Shown in pieces: positions 1 to 64,000 of a stretch of 64,000 bases of DNA (positions within the stretch are counted from its first letter, which is position 1; the number at the start of each line of letters is the position of its first letter). The stretch covers positions 620,001 through 684,000 of the forward strand of contig NZ_CP097800.1 in the NCBI RefSeq assembly GCF_000612545.2, written 5' to 3'. The DNA comes from Streptomyces sp. PCS3-D2. GTDB lineage: Bacteria; Actinomycetota; Actinomycetes; Streptomycetales; Streptomycetaceae. The notes beneath the pieces were generated by a model. The model ran no database searches, was not told where the DNA came from, and saw nothing but the letters and a program-made list of their open reading frames with translations. Made by a program: the position numbers and the translations under genes.

Positions 1-1
1 C

Positions 2-727
2 ATCGACATCCTGCAGGGCAAGAAGACTGCCAAGGTCATCCAGTTCGACCACGACGCCCTCTCGGTGTTCGGTGTGGGGGCGGACCTGGGCGCCGCGGAG
101 TGGCGGGGCGTCGTGCGCCAGCTGCTGGCCCAGCGGCTGCTGGCAGTGGAGGGCGACTACGGCACGCTGGTGCTGACGGAGGACAGCGCGGAGGTGCTCG
201 GGGGGCGCCGCAGCGTCCCGATGCGGAAGGAGAAGGCCCCCGCCGCGCCCTCCCGCAAGGCGTCGGGGTCGCGTACGGGGAAGGGCGCCCGTGTGCCGGT
301 CGACCTGCCGGCCGCGGCCGAGCCGGTCTTCCTGGCCCTGCGCACCTGGCGGGCGGAGACGGCGAAGGAGCAGGGCGTCCCGGCGTACGTCGTCTTCCAC
401 GACGCGACGCTGCGGGAGATCGCGACGCTGCTGCCCGGCACGGTGGAGGAGCTGGGCACCGTCGGCGGCGTCGGCGAGGCCAAACTCGCCAAGTACGCCG
501 AGGGCGTCCTGGACACTCTGGCGTCGTGTGACGCCGGTGCGCCCGGCCCCGCCTCCGCACGCCCGTCCGAGTCCGGCGCTCCGACTCGCCCAGGTCCGGC
601 GCACCCGGCGTCCTCGGCGTCCTCGGCGTCCTCGGCGGCGGCCCGGTCCGCCGCACCGGAGGACGACGAACCCCCCTTCGACCTGGACGAGATGGATCCG
701 CCGCCGTGGGACGAGGACGGGCGGTAG
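2..727 (+). CDS. recQ: RecQ-family ATP-dependent DNA helicase, C-terminal part (5' end outside window)
   Basis: The reading frame is open from the first bases of the window, so only the C-terminal 241 residues are seen. The start (IDILQGKKTAKVIQF...) is an RQC winged-helix region, which binds duplex DNA at the unwinding fork. It is followed at about residues 95-170 by an HRDC domain (PVFLALRTWRAETAKEQGVPAYVVFHD, then LPGTVEELGTVGGVGEAKLAKY with the helix-hairpin-like GVGEAK). The last 65 residues are a low-complexity acidic and Ser/Ala/Pro tail. The helicase core with Walker motifs lies upstream. RecQ helicases unwind DNA 3'-5' in repair and recombination. The RQC plus HRDC order makes the family call strong; the symbol is by family only. 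Confidence 0.85.
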   Translation: MDILQGKKTAKVIQFDHDALSVFGVGADLGAAEWRGVVRQLLAQRLLAVEGDYGTLVLTEDSAEVLGGRRSVPMRKEKAPAAPSRKASGSRTGKGARVPVDLPAAAEPVFLALRTWRAETAKEQGVPAYVVFHDATLREIATLLPGTVEELGTVGGVGEAKLAKYAEGVLDTLASCDAGAPGPASARPSESGAPTRPGPAHPASSASSASSAAARSAAPEDDEPPFDLDEMDPPPWDEDGR

Positions 728-827
728 CCGCACGTCGGTGTCGACGGTGTCGGGGGTTGCCAGGGATCGACAAGGAGGAACAGGCGATCATCATTCCGGT
801 GTCGCACACGTGCCAGCAGGGGGCGCC

Positions 828-1790
828 ATGAGGTACGACCTGTCCGAGCGGCTGGTGATCGGGATCGCCTCCAGCGCCCTGTTCGACCTGTCCGACTGCG
901 ACGCGGTGTTCCGGGAGCAGGGCGAGGACGCGTACCGGGCCCACCAGGAGACCCATGTGGACGACGTCCTGGCCAAGGGCGTGGCCTTCCCCTTCGTCCG
1001 GCGCCTGTTGTCGCTGAACGACCTCGCCGATCCCGCGGATCCGCTGGTCGAGGTCATCATCCTGTCGCGCAACGACCCGGACAGCGGGCTGCGCGTCATG
1101 CGTTCGATCGCCGCGCACGGCCTGCCCATCAGCCGGGCCGTCTTTCGGCAGGGCCGGTCGGCACACCGGTTCATGCGCGCCCTCAACATGTCCCTGTTCC
1201 TGTCGGCCGACGGGGCCGACGTCCGGCAGGCGGTGGCGGAGGGGCTGCCCGCCGGGCACGTGCTGCAGACGGCGCGGGTCGACGACGAGAGCGACCGCGA
1301 ACTCCGCATCGCCTTCGACTTCGACGGTGTGCTGGCGAGCGATTCCTCCGAGCGCATCTTCCAGAACGCCGGCATCGACGGCTTCCGTGCGCACGAGGTG
1401 CTCAACGCGGCCACCCCGCACGATCCGGGCCCCTTGAGCGAGTTCCTCGCGGGCATCAACCGCATCCAGCGCCGCGAGGAGGACAGGCGGCGCGAGGACC
1501 CCGCCTACCGGCTGCGGCTCCGGGTGTCCCTGGTCACCGCCCGGGACGCCCCCGCGCACGAGCGTGCCGTGCTGAGCCTGAAGAGGTGGGGGCTGCGGGT
1601 CAACGACGCGTTCTTCCTGGGCGGTATCGACAAGGCCGCCGTGATGAGCACCCTCGATCCGCACATCTTCTTCGACGACCAGGTCGCCCACCTGAACGGC
1701 ACGGCACCGGCCACCCCCAGTGTGCACGTGCCGTTCGGCGTCGTGAACACCGCCGCACCGGCCCCCGCACCCCCGTCCGCCCCCGGGTGA
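828..1790 (+). CDS. 5'-nucleotidase (cytosolic 5'-nucleotidase family)
   Basis: This encodes 320 residues, the normal length for the 5-nucleotidase (PF06189-like) family, which hydrolyses nucleoside 5'-monophosphates in the cytoplasm. The N-terminal half carries an IGIASSALFDL and IILSRNDPDSGLRV region typical of the family. The HAD-like catalytic motif FDFDGVLA is near residue 165, VSLVTARDAP follows, and a metal-binding FFDDQ lies near residue 285. The ATG is preceded by a GGGGG tract 5 bases away; the frame stays open upstream but the family homology begins here. The last 20 residues are Ala/Pro-rich. It lies 100 bp after recQ and runs convergently toward tsaD. Confidence 0.82.
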   Translation: MRYDLSERLVIGIASSALFDLSDCDAVFREQGEDAYRAHQETHVDDVLAKGVAFPFVRRLLSLNDLADPADPLVEVIILSRNDPDSGLRVMRSIAAHGLPISRAVFRQGRSAHRFMRALNMSLFLSADGADVRQAVAEGLPAGHVLQTARVDDESDRELRIAFDFDGVLASDSSERIFQNAGIDGFRAHEVLNAATPHDPGPLSEFLAGINRIQRREEDRRREDPAYRLRLRVSLVTARDAPAHERAVLSLKRWGLRVNDAFFLGGIDKAAVMSTLDPHIFFDDQVAHLNGTAPATPSVHVPFGVVNTAAPAPAPPSAPG

Positions 1791-1858
1791 GGAGCGCTCC
1801 CGGGCCGTCCCGGCACCGGCCGTAGGCGCGTGGCGAGGCCTGCCGGACGCCGGGGGCG

Positions 1859-2929
1859 TCAGGCGGCCCGTACCGCCGGCCGGGCGCGCGGGGTGAGGGC
1901 GGCGTACTTCAGGGGCGCGGACGGGTCGATCGACACGTCGAGGGGCGCCGGCTCGGCACCGGAGCGGACCAGAAGGGCGCCGACGGCGGCGATCATCGCG
2001 CCGTTGTCGGTGCACAGCGTCATGGGCGGGACCCGCAGCTCGATCCCCGCCGAGGCGCACCGCTTCTCCGCGAGGGCGCGGACGCGCGAGTTCGCCGCCA
2101 CGCCCCCGACCACGATCAGCGTCCTGACGCCGTACGCGCGGCAGGCCGCGAGCGCCTTGCGGGTGAGCACGTCGGCCACGGCCTCCTGGAGGGCGGCCGC
2201 GCCGTCGGCGACGGGTACCGCCTCGCCGCTCCGGGTGTGCTGCTCGACCCAGCGGGCGGCGGCCGTCTTGAGACCGGAGAAGGAGAACGCGTACGGGTCG
2301 TCGGAGGGCCGGGTCAGCGGGCGCGGGAACGCCACGGCCTGCGGATCACCGTCCCGGGCGGCCCGGTCGATGGCGGGGCCGCCCGGATACGGCAGGCCCA
2401 GGATCCTGGCGACCTTGTCGAAGCACTCCCCGGCCGCGTCGTCGAGGGTGTCGCCGAGGTGGAGGATCGGCTCGCGCACGAGGTCCCGTACGAGCAGCAG
2501 CGAGGTGTGGCCGCCGGAGACGATCAGCACTACGCACGGCTCGGGCAGCGGGCCGTGCTCCAGGGTGTCGGCGGCGACGTGCCCGGCCAGGTGGTGGACT
2601 CCGTACAGCGGCACCCCGGCCGCGTAGGCCACGGCCTTCGCCCCGGCCAGCCCGACCTGGAGTGCCCCGGACAGCCCGGGGCCGGTGGTGACCGCGACGG
2701 CGTCGATCCCGCCGATCCGCAGCCCGGCCCGGTCGAGAGCTTCCCGGACCACCGGGTTGAAGGAGTGCAGGTGGGCACGGGCGGCGATCTCCGGCACCAC
2801 GCCGCCGAAGCGGGCGTGCTCGTCCATGCTCGACGCCACCACGTGGGCCAGCAGTCTGCCGTCCTGCACGATGCCCGCCCCGGTCTCGTCGCACGACGAC
2901 TCGATCCCCAGTACCACCGGTCCGGCCAT
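1859..2929 (-). CDS. tsaD: tRNA N6-adenosine threonylcarbamoyltransferase (TsaD), stand-alone copy
   Basis: This 356-residue protein covers the whole Kae1/TsaD family. It opens with [13 protein letters not shown], carries the metal-binding HLAGH at residues 113-117 and the SGGHTSLLL loop, and ends with [10 protein letters not shown] and the metal-binding TDNGA. TsaD transfers threonylcarbamoyl from TC-AMP to A37 of ANN-decoding tRNAs, working with TsaB and TsaE. Here none of its usual neighbours (tsaB, tsaE, rimI) is adjacent. The remembered main streptomycete copy has HLASH, so this could be a second, divergent copy, though that is inference. The start is set by AAGGAG 7 bases before the ATG; the longer open frame upstream is spurious. 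A palindrome 31 bp upstream may regulate it. Confidence 0.88.
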
Positions 2930-2960
2930 GGCCCCACTCCTTATGCGATCGTTCAGTATC

Positions 2961-2975
2961 TGCAATATATGTGCA
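2961..2975. promoter_or_regulatory. Imperfect palindrome TGCA-N7-TGCA upstream of tsaD
   Basis: An AT-rich 15-bp element (tgcaatatatgtgca) sits in an otherwise GC-rich 200-bp gap, 31 bp before the tsaD start. It overlaps the place where a promoter should be, with a -10-like GATACT just downstream on the minus strand. The 7-1-7 layout resembles Fur/Zur-type boxes but is not a clear match to the known Zur consensus. The regulator is unknown. Confidence 0.35.
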
Positions 2976-3128
2976 ACAAGGGTGCAGGGGCGCCGCCCCT
3001 CCTGCCGCACGTCCGGACCGGTGCGCGGCCCTGTCGTCCACGGTGTCCGCCCGCCCTGCCGCCCCCGGTCATCGGCGGCCACGCCGCCCAGCCGTCGGTC
3101 GCCGGGCTGTCGGCAGACGCCGGCGGCC

Positions 3129-3869
3129 TCAGGAGATGAGCGAACGGCCGGTGGGTGCGAGGCGCAGGGTCCGAGGAGCGGACGCCTGTTCCCGCTCCAG
3201 CGCCGGCAGCACTTCCTCCCGTGCGACGCGATGTGCGCGCAGGGCGGCCAGGTGCCGCCGATGAGCGTCCTCACCGGGGTGGGAGCTGAGGACCACGACC
3301 GCGTTCTCCCCGGTGCGGACCGGCAGCCGGGAAAAGGTGTTGGGTGCCGTCTCGGTGGCGTACGCGGCGAGCGGCGCCGCTCCGGTGCCGCGGAGCAGCG
3401 GGAGGAGGCCCTCTCTGATCAGCCCGGCCCCGAAGCTCCGTCCGGGCGGGAAGGACCACACCGTCGCGGACACCAGGCGCTCGGGCGCCGGGGTCCCGGG
3501 GCGCGGCCGCTCGGCTGGGGCGGCATGAAAGCCGCTGCCCTCCGTCAGGGGGCGCAGGAGGAGGACGTCGTCGGAGTCGGTCATGGCGGCATTGGCCTCG
3601 GTACGGTGCCGCGCCCAGACGGGGCCGCCGTAGAAGGACGTGAGCGCGTCGTGCCGTGCCGCCATGTCGGGGAAGCCGCGCAGCCAGACGAAGCGGTCCG
3701 GGTCGTCGAGGTCGCGGAATTGGCCGAGGACGACCATCCCCTGCTCCTCCTGCGATTCGACCAGCTCCCGGTCGAAGAGATCGATGAGGCCGTCGCGGCG
3801 GCCGGGACGCAGCGTGTACTGGCGGAGCTCGATCACGGCGAGGTGGCGGGCCGGGTCGATGGGCGGCAC
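3129..3869 (-). CDS. NIPSNAP family protein
   Basis: This encodes 246 residues. The segment [35 protein letters not shown] is the hallmark N-terminus of NIPSNAP proteins (ELRxYxLxPG). A second ferredoxin-like half contains [12 protein letters not shown] and the typical [18 protein letters not shown] region. The biochemical role of bacterial NIPSNAP proteins is not established; they have a dimeric alpha/beta-barrel fold. The GTG start is chosen because AGAAGGAG lies 7 bases upstream; the longer frame reads back into the divergent regulator and is an artefact. It is divergent from the WYL regulator, which is its likely controller. Confidence 0.78.
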
Positions 3870-4004
3870 GGCGAACTCTCCTTCTGCTCGGTCGGTGGCG
3901 GTGGCGGTGCGGTCCGGTGGGCGGCGTCGCCTTGCCCGGTGTCCGGCCGACGGTAGACCTCGGGCGTGCCAGGTGCTGTCAGGGTTTCCGGGGAGAATGA
4001 GCCC

Positions 4005-5009
4005 ATGTCTGCCGGTCGCCTCCTGTCGGTCCTGCTGTTGCTGCAATCGCGCGGCCGCTTGTCCGCACGGGCGATCGCCGAGGAGTTGGGCGTGTCCGTG
4101 CGGACGGCCTACCGTGACGTGGAACGGCTGCAGGGCGCCGGGATACCGGTGTACGCGGAGCCCGGGCGCGCGGGCGGCTACCGGTTGCTCGACGGCTATC
4201 GCACCCGCCTGACCGGTATCAGCGAGGGTGAGGCGCGGGCGTTGCTCTTCGCCGGGCTGCCGGACGCGGCCGCCGATCTGGGGCTCGCGGAGGAGGTGTC
4301 GGCGGCGCGGCTGAAGCTGCTGGCCGCGCTGCCTGCGGGGCCGCGGGAGGAGGCGGCGCGGACGGCGGCGGTGTTCCATGTGGACGCCCCGGGCTGGTAC
4401 CGGGAGCCCGAGCGGACCCCGTACCTGCCGCTGTTCGTCGACGCGACGCTCACCCGGCGGGTCATGCAGGTGCGCTACCGGCGCTGGCGCGCACCGCAGG
4501 AGGTCTCCCGCCGTCTGCACCCCTACGGCCTGGTCCTCAAGTCCGGCGTCTGGTACGTCGTGGCCGCCACGGAGGACGCAGCGGCGCCGTCCCCGACGAC
4601 GGCGACCTACCGGGTCGCCCAGGTCCTCGACGCGACACTGGGCGACGAACGCTTCGACCGGCCGCGGGAGTTCGAGCTGGGCGCCTACTGGGCCTCCTAC
4701 CTCGCGGACTTCCGGGCGCGCCGCTACACGGGGACGGCCACGATCCGGCTGTCCCCGCGGGGACGCCTGCGCCTGCCCGACAACGTCGCACCGGAGGTGG
4801 TGCGGGCGGTGGACGCCACCGCGACCGCCGTCGGCGGGGAGGGATGGGTGGAAGCGGTCGTACCGACGGAGAGCACCGCGCACGCGTGCGGCGAACTGCT
4901 CCGACTCGGCGCGGACGTGGAGGTCGTCGCACCGGCCGAACTGCGCCGGGCCATGACCGACACCGTGGGATCGCTCGCCCGGACGTACGGCCTCACCGGC
5001 CCGGCCTGA
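4005..5009 (+). CDS. HTH/WYL-domain transcriptional regulator (YafY type)
   Basis: This encodes 334 residues. The N-terminal helix-turn-helix (RLLSVLLLLQSRGRLSARAIAEELGVSVRTAYRDVERLQGAGIPV, residues 4-48) is the HTH_11 type of the YafY/DeoR-like group. The GRAGGYRLLDGY wing follows. The middle contains the WYL-like core HPYGLVLKSGVWYVVA (WYV in place of WYL), and a C-terminal WCX-type extension follows. GGGGAG lies 9 bases before the ATG. Proteins of this class usually act on the neighbouring divergent gene, here the NIPSNAP gene. The ligand is unknown. Confidence 0.85.
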   Translation: MSAGRLLSVLLLLQSRGRLSARAIAEELGVSVRTAYRDVERLQGAGIPVYAEPGRAGGYRLLDGYRTRLTGISEGEARALLFAGLPDAAADLGLAEEVSAARLKLLAALPAGPREEAARTAAVFHVDAPGWYREPERTPYLPLFVDATLTRRVMQVRYRRWRAPQEVSRRLHPYGLVLKSGVWYVVAATEDAAAPSPTTATYRVAQVLDATLGDERFDRPREFELGAYWASYLADFRARRYTGTATIRLSPRGRLRLPDNVAPEVVRAVDATATAVGGEGWVEAVVPTESTAHACGELLRLGADVEVVAPAELRRAMTDTVGSLARTYGLTGPA

Positions 5010-5085
5010 CCTCCTCGGCACGGCCGGCCGCGCTGCGACCGGGGAGCGGTCGGCGCCGCTCCCCCGGAACGTATCGGCCGGGGCA

Positions 5086-6996
5086 TCACCTCGGCACCGG
5101 CGTGACGCGGACGCTCTCGCGCACGGTCACCTGGTCGATGTCGGTGGTGCGCACCGTGATGTTCAGGATCCACTCACCGGGCATGGGGATCTGCAGGTCA
5201 TAAGCAGCCCAGTACCCCTTCTGGTTCTTGAGCCGGGCGTCCAGGGGGCCGATCCCGAGGTCGTCCTGGGTGAGGGTGAGGCGGAGTTCCGGGACTGCGG
5301 CGAGACCGCCGTCGGCGGTGAAGACGACGGCTTCGACCGTGTTCTCGCCGACCTGACCAGGGGTCAGTGTGATCTGCACCGTGCCGCGGTGATGCGGCTT
5401 TCCCATGTCGAAGGGGACCGTGACCACCTTCACCCGCGGCTCCTCCGCGGAGGCCGCCGGGCTCCCCCCTTCGGCGGCTCGGCCGGGCTGGGTACCCGTG
5501 AGCAGCGTGGTGATCGCCAGGATCAGGACACCGAGTGCGGCCTCGACCGCGACCGTGCGGCGCAGGCCGCGCCGCTCGGTTCCGGCCTCCTGTGCGGGCG
5601 GTTCCGGTTCGTCGCCCCGCCGGTCCCGCTCCGGCGCGGCGGACGCGGGTCCGGGCCCCGTACCCGCCGGAGACGAGGTTGCGCCGACCGTGTGAGCGGC
5701 GGGAACCCGCTCGGGAAGGGCCGGGGTCGGCGTCCGCCCGGTCGCCGCCTCGCGGACCAGGCGGGCGGTCCAGCGGCGGGAGAAGGAGGCGACCCACAGC
5801 GTCAGGACCACGACAACCGTCTTCACGACCAGGGTCTTGCCGTACGAGGTGGTGGTCAGCGCCTCCCAGGACCCGACTTGCCGCCAGGACTGGTACGCCC
5901 CGGTGCCCACCAGGACGGCGACAGCAGTGCGAGCGAGCCGGGAGAAGCGGCCGATCCCGGCCGCCGGGATGGCCGGACCGCCGGGTGCCCGGCTGCGCAG
6001 GAGGAGCAGCAGCGTGAACAGACCGCCCAGCCACACCCCCATGGCCAGGAGGTGTACGACGGCGACCGGCATGGCCAACGCCACCTGGAGGCCGGTGGAT
6101 GCGTGTTCCGCCGAGGCCCAGGTGAAGGCGAGGGCCACAGCCAGGAGCACACAGGCCAGGCGGAGCCGGGCGGAGGGACCGCGGGCCGGTGGCGCGTCGT
6201 CGAGGAGGCCGAGCCGCGAGGCCGACCGCTTCAGCAGCACCGCGGCGAGGACCAGGAGCGCGAGCCGTGCGACGAGCGCGCCGCCGGGCCTCCCGGAGAC
6301 GGTGCGGGTCAGCTGGGCGGGGTCGAACACCGACGTCACCGCGTCGGCCGTCTCGTACGGGCCGCGCAGCAGCACCAGGGCCACCGTGGACGCCGCCAGA
6401 GCCGTCCACCCGATCACCAGCAGCCTGCGCACCGGACGGGCCGCGCCCGCCGCGGGCCTGCACACGAGGACGACCGCGGCAGTTCCGACGAGGAGGGCCA
6501 TACCGCTGTAGGCGACGTAGCGGAAGATGCCGTACAGGCGGCCGACCGCCGTGCCGTCAGGCGATCCCGCCACCAGCACCGCCGACGTCTCGGACGGCTC
6601 TCCGAGAGAGAAGGTGAACGCGCCGGAGATCGGGTGGCCGTCGGCGGAGACGACCCTCCAGGCCACCGTGTAGGTGCCCCGGGGCAGGTCGTCGGACAGC
6701 TCCACCCGGGCGGTGTTCTCCTTGCGGTCCACATGCTGCGCCGGGCGGGGGTTCACCCGCTCGTTCCGCGGCGACAGCACCCGCAGCGAGTCTTCGACGA
6801 AGCCCACCGACTCCGTGAAGGTGAGCGTGACGTACCGGGGGTCCACGGTGAGGACGGCGCCGTCGCCGGGGTCGGATCCGCTCAGCCCGGCATGCGCGCA
6901 GGCCGGTCCGGCCCCGCCGAGGAGCAGCGCGCACAGGGCGGCGAGCAGCGCCAGGACGGTCGACGGCCTCCTTGCGGAAGATGATCCACTGGGCAT
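5086..6996 (-). CDS. Copper resistance fusion protein: CopC domain, CopD-like membrane domain, C-terminal extracytoplasmic domain
   Basis: A 636-residue protein begins with a signal peptide (about residues 1-35, ending ACAHA). The CopC domain at 35-135 starts HAGLSGSDPGDGAVL with the conserved mature N-terminal His. Multiple membrane helices from about 150 to 430 match CopD (FRYVAYSGMALLVG, VVHLLAMGVWLGGLF, TTSYGKTLVVKT). A Pro/Glu-rich linker with one further helix follows. The last 130 residues resemble a YtkA-like extracytoplasmic domain (PFDMGKPHHRGTVQITLTPGQVGENTVE) that could bind metal. CopC-CopD proteins handle copper at the membrane, probably import or buffering. GGAGG lies 7 bases before the ATG. 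No copper regulator is adjacent. Confidence 0.83.
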   Translation of the reverse strand: MPSGSSSARRPSTVLALLAALCALLLGGAGPACAHAGLSGSDPGDGAVLTVDPRYVTLTFTESVGFVEDSLRVLSPRNERVNPRPAQHVDRKENTARVELSDDLPRGTYTVAWRVVSADGHPISGAFTFSLGEPSETSAVLVAGSPDGTAVGRLYGIFRYVAYSGMALLVGTAAVVLVCRPAAGAARPVRRLLVIGWTALAASTVALVLLRGPYETADAVTSVFDPAQLTRTVSGRPGGALVARLALLVLAAVLLKRSASRLGLLDDAPPARGPSARLRLACVLLAVALAFTWASAEHASTGLQVALAMPVAVVHLLAMGVWLGGLFTLLLLLRSRAPGGPAIPAAGIGRFSRLARTAVAVLVGTGAYQSWRQVGSWEALTTTSYGKTLVVKTVVVVLTLWVASFSRRWTARLVREAATGRTPTPALPERVPAAHTVGATSSPAGTGPGPASAAPERDRRGDEPEPPAQEAGTERRGLRRTVAVEAALGVLILAITTLLTGTQPGRAAEGGSPAASAEEPRVKVVTVPFDMGKPHHRGTVQITLTPGQVGENTVEAVVFTADGGLAAVPELRLTLTQDDLGIGPLDARLKNQKGYWAAYDLQIPMPGEWILNITVRTTDIDQVTVRESVRVTPVPR

Positions 6997-7178
6997 GAAG
7001 GCACGGCCTCCGGAGCGACAGTCGCGGGTGGTGGCACCACCGGCGGGAGTCCGTTCGGTGGGGGGAGTTGTGGACGATAGTGCCGCTGCCGAAGGGGCCG
7101 GACGGATCTAGCAACTTCGGCTAAAGACAGCGCGGACGGCGCGCGCCGGGCCGCTCCCCCTTGTATGGCCCCTCCCCT

Positions 7179-7205
7179 GCGTGGCCGCCCCGGTAGCGGC
7201 CACGC
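7179..7205 (-). terminator. Hairpin downstream of the arsO-like gene
   Basis: A perfect 10-bp stem (gcgtggccgc / gcggccacgc) with a 7-base loop lies 20 bp after the stop of the minus-strand oxidoreductase gene. There is no clear U tract, which is common for terminators in high-GC actinobacteria. Confidence 0.55.
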
Positions 7206-7224
7206 AGCCGTGCTGTCGCCGGCC

Positions 7225-8589
7225 TCAGCAACCGCCGGAGGCGGCAGGCGCCGCGCCGACGCTCAGGGTGGCCGGGGTTCCGCAGCATCCACCGCCGGCC
7301 TCTTCCGTTGCTGCGGGCTCGTCGAAGAGACCCGCGCCGCCGCAGACCCCGGTCTCCGGGAGGGTGAGCTCGACGCGCTCCGCCGCCTCGCGATCCCCCG
7401 CGAGGTGCGCGGCGATGGAGCGGACCTGCTCGTAGCCGGTGAGGGCGAGGAAGGTGGGGGCGCGACCGTAGGACTTCATGCCGACCAGGTAGACGTCCTT
7501 CTCCGGGTGGGAGAGCTCGCCCACACCGTGGGGGTAGACGGTGCCGCAGGAGTGCTGGTTCGGGTCGATCAGCGGCGCGAGCTCGACCGGGGCCTGGAGG
7601 CGCTCGTCGAGACCGAGACGGAGCTCGTCCAGGAAGTCGAGGTCGGGGCGGAAGCCCGTGAGGACGATGACTTCGTCCACCGGTTCCAAACGGCGGCCGT
7701 CCTCCCCGACGAGAACCAGGCGGCCGTCCCCGTCTCGCTCGAAGGCGTCGGTGCGGAAGCCGGTGACCGCGTCGGCGTGGCCGCCGTCGACCGCGGCCTT
7801 CGCCGCCAGCCCGAGGGCGCCGCGGGCGGGCAGTTGGTCGGCCTCGCCACCGCCGAACGTGGAGCCGGAGATACCCCGGCGCAGGATCCACGTCGCGTGC
7901 GTGCCCCGGCCGTCGTCGGCCTCGGCGAGGGCGGCCAGGGAGGCGAGGGCGGTGAAGGCGGAGGCGCCGGAGCCGATGACCGCGGTGCGCTTCCCGGCGT
8001 AACGGGCACGGGCGGCGGGGTCCTTCAGGTCCGGGACGCGGTAGGTGATGCGGTCGGCGGCGGCCTTCTCGCCGAGGGCGGCCAGTCCGCTGCCGCCGGC
8101 GGGACTCGGGGTGGACCAGGTGCCGGAGGCGTCGATGACCGCGCGGGCGAGGAGGCGGTCTTCGTGGCCGTCGGCGTTCTCGTAGTGGACGACGAAGGGC
8201 TGGGCTTCACGGTCGGCGTCGACGATGCGGTCGCGGCCGGTGCGGGAGACACCCGTGACGCGGGCGCCGTAGCGGACCCGCTCGCCGAGCACGTCGGCGA
8301 GCGGTTGGAGGTAGCGCTCGGCCCAGTCACCGCCGGAGGGGTAGGAGTCCTCGGCGGGCTTGGTCCAGCCGGTCGGGGCGAGGAGCTTCTCCGCGGCCGG
8401 GTCGACGACCTCGCCCCAGCGGGAGAACAGCCGCACGTGGGCCCACTCGCGCACCGCGGCCCCGGCGACGGGGCCGGCCTCCAGGACGAGGGGGGTGATG
8501 TCGCGACCCAGGAGGTGGGCGGCGGCCGCGAGTCCGGCGGGGCCGGCTCCGATGACGACGACGGGCAGCTCGGTGGTGGTCTCGCTCAT
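7225..8589 (-). CDS. FAD/NAD(P)-dependent oxidoreductase of the arsenic locus (ArsO-like)
   Basis: A 454-residue two-dinucleotide-fold flavoprotein. VVVIGAGPAGLAAAAHL at residues 10-26 binds FAD, TAVIGSGASAFTALASL near residue 200 is a second GxGxxx fold for NAD(P)H, and the downstream ATG-like motif is VIVLTGFRPDLDF. The C-terminus is unusual: the last 45 residues contain Cys at CGGAG, a CC pair in GGGCCGTP and a final Cys. Flavoproteins named ArsO or ArsT occur in streptomycete ars clusters, but their substrate is not firmly established. GGAG lies 8 bases before the ATG. It follows the 21-residue Cys-rich ORF by 57 bp and shares the arsR divergent promoter region. Could instead act as a sulfide or thiol oxidoreductase. 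Confidence 0.68.
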   Translation of the reverse strand: MSETTTELPVVVIGAGPAGLAAAAHLLGRDITPLVLEAGPVAGAAVREWAHVRLFSRWGEVVDPAAEKLLAPTGWTKPAEDSYPSGGDWAERYLQPLADVLGERVRYGARVTGVSRTGRDRIVDADREAQPFVVHYENADGHEDRLLARAVIDASGTWSTPSPAGGSGLAALGEKAAADRITYRVPDLKDPAARARYAGKRTAVIGSGASAFTALASLAALAEADDGRGTHATWILRRGISGSTFGGGEADQLPARGALGLAAKAAVDGGHADAVTGFRTDAFERDGDGRLVLVGEDGRRLEPVDEVIVLTGFRPDLDFLDELRLGLDERLQAPVELAPLIDPNQHSCGTVYPHGVGELSHPEKDVYLVGMKSYGRAPTFLALTGYEQVRSIAAHLAGDREAAERVELTLPETGVCGGAGLFDEPAATEEAGGGCCGTPATLSVGAAPAASGGC

Positions 8590-8646
8590 GGCAGATCTCC
8601 GGTCTTCGCGCAGGCGGACGGACGGATGGGCGTGAGTCGCGGGCGG

Positions 8647-8712
8647 TCAGCAGCAGCCGGTGCGACAGCAGGGCGCGAACCGGTCGGGAGCAGGAGTGAC
8701 CGGATCGTTCAT
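8647..8712 (-). CDS. Cys-rich 21-residue microprotein or leader peptide
   Basis: This is a short ORF of 21 codons plus stop between the divergent promoter region and the arsO-like gene. It starts at an ATG with GGGAG 5 bases upstream and ends FAPCCRTGCC, so two Cys pairs sit 3 residues apart. The rest is Pro/Asp-rich and soluble-looking. The paired cysteines and the position between arsR and the ars flavoprotein suggest either an arsenite-binding or trafficking microprotein, or a Cys-codon leader peptide that senses thiol stress. Neither is proven. The same CC feature recurs in the downstream flavoprotein tail and in the ArsR N-terminus. Confidence 0.5.
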   Translation of the reverse strand: MNDPVTPAPDRFAPCCRTGCC

Positions 8713-8781
8713 GACGACTCCCGGTTGTTTCGACGTTCGTCAATGGCTTGTGCGGTCAGCATGGCACCTGCATCGACAGAC

Positions 8782-8804
8782 GTCAACATAGACATTTATC
8801 GAAT
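8782..8804. promoter_or_regulatory. Putative ArsR operator, arsO side
   Basis: A 23-bp element beginning gtcaacataga is repeated 65 bp away (8847-8869) with 19 of 23 positions identical. This copy lies about 70 bp upstream of the Cys-rich ORF and overlaps a minus-strand -10-like TATGTT. AT-rich ATA-containing operators are usual for ArsR/SmtB repressors. Confidence 0.5.
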
Positions 8805-8846
8805 CCACAGGCCGAGCCGACCCCCTCCACCCTTGGTTCGATGTGT

Positions 8847-8869
8847 GTCAACATAGATGTATGTCGAAT
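8847..8869. promoter_or_regulatory. Putative ArsR operator overlapping the arsR start
   Basis: This is the second copy of the 23-bp element. It contains a -10-like ATAGAT and runs through the arsR ATG at 8861, which leaves no room for a ribosome-binding site. That layout suggests a leaderless arsR transcript repressed by its own product. Confidence 0.5.
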
Positions 8870-9229
8870 GCGAAGGTTCTGCCGCTACTGGAGCCCGACG
8901 TCGTCGCAGCCTGCTGCCCGCCCCTGACCGAGCGCCCGATGTCGGCCGGGGAGGCCGAGGTCGCGGCGAGGATGTTCAAGGCCCTCGGCGACCCCGTGCG
9001 CCTGCGCCTGTTCTCCGCCGTCGCCTCCCACGAGGGCGGCGAGGCGTGCGTCTGCGACATCTCCGACGTCGGCGTCTCCCAACCCACCGTCTCCCATCAC
9101 CTGAAGAAGCTGAAGGAGGCCGGCCTACTGTCCTCCGAGCGCAGGGGGACGTGGGTGTACTACCGGGTCGAGCCGTCGGTGCTCGCCGCCATGGGCGCAC
9201 TGCTGACAGGCGCCGCGAAGACGGCATGA
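8861..9229 (+). CDS. arsR: ArsR/SmtB-family metalloregulatory repressor (arsR1)
   Basis: A 122-residue winged-helix repressor. Residues 35-115 hold the DNA-binding core (MFKALGDPVRLRLFSAVAS, then VSQPTVSHHLKKLKEAGLL and GTWVYYRV). Candidate As(III) ligands are the N-terminal pair C18-C19 (VVAACCPP) and C63/C65 (EACVCDIS), matching the actinobacterial design in which an N-terminal Cys pair from one subunit joins a Cys near helix 3/4. The longer frame from 8843 is disfavoured because the element at 8847-8869 covers that start; the ATG at 8861 gives a normal N-terminus and no Shine-Dalgarno is needed if leaderless. It is divergent from the Cys-rich ORF and arsO-like gene. Confidence 0.88.
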   Translation: MSNAKVLPLLEPDVVAACCPPLTERPMSAGEAEVAARMFKALGDPVRLRLFSAVASHEGGEACVCDISDVGVSQPTVSHHLKKLKEAGLLSSERRGTWVYYRVEPSVLAAMGALLTGAAKTA

Positions 9230-9240
9230 CAACGGCGCGG

Positions 9241-9298
<58 letters not shown>

Positions 9299-9331
9299 AG
9301 CCGCCGATCACCGCCACTCCCGTACCCCGCG

Positions 9332-10108
9332 TCACTCCGGGGGCGCCGCGCCGTCCCCCGTGCCGCGCAGGAAGATGACCGCCACCAGAGCCAGGCCCAC
9401 CACGGCGCCGACGAGCTGCACGGCGACGAAGCCGGGCACCGAGGCCGGGGCGATGCCCGCGAACGTGTCGGTGAAGGCACGCCCGATGGTGACGGCCGGA
9501 TTGGCGAAGGAGGTGGAGGAGGTGAACCAGTAGGCGGCGCCGATGTACGAGGCGACCGCGACGGGAGCGAAGCGCAGCCGGTCCGTGCGCGCCAGACCGA
9601 AGATCAGCAGGATCAGACCGGCCGTGGCGACGACCTCACCGAGCAGGAGGTTCCCGGCGGAGCGGTCCTGGGTGGACCATTTGACCAGCGGTTCCCCGAA
9701 CATCGCGTCCGCGAGGATCGCGCCCGCGATGGCCCCCGCGACCTGCGAGGGCAGGTAGACGGCCAGCTCGCGGGCGTTGACGCCGGCGCCGCCACGACGG
9801 GCGGTCCACCACTCGGCCAGCGTCACGGCGGGATTGAAGTGGGCTCCGGAGACCGGGCCGAGGAGTGCGATCAGGACGCCGAGCCCGAACACCGTCGCGG
9901 TGGAGTTGGCCAGCAGCTGCAGGCCCACGTCCTGGGTGAGTCGCGCGGCCTGGATGCCCGAGCCGACGACGACCGCGACGAGGGCCGCGGTGCCGACCAG
10001 CTCGGCGGCCGCGCGGGAGATCAGCGGGGTGCGGGGCGGGGTCGCTCCGGGGGCGGGCCGGGGCGGGTCGGCAGGTATCGAGGTGCCGACGGGCTGGGTC
10101 GCGGTCAA
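9332..10108 (-). CDS. MIP-family aquaporin/aquaglyceroporin of the arsenic locus (AqpS-like)
   Basis: A 258-residue membrane channel with six hydrophobic helices and two half-helices carrying the NPA signatures GAHFNPAVT (about residue 92) and SFANPAVT (about residue 203). The N-terminal 30 residues are Pro-rich and cytoplasmic. In Sinorhizobium meliloti the ars operon uses the channel AqpS in place of an arsenite pump, so arsenite made by ArsC leaves down its gradient. The position here, 40 bp after an arsR and next to arsC, fits the same role. A general water or glycerol channel is the alternative. No ArsB or Acr3 is present in the window. Confidence 0.82.
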   Translation of the reverse strand: MTATQPVGTSIPADPPRPAPGATPPRTPLISRAAAELVGTAALVAVVVGSGIQAARLTQDVGLQLLANSTATVFGLGVLIALLGPVSGAHFNPAVTLAEWWTARRGGAGVNARELAVYLPSQVAGAIAGAILADAMFGEPLVKWSTQDRSAGNLLLGEVVATAGLILLIFGLARTDRLRFAPVAVASYIGAAYWFTSSTSFANPAVTIGRAFTDTFAGIAPASVPGFVAVQLVGAVVGLALVAVIFLRGTGDGAAPPE

Positions 10109-10147
10109 GACGGTGTCTCCTCGGGCAATTGAGGCGGGGCGCGAAAG

Positions 10148-10462
10148 CTACGGGCAGGACCGCTTGACGTTCGCCTCTGCGGTCGCTCGCGCGGTCCGGG
10201 CGAGGTCGGCGAACCGGCCGGCGAGGGCTTCGATGACTTCCGGGCGCAGGCGGTAGTAGATGTACCGCCCGCACGGCTCCGTCTCGACGACCCCTGCTTC
10301 CCGCAGCACCCTCATGTGGTTGGAGAGGTTGGTCTGCTTGGCGCCCGTCTCCTCCACCAGGTGGGTGGTGCAGAGCGTCTCACGTGCGAGCAGGGTCACG
10401 ATCCGGAGCCTGAGCGGGTCGGCCAGAACCCGGATCAGATCAGTGTCGACTGACGTCATCAT
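10148..10462 (-). CDS. arsR: ArsR/SmtB-family repressor (arsR2)
   Basis: A compact 104-residue repressor with a winged-helix core: LIRVLADPLRLRIVTLLA, then KQTNLSNHMRVLREAGVV and GRYIYYRL. Cys31 (ETLCTTHL), Cys64 (EPCGRY) and Cys103 are the only cysteines, so its metalloid site must differ from that of arsR1. Two ATG codons lie in tandem; the first is given. No ribosome-binding site is evident because the palindromic operator abuts the start, suggesting a leaderless mRNA. It heads an operon with the aquaporin and is divergent from arsC. Confidence 0.86.
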   Translation of the reverse strand: MMTSVDTDLIRVLADPLRLRIVTLLARETLCTTHLVEETGAKQTNLSNHMRVLREAGVVETEPCGRYIYYRLRPEVIEALAGRFADLARTARATAEANVKRSCP

Positions 10463-10464
10463 GG

Positions 10465-10493
10465 GCTGATACTGTCACATCAGCCGAGGCTGA
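10465..10493. promoter_or_regulatory. Putative arsR2 operator (nested palindromes)
   Basis: Two overlapping inverted repeats are visible: gctgat-N8-atcagc (10465-10484) and tcagcc-ga-ggctga (10480-10493). They start 3 bp upstream of the arsR2 ATG, and a -10-like CAGTAT lies inside on the minus strand. This is a plausible autoregulatory site; arsC, 200 bp away on the other strand, may share it. Confidence 0.5.
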
Positions 10494-10694
10494 CACCAGC
10501 CTGAACTGACCCTGCCGGCCCCTTGAACGGGCTCACGCGCCCGGCCCGGCCGACACCTGGGCCGGGGCCGCCGACGCCGTCGACACCCGGATCGCCGAGG
10601 GGCTCGACCGGCCCGCGCGCCGAGACCCCACAGCTCCGCAGTTCCGCAGCCCGACGGCTCCCCACCGCGGTCGCCTCACCCGAAGGAAGAACAG

Positions 10695-11114
10695 ATGCCC
10701 TCCGCTCCTGCCGCCTCCGTCCTGTTCGTGTGCATCCACAACGCCGGCCGCTCCCAGATGGCGGCCGGGTTCCTGCGCCACCTCGCGGGCGACCGCGTCG
10801 AGGTCCGCTCGGCCGGCTCCATGCCCGGCGAGCAGATCAACCCCTCCGCCGTCGCCGCCATGGCCGAGCTGGGCATCGACATCTCCGACCAGAAGCCGAA
10901 GGTCCTCACCCCCGAGGCCGCCCAGGCCTCCGACTACATCATCACCATGGGCTGCGGGGACGCCTGCCCGTACTTTCCCGGCAAGACCTACCTCGACTGG
11001 CAGCTCGAGGACCCCGCCGGACAGGGAGTCGAGGCCGTACGCCCCATCCGGGACGCGATCAAGGGCCTCATCGAGGGTCTGATCAGCGAGATCGACGCCA
11101 CGTCGAAGGCCTGA
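10695..11114 (+). CDS. arsC: Arsenate reductase, low-molecular-weight phosphatase type
   Basis: 139 residues of the LMW-PTPase fold. The P-loop C13-IHNAG-R19-S (CX5R) attacks arsenate. C87 and C91 in MGCGDACPYFPGKTYLDW follow, and this CGDxCPxxPGK spacing is that of the actinobacterial, mycothiol/mycoredoxin-linked class rather than the thioredoxin-linked S. aureus class. The enzyme reduces As(V) to As(III) in the cytoplasm. GAAGGAA lies 6 bases before the ATG. It is transcribed away from arsR2-aquaporin. The 200 bp before it hold no recognisable gene. Confidence 0.9.
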   Translation: MPSAPAASVLFVCIHNAGRSQMAAGFLRHLAGDRVEVRSAGSMPGEQINPSAVAAMAELGIDISDQKPKVLTPEAAQASDYIITMGCGDACPYFPGKTYLDWQLEDPAGQGVEAVRPIRDAIKGLIEGLISEIDATSKA

Positions 11115-11199
11115 GGCGCCCCGCCCGCGGCCACCGGCTCCGGGGCACCCTCCAGCGCGCGAGACGGAGCCGGCTCGGGGCCACTCGGACCCCCGTCGT

Positions 11200-11256
11200 G
11201 GGCCACAGGGCCCTGCTCAGGCATGCGCTCGGGTGCTGAGATGGGGACAGGGTCCC
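11200..11256. promoter_or_regulatory. Two GGGNC-type palindromes upstream of the first CBS-BON gene
   Basis: gggcc-N4-ggccc at 11200-11213 and gggac-N3-gtccc at 11244-11256 lie 68-124 bp before the ATG, with centres about 43 bp apart (roughly four helical turns). They resemble, without exactly matching, DevR/DosR-type boxes (GGGAC-N4-GTCCC). Given the stress-type genes downstream, a NarL-family dormancy regulator is a guess. Confidence 0.35.
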
Positions 11257-11323
11257 ATCCGGCCTCCACGCCCCACGGGGCGAGCGGCGGCACCCGCGAC
11301 CGAACGCTGTGAAGGAGCTGGTC

Positions 11324-11968
11324 ATGCCTGCATCGCGCTACACCGTCAGCGACGTCATGACGCACACCGCCGTGGCCATCGGCCGGGAGGCGTCCTACAA
11401 GGAGATCGTCGAGCTGATGCACGAATGGAAGGTGAGTGCGGTCCCCGTCCTGGAGGGGGAGGGCCGGGTCGTCGGAGTCGTCTCGGAGGCCGACCTGCTG
11501 CCCAAGGAGGAGTTCCGCCGTGCGGAACCCCTCCTGCCGGACCAGCTCGACGAAGCCGCCAAAGCCGGCGCCGTCCTCGCCGAGGACCTGATGTCGAGCC
11601 CGGCGGTCACCGTGCACCCGGGCGCCACCACCGCCGAAGCGGCGCGCATCATGGCCCGCAAGCACGTCAAGCGCCTGCCCGTGGTGAACGACGTGGGCAT
11701 GCTGGAGGGTGTCGTCAGCCGCAGCGACCTGCTGAAGGTGTTCCTGCGACCGGACGAGGAACTGGAGGAGGAGATCCGCCGGGCCGTATTGGACGAGCTC
11801 GCGCCGGGTGTACCCCTGCGCTTCTCCGTGCTGGAGGGTGTCGTCACACTCCGGGGACCGCTCCACGACCGCGCCCTGATTCCCCTGCTGGCCCACGCCG
11901 TCCGCGCGGTCGAGGGCGTCGTCGACGTCCGCATGGAAGTCGACGGTGCGGTCTCGGCCGTCGCCTGA
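11324..11968 (+). CDS. CBS-pair plus BON domain protein (paralogue 1)
   Basis: 214 residues. The first CBS motif (VSDVMTHTAVAIG...VVGVVSEADLLPKEE) spans about 5-70 and the second (AEDLMSSPAVTVHPGATTAEAARIMARKHVKRLPVV...GVVSRSDLLKVFL) about 85-145. A BON-like domain follows to the end (EEIRRAVLDEL...VEGVVDVRMEVD). CBS pairs bind adenine nucleotides; BON domains bind phospholipid or partner proteins. It is cytoplasmic, and the function is unknown. AAGGAG lies 7 bases before the ATG; the GTG 15 bases upstream is less likely. It is closely similar to the gene at 16984. Confidence 0.85.
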   Translation: MPASRYTVSDVMTHTAVAIGREASYKEIVELMHEWKVSAVPVLEGEGRVVGVVSEADLLPKEEFRRAEPLLPDQLDEAAKAGAVLAEDLMSSPAVTVHPGATTAEAARIMARKHVKRLPVVNDVGMLEGVVSRSDLLKVFLRPDEELEEEIRRAVLDELAPGVPLRFSVLEGVVTLRGPLHDRALIPLLAHAVRAVEGVVDVRMEVDGAVSAVA

Positions 11969-12040
11969 CCGGCGCGGACACCGCCCTCGCCGGCGCTCCG
12001 GCCCGCCGTCGACCGCATGGGATCCAGGGGAAGGAGCCGG

Positions 12041-12559
12041 ATGATGAAGGTGTCCGCATGCATGTCGGCGCCCGCCGTGTCCGTCGAGGTCGCGACGACG
12101 ATCGGGGAGGCGGCCCGTCGCATGGACCTCCACGGCGTCGGCTGCCTGGTCGTGACGGAGGGAGGCGCGCTGCGCGGCATCGTCACCGACCGTGACATCG
12201 CCGTGCGCGCCGTGGCCGGAGGGCTCGACCGCGACGCCCCGGTGGGCGCGGTCATGACCACCCCGGCCGTCACCGTCGACGCCGCCCAGGACATCCACGC
12301 GGCGTACCGGGCGCTCCGCACCCGTGGCGTCCGGCGCCTGCCCGTCCTGGACGGGCATCGGGTCGTGGGCATGCTGACCGTGGACGACCTGCTGATGGAC
12401 GTCTTCCGCAGGGTCGCCGACCTGCTCGGCCCGGTCGCCTGGAGCGTCCTCGAGGAACCCCCCGGCCCCCAGGACGAGATCGGCCCGCGCGGGCGGACGG
12501 GCGAAGAGGAGCGGACGGGCGAAGAGGATCCGCCGGCTTCCCGTGCCCGTGCGTCCTGA
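12041..12559 (+). CDS. CBS-domain protein
   Basis: 172 residues with two CBS motifs: SAPAVSVEVATTIGEAARRMDLHGVGCLVV...RGIVTDRDIAVRAVA (about 5-65) and VMTTPAVTVDAAQDIHAAYRALRTRGVRRLPVLDGHRVVGMLTVDDLL (about 75-125). The C-terminal 35 residues are charged and low complexity. It probably senses AMP/ATP-type ligands; no effector domain is attached. AAGGAG sits just before two tandem ATG codons; either could be used. It lies 72 bp after the CBS-BON gene and converges on the universal stress protein. Confidence 0.83.
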   Translation: MMKVSACMSAPAVSVEVATTIGEAARRMDLHGVGCLVVTEGGALRGIVTDRDIAVRAVAGGLDRDAPVGAVMTTPAVTVDAAQDIHAAYRALRTRGVRRLPVLDGHRVVGMLTVDDLLMDVFRRVADLLGPVAWSVLEEPPGPQDEIGPRGRTGEEERTGEEDPPASRARAS

Positions 12560-12641
12560 GCATGCGGTGCACCGCCGTCGGCCGCGGCCCCGACGGCATC
12601 GGCGGCGGTGACGGCGGCGGCCGGCCTCGCCGCCCGCGCGG

Positions 12642-13091
12642 CTACTCGGCGGGCACCTCCGGCCGGACGATGGTGACCGGGCAGGGAGCGTGCTGTGCCA
12701 CCTGCTGGCTGACCGAGCCGAGCAGGGCCCGCCGGAATCCGCCGTGGCCTCGGCTGCCCACGACCAGCATGTCGGCGCCTTCTGCCTGGTCCACCAGAAC
12801 CTCGGCGGGGTTGCCGCGCACCAGGCGCTCGTGCACCTGGGTGGCGCCGCCCTCGCCGAGGACCGTCCGGACCTCCTCGACCAGACGCCGTTCGGCCTCC
12901 TCCTCGTCGAAGTCTGCGTCCACCGCGGGGGCGGACCACGAGCCGGCACCGGGCAGGTCCCAGGCGGTGACCGCGTCCACTCTCCCGCCCACCAGGCCTG
13001 CGTACCGGACCGCCCAGCGCAGCGCGGCCTGGGACGAAGGCGATCCGTCGACACCCACTACGACGCGCGGAGCCTCAAGCTGGCTGTCCAT
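12642..13091 (-). CDS. Universal stress protein (UspA family)
   Basis: 149 residues, one Usp domain. RVVVGVDGSPSSQAALRWAVRYA at the N-terminus and the ATP-binding loop VVGSRGHGGFRRALLGSVSQQV near the C-terminus match the G-x2-G-x9-G-(S/T) signature, so this is the ATP-binding type. Usp proteins of this class are cytoplasmic and rise in stationary phase or hypoxia. AAAGGATGAG precedes the ATG. It lies 75 bp after the GH65 gene on the same strand and may be the last gene of that operon. Confidence 0.88.
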   Translation of the reverse strand: MDSQLEAPRVVVGVDGSPSSQAALRWAVRYAGLVGGRVDAVTAWDLPGAGSWSAPAVDADFDEEEAERRLVEEVRTVLGEGGATQVHERLVRGNPAEVLVDQAEGADMLVVGSRGHGGFRRALLGSVSQQVAQHAPCPVTIVRPEVPAE

Positions 13092-13165
13092 CCCGACTCA
13101 TCCTTTCGACGGCTGTACCTCCACAGTGTGCGAGACCGGCATGCCCCGCCACGCGAAGCGGCCGG

Positions 13166-15616
13166 TCACCGGCACCTGTCACCGGTTCGGGCCGCCGGGT
13201 GCGGCCCGCCCCCGGCACGGTCGTCCGGCAGCCGGAACCACCTCTCTTCCCCGGCGGCGACGCTCGCCCGCCTGTCTCCGGGCAGGACGAGGGGCACGGG
13301 CCCCAGCCGGGACGGCGGAACCCGGATCCCGATCCGGCCGGGTCGGAAGGTGATGCGGATGTTCCGGTGCCCGAGGTAGCAGACCGGGAAGGTGGAGGCC
13401 GGCACTTCGGAGAGGGGCACCGGATCGACGTGCAGGCCGTCGGTTCCGGGATCGAGTCCGACGATGCCGCGCTCGACGAGGTCGAGCGTGCCGCCCATGG
13501 CACCGAGGTGGATCCCCTCTCCGGTGGTGCCGCCCTGGACATCGGCGATGTCACTGCGCAGGGCCTCCTGGCAGTAGCGCCACGCGCTCCCGCCCTGCTG
13601 CCGGGCGAGCACCCAACCGTGGACGAGGCTGCTGAGCGTCGAGCCGTGGCAGGTGCGCCGCAGGTAGTACGCCACCGTCCGCCGCCAGAGCTCGTCGTCC
13701 AGGCGGTAGCCGAGCCGGGCGAAGAGACGGGCGAGCTCCCAGGGCCGGAAGAGGTAGCCGAGCATGAGGGTGTCGGCCTGTTTGGACGCCTGGTAGCGGT
13801 TGGGCGTGTCCCCTTCGGCCTCCAGGATCCGGTCCAGCCGGCGGATGTCGTGGTAACGGGCACGGTAGGCGTCCCAGTCCAGCTCGGCGAGGTCGCCGTA
13901 GCCGTGGAACTGGCTGATCACGTCAGCGTGGAACGGCACGTACAAGCGGTGCGACACCTCCTCCCAGTGGTGCAGGTCGTCGACGCCGATGCCCAGGTGC
14001 GCACGGAGCTCCGCGCGTCTGGCGTTCGGCAGCTCTTCGTACAGGTCGAGGGCGCGGGCGAGCACCCATGCCGCTGCGACATTGGTGTACGCGTTGTCGT
14101 CGATGCCGGGGGCGGGGGCGTCCGGGTAGGCGTCGTGGTACTCGTCCGGGCCGACGGCGCCGCGGATGCGGTACCGGCCGAAGCCGGCGTCCCACGTCGC
14201 GACGGCACCCCAGAAGTGGGCCACGTCCAGGAGGAGTTCGGCTCCGGGTCCGTGCATGAATCCGGCGTCGCCGGTGGCCCGTCCGTAGTGCCACACGTTC
14301 CAGGCGACGGCGGAGCCCACGTGGTGCTGAAGGTGGGAGTGGTCGGGCAGCCAGCGGCCGGAGTGCGGGTTGAGGTGCAGCCGCTGGGTCTCCTCCGCTC
14401 CGGAACTACCGCTCTGCCAGGGGAACATCGCTCCCCGCGCACCGGCCCGGCGGGCGGATTCCCGGGCTGCGGGGAGACGCCGGTGCCGGTACATCAGCAG
14501 GGCCCGTGCGGTCTCGGGAAAATGCAGGGAGAGATAGGGCAGGACGAAGAGCTCGTCCCAGAAGACATGTCCGCGGTACGCCTCCCCGTGGAGGCCCCGG
14601 GCCGGAACGCCGGCGTCGATCTCCGCGGTGTGCGGGGAAAGGGTCTGCAGGACGTGGAAGGCGTGCAGGCGCAGGATCCGTCCCGTCTCGCCCGGGGCTT
14701 CCACTTCGCCCTGGTTCCAGAGCAGTTGCCACGAGGCCCGGTGGGCGGCCAGCAGGGCGGCGAAGTCCCGAGCGTGGACCACGTGCTCGATACTGCTGCT
14801 CAGCGGATCGCCCCAGGGGCGGTCGAGGGAGGTGAAGAGTGCTGCGGTCTTCACGACCACGACGTGCTCCGCGCGCCTGATCGGCAGGACGAACGTCTGC
14901 CGGACGCCGGTGGCCGTGCAGGCACTGCGCACACCGGCCGGGGTCCGGGCCCGCAGGCGTACGGCGAGCCCGACCCTCAGGTGCGAGTCAGCGGTGGCGC
15001 AGGACAACCACGCGACGTCGTCCGCCCCCACCCCGGCCCGGTGGTCGACGAGGTGCTGTCCGGCCAGGTCGCGGTAGCGGTCGACGCCCGTGTTCGCGAT
15101 GTCTCCGTCCAGCACGGCCTCGATCTCGACCCTGCCGCGCCAGCCGTACGCGGTGAGGACGGTGCGCTGCGCCGCGAGACGCGGGTCGCCGGCGTGGACG
15201 AGACGGGTGTGGGTGACACCCAGGCGGCGGCCCTCGGCGTCGTGGAACAGCATGCGGCGGGTGAGCGTTCCCGATCGCATGTCGAGCGAGACGGAACAGT
15301 GGCGCAGGGTGGGGTGGTCGGGGGTGAGCCAGTCTCCCGGGGCCGCACCTTCGGGCAGGCAGCGGTAGCGCAGGGCGGTCCAGTCCGGCAGGCGGACCAC
15401 GTCCTCGTTGGAGATCTTCCGTCCGGCGACCGTGGAAGTGAGCCGGTCGTAGCAGCCGGCGAGGTACGTGGCCGGGTAGTGGACGGCGTCGGCGACGGTC
15501 TCCGGGGATGAACCCCTCGTGGCGAAGCGTCCGTTGCCGAGGGTGCACAGGGACTCGACCAGCCGCTCGGCCTTCGGGTCGTAGCTGCGGTACTCCCACC
15601 GCCAGGCGGTGTTCAC
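13166..15616 (-). CDS. Glycoside hydrolase family 65 phosphorylase (trehalose/maltose/kojibiose type)
   Basis: 816 residues with the GH65 layout: an N-terminal beta-sandwich, an (alpha/alpha)6 catalytic barrel from about 320 to 700, and a C-terminal beta cap. GHVFWDELFVLP and AVGPDEYHDAY (general acid Glu near residue 490) form the active site. KQADTLML, HGSTLSSLVHG and TTGEGIHLGAMGG form the substrate and phosphate pocket. Such enzymes split a disaccharide with phosphate to beta-glucose 1-phosphate plus glucose. The GTG start overlaps the stop of the upstream beta-phosphoglucomutase (GTGA), which would use that product. Which disaccharide is cut cannot be read from sequence; a hydrolase is less likely given the partner. 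Confidence 0.86.
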   Translation of the reverse strand: MNTAWRWEYRSYDPKAERLVESLCTLGNGRFATRGSSPETVADAVHYPATYLAGCYDRLTSTVAGRKISNEDVVRLPDWTALRYRCLPEGAAPGDWLTPDHPTLRHCSVSLDMRSGTLTRRMLFHDAEGRRLGVTHTRLVHAGDPRLAAQRTVLTAYGWRGRVEIEAVLDGDIANTGVDRYRDLAGQHLVDHRAGVGADDVAWLSCATADSHLRVGLAVRLRARTPAGVRSACTATGVRQTFVLPIRRAEHVVVVKTAALFTSLDRPWGDPLSSSIEHVVHARDFAALLAAHRASWQLLWNQGEVEAPGETGRILRLHAFHVLQTLSPHTAEIDAGVPARGLHGEAYRGHVFWDELFVLPYLSLHFPETARALLMYRHRRLPAARESARRAGARGAMFPWQSGSSGAEETQRLHLNPHSGRWLPDHSHLQHHVGSAVAWNVWHYGRATGDAGFMHGPGAELLLDVAHFWGAVATWDAGFGRYRIRGAVGPDEYHDAYPDAPAPGIDDNAYTNVAAAWVLARALDLYEELPNARRAELRAHLGIGVDDLHHWEEVSHRLYVPFHADVISQFHGYGDLAELDWDAYRARYHDIRRLDRILEAEGDTPNRYQASKQADTLMLGYLFRPWELARLFARLGYRLDDELWRRTVAYYLRRTCHGSTLSSLVHGWVLARQQGGSAWRYCQEALRSDIADVQGGTTGEGIHLGAMGGTLDLVERGIVGLDPGTDGLHVDPVPLSEVPASTFPVCYLGHRNIRITFRPGRIGIRVPPSRLGPVPLVLPGDRRASVAAGEERWFRLPDDRAGGGPHPAARTGDRCR

Positions 15617-16371
15617 GGGCGACCGCCCTGGAGGACGGCGGGCAGTTCGGTCAGACCGCGCAGGACGAGGTGGGCGCCGTGTGCCAGGAGGGCCTCGCGC
15701 AGGTGCGGATCGTCCTCCCGGTCGAGTCCCACGACCAGCCGGAATCCTCCGCGGCGCGCGGCTTCCACGCCGACGAGTGCGTCCTCCACCACGGCCGCCC
15801 TCGCCGGGGCGGTACCGAGGCGGGCGGCGGCTTCCAGGAAGAGAGCGGGGGCGGGCTTTCCGGGCAGGTCCAGCGCGGCGGCGTCCTCACCGTCCACCAG
15901 TGCATCGAACGAGCTGCCGAGGTGCGCGGCTTCCAGGAGGGCGCGGGCGTGCCGGGACGCCGAGACGGCCGCGCACCGCAGCGACCTCTCGCGCAGCTGC
16001 CGGAGGGTGGGCGGGACGTCGGCGAAGGCCCTGACGTCTTCGGTCCGGAGAGCCTCGGAGAAGATCTGCTCCTTGCGGGCCGCCACGGCGTGGACGGTTC
16101 CGCAACCCGGTGGATCCTGCGGGGTCCCGGCGGGAAGCGCGATCCGGCGGGAGGCGAGGAAGGCGCGTACCCCGTCGAGGCGGGCCCTGCCGTCCACCAG
16201 CTCCCGGTAGTCGCGCAGTGCGTCGAAGGGTCGTGGTGGCCTCCCCTCGCGCCCCGACTGCCATGCGGCGAGGCAGCCGTCGAAGGCCTCCTTCCAGGCG
16301 GCCGCGTGACGGGCTTCGGTGCCGAGAAGCACTCCGTCGGTGTCGAAGACGACCGCTTCCGGACCGTTCAT
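15613..16371 (-). CDS. Beta-phosphoglucomutase-like HAD hydrolase
   Basis: 252 residues of the HAD superfamily. The nucleophile motif AVVFDTDGVLLGTEARHAAAWKEAF is at residues 5-29, with Thr in place of the more common Met or Leu between the two Asp. A helical cap domain with RKEQIF follows, then AAVSASRHARALLEAA (motif II), GKPAPALFLEAAARLG (motif III Lys) and VVEDALVGVEAARRGGF (motif IV). With a GH65 phosphorylase it should convert beta-glucose 1-phosphate to glucose 6-phosphate. The frame is open further upstream but homology starts at this ATG, which lacks a strong ribosome site. It is first gene of the HAD-GH65-Usp run. Confidence 0.8.
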   Translation of the reverse strand: MNGPEAVVFDTDGVLLGTEARHAAAWKEAFDGCLAAWQSGREGRPPRPFDALRDYRELVDGRARLDGVRAFLASRRIALPAGTPQDPPGCGTVHAVAARKEQIFSEALRTEDVRAFADVPPTLRQLRERSLRCAAVSASRHARALLEAAHLGSSFDALVDGEDAAALDLPGKPAPALFLEAAARLGTAPARAAVVEDALVGVEAARRGGFRLVVGLDREDDPHLREALLAHGAHLVLRGLTELPAVLQGGRP

Positions 16372-16690
16372 GACGCGCGCGTCACGCGACGGCCGGCGGG
16401 CCGGACCGTCCGCGGGACCGTGACGCGTCCGTGGGGGGCCTGGCCACCGGGTCCGGGAGCTTCTGCCGGCGGGTCTGTCGGGGGCCGCGGAAGACGAGTC
16501 CTTGCATGGCGGTCCTCTCATGGTGGGCGCCCCTGACTGCTACGGGGGTGCGGTAGACGTCGGGCTGCGCATCCGCGGCTCCTCCGCGCTTGGGCCGGTC
16601 GGCCCCTGCCGAGGGGACCGGTCGGGTCTGGCCCGCGGGCCCGGTGACTTGCGACGGTGGGATCGGACACCGTCCCCGAAAGGAGGGCCC
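16372..16690. other. Divergent intergenic region with palindromes
   Basis: About 320 bp separate the beta-phosphoglucomutase gene from the rightward gene at 16691. No RNA gene or further reading frame with family features is seen. It holds the two palindromic sites described at 16592-16627, close to the rightward start. Confidence 0.6.
16592..16627. promoter_or_regulatory. Tandem palindromes resembling NarL/DevR-type boxes
   Basis: gggccg-gt-cggccc (16592-16605) is a perfect arm-matched palindrome. A related site, gggaccggtcgggtc (16613-16627), has its centre about 20 bp away, two helical turns. The pair lies 64-99 bp before the ORF at 16691 in a region of stress-type genes. The regulator is inferred only. 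Confidence 0.4.
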
Positions 16691-16987
16691 ATGTCCGGGT
16701 CGACCCCGCCTTCCGTCGGCCGCCCGGCCCTGCCGGACGTCCCCGGCAGCCTCGGGACGGTCACCGTCGTCGGCTGCGGGCTCTTCCAGGGTGGCGCGGA
16801 CCCGCGCCGCCGCAACCGGAACCTGCCGGGCCCCGTCCGTCACGGCTTCCGCGGCCCGATCCCGCCCGGCGCCCCGCGGCCCGGCCCCGCCCGGCGCCGG
16901 GCGCCCGGCGTGAGCGTGCCCCTCGACGGCGCACACCCGCCGGCAGCGGAACCCCGCTCGCCCACGCACCCGAGGACCACACCATGA
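16691..16987 (+). CDS. Small unrecognised protein upstream of and overlapping the CBS-BON gene
   Basis: 98 residues, not recognised. The ATG has an excellent ribosome site (AAAGGAGGGCCC, 6-base spacing) and the stop overlaps the next ATG in ATGA, the pattern of translational coupling. The composition is rich in Pro, Gly and Arg; the segment DVPGSLGTVTVVGCGLF is the only hydrophobic stretch. It may be a true small protein or a coupling leader. The codon bias test is weak because all frames here are GC-rich. Confidence 0.4.
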   Translation: MSGSTPPSVGRPALPDVPGSLGTVTVVGCGLFQGGADPRRRNRNLPGPVRHGFRGPIPPGAPRPGPARRRAPGVSVPLDGAHPPAAEPRSPTHPRTTP

Positions 16988-17637
16988 CCTCCACCCCGTA
17001 CACCGTCGCCGACGTGATGACCACCCAGGTCGTCGCCGTCACGCCCGACACCGGATTCAAGGACATCGCCGCCGCGATGAAGCGGTGGAAGGTGACCGCG
17101 CTCCCCGTCGTCGAGGGCGAGGGCCGTGTCGTCGGAGTGGTCTCCGAGGCCGATCTCCTGCCCAAGGAGCAGTTCCACGAGCACGGCCCGGGCATGATCG
17201 ACCGGATGCGGCGCCTCGGTCACGACGCCAAGGCCGGATCCACCCACGCCGAGGACCTCATGACCAGCCCCGCCGTCACGATCCGACCCGACGCCGTCCT
17301 GCCCCGGGCCGCTCGCCTGATGGCCGACCGCCGCATCAAGCGCCTCCCGGTGGTCGACGCGGACGGCACCCTCAGGGGCATCGTCAGCCGCGCCGACCTC
17401 CTCAAGGTCTTCCTCCGCACGGACGAAGAGCTCACCGAGGAGATCCGCCGCAGCGTCATCGAGCGCCTCTTCCCGGTCTCCCACGACAGGGTCACGGTCA
17501 CCGTCGCGCGGGGGACCGCCACCCTGACCGGCAGCGTGCGCGACCCGCACCTGATTCCCATGGCCGAACGACTCGCCCGGTCCGTCGAGGGCGTCGTCGA
17601 CGTCCGCTGCCGGCTGGAGGCGCGCGGCGCGGCGTGA
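16984..17637 (+). CDS. CBS-pair plus BON domain protein (paralogue 2)
   Basis: 217 residues, same architecture as the gene at 11324. CBS 1 covers about 5-70 (VADVMTTQVVAVTPDTGFKDIAAAMKRWKVTALPVVEGEGRVVGVVSEADLLPKEQ), CBS 2 about 88-148 (AEDLMTSPAVTIRPDAVLPRAARLMADRRIKRLPVVDADG), and a BON domain the rest (RVTVTVARGTATLTGSVRD...SVEGVVDVRCRLE). It presumably has the same nucleotide-sensing role. Its ATG lies in the stop of the small ORF upstream. The PfkB-family kinase follows 76 bp later. Confidence 0.86.
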   Translation: MTSTPYTVADVMTTQVVAVTPDTGFKDIAAAMKRWKVTALPVVEGEGRVVGVVSEADLLPKEQFHEHGPGMIDRMRRLGHDAKAGSTHAEDLMTSPAVTIRPDAVLPRAARLMADRRIKRLPVVDADGTLRGIVSRADLLKVFLRTDEELTEEIRRSVIERLFPVSHDRVTVTVARGTATLTGSVRDPHLIPMAERLARSVEGVVDVRCRLEARGAA

Positions 17638-17713
17638 GCTCGGTCCTCCCGTCCGGCCGGGCGGGTGCCAGGCGTCGGGGCTTCGGCGACAGGGGGCGGA
17701 GAGGAGGTACGCG

Positions 17714-18733
17714 ATGACCGCCGCAGGGGACGTGGCGCGACCGGGTGCCGGGAGCGTGCAGCAGGGCGAAGCCCGCGGGGACGCCGCAGGGCCGCCCGTC
17801 GTCACCTTGACGATGAATCCCGCGGTCGATCTCTGCTGGGAGGTCGACCACCTGGAGGAGATCGGAAAGAACCGCGCGCGGGTCAGGTCCGTGGCCGTCG
17901 GCGGCGGAGGGATCAACGTCGCACGTCACGTCGTCCGCTTCGGAGGACGGGCCACCGCCGTCCACACCGCGGGAGGCGAGGTCGGCCTGCGCCTCAACCG
18001 GCTGCTGGAGGAAGAGGGCATCGACCACGTGTGCGTCGACGTCGAGGACGACACCCGCGAAGCACTCGTACTCTTCGATGCCGCGTCGCGTCGCAGCTAC
18101 CACGTCGTGCCTCCCGGCCCACGACTGCACGCACGGGAGGGACAGCGGGGCCTGGAGGTGCTGGCACAGGCCGCCGCCAGCAGCCCGTACGTCGTGGCCA
18201 GTGGAAGCCTGCCCGGCGGCCTGTCCGACGACTACTACGCGGCCGTCGCGCGCCAGGTCAGGGAAGCCGGGTCGCGACTGGTGCTGGACACCTCCGGTCC
18301 TGCTCTTCGGGCAGCGCTCACGGAGGGCGTGTTCCTGTTCAGGTGCAACCGGACGGAGGCCGCCGGGCTCACCGGCCGGGCCGTCAACGGCTTCGACGAC
18401 GCCCGAGCCCTCAACGAGCACCTGCTCGAAACGGGGGCCGCCGAGATCGCCGTCACCACGCTCGGAGAGCTGGGCGCCCTGTGCTCGACCCACCTCGGCC
18501 ACACCGAGCTCCACACACCGCCGCTGCCCGGCGAACCCCTGAGCGATGCGGGGGCGGGAGACAGCATGGTCGCCGCTCTCACCACGGAGCTGGTCGCCGG
18601 AGCGGACCCCGTCAGCGCCTGCGCCCTGGGCGTGGCCACGGCCGCCGCAGCGATGCTCACCCCCAGCACCGAACCCTTCGACGTGGACGTGGCGCTGGCG
18701 CTCCGCTCGCAGGTGAGGACCGTCGGTGCCTGA
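17714..18733 (+). CDS. PfkB-family sugar kinase (1-phosphofructokinase/6-phosphofructokinase 2 type)
   Basis: 339 residues. The first 28 are a disordered extension. VVTLTMNPAVDLCWEV starts the ribokinase fold, KNRARVRSVAVGGGGINVARHVVRFGG is the substrate motif, ASGSLPGGL is in the middle, and SDAGAGDSMVAAL (near 278-290) carries the catalytic Asp and anion hole. This matches the LacC/FruK/PfkB group, which phosphorylates fructose 1-phosphate, fructose 6-phosphate or tagatose 6-phosphate. The neighbourhood of CBS, Usp and GH65 genes recalls the mycobacterial dormancy gene pfkB, but the exact substrate is unknown. GAGGAGG lies 6 bases before the ATG. Confidence 0.84.
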   Translation: MTAAGDVARPGAGSVQQGEARGDAAGPPVVTLTMNPAVDLCWEVDHLEEIGKNRARVRSVAVGGGGINVARHVVRFGGRATAVHTAGGEVGLRLNRLLEEEGIDHVCVDVEDDTREALVLFDAASRRSYHVVPPGPRLHAREGQRGLEVLAQAAASSPYVVASGSLPGGLSDDYYAAVARQVREAGSRLVLDTSGPALRAALTEGVFLFRCNRTEAAGLTGRAVNGFDDARALNEHLLETGAAEIAVTTLGELGALCSTHLGHTELHTPPLPGEPLSDAGAGDSMVAALTTELVAGADPVSACALGVATAAAAMLTPSTEPFDVDVALALRSQVRTVGA

Positions 18734-18849
18734 GGGGCCCCCACCGTACCCCGCCCCGGCACGGACTCCGCCTTCGCCCGTCCCGGGACCGGTGGAGGAC
18801 GGCGGGCAGGTCCTTCGCCCGGACCACGTGCGTCCCGCCGGCGGCGCCG

Positions 18850-19347
18850 TCAGCCCCAGCGGCGCGGAGGCACCTCGTCCAGGCGGACGAACGGAATCTG
18901 CCGGCCCGCTGCCCGGAACGACTCCGGGTCGTGCGTGGGCTCGCCCAGGGCGAGCCAGCGGCACAGGACCCGTGCGGCGCGCGGGTGCCGTACGGAGTAG
19001 TCGGCCATGACCTCGCCGCCTTCGTCCGCCGTGAGGAAGTGCGCGCTGACCGGATAGACCGTCCGACCGACCTGGATGGTCACCTTCGGAACGTGCCGCA
19101 GGTTCCGGTACCACTGGGCCTGGGCCCCGAATCCCGAGGCGACGGTCCAGCTCCCCCGGGCCGGATCGTGAGCCACCACCTCCAGACAGACCTCGCGGGG
19201 CTGCCCGGACACGCGCCCGATGTGCCGGAGGAGAAGCATCCGCCTGCCGAGGAGCGCGCCGAGGCCGATGCGGTACAGACCGATCGGCAGCCGGGCGACT
19301 GCTCTGCGCCAGCCCGTGGGCGCTTGCGGGCGCTGTCGTGGGCTCAC
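18850..19347 (-). CDS. Deazaflavin (F420)-dependent nitroreductase-family protein
   Basis: 165 residues with features of the DDN/F420-dependent split-barrel family: LGALLGRRMLLLRHIGRVSGQPREVCLEVV, then GSWTVASGFGAQAQWYRNLRHVPKVTIQVGRTVYPVSAHFL. These bind cofactor F420 or FMN and reduce quinones or nitro compounds. A GTG start at 19347 is chosen because the homologous region begins soon after and a GGGGGCGGCAC tract precedes it; the longer frame from 19458 has no family similarity. It is convergent with the PfkB gene and divergent from the PP2C phosphatase. Confidence 0.75.
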   Translation of the reverse strand: MSPRQRPQAPTGWRRAVARLPIGLYRIGLGALLGRRMLLLRHIGRVSGQPREVCLEVVAHDPARGSWTVASGFGAQAQWYRNLRHVPKVTIQVGRTVYPVSAHFLTADEGGEVMADYSVRHPRAARVLCRWLALGEPTHDPESFRAAGRQIPFVRLDEVPPRRWG

Positions 19348-19550
19348 CGTGCCGCCCCCGGCTCCCGCGTCATGGCGCCGCCGCTGCCGACAAGTACGTA
19401 ACAGTCGCATCGCGGGGTGATTTGCTGGATAAACTTTTGCATAGTCTAAACGTGACACGCGGCGGGCCCTCCGATCAACAGCCGCTTCCGTGTCGATGGA
19501 CAGGAATGGGCGCTGCTGTCCGCACGCCGACGAGGACCCGGGAGTACGAC

Positions 19551-20681
19551 GTGGATCTCCATCGCTCCGGGAGCGTCCCCGGCAAGCGCGCGCTGCTCGC
19601 GATCCCCTATGCGGTGATGGCCATCGTCGCGGTGGCGGACGTCACCGCGGGACCGGGAGTGGGACTGCTGCCCCTGGTCTCGCTCGGGCCGGCCTTCGCC
19701 GGCCTCGCGGGCAGTTGGCGCCGTACGGCCGCCATCGGCGCGGCGGCGATGGCCCTGTGCTGCGCTCTGGGTCTCTACGACGGCCTCTTCCAGAACCGCC
19801 GCGGCTACACCGCCCTGACCGCGGTCGCCGGGGTGACCGTCGCCGGCATCGCCGCGGCCCTGGTCCGCGGACGTCAGGAGCGCGAGCTCGCAAGCGTCCG
19901 CACCATTGCGGAGGCGGCTCAGCGGGTACTGCTGCGGCCGGTGCCGCGCAGCGCCGGGCACCTGCGCGCCGCGGTCTCCTACACCTCCGCCGTCGCGGAG
20001 GCCCGGATCGGCGGGGATCTGTACGAGGTCGTTCCGGTGCCCGGGGGTGGCGTCCGTGTGATCATCGGAGACGTCCAGGGCAAGGGGCTGGAGGCGGTCG
20101 AGACGGCGGCGACCGTGCTCGGCGCGTTCCGCGAAGCCGCGCACGACGAGCCGCACCTGACCGGTGTCGGCGCCCGGGTGGACCGGGCGGTTCTGCGCAC
20201 CCTGGGAAGCGACGGTTACGGGGAGAAGTTCGTCACGGCGCTGCTCGCGGAGATAACGGAAGCCGGCGGGGTCGTCTTCCTCAACTACGGTCACGCGCCG
20301 GCCATGCTCCTGCGCCCGTCCCGCCCCCCGGCCTTCCCCGAACCCCCTCAGCCCGCTCCGCCGCTCGGCCTGGCCTGGAGTGCCGCGGACGGCCCCCAGC
20401 CCTACAGCATCGACTTCGGCCCTGGAGACCAACTGCTCCTCTACACGGACGGCGTCTCGGAGGCCCGCGACACCGATGGCGTCTTCTACCCCCTGGGGGA
20501 GCGGAGCGGGCTGCTGTCGGACCCGGATCCCCAGCAGGCTCTCGACGCGCTGCGCGAGGATGTCGTGGCCTACGCCGGCGGGCCCCTGCACGACGACGCG
20601 GCCATGCTGTTGCTGCGGTGCCGGCAGGACGCGGGCGTCGGACCGGTGGGCCGGTCGGACGAGGCACCGGCGCCGGCCTGA
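19551..20681 (+). CDS. PP2C-type serine phosphatase with N-terminal membrane region (RsbU/SpoIIE family)
   Basis: 376 residues from a GTG with GGGAG 6 bases upstream; an ATG at 19506 would add 15 residues. Three or four hydrophobic segments occupy residues 10-105 (ALLAIPYAVMAIVAVADVTAG, LLPLVSLGPAFAGLAG, and two more). The catalytic domain has EARIGGDLYEVVPVPGG, VIIGDVQGKGLEAVETAA, VFLNYGHAPAML and LLLYTDGVSEARDTDG, the Asp-based metal ligands of PPM phosphatases. Members dephosphorylate anti-sigma antagonists to free stress sigma factors; no antagonist or kinase gene is adjacent. An AT-rich promoter-like stretch lies at 19418-19450. Confidence 0.85.
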   Translation: MDLHRSGSVPGKRALLAIPYAVMAIVAVADVTAGPGVGLLPLVSLGPAFAGLAGSWRRTAAIGAAAMALCCALGLYDGLFQNRRGYTALTAVAGVTVAGIAAALVRGRQERELASVRTIAEAAQRVLLRPVPRSAGHLRAAVSYTSAVAEARIGGDLYEVVPVPGGGVRVIIGDVQGKGLEAVETAATVLGAFREAAHDEPHLTGVGARVDRAVLRTLGSDGYGEKFVTALLAEITEAGGVVFLNYGHAPAMLLRPSRPPAFPEPPQPAPPLGLAWSAADGPQPYSIDFGPGDQLLLYTDGVSEARDTDGVFYPLGERSGLLSDPDPQQALDALREDVVAYAGGPLHDDAAMLLLRCRQDAGVGPVGRSDEAPAPA

Positions 20682-20787
20682 CCGTAAGGGCCGGTGCGGC
20701 GCTGCCGGCCGCCCCGGGTGCGCACGGCGTCCGTCCCGACGGGCGCGAGGCTTCGGCGTAGCGGCCCCCGGGGGCCGTCACCGCTTC

Positions 20788-21345
20788 CTAGGCCGACTTC
20801 CCATCCCTGCGGCCGGATGTGTCGCTCCATCCGAGAGGGAAAAGCGGCCTGTCCCCTTTGGACACGGGCGGCTCTCCCCCGGCGGCGTTGAACGCGGTGA
20901 GCGCGCTGACCAGTGCGGTGCGCTGACCGGGGTCGATACGCGCGGCGATGGCCGCGATCTCCTCCCTGCGCCGGGCCGTGACCTCTTCCACGAGCCGCAG
21001 TCCGGCCGGTGTCGCCGTCAGTATGGTCTCGCGGCGGTTCTCGGGATTGGGCCGCCGGTCCGCCAGTCCCGCCGTGATGAGCCGATCGACCATGCGCATC
21101 GCCGTCGAGGGATTGACGCCCAGGGCGTCCGCGAGCACCACCAGCTTCGCCGCCCCGCGCGTGGCCAGCACCACCAGCATCCGGAACTGCGCGAGCGTGA
21201 CCTTGTCCTCGGCGGCCGCCAGTGAGCGGGCGGAAACCGCCACGAGGAGCCGTGAGGCCGTCAGCAACGCCCGGGTCACGTCGTCCACGTCATCGGTGTC
21301 ATCCACGCCGAACGGAGAAGCTTCGGCGCGCGGGAGATCGGTCAT
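20788..21345 (-). CDS. MarR-family transcriptional regulator
   Basis: 185 residues. The winged helix covers about 45-125: LAQFRMLVVLATRGAAKLVVLADALGVNPSTAMRMVDRLITAGLADRRPNPENRRETILTATPAG, with the NxENRR wing typical of MarR. The C-terminal 30 residues (EPPVSKGDRPLFPLGWSDTSG) are a poorly conserved tail. AAAGGGG precedes the ATG. The adjacent PP2C gene and the ectoine cluster are possible targets, but none is shown. A 16-bp GC palindrome (20762-20777) just past its stop may be a terminator. Confidence 0.83.
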   Translation of the reverse strand: MTDLPRAEASPFGVDDTDDVDDVTRALLTASRLLVAVSARSLAAAEDKVTLAQFRMLVVLATRGAAKLVVLADALGVNPSTAMRMVDRLITAGLADRRPNPENRRETILTATPAGLRLVEEVTARRREEIAAIAARIDPGQRTALVSALTAFNAAGGEPPVSKGDRPLFPLGWSDTSGRRDGKSA

Positions 21346-21804
21346 ACCCCTTTCTACCGTCTGCGCCCCCCGGCGCGCTGAACGGGCCCACTCCCGCTCG
21401 GCGGGCCGGCCTGCGGAGCACCCTGCGGGCTCCGGCGGGGCCCTCGCTCACCGCCGCCCCGGCTTCCGGATCGGGGAGGACGGCGGTCTCGATCGTGCCC
21501 CTCCGCCCCGGGCGCACCAGCAGTACCGAAGGGCGTCTATATCCGCCCAGCAGCCGACGAAACCCCCGGGCACCCGGCGAAGCCATAACGTTCAAGTGGC
21601 AAATTTGGCACAGAGCAAAGACGTTGCACGCTCGTTATAAATCAAGGGTGGTGGGGCAAATATCCGACTTTTTCCTACCCAAAGGCTCGCACTGTTCACC
21701 CTCAGCAGCTCCAGAAGCGCCTCGCCTTCTATCACGAACAGGTGCATCTTCGTAACCCTCTAGGGCCATGCGATCTAGTCCGGTCATGGGTAACTTCGGC
21801 CCGC
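21346..21804. other. Intergenic region upstream of ectA with an AT-rich block
   Basis: About 460 bp hold no convincing gene. The first 230 bp are ordinary GC-rich DNA. From about 21585 to 21690 the composition falls sharply toward AT (for example aaatttggca, ttataaatc, caaatatccgac), which is rare in this genome. A -10-like TATAAA lies at 21636-21641 and a TTGGCA at 21605-21610, but their spacing is not standard. It probably carries the osmoregulated ect promoter. Confidence 0.45.
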
Positions 21805-22356
21805 ATGACCGCCCATGCAGAACTGGCCTCATACCGAAAGCCCCTCACATCCGCTTCTGTCAGCTCCACCGTGCACATCGACCGCCCCCGCCCGAGCGAC
21901 GGCACCGCCCTGTGGCGCCTCGCCCGCGACTCCAGGACCCTGGACCTCAACTCGTCCTACAGCTACCTCCTCTGGTGCCGTGACTTCGCCGGCACGTCCG
22001 CGATCGCCCGCGATCGGGCCGGCCGCGCCGTCGGGTTCGTCAGCGGCTACCTGCGGCCGGACCGCCCCGGGACCCTGTTCATCTGGCAGACCGCCGTCGA
22101 CGAATCCGTCCGCGGGCTGGGGATCGCCGGGGCCATGCTCGACAGCCTCTCCGCCCGGGTCGCCGCGGAACACGGACTGAGCTTCCTGGAGACCACCATC
22201 ACCCCCGGTAACCACTCGTCGGAAAGGCTCTTCGCCTCGTACGCCGAGCGTCACGGCGCGGCCCTGGAGCGCGAGGTGCTGTTCCCGGCCGACGCCTTCC
22301 CCGGGGGCGGGCACCAGCCCGAGGTGCTCCACCGCATCGGGCAGCTCCACTTCTGA
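21805..22356 (+). CDS. ectA: L-2,4-diaminobutyrate N-gamma-acetyltransferase
   Basis: 183 residues, a GNAT acetyltransferase. SSYSYLLWCRDFAGTSAIARDRAGRAVGFVSGYLRPDRPGTLFIWQTAVDESVRGLGIAGAML covers the acetyl-CoA site, with the R/Q-x-x-G-x-G/A loop as RGLGIA. FLETTITPGNHSSERLF is an EctA signature. It acetylates diaminobutyrate with acetyl-CoA, the second ectoine step. The ATG at 21805 gives the normal family length; no clear ribosome site precedes it, and the ATG at 21742 would add 21 unrelated residues. First gene of ectABCD. Confidence 0.92.
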   Translation: MTAHAELASYRKPLTSASVSSTVHIDRPRPSDGTALWRLARDSRTLDLNSSYSYLLWCRDFAGTSAIARDRAGRAVGFVSGYLRPDRPGTLFIWQTAVDESVRGLGIAGAMLDSLSARVAAEHGLSFLETTITPGNHSSERLFASYAERHGAALEREVLFPADAFPGGGHQPEVLHRIGQLHF

Positions 22357-22410
22357 CCCGGTCGCCCGCCGCCCGTACGCCGAACACCGAACACCGACTG
22401 GAGATCCACC

Positions 22411-23679
22411 TTGACCATGACCGAGCCGGTACTGTCCGTCTTCGAGACCGTGGAGTCCGAGGTGCGCAGCTACTGCCGCGCCTGGCCCGTCGTCTTCGAG
22501 CGCGCCAAGGGCAGCCGGCTGTACGACGAACACGGCCGCAGCTACCTGGACTTCTTCGCCGGCGCCGGGTCCCTGAACTACGGCCACAACAACCCGGTCC
22601 TGAAGCGGGCCCTGCTCGACTACCTGGAGCACGACGGCATCACGCACGGGCTCGACATGTCGACCACGGCCAAGAGGACCTTCCTGGAGACGTTCCGCTC
22701 CCGCGTCCTCGAACCCCGCGCACTTCCCTACAAGGTGATGTTCCCGGGGCCCACCGGAACCAACGCCGTCGAAGCGGCACTCAAACTGGCCCGGAAGGCC
22801 AAGGGTCGCGAGTCGGTGGTCTCCTTCACCAACGCCTTCCACGGCATGTCACTCGGTTCCCTCGCCGTCACCGGCAACGCCTTCAAGCGGGCCGGGGCGG
22901 GCATCCCCCTGGTCCACGGCACGCCGATGCCCTTCGACAACTACCTCGGCGGCAGGACCCCCGACTTCCTCTGGTTCGAGCGCCTCCTGGAGGACCAGGG
23001 CTCCGGCCTCAACCAGCCGGCGGCCGTCATCGTCGAGACGATCCAAGGCGAGGGAGGGATCAACGTCGCCCGCGCGGAGTGGCTCCGCGCCCTCGCGGAA
23101 CTGTGCCGACGCCGCGACATGCTGCTCATCGTCGACGACATCCAGATGGGCTGCGGCCGCACGGGCGGGTTCTTCTCCTTCGAGGAAGCGGGCATCACGC
23201 CCGACATCGTCACCCTGTCCAAGTCCATCAGCGGCTACGGACTGCCCATGTCTCTCTGCCTGTTCAAGCCCGAGCTGGACCTGTGGGAGCCGGGCGAGCA
23301 CAACGGGACATTCCGCGGCAACAACCCGGCCTTCGTCACCGCGGCCGCCGCTCTGGAGGCCTACTGGAGCGACGGGTCCCTGCGCGAGCGCACCCTCGTC
23401 CACGGCGGGCGCGTCGAGAGCGCCCTGCGGGAGCTGTGCGCGGAACACGGCCGGCTGGGTGCGACGTACCGGGGTCGCGGACTGGCCTGGGGCATCGAGT
23501 TCACCCAGCGGGAACGCGCGGCGGCGGTCTGCCGCAAGGCCTTCGAGCACGGCCTGCTGGTGGAGACCTCCGGTCCCGAGGACGAGGTCGTGAAACTGCT
23601 CCCGCCGCTCACCATCACCGACGAGGAACTCGACGAGGGCCTGGCGATCATCGCCCGCGCCGTCCGTGAAACCGCCTGA
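22411..23679 (+). CDS. ectB: Diaminobutyrate--2-oxoglutarate aminotransferase
   Basis: 422 residues, a class III PLP aminotransferase. LDFFAGAGSLNYGHNNP, FPGPTGTNAVEAALKLARKAKGRE, HGMSLGSLAVTGN, LLIVDDIQMGCGRTGGFFSFE and the PLP lysine in TLSKSISGYGLPMS (about residue 271) are all present. It makes L-2,4-diaminobutyrate from aspartate semialdehyde and glutamate. A TTG start is given because GGAG lies 7 bases before it; an ATG two codons later is possible. Confidence 0.95.
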   Translation: MTMTEPVLSVFETVESEVRSYCRAWPVVFERAKGSRLYDEHGRSYLDFFAGAGSLNYGHNNPVLKRALLDYLEHDGITHGLDMSTTAKRTFLETFRSRVLEPRALPYKVMFPGPTGTNAVEAALKLARKAKGRESVVSFTNAFHGMSLGSLAVTGNAFKRAGAGIPLVHGTPMPFDNYLGGRTPDFLWFERLLEDQGSGLNQPAAVIVETIQGEGGINVARAEWLRALAELCRRRDMLLIVDDIQMGCGRTGGFFSFEEAGITPDIVTLSKSISGYGLPMSLCLFKPELDLWEPGEHNGTFRGNNPAFVTAAAALEAYWSDGSLRERTLVHGGRVESALRELCAEHGRLGATYRGRGLAWGIEFTQRERAAAVCRKAFEHGLLVETSGPEDEVVKLLPPLTITDEELDEGLAIIARAVRETA

Positions 23680-23712
23680 CCGCACGGCACCGACACCGCG
23701 AAGGACAGCACC

Positions 23713-24117
23713 ATGATCGTCCGATCGTTCAAGGACATCGAGGGAACCGACCGTCACGTCAGGGCGGCCTCCGGTACCTGGGAGAGCAAGCGCATCGTCC
23801 TGGCCCGGGAACGCGTCGGCTTCTCCCTCCACGAGACCGTCCTGTACGCCGGCACCGAGACGTCCATGTGGTACGCGAACCACGTGGAGGCCGTGGTCTG
23901 CACGGCCGGAGAGGCCGAGCTCACGGACGAGGAGACCGGAATCACCTACACGATCACGCCGGGAACCATGTACCTGCTCGACGGCCACGAGCGGCACACC
24001 CTGCGCGTCCGCCAGGAGTTCCGCTGCCTGTGCGTCTTCAACCCGCCCGTGACCGGACGCGAGGACCACGACGAGAACGGCGTCTACCCGCTGCTCACCG
24101 AACCCGACCACCACTGA
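23713..24117 (+). CDS. ectC: L-ectoine synthase
   Basis: 134 residues, a small cupin of normal family length. [44 protein letters not shown] and [18 protein letters not shown] hold the metal-binding Glu, Tyr and His positions. It closes N-gamma-acetyl-diaminobutyrate to ectoine. It lies 33 bp after ectB. Confidence 0.95.
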
Positions 24118-24146
24118 ACGCGCAGAAAGGAGAGACAGGTACCACC

Positions 24147-25049
24147 ATGAACCACGCCACCACGCGAACCGTGCGCGACCTGTATCCGACCCGCGGCTCC
24201 GAGGAAGTACTGATCGGTCGCAAGGACCCGGTCGTCTGGTCCGAGCCCGGCACTCCGGGCCCGATGTGGGCCCACGAGCTGGAGAGCTACGAGCGCGACG
24301 GCTTCCTGGCCGTGGACCAGCTGATCACGCCCGAGGAAGTGGACGTCTACCGGACCGAGATGGACCGGCTGCTCCGTGACCCCTCGACGCTGGCCGACGA
24401 CCGGTCCATCGTGGAGCCCAAGTCCCGGGAGGTCCGCTCCGTCTTCGAGGTCCACCGGATCAGCGAGGTGTTCGCGGGCCTCGCCGCGGATCCGCGCGTC
24501 GTCGGCCGCGCACGCCAGATCCTGGGCTCCGACGTGTACGTGCACCAGTCCCGGATCAACGTCAAGCCCGGTTTCGGCGCCAGCGGCTTCTACTGGCACT
24601 CCGACTTCGAGACCTGGCACGCCGAGGACGGCCTGCCGAACATGCGCACCGTGTCCGTGTCCATCGCCCTGACGCAGAACCACACCACCAACGGCGGGCT
24701 GATGATCATGCCGGGATCGCATCGGAGCTTCCTCGGCTGCGCCGGTGCGACGCCCGAGGACAACTACAAGAAGTCCCTCCAGATGCAGGACGCCGGCACC
24801 CCGTCGGACGCGGCACTGACCAAGTTCGCCTCCGCGTGCGGGATCACGCTCTTCACCGGCGCGGCGGGCTCCGCCACCTGGTTCGACTGCAACGCGATGC
24901 ACGGTTCGGGCGACAACATCACCCCCTACCCGCGCAGCAACGTGTTCCTCGTCTTCAACAGCGTGGAGAACCGTCCGGTGAAGCCGTTCGCCGCCCCGGT
25001 GCGCCGCCCCGCCTACATCGCCTCACGGGACTTCACCCCCGTCGGCTGA
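24147..25049 (+). CDS. ectD: Ectoine 5-hydroxylase
   Basis: 300 residues, a 2-oxoglutarate/Fe(II) dioxygenase of the PhyH group. The iron triad is seen as GFYWHSDFETWH (HxD) and CNAMHGSGDN (distal His); QSRINVKPGFGASGFYWHSD is the EctD signature. It converts ectoine to 5-hydroxyectoine, giving better desiccation and heat protection. AAAGGAG lies upstream of the ATG. A strong hairpin follows the stop, so ectABCD is probably one unit partly insulated from ehuB. Confidence 0.95.
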   Translation: MNHATTRTVRDLYPTRGSEEVLIGRKDPVVWSEPGTPGPMWAHELESYERDGFLAVDQLITPEEVDVYRTEMDRLLRDPSTLADDRSIVEPKSREVRSVFEVHRISEVFAGLAADPRVVGRARQILGSDVYVHQSRINVKPGFGASGFYWHSDFETWHAEDGLPNMRTVSVSIALTQNHTTNGGLMIMPGSHRSFLGCAGATPEDNYKKSLQMQDAGTPSDAALTKFASACGITLFTGAAGSATWFDCNAMHGSGDNITPYPRSNVFLVFNSVENRPVKPFAAPVRRPAYIASRDFTPVG

Positions 25050-25056
25050 CACCTCC

Positions 25057-25095
25057 GACCGGCCGGTCCGGCGCAGCGCGCCGGACCGGCCGGTC
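25057..25095 (+). terminator. Perfect 18-bp hairpin between ectD and ehuB
   Basis: The arms gaccggccggtccggcgc and gcgccggaccggccggtc pair perfectly around an AGC loop. No U tract follows. It starts 8 bp after the ectD stop and ends 33 bp before ehuB, so it may terminate ectABCD, stabilise its mRNA, or give graded readthrough into the transporter genes. Confidence 0.65.
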
Positions 25096-25127
25096 CCCCT
25101 GCCCGCAAGGCCACCGAAAGGAATCAG

Positions 25128-26045
25128 ATGCCCCAGCACAAGGACCTCTCCCGGAGAGGGTTCCTCTCCCGGACCGCTGCGCTCGGGGGCGCGGTCCTGG
25201 CGCCGGGCCTGATCACCGCGTGCAGCCGCACCGAGGTGGGGTCCGGAGCTCCCGCCGACGACGGCGAACTGCTGGCGAAGCTGCGCGGGCAGGGGTACGT
25301 CCGCGTCGGGTTCGCGGGAGAGGCTCCCTACGGCTTCCAGGACGGCAACCAGCTGGCGGGCGAGGCCCCCACACTGCACCGGGAGATCTTCTCCGCACTC
25401 GGGGTCCGTGACATGCGCCCGACGCTGACCGAGTTCGGGGCCTTGATCCCGGGTCTGCTGGCCGGACGCTTCGACGTCGTGAGCGCCGGAATGGCCATCA
25501 CCCCCGAGCGGTGTGCCAAAGTCGCCTTCTCCGAGCCAGAGTTCGTCTCGCCCACGGCGCTCATGGTGCCCAAGGGCAACCCCCGGAAGCTGAGCGATCT
25601 GGATTCGGTCGCCGCCGGCGGCGCCACGGTCGGGGTGCTGACCGCCGCCGTCGAGGCGACGTACGCGCAGGGGGCCGGCGTGGCCGCTTCGTCGGTCAAG
25701 TCCCTCGCCAAGCAGCAGGACGGCCTCGACGCGCTGGTGGCCGGGCGGATCGACTGCTTCGCGCTCACCGGCATCTCGCTGCGCTGGCTCGCCCGGACGA
25801 ACTCCGACGCGCCGGTCGAAGTCCTGGAGCCGTTCCTTCCGAAGCTGAACGGGACACCGCAGTACAGCCCCGGAGGCGCAGTGTTCCGGCCCGGGGCGAC
25901 GGCGCTGCGGGACGCCTTCAACGGCGAGCTGGCGAAGATCACCGGCGACCCCGCCCGCTATGTCGCGCTGATCGGCAAGTACGGGTTCACCGAGGCGGAG
26001 GTCCCCCCGGCGACGCTCCGGACCGCCGGACTGTGCGCGCAGTGA
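25128..26045 (+). CDS. ehuB: Ectoine/hydroxyectoine ABC transporter substrate-binding lipoprotein
   Basis: 305 residues. A twin-arginine signal (SRRGFLSRTAALGG) ends in a lipobox with Cys32 (LITAC), so it is probably exported folded and anchored outside the membrane. The rest is a SBP_bac_3 fold (YVRVGFAGEAPYGFQDGNQLAGEAPTLHREIFSALG, then GALIPGLLAGRFDVVSAGMAITPERC) with a clear match to the EhuB branch. The order with ehuCDA and ectABCD upstream supports ectoine uptake. Confidence 0.86.
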   Translation: MPQHKDLSRRGFLSRTAALGGAVLAPGLITACSRTEVGSGAPADDGELLAKLRGQGYVRVGFAGEAPYGFQDGNQLAGEAPTLHREIFSALGVRDMRPTLTEFGALIPGLLAGRFDVVSAGMAITPERCAKVAFSEPEFVSPTALMVPKGNPRKLSDLDSVAAGGATVGVLTAAVEATYAQGAGVAASSVKSLAKQQDGLDALVAGRIDCFALTGISLRWLARTNSDAPVEVLEPFLPKLNGTPQYSPGGAVFRPGATALRDAFNGELAKITGDPARYVALIGKYGFTEAEVPPATLRTAGLCAQ

Positions 26046-26058
26046 CGAGAACCTCGAC

Positions 26059-26736
26059 ATGACCGACTTCTTCCACGAGTTCGCCCGATCGCTGCCCGGC
26101 ATCGGCGAGGGCATCGGGGTGACCCTGCTGGCCACCGCGCTCAGCGCGGCGGTGGCCCTGCTGGTGGCCTTCGGCTTCGGACTCATGACGCGCTCGCCCC
26201 GGTTGCTGGTACGCGGACCGGCCCGGTTCGCCGTCGAGTTCTTCCGCGGTACGTCGCTGTACGTGCAGTTGTTCTGGCTCTTCTTCGCCCTCCCCGTCCT
26301 CGGTATCCGGCTGGAACCCATGGCCTGTGCTGTCGTCGCCTTCGGCCTGAACTTCGGTGCGTACGGCTCCGAGGTCGTGCGCGGCGCGCTCGGCTCCGTC
26401 CCGCGCTCCCAGTGGGAGGCCGCGCTCGCGCTCGGGATGAGCCCGCGGCAGCGCTTGACCCGGGTGATGCTGCCCCAGGCGTGGGTGCAGATGGTCCCGC
26501 CGTTCGGCAACCTCCTCATCCAGCTCCTCAAGGCCACTCCCCTGCTCTCCTTGATCACCATCGCCGACCTCACCTTCGAGATGGACCAGCTCAGGTCGCT
26601 CACGGGCAGCACCGCGGAGGCCTACCTCGCCATTCTGGTGATCTACTACGCCATCGCCGCAGCACTGAACTCCTTGATGAGGGCAGTGGAGTCGTCGGCG
26701 AAGACCCGGCTCGGCCAGGACGCGGGGGGCTCTTGA
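26059..26736 (+). CDS. ehuC: Ectoine/hydroxyectoine ABC transporter permease EhuC
   Basis: 225 residues, a polar-amino-acid-type permease with about five helices. The coupling loop is EVVRGALGSVPRSQWEAALALGMSPRQRLTRVMLPQA, which docks on the ATPase. EFFRGTSLYVQLFWLFFALPVLG is typical of the family. It lies 13 bp after ehuB and overlaps ehuD in TGATG. Confidence 0.87.
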   Translation: MTDFFHEFARSLPGIGEGIGVTLLATALSAAVALLVAFGFGLMTRSPRLLVRGPARFAVEFFRGTSLYVQLFWLFFALPVLGIRLEPMACAVVAFGLNFGAYGSEVVRGALGSVPRSQWEAALALGMSPRQRLTRVMLPQAWVQMVPPFGNLLIQLLKATPLLSLITIADLTFEMDQLRSLTGSTAEAYLAILVIYYAIAAALNSLMRAVESSAKTRLGQDAGGS

Positions 26737-27371
26737 TGTGGTCCTGGGAGACGGCCCGGGAAGGGCTGCCGGTCATCCTGAGCGGGTTCCGCACCACCCT
26801 GCTCGCCACGGTGCTGGGCTCCGCGCTCGCGATGGCACTGGGTCTGGTGATGGCGGTGCTGCTGCGCAGTCCGACGCGCTGGGTGACCCTGCCCCTGCGC
26901 CTGGCCGCCGACTTCGTGCGGTCCACGCCCGTGATGATCCAGCTGTTCGCCGCCTGGGTGCTCATCCCCGGAATCGACGCGCTGACCCTGGGCATCGCCG
27001 TACTCGGCGTCCACTACGCCTGCTACACGTGCGAGGTGTACCGGGCGGGAATCGACGCGGTGCCTGCGGGCCAGTGGGAGGCCTGCACCGCGCTGTCGCT
27101 GCCGCGGCGGCGGGTGTGGTGGGCGGTGGTCCTCCCGCAGGCGGTGCGCAACGTCCTGCCGGCGCTGGGCAACTACGTGATCTCGATGTTCAAGGAAACC
27201 CCGTTCCTCTCGGTGATCGCCGTGCAGGAGATGGTGCAGCGCGCGAACGAGTACGGCAGCGTCCACTTCGCGTATCTCGAGGCCTTCACCCTGGCCGCCC
27301 TGCTCTTCCTCATCGCCGGCTACCCCGCCTCCGTGCTCATGAGACGACTGGAGAAACGCCTTGCCCAGTGA
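26736..27371 (+). CDS. ehuD: Ectoine/hydroxyectoine ABC transporter permease EhuD
   Basis: 211 residues, second permease of the same family. DFVRSTPVMIQLFAAWVLIPG and the coupling loop EVYRAGIDAVPAGQWEACTALSLPRRRVWWAVVLPQAVRNVLPALGNY are seen. The ATG overlaps the ehuC stop and the gene overlaps ehuA by 11 bp, so the subunits should be made together. Confidence 0.87.
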   Translation: MWSWETAREGLPVILSGFRTTLLATVLGSALAMALGLVMAVLLRSPTRWVTLPLRLAADFVRSTPVMIQLFAAWVLIPGIDALTLGIAVLGVHYACYTCEVYRAGIDAVPAGQWEACTALSLPRRRVWWAVVLPQAVRNVLPALGNYVISMFKETPFLSVIAVQEMVQRANEYGSVHFAYLEAFTLAALLFLIAGYPASVLMRRLEKRLAQ

Positions 27372-28155
27372 GATTCCGACCCCGGCGGCGGAGATGGTCC
27401 GCTTCGACGGGGTCGTCAAACGCTTCGGCGAACAGACCGTGCTGGACGGGCTCGATCTGAAGGTCGCCCGCGGCGAGAAGGTCACGCTGATCGGGCCCAG
27501 CGGCTCCGGCAAGACCACCATCCTGCGTCTGCTGATGACGCTGGAGCGGGTCACCGAGGGAACCATCCATGTGGACGGAAAGCCCTTCTCGCACATGCCG
27601 GACCGCCGCGGGGGCGGGCTGGTGCCCGCCGACGAGAAGCACCTCGCCGTAGCCCGCCGGCGCATCGGCATGGTCTTCCAGCAGTTCAACCTGTTCCCGC
27701 ACATGAAGGTGCTGGAGAACGTGATGGAGGCCCCCGTCCACGTACTGGGCCTGAGCAAGGACGAAGCGGCCGAGCGCGCCCGGGAGCTCCTGGACCTGGT
27801 GGGGCTCGACGACAAGCACGGCGCGCACCCCGTACGCCTCTCCGGCGGCCAGCAGCAGCGGGTGGCCATCGCGCGCGCCCTGGCCATGCGACCGGACATC
27901 CTCCTCCTCGACGAGGTCACCTCGGCACTCGACCCGGAGCTGGTGGCCGGGGTCCTCGACGTCCTCAGGGACGTCGCACGGACCACGGACATCACCATGC
28001 TCTGCGTCACCCACGAGATGGGCTTCGCCCGGGACGTATCCGACCGGGTCCTGATGTTCGACCACGGCCGGGTGCTGGAGTCAGGGCCTCCCGAACGACT
28101 CTTCGAAGCACCCGCCCACGAGAGGACCCGGTCCTTCCTCGGCGCCGTCCGCTGA
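27361..28155 (+). CDS. ehuA: Ectoine/hydroxyectoine ABC transporter ATPase
   Basis: 264 residues. Walker A GPSGSGKTT (about 50), Q-loop VFQQFNLFPH, signature [15 protein letters not shown] and Walker B ILLLDEVTSALD are intact. The insertion SHMPDRRGGGLVPADEKHL between Walker A and the Q-loop is characteristic of EhuA. The TTG start at 27361 has GGAG 7 bases upstream and lies inside the end of ehuD. It is last gene of the ehuBCDA run. Confidence 0.9.
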   Translation: MPSEIPTPAAEMVRFDGVVKRFGEQTVLDGLDLKVARGEKVTLIGPSGSGKTTILRLLMTLERVTEGTIHVDGKPFSHMPDRRGGGLVPADEKHLAVARRRIGMVFQQFNLFPHMKVLENVMEAPVHVLGLSKDEAAERARELLDLVGLDDKHGAHPVRLSGGQQQRVAIARALAMRPDILLLDEVTSALDPELVAGVLDVLRDVARTTDITMLCVTHEMGFARDVSDRVLMFDHGRVLESGPPERLFEAPAHERTRSFLGAVR

Positions 28156-28220
28156 GCCGGACAGCACACCCAGGCACCGCACCCGGTGCCGTCCACACGG
28201 AAACAGAAGGCCGTCAGCAC

Positions 28221-29723
28221 TTGTCGACTCAGAGAACCATCCACATCGCCGGCACCTGGCGAGGCGCCCACTCCGGCGACACCCGCCAGATCATCGACCC
28301 GGCGGACGGTCAGCCCTTCGCCGTGGTCGCCGAGGGCGGCCCGCAGGACGCGGACGCCGCGGTCACCGCGGCGCGCGCCGCCTTCGACGCGGGTACCTGG
28401 CCCGGCACGCCGGTCCCCGAACGGGCCGCGCTGTTGCGCCGGACGGCCTCCCTCCTGATCCGGGACCGCGAGGAACTGGCCCTCCTGGAGAGCCGGGACG
28501 CGGGCAAGACCGTCGAGGAAGGACGGGCGGACGTGGACTGCGCCGCCGACGCCTTCCGCTATTTCGCCGACCTGGTCATCGGTGAAGGCGCCGGACGCGT
28601 CGTCGACGCCGGCACGGAGACGGTCCACAGCGTGGTCGTGCACGAGCCGGTCGGGGTCTGCGCGCTCATCACCCCGTGGAACTATCCGCTGCTCCAGGTG
28701 AGCTGGAAGGTCGCACCGGCACTCGCCGCCGGCAACACCTTCGTCGTGAAGCCGAGCGAGCTCACCCCGCTCACCACGGTCGCCCTCGTCGCGCTGCTCG
28801 CGGAGGCGGGACTACCGGCCGGCGTCGCGAACGTCGTGACCGGACCTGGCCACACCGTGGGGGCCCGTCTGGCCGAGCACCCCGACGTCGACCTGGTGTC
28901 GTTCACCGGCGGTGTGACCAGTGGCGTGAAGGTGGCGGAGGCGGCCGCGCCCGGCGTCAAGAAGGTGGCACTGGAGCTCGGCGGCAAGAACCCCAACGTC
29001 GTCTTCGCGGACTCGTGCGAGACGCCGGAGGGCTTCGACACCGCGGTCGACCAAGCGCTCAACGCCGCCTTCATCCACAGCGGGCAGGTCTGCTCCGCCG
29101 GTGGCCGCCTGATCGTCGAGGAGTCCCTGCGCGAACGCTTCGTCGCCGAGCTGAGCCGCCGGGCCGGTCGCATCCGGCTGGGCAGGGGAACCGAGAAGGG
29201 CGTCGAGTGCGGGCCGCTCGCGTCGCTCGCCCAGTTGGAGCGGACCGAGGCGTACGTCGCCTCCGCCCTGGCCGACGGCGCGGTGCTGCGCAGCGGCGGG
29301 GCCCGGCCGAAGCCGAACGGAGTCCTTCCCGAAGGCGGGTACTTCTACGAACCGACGGTGCTCGACCGGTGCCACCGCCAGATGCGCGTGGTGCGTGAGG
29401 AGGTCTTCGGTCCCGTGCTGACCGTGGAGACCTTCCGCAGCGAGGACGAGGCCGTGGCGCTCGCCAACGACACCGACTACGGGCTGGCCGGAGCCGTGTG
29501 GACAGCCGATGCCGGCCGCGCCCGGCGGGTCGCCGCGAGGCTCCGCCACGGCACGGTCTGGATCAACGACTACCACCCCTACCTGCCCCAGGCCGAGTGG
29601 GGCGGCTTCGGCAAGTCGGGCATCGGCCGCGAACTCGGCCCCACCGGGCTCGCCGAGTACCGGGAGACCAAGCACGTCTACCACAACCTCGCGCCGCGTC
29701 CCGTGCGGTGGTTCTCGGGATGA
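28221..29723 (+). CDS. Betaine-aldehyde dehydrogenase-like NAD(P) aldehyde dehydrogenase
   Basis: 500 residues, complete ALDH fold. LITPWNYPLLQVSWKVAPALAAGNTFVVKPSELTP binds cofactor, ALELGGKNPNVVFAD holds the catalytic Glu and SGQVCSAGGRL the catalytic Cys. The C-terminal EWGGFGKSGIGRELG motif is shared with betaine aldehyde dehydrogenases (GbsA/BetB). With the GMC oxidoreductase next to it, the likely job is oxidation of betaine aldehyde to glycine betaine. The start is a TTG 65 bp after ehuA. Other substrates such as aminobutyraldehyde cannot be excluded. Confidence 0.8.
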   Translation: MSTQRTIHIAGTWRGAHSGDTRQIIDPADGQPFAVVAEGGPQDADAAVTAARAAFDAGTWPGTPVPERAALLRRTASLLIRDREELALLESRDAGKTVEEGRADVDCAADAFRYFADLVIGEGAGRVVDAGTETVHSVVVHEPVGVCALITPWNYPLLQVSWKVAPALAAGNTFVVKPSELTPLTTVALVALLAEAGLPAGVANVVTGPGHTVGARLAEHPDVDLVSFTGGVTSGVKVAEAAAPGVKKVALELGGKNPNVVFADSCETPEGFDTAVDQALNAAFIHSGQVCSAGGRLIVEESLRERFVAELSRRAGRIRLGRGTEKGVECGPLASLAQLERTEAYVASALADGAVLRSGGARPKPNGVLPEGGYFYEPTVLDRCHRQMRVVREEVFGPVLTVETFRSEDEAVALANDTDYGLAGAVWTADAGRARRVAARLRHGTVWINDYHPYLPQAEWGGFGKSGIGRELGPTGLAEYRETKHVYHNLAPRPVRWFSG

Positions 29724-29836
29724 CACGACGACCGGGCTGCCCGCGCCCCGGCAGCGGCCCGGTCCACGGCGCGACCCGCCGACACCCGCACCGACAGCAC
29801 CACCCGCATCACCCGCATCACCTGGAGAAACACGTC

Positions 29837-31375
29837 ATGCCCGACCACATATACGACTACGTCATCGTCGGCGGCGGCACCGCCGGCTCGGTGATCGCCT
29901 CCCGTCTCACCGAGCAGCCCGGGGTCACCGTCGCCGTCATCGAGGGCGGACCCAGCGACGTCGACCGGCCCGAAGTCCTCACCCTGCGCCGCTGGATGGG
30001 CCTGCTCGGCGGGGAGCTCGACTACGACTACCCCACCACCGAACAGCCCCGCGGGAACTCCCACATCCGGCACAGCCGGGCCCGCGTCCTCGGCGGCTGC
30101 TCGTCCCACAACACCCTCATCGCCTTCAAGCCCCTCCCTTCCGACTGGGAGGAGTGGGTGGCACACGGCGCGCAGGGCTGGGACGCCGCCGCCATGGAGC
30201 CGTACTTCGCCAAGCTCCTGAACAACGTGGTGCCGGTGGCCGAGAAGGACCGCAACGCCATCGCGCGCGATTTCGTCGACGCCGCCCACCGCGCGCTCGG
30301 CGTGCCGGTCGTGGAGGGCTTCAACGCGGAGCCCTTCCATGAGGGCGCCGGCTTCTTCGACCTGGCCTACGAGCCCGAGGGCAACCGGCGCTCCTCCGCG
30401 TCGGTCGCGTACCTGCACCCCGTCCTGGACCGCCCGAACCTCCACCTGCTGCTGGAGACCTGGGCCTACCGGCTGGAGTTCGAGGGCGACCGGGCGACCG
30501 GAGTCCACGTCCGCACCAAGGACGGCCAGGAGATCCTCGTACGGTCCAGGCGGGAGGTCGTCGTCTGCGCCGGGGCCGTGGACACTCCCCGGCTGCTGCT
30601 CCACTCCGGGATCGGTCGGCGCGAGGACCTGGACGCCCTCGGCATCGAGGTGCTCCACGATCTTCCCGGGGTCGGCGAGAACCTGCTCGACCATCCCGAG
30701 TCCGTCATCGTGTGGGAGACGCGGGGACCGATACCCGACAACTCCGCGATGGACAGCGATGCGGGGCTGTTCGTCCGGCGCGACCCGGACTCTGCGGGGC
30801 CCGACCTGATGTTCCACTTCTACCAGATCCCCTTCACCGACAATCCCGAACGGCTCGGCTACGAACGGCCCCGGCACGGCGTGTCGATGACTCCCAACAT
30901 CCCCAAGCCCCGCAGCCGGGGGCGGCTCTACCTGACCAGCTCCGACCCCGCGGTCAAACCCGCCCTGGACTTCCGGTACTTCACCGACGAGGACGACTAC
31001 GACGGCCGGACCCTGGTGGACGGGATCAGGATCGCCCGGGAGGTCGCCACGACCGAGCCTCTCGCTTCCTGGCTGGTCAGAGAGGTCTGCCCCGGCCCGG
31101 AGGTCACCGGGGACGAGGAGCTGAGCGAGTACGCGCGCCGCGTCGCCCACACCGTGTACCACCCCGCCGGAACCTGCCGCATCGGCGCGCCGGACGACCG
31201 CCTCGCGGTGGTCGCACCCGATCTGACGATCAGGGGGCTCCAGGGCATTCGCATCGCCGACGCGTCCGTCTTCCCCACCATCCCCGCCGTGAATCCCATG
31301 ATCGGCGTGCTGATGGTCGGCGAGAGGTGCGCCGACCTCCTGGTGTCGGCCGCCGCGCCGGAAAGGACCGTCTGA
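29837..31375 (+). CDS. GMC-family choline dehydrogenase/oxidase-like flavoprotein
   Basis: 512 residues. FAD motif [19 protein letters not shown] at 6-24, then [35 protein letters not shown] (GMC signature 2), and C-terminal [10 protein letters not shown] with [19 protein letters not shown] supplying the active-site His and Asn. This fits BetA-type oxidation of choline to betaine aldehyde. GGAG lies 10 bases before the ATG. It overlaps the transporter ATPase gene in TGATG, tying choline oxidation to betaine uptake. Confidence 0.8.
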
Positions 31376-32442
31376 TGGACACCACCAGCGATCCCGTGTT
31401 CTCCGTGCGAGGGCTGTGGAAGGTCTTCGGCCCGAAGGCCGGACAGATTCCGGGCGACACCCGGTGGGCGGGACTCACCACCGAGGAGATCCGTGCCCGT
31501 ACCGGCTGCACCGCCGCCGTCCGGGACGTGTCCTTCGACATCGGCAAGGGCGAGGTCTTCGTCGTCATGGGCCTGTCCGGCTCGGGCAAGTCCACCCTGG
31601 TGCGCTGCCTGACCCGGCTGATCGAGCCCACGGCCGGATCACTCGCCATCGACGGCGAGGACGTCCTCGCCATGGACCCCTCCCAGCTGCGCGAACTGCG
31701 CCGGCACCGTGCCGCCATGGTCTTCCAGCACTTCGGTCTGCTCCCGCACCGCACCGTCCTCGACAACGTCGCCTACGGGCTGCAGATCCAGGGGGTCTCC
31801 AGGGCCGGGCGCCGGGCCCGCGCGCTGGAGGTCATCGAGAAGGTCGGGCTCACCGGTCTGGAGGATCGCCGCCCCGACCAGCTCTCGGGCGGTCAGCAAC
31901 AGCGGGTCGGTCTGGCGCGGGCCCTGGCGGCAGACCCCGAAGTGCTGCTGTTCGACGAGCCGTTCAGCGCCCTCGACCCCCTCATCCGACGGGACATGCA
32001 GGAGGAGGTCATCCGTCTGCACCGGGAAGAGGGCCGCACGATGGTCTTCATCACCCACGACCTCGCCGAAGCGCTCAAACTCGGCGACCGCATCGCCCTC
32101 ATGCGCGACGGCGCCGTCGTCCAGCTGGGTACGCCGGAGGAGATCGTGACCCGCCCCGCCGACGACTACGTGCGGGAGTTCGTCCGCGACGTCCCGCGCG
32201 AACAGGTCGTGACCGTGGCCCGGGCCATGCGCCCCGCCCGGCCGGAGGAGACCGGCGCCGGCGCGGCCCTGGCCCCCGACGCCACGGTCGCGGAGGGCAT
32301 CACGGCCGTCGCCCGGGACGGTGTGCCCGCCAGGGTGATGGCCGGGGACCGCCTACTCGGTGTCGTCGACCAGGCCGCGCTTCTTGCGGTCGTCGCCGGA
32401 CTGGAGCCGTGCGCCGCCGACGCGGGCGTGGTGACGGCATGA
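31375..32442 (+). CDS. Glycine betaine/proline ABC transporter ATPase (OpuAA/ProV type)
   Basis: 355 residues. The N-terminal [15 protein letters not shown]...[33 protein letters not shown] layout is specific to ProV/OpuAA. Walker [11 protein letters not shown]-loop [10 protein letters not shown], signature [15 protein letters not shown] and Walker [14 protein letters not shown] are present. The C-terminal 100 residues hold one degenerate CBS-like segment ([24 protein letters not shown]), where osmosensing CBS pairs sit in OpuA. It overlaps both neighbours. Confidence 0.88.
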
Positions 32443-34430
32443 GCACGACCGCCCCGGACCCCGTCGTGGAGGCCGATGCGCCGGAGGTCCAGCAGCAGGG
32501 CCTCTCGTCGTGGACGGCCTGGCGGCCCTCGCCTCCTTCCGCCCGGACCCTGCTCCTGGCGTTCGCCCTGCTGCTGCCGGCCATCGCGCTGCTCGGCGAC
32601 GCCGGCTGGCCGCAGGCCCTGCGCATCGATCTCGTGCCCACCCTGGACTCGTTCGCCGACTGGGTGGTGGACAACCGGGACACCCATCCGGTGTTCCTGT
32701 ACTTCCTGCTGCACCTGTCGAACACGGCCACCGCATCGGTGGACTGGGTGCACGGGCTGCTGACCTCCGCCGGCTGGACCGGCCTGCTGGCCGTCTCGGG
32801 AACGCTCGCCTGGTACGCGGCCGGCGCGGGCCGCCACGGCCTGCGGCACGCGGCCGTGGCGTTCGGGGCCCTGGCGGGATGCGGGCTGCTGGGGCTGTGG
32901 GAGCCGGCGGTGGAGACCCTCGCCCTGATGCTGGTCGCCGTGGCAGTGGCGGCGGCGCTCGGCCTGCTGCTCGGGCTGGCCGCCGGCCTGTCGGACACCG
33001 CCCAGCGGGCGCTTCGCCCCGTACTGGACACGATGCAGGTCCTGCCCTCGTTCGCGTACCTGCTGCCACTGGTCCTGGTCTTCGGCATCGGCACCCCGTC
33101 CGCTCTGATCACCACGGTCGTCTACGCGACCCCGCCCATGGTCCGCATGACCGCGCTGGGTCTGCGGGGGGCCGACGCGTCGGTACTGGAGGCCTCCCGC
33201 TCGCTCGGTTCGACGAAGTGGCAGCGGCTGCGCACCGCGCGGCTGCCGCTCGCCCGGCACCAGCTGCTCCTGGGACTCAACCAGACGATCATGATGGCGC
33301 TGTCCATGGTGGTCATCGCCTCCGTGGTCGGCGCGGGCGGTCTGGGCGAGAGCATCTACCAGGCCCTCAAGACCCGTGACTTCGGACAGGGCCTGACCGC
33401 GGGCCTGGCCATTGTGATGATCGCGGTGTGGCTGGACCGGACGACGGCCGCGGCCGGAGCCCGTACCGGCGCGCGGCCCGGGCAGCGGGCGGCCGCGGTC
33501 GCCACCGTGGTGGCCGTCGTGGGCCTGTTGTCGGGGCAGTTCCTGGCGCGGGGCTGGCCCGAAGGCCTGACCGTGGACTTCGCCGCCCCGCTGAACACGT
33601 CCATGGACTGGATCGTCGGCCACTTCTACCAGGACGTTCCGGTCCTCGGCGGCACGGACGTCTGGGCGGGGGGCATCACCACATGGGTGCTGAACCCGCT
33701 CAACGACGGACTTCAGGCCCTTCCTTGGTGGTCGCTGCTGATCCTGGCCGGGCTGACCGCGCGCGCCGTGGGGACCTGGCGGGGCGCCGTGACCGCCGTG
33801 CTCGCGCTCGCGGCCGTCGGGGTCCTCGGCATCTGGGGCAAGTCGCTCTACACCCTGTCCCAGGTCCTCGTCGCCGTGGCGCTCACGCTGCTGCCGGGCT
33901 TCGCCCTCGGCGTGCTCGCCGCCCGGGTCGGGCGGGTCGAACGGCTGCTGCGGCCGGTCCTCGACGCGATGCAGACCCTGCCGCAGTTCATCTACCTCAT
34001 CCCGGTCGTCCAGCTCTTCAACGCCGGCCGGGTCGCGGCGATCACCGCGGCGGCCGTCTACGCCCTGCCCGCCGTCGTGCGGATCACGACCCAGGGCCTG
34101 AAGCAGGTGGACCCGGCCGCTGTGGAGGCGTCGCGCTCGCTCGGCGCCACCACCTGGCAGCAGATCCGCCAGGTGCAGTGGCCCCTGGCCAGGCCTGCGC
34201 TCTTGGTCGCCGCGAACCAGGGGGTCGTACTCGTCCTCGCCGTCGTCGTCATCGGCGGCCTAGTCGGCGGCGGCGCTCTCGGCTTCGACGTGGTCAAGGG
34301 CCTGACGGGCGGTGAGCTCGGCACCGGGCTCGTCGCCGGCGCGGGCATCGTCTGCCTGGGTCTGATGCTCGACAAGCTCACCCAGCCGAAGACGCCGTCG
34401 GCGTCCGCGGCGCCGGCCGCCCGGCACTGA
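32439..34430 (+). CDS. Glycine betaine ABC transporter permease, fused double ProW-type protein
   Basis: 663 residues containing two permease units in one chain. Unit 1 has its coupling loop at about 245-275 ([64 protein letters not shown]). Unit 2 repeats it at about 555-610 ([64 protein letters not shown]). Each unit also has a WVxxxxxxxxP-type extracytoplasmic helix ([12 protein letters not shown] and [11 protein letters not shown]). The homodimer of normal ProW is thus replaced by a fused pseudo-dimer. The ATG overlaps the ATPase stop (ATGA). Confidence 0.87.
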
Positions 34431-34512
34431 GGCCGGGCCGCCTCGACCGTTCCCCCGTCCCCTCCCCTCGTTCTGTCCCCTCCCCCCTTCCCCTTGTGAA
34501 AGGCATGCTGAA

Positions 34513-35472
34513 ATGATCACCACCATCCGTCACCGCGCTTCCTTCAGAACCGGGGTCGCCGCCGCGGGCCTGCTCGCGCTGCTGACCGTCAACGCGTGCA
34601 GCGCGGCCGAGACCACCAGCAGTTCCAAGGTCGTCAACCTCCACACCCCGTCCTGGGTGGGCGCGGAGGTCAACACCGCCGTCGCCGCGTACCTCCTGGA
34701 GCACGAGCTCGGCTACACCGTCAAGACCAAGCAGATGGACGAGACCCCGGCCTGGGACGCGATGAGCCAGGGCAAGATCGACGCCATCCTGGAGGACTGG
34801 GGCCACCCGCAGGAGGAGAAGCGGTACGTCGAGGGCAACAAGAGCGTCGTCGCGGCGGGCGATCTCGGGGTCACCGGCCACATCGGCTGGTTCGTTCCCA
34901 AGTACGTGGCCGACGAGCACCCGGACGTCACGGACCACAAGAACCTGAACAAGTACACCGATCTCTTCAAGACCCCGGAGAGCGGTGACCAGGGCCAGTT
35001 CATCAAGGGCGACCCGTCCTACGTGTCCTACGACAACGCTCTGATCAAGAACCTCCAGCTCGACTACAAGCCGATCGAGGCCGGTGCCGAGGCGACCCAT
35101 CTCGCGCAGCTGGAGCAGCTGTACAAGAACAAGAAGCCGTTCCTCACCTACTGGTGGACGCCGCAGTGGATGAACGCGACCCTGGACCTCGTCGAGGTGA
35201 AGCTTCCCGAGTACAAGGAGGGCTGCGACCAGGACAAGGACGCCGTGGCCTGCGCCTATCCCGACGTACCGCTCAAGAAGTGGATGAACGCGAAGTTCGC
35301 CGCGGAGGACAGCGACGCGGCGAAGTTCCTGAAGAACTTCCAGTGGACGACCGAGCAGCAGAACCTCGTCGCCAAGTACGTGGCCGCCGACAAGATGACC
35401 TCCGAGAAGGCCGCCGAGAAGTGGGTCAAGGAGAACGAATCGGTCTGGAAGGCCTGGCTGCCGAAGAAGTAG
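34513..35472 (+). CDS. Glycine betaine-binding lipoprotein (OpuAC/ProX type)
   Basis: 319 residues. The signal peptide ends with Cys29 (LTVNAC), so it is a lipoprotein. The mature part is an OpuAC fold: NLHTPSWVGAEVNTAVAAYLLEHELGYTVKT, AILEDWGHPQEEKRYVEG and LTYWWTPQWMNATLDL, whose Trp residues probably form the aromatic box around the trimethylammonium group. It lies 82 bp after the permease across a pyrimidine-rich gap. A strong hairpin follows, ending the island. Confidence 0.88.
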   Translation: MITTIRHRASFRTGVAAAGLLALLTVNACSAAETTSSSKVVNLHTPSWVGAEVNTAVAAYLLEHELGYTVKTKQMDETPAWDAMSQGKIDAILEDWGHPQEEKRYVEGNKSVVAAGDLGVTGHIGWFVPKYVADEHPDVTDHKNLNKYTDLFKTPESGDQGQFIKGDPSYVSYDNALIKNLQLDYKPIEAGAEATHLAQLEQLYKNKKPFLTYWWTPQWMNATLDLVEVKLPEYKEGCDQDKDAVACAYPDVPLKKWMNAKFAAEDSDAAKFLKNFQWTTEQQNLVAKYVAADKMTSEKAAEKWVKENESVWKAWLPKK

Positions 35473-35480
35473 CGTGCAAC

Positions 35481-35520
35481 GGCCGGCCCTGCTCCACTCG
35501 TTCACCGAACAGGGCCGGCC
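35481..35520. terminator. Bidirectional hairpin terminator after the betaine transporter
   Basis: ggccggccctg and cagggccggcc pair perfectly (11 bp) around an 18-base loop. It lies between the converging binding-protein and DUF4142 genes. Confidence 0.65.
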
Positions 35521-35563
35521 CGAGGGCGCGGCCGGGGCGCACCGGTGCCCAGTGCCCCGGCGG

Positions 35564-36244
35564 TCACTTGGGTATCGAAGAGGCGACGTCGTCCAGCGTG
35601 GCGTCCGTCACGAGCCCGGTGTCCTCCAGGACGTCCATGTGGTCCTGGACCGTGATGTTGGCCTGCGTGGACAGCCTCCTGACCGTGGGGCTCTTCGTGG
35701 ACGCGCGGACCTCGCCGATGGTGATGAAGACCTTGCCGTGGGAGGCCCGGAGCAGATCCACGAAGAGCCGGTCGAACGCCGGCCCCTGGGCCCGCTTCAA
35801 CTGGTCCACCCAGCCTTGCTGTTCGGCGGTCGCCTGGTCGGGGATCGGGACGTTCAGCGCGAGCGCGTCCTCGCGGACCAGTTGGTCGAGTTTGCTGTGC
35901 CCGTCGAGAAGGTGCAGCCCGGCCCGTTTCACCGCTTCGCTCGACGCGCGCGTCTGGGCGAGTCGGCCCGCCGGGATCTCCCACAGTCCGGCCTGCCTGA
36001 CCTTCGTGAGGAAGGTCTTGTCCAGGTCGGTGAGGGCGCCGGTATCGGCCACGTCCGTTACCGGGCCCGTAGCCGCCGCGGGGAGTTCGCCGGACACCAC
36101 CTCCACCCGCGAGTCGTTGCGCTGGGAAAGCCACACGCTGGTGGTGGCGATGGCGGCGACGAGAACGACGACCACGGCGGTCAGACGCCCGCGGCCCCGG
36201 TTTCGACGGAATGAGCGCCGGTTGCCGGCGTGAGATTTCATCAT
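35564..36244 (-). CDS. DUF4142 domain protein, membrane-anchored
   Basis: 226 residues. A basic N-terminus, one membrane helix (LTAVVVVLVAAIATTSVWLS, about 21-40) and an exported helical domain. LTDLDKTFLTKVRQAGLWEIPAGRLAQTRASSEAVKRAGLHLLDGHSKLDQLVREDALALNV is the ferritin-like four-helix DUF4142 pattern. The function of DUF4142 proteins is unknown; they are often linked to envelope stress. GAGGAGG precedes two tandem ATG codons. A perfect palindrome lies about 75 bp upstream. Confidence 0.8.
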   Translation of the reverse strand: MMKSHAGNRRSFRRNRGRGRLTAVVVVLVAAIATTSVWLSQRNDSRVEVVSGELPAAATGPVTDVADTGALTDLDKTFLTKVRQAGLWEIPAGRLAQTRASSEAVKRAGLHLLDGHSKLDQLVREDALALNVPIPDQATAEQQGWVDQLKRAQGPAFDRLFVDLLRASHGKVFITIGEVRASTKSPTVRRLSTQANITVQDHMDVLEDTGLVTDATLDDVASSIPK

Positions 36245-36583
36245 GCCTCCTCAGGTGCCCGTCGGTCCGATGTGCTGTGGTGGCACCCGATCCCGCCGAG
36301 GCCCTGGCCACGCTAACCTTTGCCCTGGGCAAACGATTCGATTCAGCAATGATGCTCAAAAGCCCGGGACCTGCAGCAGCGGTCGGATATGCTCCCCGCC
36401 CTTCGGGCCGGTTCGGCACGCGGCCGGTCCGGGCGGGTGATCCGCCCCCGCCCGCGGAGGCGGACGCCAGGGGACCTCCGCACCCGGCGGCCGCGCTGCC
36501 CATCCGATTCCCCTCGGGATAATTGGGTAAAAAGGATAAAAGCTGTCATTTCATCGCCCTCCGCCGGGCGGGAGGTGTGCGCC
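36245..36583. other. Divergent intergenic region between DUF4142 and NfeD genes
   Basis: About 340 bp without a gene. It holds the palindrome at 36319-36333 near the DUF4142 side. An AT-rich block at 36517-36545 contains a -10-like GATAAT, and that block probably drives the NfeD-stomatin pair. Confidence 0.55.
36319..36333. promoter_or_regulatory. Perfect palindrome TTTGCCC-T-GGGCAAA
   Basis: A 7-1-7 inverted repeat with no mismatch sits 75 bp upstream of the DUF4142 start. It looks like a repressor or activator site; the protein that binds it is unknown. Confidence 0.5.
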
Positions 36584-37015
36584 ATGGATCCCTGGCTGGT
36601 CTGGCTGATCACCGCGGTGGTCCTGTGCGCGGCGGAGATCTTCACCCTGACCGCCTCCCTTGCCCTGCTCGGCGGCGCGGCGCTGATCACGGCCGGCTTC
36701 GCCGCGCTCGGGCTCCCGCTTCCCTGGCAGTTCCTCCTCTTCGCGGCGGTGTCGACCGCCGGCCTGGTCTTCGTGCGCCCGGCGGCACTCCGCCGCCTCT
36801 CCCCGCGGGCCGAAGAACGTTTCGGCGTGGACGCCCTCGTCGGTGGCGCCGCCTACGTCACCTCGGAGGTTTCGAAGCTGGGCGGACGGGTCCGTGTCGG
36901 CGGCGAGGAGTGGACCGCGCGCTCCTACGACGAGACGCTCGTGATACCGCCCGGCACGACCGTGGACATCCTCGAGATCAAGGGCACCATCGCACTCGTC
37001 TACCCACGGGAGTGA
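36584..37015 (+). CDS. NfeD-like membrane protein
   Basis: 143 residues. Two or three helices (WLVWLITAVVLCAAEIFTLTASLALLGGAALITAGFAALGL, LPWQFLLFAAVSTAGLVFV) are followed by an OB-fold domain (DALVGGAAYVTSEVSKLGGRVRVGGEEWTARSYDETLVIPPGTTVDILEIKGTIALVYP). NfeD proteins pair with SPFH proteins in membrane microdomains; this one lacks the N-terminal ClpP-like protease. GGGAGG precedes the ATG. The stomatin gene starts 3 bp after the stop. Confidence 0.86.
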   Translation: MDPWLVWLITAVVLCAAEIFTLTASLALLGGAALITAGFAALGLPLPWQFLLFAAVSTAGLVFVRPAALRRLSPRAEERFGVDALVGGAAYVTSEVSKLGGRVRVGGEEWTARSYDETLVIPPGTTVDILEIKGTIALVYPRE

Positions 37016-37018
37016 AGC

Positions 37019-38101
37019 ATGGAGATCTCTGCGTTCCCCGTAGTCGGCCTGCTGGTGGCCCTGCTGGCGGTGTTCACCGTGGTCCGGGCGGTGCGGATCG
37101 TCCCGCAGGCCCGCGCGCGCAACGTCGAACGGCTGGGCCGCTATCACCGGACCCTGAAGCCCGGGCTCAACGTCGTCATCCCCTACATCGACCGCGTGTA
37201 TCCCGTGATCGACCTCCGCGAGCAGGTCGTCTCCTTCCAACCACAGCCCGTGATCACGGAGGACAACCTCGTCGTCGAGATCGACACCGTCCTGTACTTC
37301 CAGGTCACCGATCCGCGCGCGGCGGCCTACGAGATCGCCAACTTCTTGCAGGCCGTGGAGCAGCTGACGGTCACCACCCTGCGCAATGTCGTCGGATCCA
37401 TGGACCTGGAGAAGACCCTGACCTCGCGGGACACGATCAACAGCCAGCTGCGCGGGGTGCTCGACGAGGCCACCGGCAAATGGGGGCTCAGGGTCAACCG
37501 GGTGGAGATCAAGGCGATCGACCCGCCGCAGTCCATCAAGGACGCGATGGAGAAGCAGATGCGGGCCGAGCGGGACAAGCGGGCCGCCATCCTCGGGGCC
37601 GAGGGGCAGCGCCAGTCCCAGATCCTGACCGCGGAGGGCGACAAGCAGTCCGCCGTCCTGCGCGCCGAAGGCAACCGGACCGCCGAGATCCTCCGGGCGG
37701 AGGGCCAGTCCCGGGCCATCGACGAGGTGTTCCAGGCCGTCCACCGCAACGACCCCGACCCCAAGCTGCTCGCCTACCAGTACCTCCAGATGCTGCCGCA
37801 GCTCGCGCAGGGCCCGGGAAGTACCTTCTGGGTGATCCCCGGCGAGGTCACGTCCGCCCTCCAGAACGTCACCCGTGCCTTCAGCGAAGTCCTCCCCCAG
37901 TCGACCGCCACCCGCGAGGCGTCATCCGACGGACTCGCCGTCCAGGCGGCCAACGACGCGGCGAAGGCCGCGGAAGCCGCCGCCGAAGCCCTCGCCGACG
38001 CCGCGGAGGCGGACAGCGAGGCAGGCAGCGTGCTCGCGGCACGGCCCCGGGCCGTCGAGCAGGGCGGCGACGCAGCCCCGCTGTCCGGTTCTCCGGACTG
38101 A
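37019..38101 (+). CDS. SPFH/Band 7 stomatin-like (slipin/QmcA) protein
   Basis: 360 residues. One N-terminal helix (FPVVGLLVALLAVFTVVRAV), then the SPFH domain (ARNVERLGRYHRTLKPGLNVVIPYIDRVYPVIDLREQVVSFQPQPVITEDNLVVEIDTVLYFQVTDPRAAAYEI). A charged coiled coil carries AEG repeats (AEGQRQSQILTAEGDKQSAVLRAEG), and an Ala/Glu-rich tail follows. Stomatins form ring oligomers on the inner membrane and regulate proteases or channels. Co-transcription with NfeD is the usual arrangement. Confidence 0.9.
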   Translation: MEISAFPVVGLLVALLAVFTVVRAVRIVPQARARNVERLGRYHRTLKPGLNVVIPYIDRVYPVIDLREQVVSFQPQPVITEDNLVVEIDTVLYFQVTDPRAAAYEIANFLQAVEQLTVTTLRNVVGSMDLEKTLTSRDTINSQLRGVLDEATGKWGLRVNRVEIKAIDPPQSIKDAMEKQMRAERDKRAAILGAEGQRQSQILTAEGDKQSAVLRAEGNRTAEILRAEGQSRAIDEVFQAVHRNDPDPKLLAYQYLQMLPQLAQGPGSTFWVIPGEVTSALQNVTRAFSEVLPQSTATREASSDGLAVQAANDAAKAAEAAAEALADAAEADSEAGSVLAARPRAVEQGGDAAPLSGSPD

Positions 38102-38185
38102 CTCCCCTGCCCGGACCAATCCGGGCGGCTGCGGGGCGGGCACCGGCGGAAAGGGCTCCTCCCCGCCGCGCCGCGGCCCTGTCCG

Positions 38186-39490
38186 TCAGCCGCGCTCCGG
38201 TACGTAGGCTCCCGCCTCGCGCTGGTAGATGTCCGGGATGCCATCGGCGTCGGCGTCGATGTTCTCCTCCTCGCACAGGCGCCGGTACAGGGCGTTGCGC
38301 CGGCGCAGGAGGACGGTCGCGATCAGGGCCGCGGCGACGGACGCGATCAGGACCGCCGCCTTGACCTGCTCCCCGACGCCTGCGCCGGGGAAGGCGAGTT
38401 CGCTGATGAGGAGGGCGACGGTGAAACCGATTCCGGCCAGGACGGACAGGCCCAGGACGTCGGCCCAGGCGAGGTCCGGGTTCAGTTCGGCCTTGGTGAA
38501 GCGGGCGGCCAGGTAGGTGCCCAGGAAGATGCCGAGGACCTTGCCCACGACCAGGCCGATGACGACACCGAGCGGTTCGGGGGTGGTGAACACCGCCGCC
38601 AGCGCCGGGCCGGAGACGGTGACGCCGGCCGCGAAGAGGGCGAACAGCGGCACCGCGACCCCGGCGGAGAAGGGGTGCATGAGGTGCGAGACCCTGGCGG
38701 CCGGAGAGGCCTCCTCGCCCTTGTCGCGCGTGGTGCGCAGGATCAGGCCCATGGCGACGCCCGCGACGGTGGCGTGCACGCCCGCGTTGTACATCAGGAC
38801 CCAGATGGCGATGCCGAGGGGGACGTACCACCACCAGCCGCGCACGCGGAAACGCTGGAGGGCGTAGAAGATCACGAGTCCGGCGAGCGCACCGCCGAGC
38901 GCCCAGAAGTTCATGTCGGACGTGAAGAAGACGGCGATGATGAAGATCGCGCCGAGGTCGTCGACCACGGCGAGCGTGAGCAGGAAGGCGCGCAGAGCCG
39001 CCGGCAGGTGGGTGGAGATGACGGCGAGGACGGCGAGGGCGAAGGCGATGTCGGTGGCCATGGGCACGGCCCAGCCGTCCATGCTGCCGCCGCCCGCCCA
39101 GGCCGTCGCGGCGTAGAGCACGGCGGGTACGGCCATGCCGCAGACCGCGGCGATCACGGGCAGGGCCGCCGTGGCGGGGGTACGCAGCTCACCCAGGACG
39201 AGTTCTCGTTTGAGTTCGATGCCGGCCACGAGGAAGAAGACCGCGAGGAGTGCGTCGGCGGTCCAGTGTCCGACGGAGAGGTCCAGGCCGAGCGCGGGTA
39301 TGCCGAAGTGGAAGTCGCGTATCGCCTCGTACGCACCGCTCCACGGCGTGTTGGCCCACACGAGGGCGACGACGGCGGCGGCCAGCAGGACCAGTCCGCC
39401 CACGGTCTCGGTCCGAAGGGCCGAGGCGATCGCCTGCCGCTCCGGCCAGGGCACGAGTCCGAACACGATACGCGGGCGCGGGCTGCTCAT
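38186..39490 (-). CDS. nhaA: Na+/H+ antiporter NhaA
   Basis: 434 residues with about twelve helices. VFFLVAGIELKREL, VPMATDIAFALAVLAVI, and the ion-binding Asp pair in LTLAVVDDLGAIFIIAVFFT are diagnostic. NhaA exchanges two protons for one Na+ at alkaline pH. The C-terminal tail is unusual: ENIDADADGIPDIYQRE has a DxDxDGxxD loop like calcium-binding dockerin or thrombospondin repeats. It is convergent with the stomatin gene. Confidence 0.92.
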   Translation of the reverse strand: MSSPRPRIVFGLVPWPERQAIASALRTETVGGLVLLAAAVVALVWANTPWSGAYEAIRDFHFGIPALGLDLSVGHWTADALLAVFFLVAGIELKRELVLGELRTPATAALPVIAAVCGMAVPAVLYAATAWAGGGSMDGWAVPMATDIAFALAVLAVISTHLPAALRAFLLTLAVVDDLGAIFIIAVFFTSDMNFWALGGALAGLVIFYALQRFRVRGWWWYVPLGIAIWVLMYNAGVHATVAGVAMGLILRTTRDKGEEASPAARVSHLMHPFSAGVAVPLFALFAAGVTVSGPALAAVFTTPEPLGVVIGLVVGKVLGIFLGTYLAARFTKAELNPDLAWADVLGLSVLAGIGFTVALLISELAFPGAGVGEQVKAAVLIASVAAALIATVLLRRRNALYRRLCEEENIDADADGIPDIYQREAGAYVPERG

Positions 39491-39670
39491 GATGATTACC
39501 TTCCGGGGCGTCGGCTGAGAACGGGCACACGGCCCCTATCGCCGACCAGACTTCCCGGCACACCCCGCGTCCTTCATCCGTACGGATGGGTGCATTGACG
39601 CGTTCTTTACACCCTATCGGCGATTCCGCGAACCCGCCAGAGGGGTTCCCACCTGCTGAAACACCAAAAA

Positions 39671-39714
39671 GCGGGGGCCGTCCACACCAGGCGCAAGGTG
39701 TGGACGGCCCCCGC
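39671..39714 (-). terminator. Strong terminator after the alanine/glycine symporter gene
   Basis: gcgggggccgtccacacc and ggtgtggacggcccccgc form a perfect 18-bp stem with an 8-base loop. On the minus strand it is followed by TTTTTGG, giving a classical intrinsic terminator 26 bp past the stop. Confidence 0.85.
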
Positions 39715-39739
39715 GGGAACCGGGCCGCCGGGGCGACGG

Positions 39740-41281
39740 TCAGACGGTGGTCTTCACCGGTTCCTGGTCGTCGTCCCCGTCCTCTGCGGTGTCCTGGCCG
39801 GCGTCGCGGCGGCGGACGTAGTCAAGGAAGGAGCTCAGCTCCCGCTTGACGACGGGGGCCAGCAGGTACAGGCCGATGATGTTGATGACGGCGAGCATGA
39901 ACAGCACCGCGTCGGCCATGTCGATCAGGGTCTGCAGGGTCAGCAGGGAGCCGGCGACAGCGAACAGGGTGTAGAAGACCTTGAAGGTCAGCTCACTGGT
40001 GCGGCTGCGACCGAAGAGGTGCGTCCAGGCCTTCATGCAGTAGTAGCCCCAGGTCAGCACGGTGGAGATGGCGAAGAGCATCACCGCGATGGTGAGGATG
40101 TAGGGGAACCACGGCATGACGGTGCCGAAGGCGTCGGAGGTGATCGTCACGCCGCCGATGGACTCGCCCTTGCGCGCCTCGCCCCAGCTGGCCGGGTTGG
40201 CGATCACGATCGTCAGCGCGGTCATGGTGCAGATGACCACGGTGTCGATGAACGGCTCCAGCAGGGCGACGAGGCCCTCGCTGGCGGGGTGCTTGGTCTT
40301 GACGGCGGAGTGCGCGATCGGGGCGGAGCCGAGGCCCGCCTCGTTGGAGAACGCGGCCCGCTTGAAGCCGATGATCAGCGCGCCGAGGACACCGCCGGCG
40401 ACGCCCTCGGGGTTGAAGGCGCCCTCGATGATCGTGGAGATCGCGGCGGGAACCTCGGTGACGTTGACGCCGATGACGACCAGGCAGGCGACGATGTAGA
40501 TGCCGGCCATCGCCGGGACCAGCTTGCTGGTGACCGAGGCGATGGAGCGGATGCCGCCGAGGAGGACGATGCCGACGATCGCGGCGATGAGGATGCCGAA
40601 GAACAGGGCGCCGGCGGAGGAGCCCATCATGCCGCTCTCGCCGCCGGTGACGGAGACGATCTGGGCGTAGGACTGGTTGACCTGGAAGAGGTTGCCGCCG
40701 AAGAGGCCGAAGAAGAGGATCATCGCGGAGGCGAGGACCGCCAGGACCTTGCCGAGGGTCTTGCCGCGGGCGCCGAAGCGCTCCGTCAGGCCCTTGGGCA
40801 GGTAGTGCATCGGGCCGCCGGAGACGGTGCCGTCGGGGTGCACCTCGCGGTACTTCACACCGAGCGTGACCTCGACGAACTTCGTCGCCATGCCCAGGAG
40901 GCCGCAGAGGATCATCCAGAAGGTCGCACCGGGACCACCGATGGACACGGCGACGGCGACACCGGCGATGTTGCCGAGGCCCACCGTGCCGGAGACGGCC
41001 GCCGTCAGCGCCTGGAAGTGGTTGACCTCGCCGGTCGAACCCTTCTCGTCGTACTTGCCGCGCACCACGTCCACCGCGAGGCGGAACTTGCGTATCTGGA
41101 CCAGCCCGAACCAGCCGGAGAAGACCAGGCCGGCCACGACGAGCCAGGCGACGATCAGCGGAAGCTGGGTCCCTCCCACAGGGACGGAGTAGAAGACGAT
41201 GTCCCCGAGCCATTTGGCGATGGGCTCGAAGAAGCCGCTGACGGCGTCGTCTACGGCGTTGGTGATGGTGTCGAGTGACAT
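39740..41281 (-). CDS. Alanine/glycine:cation symporter (AGCS family)
   Basis: 513 residues with about ten to eleven helices. TGEVNHFQALTAAVSGTVGLGNIAGVAVAVSIGGPGATFWMILCGLLGMATKFVEVTLGVKYR is the AGCS signature, with FSNEAGLGSAPIAHSA later. It imports alanine or glycine with Na+ or H+. The C-terminal tail is acidic (DTAEDGDDDQE). The 400-bp upstream region has a CRP-like site and no glycine riboswitch that I can recognise. Confidence 0.9.
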   Translation of the reverse strand: MSLDTITNAVDDAVSGFFEPIAKWLGDIVFYSVPVGGTQLPLIVAWLVVAGLVFSGWFGLVQIRKFRLAVDVVRGKYDEKGSTGEVNHFQALTAAVSGTVGLGNIAGVAVAVSIGGPGATFWMILCGLLGMATKFVEVTLGVKYREVHPDGTVSGGPMHYLPKGLTERFGARGKTLGKVLAVLASAMILFFGLFGGNLFQVNQSYAQIVSVTGGESGMMGSSAGALFFGILIAAIVGIVLLGGIRSIASVTSKLVPAMAGIYIVACLVVIGVNVTEVPAAISTIIEGAFNPEGVAGGVLGALIIGFKRAAFSNEAGLGSAPIAHSAVKTKHPASEGLVALLEPFIDTVVICTMTALTIVIANPASWGEARKGESIGGVTITSDAFGTVMPWFPYILTIAVMLFAISTVLTWGYYCMKAWTHLFGRSRTSELTFKVFYTLFAVAGSLLTLQTLIDMADAVLFMLAVINIIGLYLLAPVVKRELSSFLDYVRRRDAGQDTAEDGDDDQEPVKTTV

Positions 41282-41680
41282 CTGGCTTTACCTCGATGCG
41301 CAGAACCGGCGCAGTGCGGTGCGTCGGTGTGAGTGCGGGCTTTGAGCGAACGCCGCCGTCCGGGCGGCGACCCTGGGCGTCTCGGTCCGCGGACGTGGAC
41401 CAAGGCCTCCCAGGCCGTGCAGAGCCGGTGCGTGCCGGCACTCCGTTGTCCGGTGAGGGGTGGGCCGAAAACGGAGTTGCGCATTCTTAGCACGGCCTTT
41501 ATCGATTACTTAGTGACGTGGATCACTCCTCCGGGCCCGCACCCCGGAATCCCAAGGGCCGGTGATGCGATCGTTATCCGGATTTGAGGTTCCGATGAGC
41601 GAACTGCCCTGTCCGGTCTGTTGCGGTTCGGCCAGCCGGACCGGCGGGCGAACGGACCATGGCGGGCAGGAGGAAGTCCA
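41282..41680. other. Divergent promoter region between the AGCS gene and the channel gene
   Basis: About 400 bp without a gene. An AT-richer segment at 41475-41530 contains TTGCGC (41477-41482) and TATCGA (41500-41505) with 17-bp spacing on the plus strand, and the CRP-like site at 41513-41526. The 190 bp next to the symporter start would be a long leader for that mRNA; I find no known riboswitch in it. Confidence 0.5.
41513..41526. promoter_or_regulatory. CRP-like operator (GTGA-N6-TCAC)
   Basis: gtgacgtggatcac has perfect GTGA/TCAC arms. On the minus strand it reads GTG-N6-GTCAC, matching the form reported for Streptomyces Crp targets (GTG-N6-GNCAC). It sits between two divergent promoters. 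Confidence 0.5.
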
Positions 41681-42556
41681 GTGAACTGGCTGGTCAACAC
41701 CGTCGGAGCGGCCTGTGTGCTGTTGGTCCTGAGGGACGTCTTCCACACGCTGTGGCATCCGACGGGCCACGGCGGCCTGAGCAGGCTCGTCATGACGGGC
41801 CTGTGGCGGCTCTCCGCCGCAACGGCACCGCGCCGCCGCGCGGCCGGACTGGTGGGACCGATCGCGATGGTGGTCGTCGTGGTGATGTGGGCATTGATCG
41901 TGGTCGTGGGGTGGGCGCTGATCTACTGGCCGCACATGCCGGAGGCCTTCGCCTACGCACCCGGGCTGATCCCCGCCGAGCACGCGTCCTTCACGGACGC
42001 GCTGTACATCTCCCTGGTCAACATCTCCACGCTCGGCCTGGGGGACATCGCACCCGCCGAGGGGTGGCTGCGCATCGTCGCCCCGCTGGAGGCCGTCGTG
42101 GGCTTCGCCCTGCTGACCGCGACGGTGTCCTGGACGCTGGGCATCTATCCGGCCCTGGCCCGCCGCCGGGCGCTGGCCCTCCGCCTCTCCCACCTCGCGC
42201 GGACACATCCCGCGGCGGAGCAGATCGACACGGACTCGGGCGCGGCGATCCTCGACAGCCTGGCGGCCGGGATCTCGGTGCTCTCGGTCGACTTCATGCA
42301 GTACGCCGAGTCGTACTACTTCCACGACGGGGACGATCGCACCTCCCTCGCCTGCCACCTCGGCTACGTGTGCGACCTGGCCGACCGGGCCGCCGGCGCC
42401 CGGCACGCCGATGTGAGGCTGTCCGCCGCGGTCCTGAACGCCGCCCTGGAAGACCTCGCCGCCATCCTCGACCAGCGCTTCCTCCGCACCCACGGCACCC
42501 CGCGGCAGATTTTCCGGGCCTTTGCGGACGATCACGGACGCCGGTCCGGTACCTGA
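41681..42556 (+). CDS. Two-helix ion-channel-like membrane protein with altered selectivity filter
   Basis: 291 residues. Helix 1 (WLVNTVGAACVLLVLRDVFHTLW), helix 2 (LVGPIAMVVVVVMWALIVVVGWALIYWP), a pore-like loop FTDALYISLVNISTLGLGDIAP, and a following helix (IVAPLEAVVGFALLTATVSWTLGIY) give the Ion_trans_2 layout. The filter reads TLGLGD instead of TVGYGD, so ion selectivity is doubtful. The C-terminal 120 residues are cytoplasmic and helical. GTG start with AGGAGG 7 bases upstream. Confidence 0.72.
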   Translation: MNWLVNTVGAACVLLVLRDVFHTLWHPTGHGGLSRLVMTGLWRLSAATAPRRRAAGLVGPIAMVVVVVMWALIVVVGWALIYWPHMPEAFAYAPGLIPAEHASFTDALYISLVNISTLGLGDIAPAEGWLRIVAPLEAVVGFALLTATVSWTLGIYPALARRRALALRLSHLARTHPAAEQIDTDSGAAILDSLAAGISVLSVDFMQYAESYYFHDGDDRTSLACHLGYVCDLADRAAGARHADVRLSAAVLNAALEDLAAILDQRFLRTHGTPRQIFRAFADDHGRRSGT

Positions 42557-42629
42557 CGCGCCCCGCCCCTGCCTCCGCCGCCCGGAGAAGCCGCGGGCCG
42601 CGTACGGGGCCGGGCGCTGCGCCGCGGGC

Positions 42630-45600
42630 CTACTCCTCGCCCCCGCGGGGCGCGGGCCCGCCGCCGGCGCGGCGGGGCAGGTCTCGGGGGCCGGTGGCTC
42701 GGGTGATGGCGCTCTCGACGGCGGCCACCCGGTCCGCGAGCAGACCGAGGGCGGCCACCGCGCGACTCACGGAGTCCTCGCCGGAACCGCCGAGCGCCTG
42801 GCTGCGGACGTACGCCGCGGTGATCTCGGCCCAGCGCGCGGCCGGGCCGTCGGTGAGGGTGCCGCGGAGGGCGGCGAGCTTGAGGAGATCCGCCTCCGCA
42901 CCCGTGGTGAGGGTCTGGGCCTCCGCCGTGTAGTGGTCGTCGATCAGCGCGGACAGCTCCGCGTCGTTCATGGCCGGAGAGATCCGGGCCGCGATCTTGT
43001 TCATGTTCCGGTACGAGCCCTGGAGCCGGAAGGGAGGCTCGGTGCGGCTCGTGCCGCTCCGGGCCGCCGAGGCCATGTAGGCCCCGTTCACCGCGAGGAC
43101 CGTCCGCCGGGCGGTGAGCAGGTGCCGGAGGACCACGAGGATCCGGTCCAGTTCGGCCGCCTGGAACGGGTGGGTGAGCCGGTCTCGGCGCGCGGTGGGG
43201 TCTTCGGCCGCGAGGCGTACCAGCAGCTCCAGATCGGCCCGCTCCCGTCCGGCGAGCGGGGCGAGGACGGGGTTGGAGGTGAGGGCGTTCTCGACGAAGC
43301 TGAAGGCGAAGGCGTCTTCCTTTCCGTTCAGCACGTCGCCGAGGTTCCACACGTCGGCCCGGTTCGCGAGCATGTCGGGAACCCGGAAGCGCTGCCCCGA
43401 CTCGGTGTACGGGTTGCCGGCCATGCAGACGGCGAAGCGCTTCCCCCGCAGGTCGTGTCCGTCCAGCGTGCGGGTCGCGTCGCACAGCGGAATGAACTTC
43501 TGGAGCAGCTCGGGCGAGGTGTGCTGGATGTCATCCAGGTAGAGCAGGACGTTGTTCCCGGCGGCGAGCGCGAAGGCGATCTTCTCCAGCTCGCGGCGGG
43601 CGGCGGCATCCGGCGCCTCGGCGGGGTCCAGGGAAGTGGTGCGACCGAGGGCCGGACCGTCGACCTTGACCAGGAGCAGCCCGAGGCGTTCGGCGACGTA
43701 TTCCATGAGGGTGGTCTTGCCGTAGCCCGGCGGTGAGACCAGCAGGAGCAGGCCGTGGCTGTCGGTGCGCTTGGCGTCCCCGACCGCGCCCAGCTGCTTG
43801 GCGAGGTTGTCGCCGATGAGGGGCAGGTAGACCTCGTCGACGAGCCGGTTGCGGACGAAGGAGGACATGACCCGGGGCCGGTACGCGTCCAGGCGCAGCT
43901 GTGCCCGCTCGGCTGCGAGCAGGCCGCTGCGGCGCTGCTGGTAGGCGCGGAAGCCCGGGACGGCGTGGGCCGCGAAAGCCGCCGTGCGGGTGAGGAACTC
44001 GTCCAAGCGCACGTCCATGGCACGCCCGGTGATCCGGGGATGGGCGCCGAGCAGGCCGGTGACGGTCGCCGTCGTCGCGCCCGTGGCCTCATAGCGGTCC
44101 AGGGCCGGGCACAGTTCGACCGCTGCCGCCTCGGCGATGTCCCCCGCGTCGATGTCCTCGCCGCACGCCGTCGCGTAGGAGGTGAGCCAGCCCTCGACGA
44201 GGTGCCGTCGTGCCGCCAGGTCGGGGAGGACGGCGAGGTCCTCGTCGTACGGTGAACTCCCCACGGTCCGGCGGAACGTGTCGAGCAGGGTGTGGGCCGC
44301 GGCGGAGAGCGCGAATCCGTCGGGGCCGGTGGTCAACTCCTCGAAGAGGTACGCGGCGGCGTGCGCGGCATCCGTTTCCCGCTCGATGGACCGGGAGATC
44401 TCCGAGGCGAGTTCCGCCCGGAGGCCTTCGATCGCCGGCGCGAGCCCGAACGTTTCGCGGGCCCGGACCAGGGACATCGCCCGCCGGACGAAGGCATCGC
44501 GGAAGTCCGCCCTCGCGCTGTGGGCCCAGAAGAGTACGGCCGCCGCCCGGACGTGCGGCGGGTAGCGCAGCAGGCCGGCCTTCTCGTGCAGCCTGAGCAC
44601 CGCGTCGAGGATCACGGTGGCGTCGTGATCGTGGACGCCGCGTTCGTAGCCCTCGTCGTACGCGGCCTCGGCGGCCCGCCGTACGACCGCCGGCAGGTCG
44701 GCGTCGGCCAGGGCGGCGGCGCCGTGGTCGGCCAGCAGCCGCGCGGCCAGGTGTTCGGCCCGGTACACCTCGGGGGACTCGGACGGCAGCAGCCGGTCCC
44801 AGTAGGGACGGGTGTCGGCGAAGTCCGGGTCGGTGACCGGACGGCGGTAGTCGGTGCCGGTCAGGGCGAAGGCCTGGCCGTCGCGGTGCGGTACGAGGGT
44901 CAGCTCGGGGCTCTGGCGCGTGACGGCGAAGCGGTGGCGGCCCAGGCGGATCGTGTCGCCGCCGTCGCCGAACAGCTCCCCGCGGTCGCGCAGGGCGCGC
45001 CCGGCCTCCTGGCGGGCGGCCAGCAGCCGGCCTTCCAGCTCCTCCGCCCGCACGGCGTCGCCGAGCTGCCTCAGCTGGTCGGCGGTGCGGCGGACCTTGT
45101 CCGCCATGGGGTCGGAGGTGAAGTAGGTGTTGATCTCGTCGAGGCTGGCGAGTCCCGACGTGCGGCGGGCGACCGCTTCCAGGACACGGCGCGCGGAGTC
45201 GGAGAGGGCTTCGGCGCGCCGGGCCCGGGCGTCGCGCAGGGTCTGCTGGCGGGAGGAGAACGCGTCGTGGACCTCGGTCCGCTTCTCGGTGATCTCGGCC
45301 AGGAACCCGTCGTGCTCGGCGAAGCGCGACTCCAGGTTCTCCAGCTGGAGCAGCAGGCGCGCGAGCTGGGCCTCGCACTCCTCGGGCGTGGACGCCGTGG
45401 CCAGGGCGCCGGTGACGGCCTGGCCGAGCAGCGCGAACTCGGCCGCGAACTCGGCCCGTCCTTCACGGTCGAGGAGCTCCCGGCGGCGGGCGGCGAGCGT
45501 GGCGCGGGCCCGGTTGACGGACCCGAGGACCTCGGCGATCCGCTCCAGGATGGTCGTGCGCACGGTCGCGTCACCGATGTCGAGGCCCGCGACGACCTCG

Positions 45601-47486
45601 ACGAGGGTCTGGAGGCCGAAGGTCCGCTCGGCCAGCCGCTCCTCGACGGGGACGGCTTCGGCGACGGTGGTGATGGCCTCGGCTTCGGCGGTGAGCCGTT
45701 CGGCCTCGACGTGATGGGCGGTGAAGGCGTCCTCGCGGTGCAGGAAGGCGACGGCACGCCGGGCCGCGGCGGTGATGTCGCCTTCCACGCTCGCGGCCAG
45801 GGCCTCGATGCCGTCGGTGTCCGCGTGGCGCATCTCCTTGAGGGTGACCAACCGGCCCTGTGCCCGCCGCAGCTCGGTGATGCGGTCGATCCACTCCTCG
45901 GCGGTGGCCGGGGCCTCGCCACGGATGCGGCGGACCAGCCGGGCGATCGTCCGGGCGGCTTCGCCGAGGGCGTCGGCGGCCTGACGGGTGAGGGCCTGGA
46001 CGCTCTCGAACTCCTCCAGTACCTGCGCGGCCGTGGACCGTACCTCCTCCAGGGGGCCGCGCAGGTCTCCGGTCTCCGCGTCGCCGAGCCAGGGGAAGCG
46101 GTCGGCGGCGCGGACACAGGCGGCGAGCAGCGTCTCGTAGGCCGCCCCCACCGGCGCGGCCCCGGTCTCCGTGGCCTGCCGGGCGATGGAGAGGCAGTCG
46201 GCGATGCCCCGCACCAGGTCGGGGTTGCCGATGCGGGCGAGTGGTCCGTCCGCGGACGAGGGGACGTGGGTGTCGGACGTGTAGGGGGTGCGCCAGATCT
46301 GTACGGGGTGCATCCGCGCGGGCTCGCCGGAGCCGGCGCGCAGCACGACGAGTGTGCCGTCGTCGAAGAGGGCGTGGCCGTGGCAGGGAATCGGGGCGGC
46401 GACCTCTTTGCGGATCAGGTTGTAGGACAGCAGCAGGCCGCGCCCACCGGAGCCGGCGTGGAAGGCGAAGAGGACGTCCTCGCCATGGGGAGAGCGCACG
46501 GCCTTTTCGAACGCCAGGTCCGTGGTGTCCGTGTCGAAGGTCTTCACGGTGCCCGAGGCGAGGCAGTATCCGCCGGGGAAGACGATGCCCTCGTCGTCGG
46601 GCAGCCGGCGGCAGGACCGGCCGATGCCGTCGAGGCGGACGACCGTGTTGGTGACGGTGTTGTAGACCAGGTGGCGCCTGGTCTCCTCCTTGTAGGGGCG
46701 GACGCGGAGCAGGATCAGCGCGCCGACGGTGGCGTGGGCGATCTCGGCGTCGGCGAGGGACTGGAGGGGCTCGTCGACCGGCTCGCGGTGAATGCCCTCG
46801 CCGGTCTCGGTGTCGTTGTCGGTCTTGACGACGAGGGCGCCTCCGACCGTGGAGACGAAGATCCGTCCGTCGACGGATGCGTGCGGGTACCGGCCCGGGA
46901 CGTGGTCGTCGCGGGTGGTCTCGCACCACTCGACGTCGTGGGCGGGCGGGAAGACGTGGTCGCGCTCCCCCCGGGCGTCCAGGAACCTCGCCTCGCCGGC
47001 CTGGGTGAGGGACCAGCGCAGGACGCGGATGTCCTCGGCCTGCTCCCCGGTCCGGAAGACGGCCAGCAGCCTGCCGTCGGCGTGACGCAGCCGCAGCAGG
47101 CGCGCGCCCTGGTAGTAGCGGTGCAGCGCCCCGAACTCCCGGGTGAAGGCGGGGTCTTCGAGGAGGCCGGGCACGGCGGCGGCGGGCAGCGGGTTCAGGT
47201 CGCGGTCGTACAGGGCGAGCACGTCCGCGACGGACGTCTCCTGGCCATGACCGGCGGCGCCGTGGTAACCGAAGAGCAGTGCGTCCCCGATGGCGACGAT
47301 GTCGCCGGGCACCCGGCTCTGCTCGGTCCGCAGGCGCTCGGAGCCCGAGAGCGTGAGCCCGGCCCCGCCGAACTCGGCGGTGCGGGCGGCGTTGAGGGCC
47401 TCCGCGCGCCGGGCCAGCTCGCCGGCCTGCGCTGCCAGGCGGTCGCGCAATACCTCGTACGTACCCGCGTCCAACAGCGTCGTCAT
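42630..47486 (-). CDS. Giant DUF3686-type AAA ATPase (annotated elsewhere as DNA repair ATPase)
   Basis: About 1618 residues. Residues 1-420 look like a beta-rich sensor (YDRDLNPLPAAAVPGLLEDPAF, many short strands). About 420-800 is a long helical, coiled-coil-rich region. The AAA+ module follows near 1250: Walker A VSPPGYGKTTLMEYVAE, Walker B NVLLYLDDIQHTSPELLQKF (about 1312), and AVCMAGNPYTESGQRFRVPDMLANRADVWNLGD like a MoxR sensor 1 and Arg-finger region. The DNA repair name is a database habit, not shown here. Its ATG has GGAG 5 bases upstream; the GTG at 47537 lies inside a hairpin and is disfavoured. It follows the flotillin gene on the same strand. Confidence 0.8.
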   Translation of the reverse strand: MTTLLDAGTYEVLRDRLAAQAGELARRAEALNAARTAEFGGAGLTLSGSERLRTEQSRVPGDIVAIGDALLFGYHGAAGHGQETSVADVLALYDRDLNPLPAAAVPGLLEDPAFTREFGALHRYYQGARLLRLRHADGRLLAVFRTGEQAEDIRVLRWSLTQAGEARFLDARGERDHVFPPAHDVEWCETTRDDHVPGRYPHASVDGRIFVSTVGGALVVKTDNDTETGEGIHREPVDEPLQSLADAEIAHATVGALILLRVRPYKEETRRHLVYNTVTNTVVRLDGIGRSCRRLPDDEGIVFPGGYCLASGTVKTFDTDTTDLAFEKAVRSPHGEDVLFAFHAGSGGRGLLLSYNLIRKEVAAPIPCHGHALFDDGTLVVLRAGSGEPARMHPVQIWRTPYTSDTHVPSSADGPLARIGNPDLVRGIADCLSIARQATETGAAPVGAAYETLLAACVRAADRFPWLGDAETGDLRGPLEEVRSTAAQVLEEFESVQALTRQAADALGEAARTIARLVRRIRGEAPATAEEWIDRITELRRAQGRLVTLKEMRHADTDGIEALAASVEGDITAAARRAVAFLHREDAFTAHHVEAERLTAEAEAITTVAEAVPVEERLAERTFGLQTLVEVVAGLDIGDATVRTTILERIAEVLGSVNRARATLAARRRELLDREGRAEFAAEFALLGQAVTGALATASTPEECEAQLARLLLQLENLESRFAEHDGFLAEITEKRTEVHDAFSSRQQTLRDARARRAEALSDSARRVLEAVARRTSGLASLDEINTYFTSDPMADKVRRTADQLRQLGDAVRAEELEGRLLAARQEAGRALRDRGELFGDGGDTIRLGRHRFAVTRQSPELTLVPHRDGQAFALTGTDYRRPVTDPDFADTRPYWDRLLPSESPEVYRAEHLAARLLADHGAAALADADLPAVVRRAAEAAYDEGYERGVHDHDATVILDAVLRLHEKAGLLRYPPHVRAAAVLFWAHSARADFRDAFVRRAMSLVRARETFGLAPAIEGLRAELASEISRSIERETDAAHAAAYLFEELTTGPDGFALSAAAHTLLDTFRRTVGSSPYDEDLAVLPDLAARRHLVEGWLTSYATACGEDIDAGDIAEAAAVELCPALDRYEATGATTATVTGLLGAHPRITGRAMDVRLDEFLTRTAAFAAHAVPGFRAYQQRRSGLLAAERAQLRLDAYRPRVMSSFVRNRLVDEVYLPLIGDNLAKQLGAVGDAKRTDSHGLLLLVSPPGYGKTTLMEYVAERLGLLLVKVDGPALGRTTSLDPAEAPDAAARRELEKIAFALAAGNNVLLYLDDIQHTSPELLQKFIPLCDATRTLDGHDLRGKRFAVCMAGNPYTESGQRFRVPDMLANRADVWNLGDVLNGKEDAFAFSFVENALTSNPVLAPLAGRERADLELLVRLAAEDPTARRDRLTHPFQAAELDRILVVLRHLLTARRTVLAVNGAYMASAARSGTSRTEPPFRLQGSYRNMNKIAARISPAMNDAELSALIDDHYTAEAQTLTTGAEADLLKLAALRGTLTDGPAARWAEITAAYVRSQALGGSGEDSVSRAVAALGLLADRVAAVESAITRATGPRDLPRRAGGGPAPRGGEE

Positions 47487-47520
47487 CTGCTCCAGCTCCC
47501 TCGCGTACAAGATGGTGTGC

Positions 47521-47558
47521 GGTTGCGGAGCCGCCACTACTGCGGCGGCTCCGCAACC
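47521..47558 (-). other. Perfect 15-bp hairpin between the flotillin and ATPase genes
   Basis: ggttgcggagccgcc and ggcggctccgcaacc pair fully around an 8-base loop in the 93-bp gap. No U tract follows, so it may be an attenuator or an mRNA processing or stability element that sets the ratio of flotillin to ATPase. Confidence 0.6.
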
Positions 47559-47579
47559 TTGACCGCACCCCCGTGGCGG

Positions 47580-49643
47580 TCAGTTCTTGGCGGCGCCGTT
47601 CAGGACGGCACCGCTGGACCCGGCGAGTCCGCTCACCGGCAGGTCGGCCAGGCCCAGCTGTCGGGCTCGTGCCAGCAGCTCGTCCAGCTGCCCGGATCCG
47701 GCCGGCATCAGCTTCATGAGAAGGGCCGAGACGGTCAGGTTCTGCACGTCGGACGTGGACAGCGAGCCCAGCATCTTGGTGAGGTCCTCGGTGAAGGAGG
47801 AGGCTGCGCCGTCCAGCCAGGGCCCGGCCAGGGTCCGGGCGGTCTGCGAGTGCTCCATGAACCCGTCCACCGCCCGGCCCATCGACATCGCGCCCACGAT
47901 CCGGTCGAAGAAGGCCGCCTCACCGCCGACGATGCTGATGTCGGCGCTCTCCAGTCCCGTCGCCAGCACGGTCGCCTGGGCCTCGGCCACCTGCCGCTGC
48001 ATGTCGAGCCCGGCGAGGCGGACTTCCTTCTCCGCCTCCAGCCGCAGCCGGTACTCCTCGTGGCCGCGCGAGGCCTCGTCGAGGGCGGCCATGGCCGCGG
48101 CCTTCTCGGTGAGGCCCTCGGCCTCCGCCTTCAGCTTCTCCCCGATCGCGGCCGCCTGGGCCAGTGCCATGTCGCGGGCGCCGTCCGCCTCGGCCCTGAG
48201 CCGTGCCGTGGTGGCTCCGGCCTCGGCCAGGCCGGTCTTCTCGATCGCGTCCGCTTCCTTCTCCCGTACGGCGACGGCGGCCAGACCCTCGGCGGCTGCC
48301 TCCGCCTGGATTCCTTCGGCGAGCCGGATCTTGGCCCGGGCGTCGAGGTCGGCGGTCTTGTTCCTGGCCTCGGCGAGGGTGAGCTCCTCCGCCGCCCGGT
48401 GCACGGCCGCCTGCTCGGCGGCCTCCGCCGCCTTGATGTCCTTGACCAGCTTCTCCTGCGCCTGCGCCTCGGCGGCGATGACGACGGCCTGACGCTCCCG
48501 CTCGGCCTCTTCCACCGTCCGCAGCCGCTTGATGGACTCCTCCTGCTCGGCGACGGTACGGTCGACCGCGATCCGCTCCCGCACGACCTCGGCGATGTCC
48601 CGCTTCTCGGTCTCGACCTCCTTGTCGGCGGCGATCCGGGTCAGCTGGGTCTCCCGTTCCCTCGCGATGACCTCCAGCAGTCGGTCCTTCTCGATCCGCT
48701 CGTTCTCGACGGCGATGACCCGCTCGCGGTTCTTCTGTGCGACGGCGACCTCACGGGCCTGGTTCTCACGCTGGATGCCGAGCTGCTCCTCGGTCTTGAG
48801 GAAGGCGCTCTGCGCCCGCAGCCGCTCCTCCTCCACCACACGGGCGGTTTCCGCCTCCTCCCGGGCCCGGACCGTCTCGATCTCGCGGCGCTGCTTGATC
48901 TCGGCGTCGGCCTGCCGACGCTCGAGTTCCAAGATGGCCTCGCGTGCGTCGACGTTCTGCCGGGTGAGCTCCTTCTGCTCGTGCTGGCGGAACTCGTTGG
49001 TGCGCACGCTCTCGACGGCCGTCAGCTCGGTGATCTTCCGGATGCCCTGGGCGTCCAGGATGTTGCCTGCGTCCAGCTGGGCGAGCGGGGTCTGCTCCAG
49101 GTAGTCGATCGCCGCGTCCTCCAGGCTGTAGCCGTTCAGATCGGTGCCGATGACGTGGATGATCCGGTCGCGCAGTTCGTCGCGCATCGTGTAGAGATCG
49201 GTGAAGTCGAGTTGCTTGCCGACCGTCTTGAGCGCCTCGGAGAACTTGGCGTTGAACAGCTCCTGCAGCGTCGCCTTGTCCGAGGCCCGCTGGGTGCCGA
49301 TGGCCTGGGCGACCTTGATGACGTCCTCGACGGTCTTGTTGACCCGGACGAAGAAGGAGATCCGGATGTCGGCGCGGATGTTGTCCTTACAGATGAGACC
49401 GTCGCGCCCGGTGCGGGAGATCTCGATGGTCTTGACCGAGATGTCCATGATCTCGGCCTTGTGCAGCACGGGCAGCACCACCTGGCCGGTGAAGGTCACA
49501 TCGACCTTTCGCATCTTGGAGACGATCAGGGCCTTGCCCTGCTCCACCTTGCGGAACAACCGCGTCAGCACGATGAGGGTGACGACCGCGAGAACGAGGA
49601 CGACGATGACGAGCGTGCCAAGGCCCAAAGAGATGGCATCCAT
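47580..49643 (-). CDS. Flotillin-family SPFH membrane scaffold (YqiK-like)
   Basis: 687 residues. The N-terminal helix ([23 protein letters not shown]) is followed by an SPFH domain (KVDVTFTGQVVLPVLHKAEIMDISVKTIEISRTGRDGLICKDNIRADIRISFFVRVNKTVEDVIKVAQAIG). A 350-residue charged coiled coil with EA/AE repeats follows, ending in the flotillin C-terminal region (GGEAAFFDRIVGAMSMGRAVDGFMEHSQ). It should form large microdomain cages on the inner membrane. It lies between the YqiJ-like and DUF3686 genes. Confidence 0.9.
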   Translation of the reverse strand: MDAISLGLGTLVIVVLVLAVVTLIVLTRLFRKVEQGKALIVSKMRKVDVTFTGQVVLPVLHKAEIMDISVKTIEISRTGRDGLICKDNIRADIRISFFVRVNKTVEDVIKVAQAIGTQRASDKATLQELFNAKFSEALKTVGKQLDFTDLYTMRDELRDRIIHVIGTDLNGYSLEDAAIDYLEQTPLAQLDAGNILDAQGIRKITELTAVESVRTNEFRQHEQKELTRQNVDAREAILELERRQADAEIKQRREIETVRAREEAETARVVEEERLRAQSAFLKTEEQLGIQRENQAREVAVAQKNRERVIAVENERIEKDRLLEVIARERETQLTRIAADKEVETEKRDIAEVVRERIAVDRTVAEQEESIKRLRTVEEAERERQAVVIAAEAQAQEKLVKDIKAAEAAEQAAVHRAAEELTLAEARNKTADLDARAKIRLAEGIQAEAAAEGLAAVAVREKEADAIEKTGLAEAGATTARLRAEADGARDMALAQAAAIGEKLKAEAEGLTEKAAAMAALDEASRGHEEYRLRLEAEKEVRLAGLDMQRQVAEAQATVLATGLESADISIVGGEAAFFDRIVGAMSMGRAVDGFMEHSQTARTLAGPWLDGAASSFTEDLTKMLGSLSTSDVQNLTVSALLMKLMPAGSGQLDELLARARQLGLADLPVSGLAGSSGAVLNGAAKN

Positions 49644-49703
49644 GAGGAATCCCCACGTGAGAAGTCGAAGCCGGTAGGCCCGGAGGCCGGGAGGGGCGGC
49701 GGG

Positions 49704-50303
49704 TCAGCCGCGCGGGTCGAGCGCCGCGTCGAAGGGCGCGACCCAGAAGAATTCGCCCGCGTCGTCGTACGCGTACAGCAGCGCGGTGCTGCCGAGCGTG
49801 AGCGGATCACTGCCGTGCTGGCGGACCTGGACGATCGCGGTGGCGCCGCCACCTGCCGCGACTTCCGCCTGACCGAAGCCCTGGTCCACCCGCCCGGTGC
49901 GGATGACGCAGGTCAGGCCGACGAAGTCCAGCCGGGACGGCCCGGGTTCGTCGGGGAAGAGCTTGGCCAGCGGCCGCAGGAGTAGTCGGGTGACGCGCCA
50001 CGACAGCAGGAGCGAGGCGAACAGCAGGGCGGCGCCGAGGAAGCTCTCCACCCCACCCGGCCATCCCGTACGGGCGAGGAGCACGGAGCCGGCAAGGCTG
50101 GTGAACCAGGCCAGGCCGATCAGCACCGACGCCGACACGGTGACGGGCACGCCGCCGAGGCCGAGGACACCGCCACCCGAATCGGCGGCGTCGTGGTCGG
50201 CGGCCCCGCACAGCACGAGCAGCCAGAACCCGAGGACGACGGCCAGGGCCGATGTCAGCAGCACCGTGGGAAAGCCGAGAGCGGCCCCGATGAACTCGTC
50301 CAC
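49704..50303 (-). CDS. YqiJ-like membrane protein with OB-fold (NfeD-like partner of flotillin)
   Basis: 199 residues. Three or four helices (FPTVLLTSALAVVLGFWLLVLCG, VSASVLIGLAWFTSLAGSVLLA, VESFLGAALLFASLLLSWRVTRLLLRPLAKLF) precede an OB-like domain (FVGLTCVIRTGRVDQGFGQAEVAAGGGATAIVQVRQ...ALLYAYDDAGEFFWVAPF). YqiJ/YqiK pairs are the flotillin counterpart of NfeD/stomatin. The GTG start has GGGAGGGGG just upstream; the longer frame is spurious. First gene of the three-gene run. Confidence 0.78.
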   Translation of the reverse strand: MDEFIGAALGFPTVLLTSALAVVLGFWLLVLCGAADHDAADSGGGVLGLGGVPVTVSASVLIGLAWFTSLAGSVLLARTGWPGGVESFLGAALLFASLLLSWRVTRLLLRPLAKLFPDEPGPSRLDFVGLTCVIRTGRVDQGFGQAEVAAGGGATAIVQVRQHGSDPLTLGSTALLYAYDDAGEFFWVAPFDAALDPRG

Positions 50304-50461
50304 GTCTCCCCCTCCCTTCCGGCACCCGGCATCAGGTGCGTGGGCCGGTGCGGCCTCCCTCCATCCTGCCCCGGAGGCGGCCCCACGCACATTGCCGACC
50401 ATCGGCAATCTTTACGCCTCTTTCACGCCGACCGCAGGATGGTCGGGCGACGAGCATTGGC

Positions 50462-50491
50462 GTTAGCATCTAACTAAAGTTAGTGACTAAC
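50462..50491. promoter_or_regulatory. Tandem TetR-type operator (two GTTAG-N3-CTAAC sites)
   Basis: Two 13-bp palindromes, gttagcatctaac (50462-50474) and gttagtgactaac (50479-50491), are separated by taaa, so their centres are 17 bp apart. They end 14 bp before the monooxygenase ATG. This is a strong candidate target for the TetR encoded two genes downstream. Confidence 0.7.
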
Positions 50492-50504
50492 GAAAGGTGG
50501 AGGC

Positions 50505-52010
50505 ATGCTGTCGACGACGGTGGTGGTGGCCGGCGCCGGGCCGACCGGATTGGCGACCGCCTGTGGACTGCGCGCCGCGGGCGTTCCCGTCCGGGTGCTG
50601 GACAGGGCGCCGGGACCGGCGGCGACCTCGCGGGCCCTGGGCCTTCAGCCACGCGGTGCCGAGGTGCTCGACCGACTCGGCGCCCTCGGCGACCTGGCCG
50701 AGCGATCGGTGCGGATCTCCCAGGTCCTGACGTACGTCGACGGACGCCCCCTGGCGAGACTGCCCGTCGGGCGGCCCACCAGGCTGGTCACCAGGCCCGG
50801 CCTGCTCATGTCCCAGGCCGAGGTCGAGGCCCGGCTCCGGGACCGGCTGGCCGGGCTCGGCGTCGAGGTCGAATGGGGCCGCGCGGTGCTGGACGTGCGC
50901 CAGGACCCGGAGCGGGTCGTCTTGCGCCTCGACCACGGCGAGGAGGAGGCCGGCTGGCTGGTGGGGTGCGACGGCGCGCACAGCCGCGTGCGCAAGGCCG
51001 CCGGGATCGCCTTCCCCGGCGTGCCGGTGGTGGAGCGCTTCCTGCTGGCCGACGTGACGGCCGGCCTGCCGGTCCCCCGGGACACGGTGGCGGTCTGGCT
51101 GCGCGGGGACACGATGCTCGGGGCCTTTCCGCTGCCGGGAAAGGACCTGTGGCGCCTGATGGCGCCCGCCGCACCCGGATCGGCGGCGGACCCGGCGGAC
51201 AGCCTGGCGGAGCTCCTGCGGCGGGAGGCCGGCGTTCCCCGCACCGCGGTGCGGGAGGTGCACTGGACCTCCACCTTCCGGATCAACCGGCGTCTCGCCT
51301 CGTCATACCGCAGCGGCAGGCTGCTGCTCGCCGGTGACGCCGCGCACATCCACAGCCCCTTCGGCGGTCAGGGCATGAACACCGGCCTGGGCGACGCGGA
51401 GAACCTGGCCTGGAAGCTCGCCCTGGTCGCCACCGGGCGGTCCGACGACGCCCTGCTGGACACCTACGAGGCCGAACGCAGACCGGTCGCCCGCGAGGTG
51501 CTGTCGTCCACCACCGCCATGACGGGCGTGGTGCTCGGCCGGAGCACGTGGGCCCGGGCCCTGCGCGACCACGTCTTCGTCCCCCTGCTCGACCGGCCCA
51601 CCGTGCAACGCCGGCTCTGGGAGAAGTCCTCCCAGCTGACCCTCAGCTACCGCAGGGGCCCCCTCGGCACCCTCCACCGGCTCCCCAGGCCCCTCCCCGG
51701 ACCTGCCCCGCACCCCGGCGACCGCGTACCGGACGGGCCCTGCATCCGTCAGGACGGCAGCACCACGCGCCTGTACGAGGAACTGCGCACGGGCTGGGCC
51801 CTCCTCAGCCCCGGGGCGCCTCCCTCCGCCCAGGAGGCCGTCGCCGTGCGGCACCTCGGTGCGGACAAGGTGACCGCACTCACCGTGCCGGGCGGCTCCC
51901 GGCGCACCCTGCTGGTACGACCCGACGCCCACCTGGCCTGGCGCGGAACGCGGGCCGCCGCTCTGGACCGGGCACTGACACGCATACTCGGGAACGGCAC
52001 AGGACAGTGA
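50505..52010 (+). CDS. FAD-dependent aromatic monooxygenase (PheA/TetX/rifampicin-monooxygenase class)
   Basis: 501 residues, class A flavoprotein hydroxylase. VVVAGAGPTGLATACGLRAAGVPVRVLDRAPG binds FAD at the N-terminus, VGCDGAHSRVRKAAGI is the DG motif, and LLLAGDAAHIHSPFGGQGMNTGLGDAENLAWKL the GD motif. A C-terminal thioredoxin-like domain (LRTGWALLSPGAPP...TLLVRPDAHLAWRG) is typical of phenol- and polyketide-type hydroxylases. The substrate is unknown; drug inactivation or natural-product tailoring are both possible. It shares an operon with the TetR gene, behind the tandem operator. Confidence 0.83.
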   Translation: MLSTTVVVAGAGPTGLATACGLRAAGVPVRVLDRAPGPAATSRALGLQPRGAEVLDRLGALGDLAERSVRISQVLTYVDGRPLARLPVGRPTRLVTRPGLLMSQAEVEARLRDRLAGLGVEVEWGRAVLDVRQDPERVVLRLDHGEEEAGWLVGCDGAHSRVRKAAGIAFPGVPVVERFLLADVTAGLPVPRDTVAVWLRGDTMLGAFPLPGKDLWRLMAPAAPGSAADPADSLAELLRREAGVPRTAVREVHWTSTFRINRRLASSYRSGRLLLAGDAAHIHSPFGGQGMNTGLGDAENLAWKLALVATGRSDDALLDTYEAERRPVAREVLSSTTAMTGVVLGRSTWARALRDHVFVPLLDRPTVQRRLWEKSSQLTLSYRRGPLGTLHRLPRPLPGPAPHPGDRVPDGPCIRQDGSTTRLYEELRTGWALLSPGAPPSAQEAVAVRHLGADKVTALTVPGGSRRTLLVRPDAHLAWRGTRAAALDRALTRILGNGTGQ

Positions 52011-52044
52011 GCGAGCACCGAAAACGCCCGGAGGCGGTAGTTCC

Positions 52045-52635
52045 ATGAGTACGTCCCCCACGCCGGTTCCCGGCCTGCGCGAACGGAAGAAGGCGCAGAC
52101 GCGCCGGACGATCCAGGAACAGGCCCTGCGCCTGTTCCTGGCCCAGGGGTACCAGAACACCACCGTCGAGGAGATCTCGGCCGCGGCGGGGGTCTCGCAC
52201 ATGACGTTCTTCCGGCACTTCCCCACCAAGGAGGCCGTGGTGGAGTCCGACGACTACGATCCGCTGATCGCCCGGCTCATCGAGGAGCGGCCGCGCCACG
52301 AGGACAGCCTCACCGCCCTGTGCAGCGCCCTGAGCCAGGGCCTGCGGGCGGTGTACGCCGACGGCAAGGACTCCCTGCTCGCCCGTACCAGACTCATCCT
52401 CGGCACGCCCGCCCTGCGCGCCCGGACCTGGGACAACCAGTACGCCACCCAGCGGCTCTTCGCCGACGCCCTCAGATCGCGCCACCCCGGCGAAAGCGAC
52501 CTCTCCGCCCGGGTCGTCGCGGCGGCCGCCCTCGGGGCCGTGACGACGGCACTCGCCGCCTGGGTCGAAAGTGACGGCGCCCTCGACCTCCCCGCCCTGG
52601 CCGACGAGGCCTTTCGCGCCCTGCGCCCGTCATAG
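52045..52635 (+). CDS. TetR-family repressor
   Basis: 196 residues. HTH at about 17-60: TRRTIQEQALRLFLAQGYQNTTVEEISAAAGVSHMTFFRHFPTKEAVV. The rest is a helical ligand domain. It lies 34 bp after the monooxygenase gene, so it probably represses its own operon through the GTTAG-N3-CTAAC sites, with the monooxygenase substrate as a likely inducer. Confidence 0.85.
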   Translation: MSTSPTPVPGLRERKKAQTRRTIQEQALRLFLAQGYQNTTVEEISAAAGVSHMTFFRHFPTKEAVVESDDYDPLIARLIEERPRHEDSLTALCSALSQGLRAVYADGKDSLLARTRLILGTPALRARTWDNQYATQRLFADALRSRHPGESDLSARVVAAAALGAVTTALAAWVESDGALDLPALADEAFRALRPS

Positions 52636-52722
52636 CGGCCACCGCCCCCGCGGGCGGTCCCCGGCCCGGTCCGGTGCCGCCACGGGCTCCCTGCCGACCC
52701 TCCGCCGAGGACCCGCCGTCCC

Positions 52723-52938
52723 CTACCGCTCCACGTCCTGCCCGCCCAGAGCCATCACGACTCCGGTCAGGAACAGGCTCAGGCCGATCACCACGAAGGG
52801 GAAGCCGGGACCCGGCAGGACGTACATCACCGCTCCCAGGCAGGTGACGGGAAGCCCCGCGGCGGCGAGTACGAGGCCGAGACGGCGCTCGGCCGTGACC
52901 CAGCGGTAGAGGGCGGCGCGGCAGGTTCGGAACCGCAT
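52723..52938 (-). CDS. Small PGPGW-like transmembrane protein
   Basis: 71 residues with two hydrophobic helices (LGLVLAAAGLPVTCLGAVMYVLPG and FPFVVIGLSLFLTGVVMAL) joined by PGPGF, a variant of the PGPGW signature of a small membrane family of unknown function. GGAGGGC lies before the ATG. The longer upstream frame has no support. Confidence 0.65.
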   Translation of the reverse strand: MRFRTCRAALYRWVTAERRLGLVLAAAGLPVTCLGAVMYVLPGPGFPFVVIGLSLFLTGVVMALGGQDVER

Positions 52939-53292
52939 CAGGCCGCCCTCCGGACGGTGCCCGTCATCGGGGGAACGGCACCGGGCAGATCGGCACGGCA
53001 CGGCAGCGGCACCACCGCCGGCATGAGCAGCGGCTTCGTCGTCCTGCCCAGCGCTGTCGCGTGGATCATGTGCTTCCATTCGTGGGCGCCGTTCCGGAAT
53101 GAGGCGCTCACCTTACCTGGACCATACGTGGCGTGTTCATGCCGGTGATCGGCAACGAAGAAGGCCGAGCACTGCCGCCAGGGGCCCGTCAGAACCGCGT
53201 AAGGGATCCGTAAAATCCATAGCGGTGTGCCGGGAAGCCTGGTCGGCGGTCAAGGGGACACCTCTCACTCGCCGATCGGGGGCTCGTTTTCC
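52939..53292. other. Intergenic region upstream of the antiporter gene
   Basis: About 350 bp with no gene that I can support. I looked for a c-di-AMP riboswitch, as some K+/H+ antiporters have one, and saw no convincing core. A short AT-rich part at 53198-53222 (cgtaaaatccatagcgg) may hold the promoter. Confidence 0.45.
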
Positions 53293-54591
53293 ATGGTGCT
53301 CGTCGCTGTCTTCGGGGTCGTGCTGCTCATCGCGGTCCTGCTGTCCGGGCTCGCCGCCCGGACCGTCCTGTCCACCTCACTCCTCTTCCTGCTCGGCGGC
53401 GCTCTGGTCAGCGACGGCTTCCTGGGCCTGATCCACGTCACGCCGGACAGCGAGATCGTCGCGGTGACCGCGGACCTCGCGCTGTTCGCCGTGCTGTTCA
53501 CCGACGGCATGCACGTCTCGTTCCCGGCCCTGCGCCGGAACTGGCGGAACCCGGCACGGGCCCTGGGCCTGGGCATGCCGCTGGCCCTCGTCGGCATGGC
53601 GCTGGTCACCCACTACCTCGTGGGTCTCGACTGGACGACGTCGTTCCTGGTGGGAGCCGTTCTCGCGCCGACGGACCCGGTGTTCGCCTCGGCCATCGTG
53701 GGCCGCAAGGAGGTGCCGGCCAAGCTCCGGCAGCTGCTGAACGTGGAAAGCGGGATCAACGACGGACTCGCCCTGCCCGTCGTGCTCGTCCTGATCGCCG
53801 CCGCCGGTCCCACGTCCGGGCATGCGGAGGCCTCGCTCGGCAAGATCGGGCTGGAGCTGCTGCTGGGCCTCGTCTTCGGTGTCGTACTGCCGCTGCTGCT
53901 GGCGGGCCTGGTCCGGGTACGGAACCTGGGCGCCGAGCCCCGGCTCCAGCCGCTGCTGCCGCTGGCCACCGGGATCATCCTGTACGGACTGTGCCACCTC
54001 ACCCACGCCAACCCGTACCTGGCGGCCTTCTCCGCGGGCGCGGTCATGGCGAGCGTCTCGCCGACGGCCAAGGAGGTCTTCGAGCCCCTGGGAGAGGCGG
54101 TGGCGGAACTCGCCAAGTTCGCCGCCCTGCTGGTGTTCGGCGCGCTGCTCACTCCGGCGCTCTTCGGCGACCTGTCGTGGGGCGGGTACGCGGCCGTGGT
54201 ACTGGCCATCGTGCTCATCCGGCCCGCGTCCCTGCTGGTGTCGCTGCTGGGCACGAAGTTCGAGAAGCGGGAGAAGCTGGTCGCGGCGTGGTTCGGCCCC
54301 AAGGGATTCGCATCGGTGGTCTACGGTCTGCTGGTCCTCCAGGCCGGTATCCCGCAGGGCGAGACCGCATACACCCTGATCGCGGTCTGCATCGCCTTCT
54401 CCATCGTCGCCCACAGCAGCACGGACGTTCCGGTGGCCCGCCTGTTCCACATCCAGGGCGACGCCGGCGTGCCGAGCGGCGAGCTGCTCACGGCGGCTGC
54501 AGCGGCACCGGCCGCAGAAGCGGCACCGGCGGCCGAGGCGTACGACCGCGCGGAGAAGGCTCCGCGACAGGAGGGCCGTGTCCGGAGCTGA
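53293..54591 (+). CDS. CPA1-type cation:proton antiporter (NhaP/KefB-like)
   Basis: 432 residues with about twelve helices. LLFLLGGALVSDGFLGLIHV, LALFAVLFTDGMHVSFPALRRNWRNPARALGLGMPL, VGAVLAPTDPVFASAIVGRKEVPAKLRQLLNVESGINDGLALP (the PTDP and ND motifs that bind the ion) and LVAAWFGPKGFASVVYGLLVL are CPA1 signatures. The last 40 residues are Ala/Glu-rich and cytoplasmic. It probably exchanges Na+ or K+ for H+. The next gene starts before this one stops, so it heads an operon. Confidence 0.87.
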   Translation: MVLVAVFGVVLLIAVLLSGLAARTVLSTSLLFLLGGALVSDGFLGLIHVTPDSEIVAVTADLALFAVLFTDGMHVSFPALRRNWRNPARALGLGMPLALVGMALVTHYLVGLDWTTSFLVGAVLAPTDPVFASAIVGRKEVPAKLRQLLNVESGINDGLALPVVLVLIAAAGPTSGHAEASLGKIGLELLLGLVFGVVLPLLLAGLVRVRNLGAEPRLQPLLPLATGIILYGLCHLTHANPYLAAFSAGAVMASVSPTAKEVFEPLGEAVAELAKFAALLVFGALLTPALFGDLSWGGYAAVVLAIVLIRPASLLVSLLGTKFEKREKLVAAWFGPKGFASVVYGLLVLQAGIPQGETAYTLIAVCIAFSIVAHSSTDVPVARLFHIQGDAGVPSGELLTAAAAAPAAEAAPAAEAYDRAEKAPRQEGRVRS

Positions 54592-55156
54592 GACGGAACG
54601 CCCCGCTCGCCGGGGCATACGCAGAGAGGGCCGGCGCCCGGTCGGGGGAACCCTGGCGGGGCTCGGCGGCCTGGCCTCGCTCGGCTCGGCCGCGGTCGCC
54701 TTCGCCGCTCTCCGGGCGGACGTTCCGGACGAGCCGGACGAGCGGACCTATGCAGCGACGCTGCCCGCCGACGACGAGTTGAGCGCGTACGCGGCGCAGG
54801 CGGACATCTCGGGCGGCGGGTCGAGCGACTTGGCTCCGGCCGTCGTCTCCCTGTCGACCGAAGGCCCGCTCTACTCCGTGGCCCTGGCGCTCGTCACCCT
54901 GGTGATCGGCGTGCTGGGCCTGTTCGCCTGCTGGTGTCTGGTCGGCCCGCCGGGGCGGATGTCCTGGGGTCGGTCGAAGAGCCTCACGCTGGCCGCATGG
55001 GCCGCCCTGGCCCTGATCGCCGACGCGTTCCTGATCCTGTGGCTGCTGGTCTGGCTCGGCGGGCCCTACTGGCTGCATCCGACGCTCTGGCTGCTGACGG
55101 TGCTCCCCGCCGCCGTGTCCGCCGTTGCCCTCAGGACGAAAGGCGCACGTACATGA
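54578..55156 (+). CDS. Unrecognised four-helix membrane protein
   Basis: 192 residues, no family recognised. One helix near 23-46, an extracytoplasmic acidic loop of about 45 residues (DVPDEPDERTYAATLPADDELSAYAAQAD), then three helices at about 98-122, 135-160 and 164-185. The GTG start lies 14 bp inside the antiporter gene with AGGAGG upstream, so it is translationally coupled. It could be an accessory subunit of the antiporter. Confidence 0.65.
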   Translation: MSGAETERPARRGIRREGRRPVGGTLAGLGGLASLGSAAVAFAALRADVPDEPDERTYAATLPADDELSAYAAQADISGGGSSDLAPAVVSLSTEGPLYSVALALVTLVIGVLGLFACWCLVGPPGRMSWGRSKSLTLAAWAALALIADAFLILWLLVWLGGPYWLHPTLWLLTVLPAAVSAVALRTKGART

Positions 55157-55362
55157 CCTCGGCACGTACCGTACGGGCCGTGGCCGGGGCGGCGGCCTGG
55201 TGGGGCCTGGTGACCCTGGCGCTCTGGCTGGTCGGTCTCCTCCTCGGCCAGTCGGCTCCCCTGTCGGGATGTGCTCTCGGCGCCCTGGCCGTCATCGTGA
55301 TCGGCGAGATCGGCGACCGCGTCCGCAGGGCCTGGAAGCACATGCGGCAACGATCCCTCTGA
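55153..55362 (+). CDS. Unrecognised small membrane protein
   Basis: 69 residues with two helices (AVAGAAAWWGLVTLALWLVGLLLG and SGCALGALAVIVIGEIGDRV) and a basic C-terminus. Its ATG overlaps the stop of the preceding gene (ATGA). The position after the antiporter and the four-helix protein suggests a membrane complex, but no homology is seen. Confidence 0.6.
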   Translation: MTSARTVRAVAGAAAWWGLVTLALWLVGLLLGQSAPLSGCALGALAVIVIGEIGDRVRRAWKHMRQRSL

Positions 55363-55417
55363 TCGTCCCGAGGGCCTCTGACCGCATCGACTCCTTCGGG
55401 AAAGGTAGGACGACCTC

Positions 55418-55459
55418 ATGAAGACCAGCGACTCCGACGGCGTCGGGGACCGCCGGTGA
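55418..55459 (+). CDS. Possible 13-codon leader peptide
   Basis: The ORF reads MKTSDSDGVGDRR and ends in a GTGA overlap with the next gene. AAAGGTAGG precedes the ATG at about 9 bases. It is too short to judge by composition; the overlap is the main support. It may only serve to bring ribosomes to the GTG start. Confidence 0.3.
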   Translation: MKTSDSDGVGDRR

Positions 55460-55920
55460 ACGACGAACCCGTCTTCGTACGACACACACGGACCCGCCGG
55501 TACGTCTACAACCCCCGCAACGCCGTGGGTCGCGCCTTCATCGTCATCGCACCGCTCGTCGCGATCGGCATGCTCTCCTCGCTCTACGCCGGCTGGCACT
55601 GGAGCGAAGGCGAACTGCGCACGGCCGTCCGCCAGGCCGCCGACGCACTGAACGCCAGGCCCCACTACGCAAGCGGCACCACGGCCCAGGACGACCTCGT
55701 CCGCAGCGCCGTCAAGGAGACCGGCACGGGTCCGGGCCACGGGCTGACGGTCCGGGGAAACGGCGCCACCGGCTACACGATCTCCACGGACGACACCACA
55801 ACGGAGTTCTGCATGCACGTGACCTTGACCCCGGTCGCCCCCGACGAGCCGTATCCCTCGGCCTTCGAACTCCACCACGTCACCGCGACCGTCGACGAGG
55901 GCGCCTGCCGGCAGCCGTGA
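55456..55920 (+). CDS. Unrecognised single-helix exported protein
   Basis: 154 residues. A basic start with aromatic residues (FVRHTRTRRYVYNPRN), one helix (AFIVIAPLVAIGMLSSLYAGW, about 27-48), then an extracytoplasmic domain with two Cys (TTEFCMHVTL and EGACRQP) that could form a disulfide. No family recognised. It follows the antiporter operon on the same strand. Confidence 0.6.
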   Translation: MNDEPVFVRHTRTRRYVYNPRNAVGRAFIVIAPLVAIGMLSSLYAGWHWSEGELRTAVRQAADALNARPHYASGTTAQDDLVRSAVKETGTGPGHGLTVRGNGATGYTISTDDTTTEFCMHVTLTPVAPDEPYPSAFELHHVTATVDEGACRQP

Positions 55921-56024
55921 CGGGGAACCGGCCTTCGCCCTTCGAGGACGGCGAGCGCCGCTGGACCGTCCCAACCCGCGACGCCGGCGGGCGGTGTTGC
56001 ACGCGCGTCGCCGGGCCTCGATCG

Positions 56025-57113
56025 TCACTGCTCCTGCTGCGGCCAGTCCAGCAATCGGGCTCCGATGACCGCGGTCTGCAGGGTGTAGCGGTGACGCGGA
56101 TCACCGGGGTCGGCTCCCGTGAGCTTGTGGATGCGTTCGAGTCGGTAGGTGAAGGCGCGCACGCTCAAGGACAGCGCGCGGGCCGCATCGGTGGCCACAC
56201 AGCCCGCGTCGAAGTAGGCGTGGAGGGTGTCGATGAGCGGCCTGGCACCGCCCCGGGCCTCCTGGAGCGGGCCGAGAACCGTACTGACCAGATCGGCCAT
56301 GGCCTGCCGGTCGCGCCCGAGGACCGGGTAGACCAGCAGGTCCGCCGCGTGCAGGACCGGGCCTTCCAAGGCGATGCTCCGGGCGAGGTCGAGGGCGTTG
56401 AGGGCCTCCTCGTACGAGTGGACCACTCCCCCGGCGCCCGCGTGCGCCCTGCCGATGGCCACCAGGCCGCCGTCGGTGGCCGCGTAGGCCCGTTTGGCGA
56501 AGTACGCGAGGACCTCCGGCCGGTCACCGGGGGCGACGCAGATCAGCCGGCCCTCTTTCGTGGTCAGCAGGATGCTGCGGTTTCCGAAGCGGGCCAGGAC
56601 GGCCGCTTCTATGCCCCGGACGATGCTGTAGCCGTCTCCGTACGGTTCCGGCCCCTGGGCCACCGCCACCGCATGGGCCTGGGAGAGGCGCAGCCCGAAC
56701 CGTTCGGCGCGTTCCGCGAGCCGGCCCAGGTCGCTGCCGCCGTACAGCAGGTCGTCGATGAACTCCCGGCGCGCGGCCTCCTGCTGCCGCACGGCCTGCT
56801 GCTGGGCCCGCTCGTAGCCCTCGGCGAAGGCGTCGACCGCATGCTCCACCGCGCCCAGCAGATACGGCAGCTCGCCTGCGGGAAGCTCCGACTGGATGTC
56901 GCGGGCGAGGGCCAGGTGGGCCCGCACGAGAGCCCGCAACCCGATACCCGCCTCGGCGGCCCGTTCTCCCGCGTCGCGGCGGGCCTCCAGCTCGCCGCGG
57001 GTGAAACGGCGTCCGGTGGCGCAGGCTTCGCGCAGGAGGTCGGCACTGCCCTCCAGGTACTCGTCCGTCATCCGCTGCTCGTCGCTCAACCTTCGCCCCG
57101 CCCCTTCGTGCAT
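56025..57113 (-). CDS. PucR/CdaR-family transcriptional regulator
   Basis: 362 residues. An N-terminal helical domain (RsbRD/PucR-like, ARRDAGERAAEAGIGLRALVRAHLALARDIQSEL) and a central GGDEF-like region without catalytic motifs precede the C-terminal PucR HTH (LIDTLHAYFDAGCVATDAARALSLSVRAFTYRLERIHKLTGADPGDPRHRYTLQTAVIGARLLDW). The HTH pattern is diagnostic. The ATG lacks a strong ribosome site; an ATG 14 codons later is possible. Targets are unknown; the DM13 gene lies just upstream on the same strand. Confidence 0.82.
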   Translation of the reverse strand: MHEGAGRRLSDEQRMTDEYLEGSADLLREACATGRRFTRGELEARRDAGERAAEAGIGLRALVRAHLALARDIQSELPAGELPYLLGAVEHAVDAFAEGYERAQQQAVRQQEAARREFIDDLLYGGSDLGRLAERAERFGLRLSQAHAVAVAQGPEPYGDGYSIVRGIEAAVLARFGNRSILLTTKEGRLICVAPGDRPEVLAYFAKRAYAATDGGLVAIGRAHAGAGGVVHSYEEALNALDLARSIALEGPVLHAADLLVYPVLGRDRQAMADLVSTVLGPLQEARGGARPLIDTLHAYFDAGCVATDAARALSLSVRAFTYRLERIHKLTGADPGDPRHRYTLQTAVIGARLLDWPQQEQ

Positions 57114-57280
57114 GTCACTGGCCGGGGGCCAGCCTGCCATGCCCGGGGCCCACGGGGCCGCGCAGGTCAGGCCGCGACCACAGCCGGGCGCCGGGAGTGC
57201 ACCGGGTGGCCGTCGGCGTGTGCGAGAACGGGACGCATGCGCCGCGAGGACGCGCCGCGCCGGAGCGCGGCCGACATCCG

Positions 57281-57853
57281 CTACGCCCCGGCGAGTTCCG
57301 CCGCCCCGAAGGAGACGTCGAAGCGGTCGCACCAGATCGCCACGCTGGAGTAGTCGGCGAGGTTCACGTCCGCCGGGATCTCGTAGTTCTGGTCGCCCTT
57401 GTTGCCCTTGAGCTTGCCCAGGCTGACGTACTTGCCGTCGTCGAACACCCGCCAGCCCGCCACCCCTTCCTTCACCGGGGCGTCGGTCAGCCACACCCGC
57501 AGGTCGGGCCCGTTGCTCGTGTCGAGCCCCTCCAGCCGGAGCACGTGGGAGCCGTCTGCCAGCCGGACGACCTTCGCCGTGCCCTTGGTGTCGTGTTCGT
57601 GGCTGATGAAGGAACCCTGGCTCAGGGTCCGGGGCGTGGCGGGCGCCGCCGGGGCGGCGGACGCGGACTCCGAAGCGGAACCGCCGGGTGCGCTCGGCGC
57701 GCTCGGCGCTGCGGTGGGCAACGCCTCGCTGACCGTCTCGTCCTGCCACAGCTTCCACGGCTGGAACAGGTACAGCCCCACGGCCAGGGCAGCCGTCACC
57801 AGCACGGCGACACCCGCCGCCAGAGGCCCGCGCCGCCCACGACTCAACTTCAT
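57281..57853 (-). CDS. DM13-domain membrane-anchored protein
   Basis: 190 residues. A basic N-terminus and helix (LAAGVAVLVTAALAVGLYLFQP) are followed by a Ser/Ala/Pro linker and a DM13 domain (about 85-190): GSFISHEHDTKGTAKVVRLADGSHVLRLEGLDTSNGPDLRVWLTDAP ... LGKLKGNKGDQNYEIPADVNLADYSSVAIWCDRFDVSFGAAEL. The conserved Cys in IWCDRF is present. DM13 is proposed to act in electron transfer, not proven in bacteria. AGGGAG lies before the ATG; the longer frame is rejected. Confidence 0.82.
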   Translation of the reverse strand: MKLSRGRRGPLAAGVAVLVTAALAVGLYLFQPWKLWQDETVSEALPTAAPSAPSAPGGSASESASAAPAAPATPRTLSQGSFISHEHDTKGTAKVVRLADGSHVLRLEGLDTSNGPDLRVWLTDAPVKEGVAGWRVFDDGKYVSLGKLKGNKGDQNYEIPADVNLADYSSVAIWCDRFDVSFGAAELAGA

Positions 57854-58352
57854 TCCACGACTCCCTGTTCCGCGCCCGACGGGCGATGTACCTACCGTGC
57901 GCATTCAACTGGATGCCGGGCCCGCAAACCATTACGCCCGCATTACGGACGCGGGGATGCGGCGCGCGCGGGGATGCGGCCACGCGCCGGGCGGGAGCGG
58001 TCCCTTGCGCACTTAGAGACTCCCGGAGGGCTTCCGCCGGCGGTGGTGGAGATCCTCGACCGGGCAATTCACGGCGAGGCGACCTCACGTGCCGCGTCCC
58101 CGTACCGGTGTGGCCCCGTGGCCTCCGGTGCGTCGTCGAGCATCGAGTGCTGGGCCGCGTGGGGTTTCTCCCCCGTCAGGCCGGCGACGAGTCCGCCGGG
58201 GCGGCGCAACGGGGTGGCCGTCGACCGCGCCGTCGCGTCTGACCTGCGTCGCGGCGCCCCGGCGGGGGCGCTCAGGGGTCGCAGGCGTCGTCGGCGGGTT
58301 CTAGCGTGGAGTGAGGGGTGTCGGTTTCTCCCGGCTGAGAGGAGTGGTTGAC
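57854..58352. other. Intergenic region between the DM13 and AhpD-like genes
   Basis: About 500 bp without a supportable gene. Two copies of cattacg (57926-57950 area) lie near the DM13 promoter side. Several short open frames exist but none has a ribosome site or family features. Confidence 0.45.
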
Positions 58353-58745
58353 ATGGCGGGCCGCACCCGGAGCGAAGTCGAGTCGGAGATCAAGGAGACC
58401 TTGGGTCTTGTACCTCATTTCTTCTCCCGCATCCCCGACGAGTTGCTGGACCACGAGTGGGAGATCTTCAAGAGGATCGAGCTCGGGGAGACGCTCATCC
58501 CGAACAAGTACAAGGAGCTCATCGGGATCGCGTTGCACTCGGAGACGAAGTGCCGTTACTGCACCCTTTTCCACACCGAAGCGGCGAAGCTGTTCGGTGC
58601 CACGGACGAGGAGATCCAGGAAGCCGTCCACTACGCGAAGAACAGCCTCGGCTGGAGCGGCTACCTCAACGGCATCCGTGAGGACTACGACGACTTCGAG
58701 CAGGAACTCGGGCAGATCAAGGAATACCTCGCGTCGAAGGGCTGA
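58353..58745 (+). CDS. Carboxymuconolactone decarboxylase/AhpD-like protein
   Basis: 130 residues. LGLVPHFFSRIPDELLDHEWEIFKRIELGETLIPNKYKELIGIALHSETKCRYCTLFHTEAAKLFGATDEEIQEAVHYA is the CMD fold, with the CxxC pair (CRYC) and the downstream His of the AhpD relay. It likely works in peroxide or thiol redox chemistry rather than true decarboxylation. GAGAGGAG lies before the ATG. The next gene starts 2 bp after the stop. Confidence 0.85.
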   Translation: MAGRTRSEVESEIKETLGLVPHFFSRIPDELLDHEWEIFKRIELGETLIPNKYKELIGIALHSETKCRYCTLFHTEAAKLFGATDEEIQEAVHYAKNSLGWSGYLNGIREDYDDFEQELGQIKEYLASKG

Positions 58746-58747
58746 TC

Positions 58748-58975
58748 ATGCAACTGGAGTGGGCCCGGCCCGGAGTCCTGAAGGCGACCGCTCACGCCGT
58801 CGAGTTCGCCGCGCTGGTGGCGGCCGCCCGCTTCGTGGCCGAGTCCGCTCCCCCCGACATACCCGAGGAGTCGCTGCGGCAGCTCCGGCACATCCTGCGC
58901 GACTACGACGCCCAGGCACGCCGTCTGCGGGACGCGCCGTCTCCCCCGGGGCCGCACGGCACGGGGCGGCGGTGA
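58748..58975 (+). CDS. Small unrecognised protein paired with the AhpD-like gene
   Basis: 75 residues, mostly helical and soluble: EWARPGVLKATAHAVEFAALVAAARFVAESAPPDIPEESLRQLRHILRDYDAQARRL. No Cys. It begins 2 bp after the AhpD-like stop, so it is almost surely co-translated. Function unknown; it may bind the AhpD-like protein. Confidence 0.6.
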   Translation: MQLEWARPGVLKATAHAVEFAALVAAARFVAESAPPDIPEESLRQLRHILRDYDAQARRLRDAPSPPGPHGTGRR

Positions 58976-59056
58976 GGACGCCGTGAGCAGGCCGCCCTGA
59001 GCGGCGGCTGCTCCGCGACGCGCACCCCGCCGCCCGTGCGGCGAGGGTCCGGCCGG

Positions 59057-60142
59057 TCAGGCTCCCCGGCGGCTCCGCTCCCGCACGTCGGCCATGAGCC
59101 GGTCGAGGAACTCCGCCGCGCCGAGGGCACCGACGGCCAGGGCCGCGGCCTGGCCGGCCCACAGGCTGCCGAGGTCCGCCTGCCCCTGGACGCCGGCCTC
59201 GTGGCGGACGGGCTGCATCAAGGCGCTCTGCACGGGGTACCGGGGCACGGTCTCCTCGTACGGGGCCATGTCGCGGACGAACCGGTTCACGATTCCGCGG
59301 GCGGTCCGGCCCGTGAAGAGACGCGTGAGGACGGTGGTGCGCGCCTCCGGTGAGCCCAGGGCGCGTTTGTGGGCCTCGCTCGCCCCCGATTCGCGCGTGG
59401 CGAGGAAGGCCGTGCCGATCTGGACGGCGTCGGCGCCCAGGCCGAGGGCCGCGGCGACTCCCCGGCCGTCGGCGATCCCGCCGGCGGCGATGACGGGGAC
59501 GCGTACGGCGTCGGCGACCTGGGGCACCAGCGAGAACGTCCCCACGAGCGACTCCCGCACCGGCCGCAGGAAGGCGCCCCGATGCCCACCGGCGTCGGCG
59601 CCGGAGGCCACGACGGCGTCAACGCCCGCCTGCTCCAGTACGACGGCCTCGTCCACGGTGGTGGCCGTGCCGATCACCGCGATGCCTCGGCGGCGGGCCT
59701 CGTCCATGACCCTGCGGGGCGGGACACCCATCACGAAGCTGATGACCGGGGGCGCGGCCGCGAGCAGCGCGTCCACCTGGGCGTCGAAGTCCGGCCCCGG
59801 CCTGACGTCCTCGGCCGCGACCGGGCGCAGCCCGAGTTCGTCGTAGTAGGGGCGCAGCCGCCCGATGTGGGGGGCCAGTGCGGCAGGGTCCGGCCACGGT
59901 CCGGCCTCGCCCGGCTGGGGGACCCAGAGGTTGACGGCGAACGGGCGGCCGGTGCGGGCCTTCAGCTGCCGGACGAGGTCCGTGATCTGCTCCGGGGCCA
60001 GGACGTGCGCACCGTAGGAACCCAGCCCTCCCTTCTCGGAGACCGCCGCGGCCAGGGCGACCGAGGACAGCCCCCCGCCGAACGGGCCCTGTACGACGGG
60101 CAGGTCGATGCCCAGCAGGTCACCGAGGCGTCCTGCGTTCAC
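59057..60142 (-). CDS. Nitronate monooxygenase-like FMN oxidoreductase
   Basis: 361 residues, a TIM barrel. PVVQGPFGGGLSSVALAAAVSEKGGLGSYGAH starts the domain; VVASGADAGGHRGAF and PVIAAGGIADGRGVAAALGLGADAVQIGTAFLATRES are the FMN phosphate and active-site motifs of the 2-nitropropane dioxygenase group. The GTG start overlaps the stop of the flavodoxin gene (GTGA). A FabK-like enoyl reductase role is less likely. The pair sits under a divergent TetR. Confidence 0.83.
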   Translation of the reverse strand: MNAGRLGDLLGIDLPVVQGPFGGGLSSVALAAAVSEKGGLGSYGAHVLAPEQITDLVRQLKARTGRPFAVNLWVPQPGEAGPWPDPAALAPHIGRLRPYYDELGLRPVAAEDVRPGPDFDAQVDALLAAAPPVISFVMGVPPRRVMDEARRRGIAVIGTATTVDEAVVLEQAGVDAVVASGADAGGHRGAFLRPVRESLVGTFSLVPQVADAVRVPVIAAGGIADGRGVAAALGLGADAVQIGTAFLATRESGASEAHKRALGSPEARTTVLTRLFTGRTARGIVNRFVRDMAPYEETVPRYPVQSALMQPVRHEAGVQGQADLGSLWAGQAAALAVGALGAAEFLDRLMADVRERSRRGA

Positions 60143-60756
60143 GCGGTCACCGCCAGGGCTTCGACGGCCCGGCGGCCGTGGACGAACTGCAGTGCGGTCC
60201 GGGCGACGTGTTCGCCGAGATGCCGCGCGGTGCGCAGATCGGCCTCCGCGGGCGACTCCTGCGGACCGAGATCGGAGGGCGACTGCGCCATGGCGCCCAC
60301 GAACGAGCCCAGCCGGTTGAGGTCTTCGGGGCTGCCGTCGGAGCTGTAGATCCAGCCGGGCGGCAGGCCCAGCGGAACCCAGTGCATCCCGTGCTGCGCC
60401 GCCAGGACCGTGAGCGACAGCAGTGCGTTGTCCTTGTTGCCGTTCGCCCCGGCCGAGTTGGTGAACCCGGCGGCGAGCTTGCCCTGCCAGCCGCGTGCGG
60501 CCCAGACGGGGGCGCCGGCCTCCGCGAAGCGCTGGAACGCCGCCGAGGTGGCGCCCATGTACGTGGGGGAGCCGAAGACGATCGCCTCCGCCTCGGCCAG
60601 GGCCGCCCACAGGCCCTCGTCGAGGGTGGAGACGTCCCGCAGGTCCGCCCGGACTCCGGGCACCGCAGCGGCGCCCTCCGCCACGGCCGCGGCCTGCCGG
60701 GCGGTATGCCCGTGGCCGCTGTGGTAAGCGATGACGACAGAGATGGGTGCGGACAC
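60139..60756 (-). CDS. Flavodoxin-like NAD(P)H:quinone reductase (WrbA type)
   Basis: 205 residues. SVVIAYHSGHGHTARQAAAVAEGA is the FMN phosphate loop, IVFGSPTYMGATSAAFQRF and FTNSAGANGNKDNALLSLTVLAAQHGMHWV the FMN ring loops of WrbA-like proteins. It likely reduces quinones by two electrons. The GTG start has GGAGG 7 bases upstream; the longer frame reads into the TetR operator region. Confidence 0.82.
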   Translation of the reverse strand: MSAPISVVIAYHSGHGHTARQAAAVAEGAAAVPGVRADLRDVSTLDEGLWAALAEAEAIVFGSPTYMGATSAAFQRFAEAGAPVWAARGWQGKLAAGFTNSAGANGNKDNALLSLTVLAAQHGMHWVPLGLPPGWIYSSDGSPEDLNRLGSFVGAMAQSPSDLGPQESPAEADLRTARHLGEHVARTALQFVHGRRAVEALAVTA

Positions 60757-60840
60757 GGCGGCCCTCCAGAAAGTGGTGTGCCCCGGGGACGGGGTGAACG
60801 GTCGGCCGGACGCGGGGACCGGCTTCGAGAACACCATAGA

Positions 60841-60893
60841 CGACCGGTCAACTAAAACACCACCGGTGGCGTCGCCGAGGAGTTGACCGACCG
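60841..60893. promoter_or_regulatory. Inverted pair of AGTTGACCG-type sites between flavodoxin and TetR genes
   Basis: cgaccggtcaact (60841-60853) and agttgaccgaccg (60881-60893) are near mirror copies, one beside each divergent promoter. A -10-like TATACT (60894-60899) ends 6 bp before the tetR ATG, suggesting a leaderless tetR transcript. The sites are probable TetR targets. Confidence 0.55.
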
Positions 60894-60905
60894 TATACTC
60901 CGGCC

Positions 60906-61508
60906 ATGGGACGGACCAGCACCGCGCGCGAGCGGCTCCTCGACGCCACCGGCGAACTCATGCAGCACCGGGGGTACAGCAGCCTGGGCGTGGCAGAGAT
61001 CTGCGCGGCGGCCGAGGTCAAGAAGGGCAGCTTCTACCACTTCTTCGCCTCGAAACAGGACCTCACCCTGCAGGCGGTCAACGCCTACTGGGAGGACCAG
61101 CGCCGCGTCTGGACCGCCGAGCTGAACAGCCCGGATCCCGCCCTGGTCCGGCTCCGCCGGCTGTTGGAGGGCATGGCGCAGGCCCAGCGGCACCGGAGGG
61201 AGAGCTGCGGCACGGTCGACGGCTGCCTGCTGGGGAACCTCGCCCTCGAACTGAGCACCCAGGAGCCGGACGTCCGCGCCAGGCTGGAGGGGATCTTCGA
61301 CGAGCAGACCGCGCTGATCTGCGCCCTGCTCGGTGAGGCCGCGGACGCGGGCGACATCCCGCGCGAGCGGGCCGACGCGTCGGTGGCGCGCGCGGTGATC
61401 GCCCACCTGGAGGGCCTGGTGATGTTCGCCAAGCTCAAGAACGATCCCGCGGTCCTCGACCCCCTCTGGCCGCACACGCTGCTGCTGGTCACCGCCGCGA
61501 GGTCGTAG
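60906..61508 (+). CDS. TetR-family repressor (AcuR-like group)
   Basis: 200 residues. HTH at 8-52: RERLLDATGELMQHRGYSSLGVAEICAAAEVKKGSFYHFFASKQDLTLQAV. The C-terminal domain has ESCGTVDGCLLGNLALELSTQEPDVRARL, a pattern of the TetR_C_6/AcuR-like group that includes thiol- and quinone-sensing members with one or two Cys. It is divergent from the flavodoxin gene and likely controls it. Confidence 0.85.
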   Translation: MGRTSTARERLLDATGELMQHRGYSSLGVAEICAAAEVKKGSFYHFFASKQDLTLQAVNAYWEDQRRVWTAELNSPDPALVRLRRLLEGMAQAQRHRRESCGTVDGCLLGNLALELSTQEPDVRARLEGIFDEQTALICALLGEAADAGDIPRERADASVARAVIAHLEGLVMFAKLKNDPAVLDPLWPHTLLLVTAARS

Positions 61509-61539
61509 GGAGCCCCGGCCCGCACCAGGGGCGGCCCCG

Positions 61540-62364
61540 TCAGCCCATGTCCATCTGCTCACCGGAGGGGCTCAGGCCCGGCACCAGGGCGTCCCGGAAG
61601 AGGCCGAGGGCCGTCACGACGGCCAGGACCACGAACAGCACACCGACCACGTTGGCCAGGACCGGCCCTCGGCTCCAGAGCTTCTCCACGAAGATGACCA
61701 CCGAGACCGCCGCCATCGCCGCGATGTTCATGGCGCCGAGCGGCACGAGGACGAGCATCAGGCCCCAGCAGCAACCCACGCAGTACAGACCGTGGTGGAT
61801 CCCCACCCTCAGGTCCCGGGCGACGGGGCGGAAGGCCGCGTAGCGCACCAACTGGGCCAGCGGACTGCGGCAGTGACGCAGGCAGACGTCCTTGAGCGGA
61901 CCGAGCTGCTGCAGCCCGGCGATCAGGAAAGCGGCGGCACCGATCCAGCGGCCGACCGCCGGATGTGCGTCCACGGCGTCCCCGGTCAGCGCGAGAACGC
62001 CGTAGGCGATCAGTCCGAAGAGCGTCCACGCGACCAGGTAGCCACAGGCGAACTGCGCGACCCGGGCCGCCCGCCCCCACCCCGACGCCTGGCGCCCGAT
62101 GGACCGGGCCCAGGTCACGGCGACCGGTGCCACGGAAGGAAACATCATCGCGGCCATCATGACCGCCCACAGCAGCAGGAAGAGCGGGAGAGCCATGCCC
62201 ATCGTCCCCGCCGAGACCCCCATGTCACCGGACTGGGCCACGATGACGAGCCAGCAGAGCAGGGCGATCAGGGCCATCACCGACCAGGCGACGGCCATCG
62301 TGCGTGCCGGGAGAAGGTTGCCGGGCCGCAACGGAGGCAGGCTACGGGCCGCGTCACGCGCCAT
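61540..62364 (-). CDS. DUF2182 predicted metal-binding membrane protein
   Basis: 274 residues with six or seven helices. LLWAVMMAAMMFPSVAPVAVTWAR is the DUF2182 signature. CLRHCRSPLAQL and GLYCVGCCWGLMLVLVPLGAMNIAAMAA supply paired Cys and His that could hold copper or another soft metal. The C-terminus ends in Met-rich EQMDMG. It is divergent from a DUF1326 gene, a recurrent partnership whose function is unknown. The start lacks a strong ribosome site. Confidence 0.8.
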   Translation of the reverse strand: MARDAARSLPPLRPGNLLPARTMAVAWSVMALIALLCWLVIVAQSGDMGVSAGTMGMALPLFLLLWAVMMAAMMFPSVAPVAVTWARSIGRQASGWGRAARVAQFACGYLVAWTLFGLIAYGVLALTGDAVDAHPAVGRWIGAAAFLIAGLQQLGPLKDVCLRHCRSPLAQLVRYAAFRPVARDLRVGIHHGLYCVGCCWGLMLVLVPLGAMNIAAMAAVSVVIFVEKLWSRGPVLANVVGVLFVVLAVVTALGLFRDALVPGLSPSGEQMDMG

Positions 62365-62569
62365 GGCTACAGCGCAGCACACGAACACGCGGCGCGCACG
62401 CCGACGGCGGTGCCACGGAATGCGATCAACGGTCCGGGCGAGAAGGATGGGATCCAGAGCCCGGCATGCCGGGTAGGCACAGGGCTGGAACCTCCCCCTC
62501 CCACCCGGTCGACCGGTGGCCGTGGCCGGTACCCGCATCACCCGGGTCCGGGCGCGAGGAGGTGGCGGC

Positions 62570-63223
62570 ATGACCGAGACGACACAGACGATTCCCGCCT
62601 GGCACGTGTCCGGCGACTGGTTCGACACCTGCAGGTGCGACATTCCGTGCCCGTGCTCGTTCGCCCAGCCCCCCACCTACGGGGAGTGCGACGGGGTGCT
62701 CGCCTGGCACGTCCGCGAGGGTCACTACGGGGACGTCCGACTGGACGGGCTCAACGTCCTCATGGTGGCCTCCTTCGTCGGCAACGTCTGGGCCGAGCAC
62801 TCCGACGCGTACGGGGCGGTCTTCCTTGACGAGCGGGCCGACGAGCAGCAGCGCGAAGCCCTTCAGATGATCTTCGGTGGGCAGGCGGGCAGCTGGCCGC
62901 AGCAGATGCTCACCATGTTCGCGGGCGAGATGAGGGGTATGGACGTCGCCCCCATCGCCTTCGAGGCCGACGACGACCTCGGCGGCTGGCGGGTCTCCGT
63001 ACCCGGAAAGGTCGAGGCGAGCGCCGTCGCCCTCACCGGCCCGACGACACCCGAGGGCGCGCGAGTGCAGTCGACCAACCTGCCCGGTTCCGAGACCGGC
63101 CCCGGCCAGGTGGCGACGTGGGGCCGCACCACGGTCAACCGCGCGGACGCGTTCGGCTTCCGGTGGGACCGCGAAGGCCGGTCGAGCAAGCACATCACCT
63201 TCGACTGGACCGGGCCCGACTGA
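62570..63223 (+). CDS. DUF1326 domain protein
   Basis: 217 residues, soluble. The hallmark N-terminal motif FDTCRCDIPCPCSF gives four Cys (CxC-x3-CxC) likely to bind a soft metal. The rest matches DUF1326 (GVLAWHVREGHYGDVRLDGLNVLMVASF ... RREALQMIFGGQAG-like stretch). GAGGAGG precedes the ATG. It is divergent from the DUF2182 membrane protein and may deliver or receive metal from it. Confidence 0.82.
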   Translation: MTETTQTIPAWHVSGDWFDTCRCDIPCPCSFAQPPTYGECDGVLAWHVREGHYGDVRLDGLNVLMVASFVGNVWAEHSDAYGAVFLDERADEQQREALQMIFGGQAGSWPQQMLTMFAGEMRGMDVAPIAFEADDDLGGWRVSVPGKVEASAVALTGPTTPEGARVQSTNLPGSETGPGQVATWGRTTVNRADAFGFRWDREGRSSKHITFDWTGPD

Positions 63224-63243
63224 ACCCGTCCGGTGCCCGGTCG

Positions 63244-64000
63244 TCACCGGCCACCGGCCACCGGCTCGGGGTGAGCGCTGCAGAAGGCCCGGACGGCCAG
63301 GCCGAACTCCTCGGGCCGTTCCAGGTTGCTGACGTGCCCGGCGCCCGGAATCACGACGAGCTCGGCCGCCGGGATCGCCTGCCGGAACTGCCGTGCGACG
63401 GACAGCGGCGACCGTGCGTCCCGCTCTCCCCAGAGCAGGAGGGTGGGCACCGAGACGGTGGCCAGCACGTCCCGCAGGTCCGCCTCGGCCATGAGGGCCA
63501 GCTGTGTCCGGAAGGTCCGCGGCCGCACGGCGGCCGCCAGCTCGTCCAGCAGGGGCAGGTAGGCGGCGGGCGGCTCGCCGGCGAACAGGCCGGGCAGGGT
63601 CGGATCGAACGCGTCGCGCGGCGCGGCCAGCATCCGGCGCACGCCGGCGACCCGGGCCCGGACCTCGTCCGCCGGAAGGGAGCCCGCCCAGCCCGCGTAG
63701 GTGTCGGCGAGGATCAGCGTCCTCACGAGGTCCGGACGGCGGCGGTAGAACTCCAGGGCGACCGTGCCGCCCCAGGAGAGACCGGCGACGTGCGCCGGAC
63801 CCAGCCGCAGGGCCTCGACCACCGCCGCCAGACAGCGGGCGTAGTCGGCGAGCCCGAAGGACTCCGGAACGTCGCCGGAGCGGCCCGCTCCCGGTTCGTC
63901 CCAGGCCACGACCGTGAACGCGTCCGCCAGCGCTTCGACCTGCGGCCGCCAGACACGGGCGTCCTCTCCCGCGCCGTGGAGGAACACCAGGGGCGGTCCC
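63244..64000 (-). CDS. Alpha/beta hydrolase (5' end outside window)
   Basis: 252 residues are visible; the start lies beyond the end of the window because the frame stays open (TAPLVFLHGAGED). LVFLHGAG is the oxyanion region, GLSWGGTVALEF the nucleophile elbow, LLLWGERDARSPL holds the catalytic Asp and IPGAGHVSNLERPEEF the His. It resembles 3-oxoadipate enol-lactonase or epoxide-hydrolase-type enzymes; the substrate is unknown. It is convergent with the DUF1326 gene. Confidence 0.82.
   Translation of the reverse strand, partial: GPPLVFLHGAGEDARVWRPQVEALADAFTVVAWDEPGAGRSGDVPESFGLADYARCLAAVVEALRLGPAHVAGLSWGGTVALEFYRRRPDLVRTLILADTYAGWAGSLPADEVRARVAGVRRMLAAPRDAFDPTLPGLFAGEPPAAYLPLLDELAAAVRPRTFRTQLALMAEADLRDVLATVSVPTLLLWGERDARSPLSVARQFRQAIPAAELVVIPGAGHVSNLERPEEFGLAVRAFCSAHPEPVAGGR

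Follow-up and report, generated by a model that had tools for sequence, protein, structure and literature searches.

The arsenic locus of Streptomyces sp. PCS3-D2 contains a reading frame of only 21 codons between a divergent arsR gene and the gene for a flavoprotein, which raises the question whether this frame is a gene in its own right, a regulatory leader or the leftover of a longer gene. The DNA analysed was a stretch of 64,000 nt, called the window below, together with corresponding loci of related genomes. A small ORF with a ribosome binding site had been proposed for this position by a first-pass annotation, and this was borne out: the ORF lies in an ArsR-type locus, its ATG follows GGGAG, and its minus-strand product is MNDPVTPAPDRFAPCCRTGCC, followed by a stop codon. 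The plus-strand reading of positions 8647-8712 is unrelated to it. A distance of 57 nt separates the stop codon from the flavoprotein ATG. Table 1 lists the features of the region.

Table 1. Features around the 21-codon ORF, with positions in the window
Feature	Position	Strand	Remark
Operator-like repeat, copy 2	8847..8869	.	83% identical to copy 1; overlaps arsR start
ArsR/SmtB repressor	8861..9229	plus	probable start ATG 8861; ORF listed from GTG 8843
Operator-like repeat, copy 1	8782..8804	.	23-nt direct repeat; overlaps presumed -35 of the minus-strand unit
Conserved operator/promoter/5' leader	8713..8804	minus	where the small gene is missing, mostly followed by the flavoprotein start within 25 nt
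GGGAG, ribosome binding site of the 21-codon ORF	8718..8722	minus	5 nt ahead of ATG
21-codon ORF	8712..8647	minus	encodes MNDPVTPAPDRFAPCCRTGCC; homologous to a four-CC protein of 67-73 aa, with internal deletions
GGAG, ribosome binding site of the flavoprotein gene	8597..8600	minus	from the sequence
FAD/NAD(P)-dependent flavoprotein with Cys-rich C-terminal tail	7225..8589	minus	ArsO-like, far below the family cut-off

The arsenic locus and its conserved leader

A presumed promoter of the minus-strand unit was recognised by eye (TTGACG, 8786-8781, and CATGCT, 8763-8758, with 17 nt between); it was not called by a scan with the sigma-70 consensus. The two 23-nt repeats, one before each of the divergent genes, are arranged as expected of an ArsR operator that controls both, and ArsR presumably binds to them. 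Two genes of the locus pass the cut-off for the ArsR family, and the scores of an aquaporin-like channel and of an ArsC-like reductase stay below those of NCBIfam; the channel, the second ArsR and the reductase lie farther along from arsR. Directly behind arsR, positions 9257-9298 hold 4.7 perfect tandem copies of the 9-nt unit CCGAGCGGG. Downstream of the flavoprotein gene, an ORF of 636 aa on the minus strand (5086-6996) contains CopC and CopD domains (Pfam E values 2e-25 and 2e-16) and likely encodes a copper-handling protein.

The earlier label arsO for the flavoprotein gene reflects a weak likeness to ArsO. The protein reaches 54.3 bits against the ArsO flavin monooxygenase family NF040505, whose cut-off is 425, so that arsO is a loose label here. 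The Cys pairs described before in ArsR (...VVAACCPPL...) and in the flavoprotein tail (...GGGCCGTPATLSVGAAPAASGGC) are both present. In the window ArsR the pair occupies residues 18-19, and further Cys residues stand at 63 and 65 (counted by eye). A CC pair was found within the last 75 residues of the flavoprotein in all 109 loci read, window included. The tail follows a TGVCGG...CC...GGC-type pattern, which we take to resemble the C-terminal Cys pair of mercuric reductase.

Matches to the flavoprotein at an E value of 1e-100 were obtained in 164 of 296 genus genomes. The comparison of loci is based on 30 loci from these 296 genomes and on the best 80 of 545 among named genomes, whose records are nearly all from Streptomyces; some species may be in both sets. 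An ORF with at least two CC pairs in the 450 nt ahead of the flavoprotein gene is present in eight of the 110 loci (the window and seven others) and absent from 102, the scan of locus L046 being restricted to the 117 nt available there. The leader was matched in 91 of the 110 loci, 83 of them devoid of the small gene. In 74 of these 83 the flavoprotein gene starts no more than 25 nt behind the leader, and in nine the distance is 40-190 nt. Of the 30 loci listed from the leader search, 21 lack the gene, and in all 21 the distance is again at most 25 nt.

The flavoprotein gene often begins with ATGAAC or GTGAAC where the small gene is missing; where it is present, the small gene itself begins with ATGAAC or ATGAAT right behind the leader. 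It looks as if the small gene was inserted at the old start codon, a direction suggested by how common each of the two arrangements is. At seven loci (L003-L007, L012, L043) the start of the small gene, e.g. GGGAGTCGTCATGAACGAG, resembles by eye the start of the flavoprotein gene behind it (CGGAGACATGCCATGAGCGAG). A duplicated start region could explain both the gain and the exact loss of the small gene.

A four-CC small protein at the same position in related genomes

At the same position, behind the same leader and with the same start codon, nine related Streptomyces genomes carry an ORF of 67-73 aa with four Cys-Cys pairs, for example MNEPVTPTSPNRAEAAGSCCGPTPAQPAVEVASVQSSPCCGTSEGAEAAGACCDPQAKREAVATGVGCC. 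Seven of the nine come from the comparison of loci, among them Streptomyces sp. ISL-1 (L043), and two further ones (G331 and G309) from a DNA search with the window leader and ORF. The window ORF is thus not a chance frame, since its leader, start codon, first codons, CC residues and stop codon align with this gene of 67-73 codons in nine other genomes. The proteins are short and rich in Ala, Pro, Gly and Cys, with Cys occurring as CC pairs only. All eight cysteines of the four pairs are invariant in the nine long forms, with variation between TGC and TGT at three of the eight codons, and residues other than Cys are conserved as well. A purine-rich stretch stands at the Shine-Dalgarno position of the long homologues, with changes, and is weakest in G188 (GGAGCAG). 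In all ten loci with the small gene the flavoprotein start lies 47-69 nt past its stop codon and is preceded by CCGGAGA.

The pattern of substitutions points to the long form as a coding gene. Frameshifts or premature stops in relatives had been named as evidence against a coding ORF; for the long family none were found, all nine frames being intact and differing in length by whole codons. Over ungapped columns the pooled pN/pS is 0.54, compared to 0.95 (sd 0.16) in 200 column shuffles, none of which gave a value as low. Over the full alignment it is 0.59 in the true frame and 0.88 and 1.34 in the shifted frames, for which stop codons were dropped. The C-terminal part, from SPCCG onward, has a pN/pS of 0.36 and the N-terminal part one of 0.79. 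Pairwise dN/dS has a median of 0.54, and because single pairs range from 0.25 to 1.13 (the latter for G331/G309), the constraint is moderate. As judged from these codon comparisons, the long form is a coding gene under moderate constraint.

The long gene is rare in the genus. The DNA search with leader and ORF matched 157 of 393 genus genomes, and among the matches listed the long ORF was found in at least eight of these genomes besides the window. A profile of the long form, which does not detect the 21-codon ORF of the window, gave 20 matches in 19 of 292 genus genomes. Six were strong, each in a different genome and all at this locus, and 14 were weak (E values 4.5e-4 to 0.01). Inspection of the Cys-motif frames near the middle of ten of the weak-match loci (L118-L123, L125, L128, L130, L131; L124, L126, L127 and L129 were left out) revealed no homologue. 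Further copies in the window's own genome were not convincing, judged from the Cys-motif frames near the middle of its three matching loci (L132-L134; best E value 0.17). The long form had no match in plasmids and none at an E value of 1e-4 in a sample of 396 genomes of the phylum, a weak negative because the sample included no positive control genome.

The long four-CC protein has no named family match in Pfam or NCBIfam for the forms scanned. The Pfam scan covered two of the long forms and, of the 21-mer, 20 residues (one chance match to another family, E value 0.98), the NCBIfam scan three long forms and the 21-mer; the ArsD family profile was not matched in either database. Rfam gave no match within positions 8000-9500. 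No title describing a four-CC protein of this kind in an arsenic locus was found among those that the literature search returned. Two local sources of the long protein were also considered. Its local alignment to the flavoprotein tail is no better than that of shuffled sequences (222 of 500 as good), and the one to ArsR is little better (68 of 500 as good); both origins were rejected.

Probable derivation of the 21-codon ORF

The window ORF shares with the long forms the operator and leader, with Shine-Dalgarno sequence and ATG directly before the frame, and the flavoprotein gene behind it. It has two Cys pairs rather than four and 21 aa rather than 67-73. By alignment it is a derivative of the four-CC small protein, homologous with deletions, and not a full member. 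Over 66 aligned positions, 52-55 bases are identical to those of the long forms, with alignment scores of 52-71; base-shuffled versions of the window ORF, 300 for each comparison, reached 24.7 at most. The missing length amounts to 138-156 nt in total and is a multiple of three in all nine comparisons. With four of the nine long forms the alignment contains two gaps, each a multiple of three (72+72 nt for G042, 66+72 nt for G039, 69+72 nt for both G331 and G309), which remove Cys pairs 1 and 3; in the G042 alignment the ORF keeps pairs 2 and 4. With four others the first gap is split into two parts that only in sum are a multiple of three (34+38 nt for G199 and for G250, 34+35 nt for G227, 37+35 nt for G188), and G227 and G199 are the nearest to the window on the flavoprotein tree. 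For ISL-1 the gaps are 18+138 nt, and given these differing splits the number of deletion events is uncertain.

A tree was calculated from 45 of 132 distinct flavoproteins chosen around the holders of the small gene, with six partial duplicate loci left out and with G331 and G309 represented by pieces of 420 and 418 aa. The window falls into a group of five (support 91/89) nested in a group of eight (71/81), and the other seven members of the latter all have the long form. Within the five, the branch that unites the four long forms next to the window has poor support (59/64). A topology in which the seven long ones form a clade that excludes the window is rejected weakly (AU p 0.045). As the window lies inside a group whose other members are long, the short form would most simply be derived from the long form, with moderate support. 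The holders G250 and ISL-1 stand elsewhere on the tree, and a single clade of all ten holders is rejected (AU p 1e-5). Because the holders do not form one clade, gain, loss or transfer of the small gene would have occurred repeatedly, and the gene would be dispensable; as read from this tree, its history is patchy.

The 21-aa form itself was found in one genome only in all locus sets scanned. A search for a second one among 100 relatives gave four matches at an E value of 1e-20 and no new holder. The same search in 395 genomes of the family gave nine matches at 1e-22, comprising the window, G250 and G039, all three of which were known to have a Cys ORF, one locus known to be without it (G383) and five new loci. 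In the new loci little distance separates the leader from the flavoprotein gene; frames with two CC pairs were found in L166 alone, two of them, and not next to the leader. A 21-residue peptide of the CC-x3-CC type, whose conservation had been proposed as a check, was present in none of the other loci read, and the window ORF is instead an internally deleted version of the protein of 67-73 aa.

Proposed role, alternatives and known systems

On balance, we lean towards the view that the ORF stands as first cistron in a unit under ArsR control, that it arose by in-frame deletion from a four-CC gene and that the vicinal thiols of its product bind As(III), with the 21-mer perhaps still working. 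The long protein is probably an As(III)-binding thiol protein under ArsR. Arsenite would release ArsR from the operator, the small protein would be produced together with the flavoprotein, and either As(III) or an organoarsenical in the trivalent state would be bound by its paired thiols and then be buffered or passed to the Cys tail of the flavoprotein. The window ORF would have originated from the gene for the 67-73 aa protein by in-frame internal deletion, probably in two events. Its frame, Shine-Dalgarno sequence, start, stop and pairs 2 and 4 are kept after the loss of pairs 1 and 3. Its peptide would represent a minimal form with CCxxxCC that may have kept the ability to bind As(III) and may also be in the course of being lost. 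The idea of an arsenite-binding or trafficking peptide stays plausible because all eight cysteines of the four pairs are invariant in the long homologues, but the peptide is not conserved as a 21-mer.

A real possibility, though one that we rate as somewhat short of probable, is that in the lineage of the window the long gene stopped functioning and that the 21 codons are a decaying leftover of the deletions, maybe translated but without a role. The short form occurs in a single genome and has lost two of four Cys pairs as well as much of the conserved C-terminal part. In addition, most relatives lack the gene (102 of 110 loci, with 74 of the 83 loci that have the leader alone running within 25 nt into the flavoprotein gene), so that doing without it is tolerated. 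Against decay, however, the Shine-Dalgarno sequence, start and stop are intact, and the number of missing nucleotides is divisible by three, which by chance happens once in three times for one event and once in nine for two. Frame retention in the window ORF may favour translation a little. Seen in one genome only, the 21-mer would be either a minimal peptide that still works or what is left of a decaying gene. A bolder version appears unlikely to us. In it, an unnamed, lineage-restricted family of four-CC proteins has come to occupy, in some Streptomyces, the ribosome site and start codon that the flavoprotein gene used ancestrally, and would serve as As(III) donor of the flavoprotein; in the window the 21-residue CCxxxCC peptide would do this job.

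The first-pass annotation had also considered a leader peptide at whose Cys codons ribosomes would stall under low Cys-tRNA or thiol stress and thereby alter expression of the flavoprotein. The ORF is indeed the first upstream of an operon gene and its Cys codons are clustered, and Cys-rich regulatory short ORFs were reported in mycobacteria (Canestrari et al. 2020, cited in the part of PMC9094748 that was available). However, no terminator-like site was found, and 198 of 200 shuffles fold at least as well as the window leader. Neither a terminator nor an alternative RNA structure was found downstream of the ORF. In the ten loci, z-scores from approximate dinucleotide shuffles range from -1.38 to 1.66 for the whole leader and from -0.64 to 2.52 for the stop region, so that structure is not consistently in excess, and no run of four T occurs between ORF start and flavoprotein gene. 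Moreover, non-Cys residues are conserved in the long family, the flavoprotein gene has its own Shine-Dalgarno sequence and starts well behind the stop codon, and the same leader is kept in many loci that lack the ORF. Coupling of thiol or Cys-tRNA state to the flavoprotein is therefore unsupported, and we consider it very improbable. In the available part of the source, the mycobacterial Cys-responsive ORFs resemble the window ORF as short Cys-codon ORFs upstream of an operon gene, but, going by the title of the cited study, start leaderless with the ATG at the 5' end of the transcript (Canestrari et al. 2020, via PMC9094748). Here a Shine-Dalgarno sequence precedes the start, non-Cys residues are conserved and no regulatory RNA fold was found; the Shine-Dalgarno sequence and the conserved upstream leader speak against the leaderless type for the window ORF.

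If the long protein binds As(III), an uncharacterised thiol protein would be added to an arsenic defence unit that is common in Streptomyces, and the 21-mer of the window would be a natural test of the minimal sufficient sequence. The loci also offer a clear comparison, as the same promoter and leader occur with and without the small gene before the flavoprotein gene. If the 21-mer is only a remnant, it would caution against calling short Cys ORFs leaders without checking relatives.

Metallothionein-like small Cys-rich metal-binding proteins are presumed to serve as a thiol ligand store, and the long protein is like them in being short, in its richness in Ala, Pro, Gly and Cys and in such a presumed store function. 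It differs from them in that its Cys residues occur only as CC pairs, in that it has no family match and in that, in the genomes searched here, it was found only beside one flavoprotein gene. Within the locus, the Cys residues of the window ArsR are similar to Cys15, Cys16 and Cys55, which bind As(III) in ArsR of Corynebacterium glutamicum according to the available part of PMC4287715, and they would form a candidate site. The ArsD protein of E. coli R773 contains Cys12, Cys13 and Cys18, which are needed for its metallochaperone function, as well as the pairs Cys112-113 and Cys119-120, as stated in the part of PMC4562236 that was available. Compared to ArsD, the small protein is shorter, has four CC pairs and has no Pfam or NCBIfam match. 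As far as that part of the source describes ArsD, the two have in common that they are ars-operon proteins with vicinal Cys pairs, and the As(III) binding and hand-over proposed here would follow the same idea.
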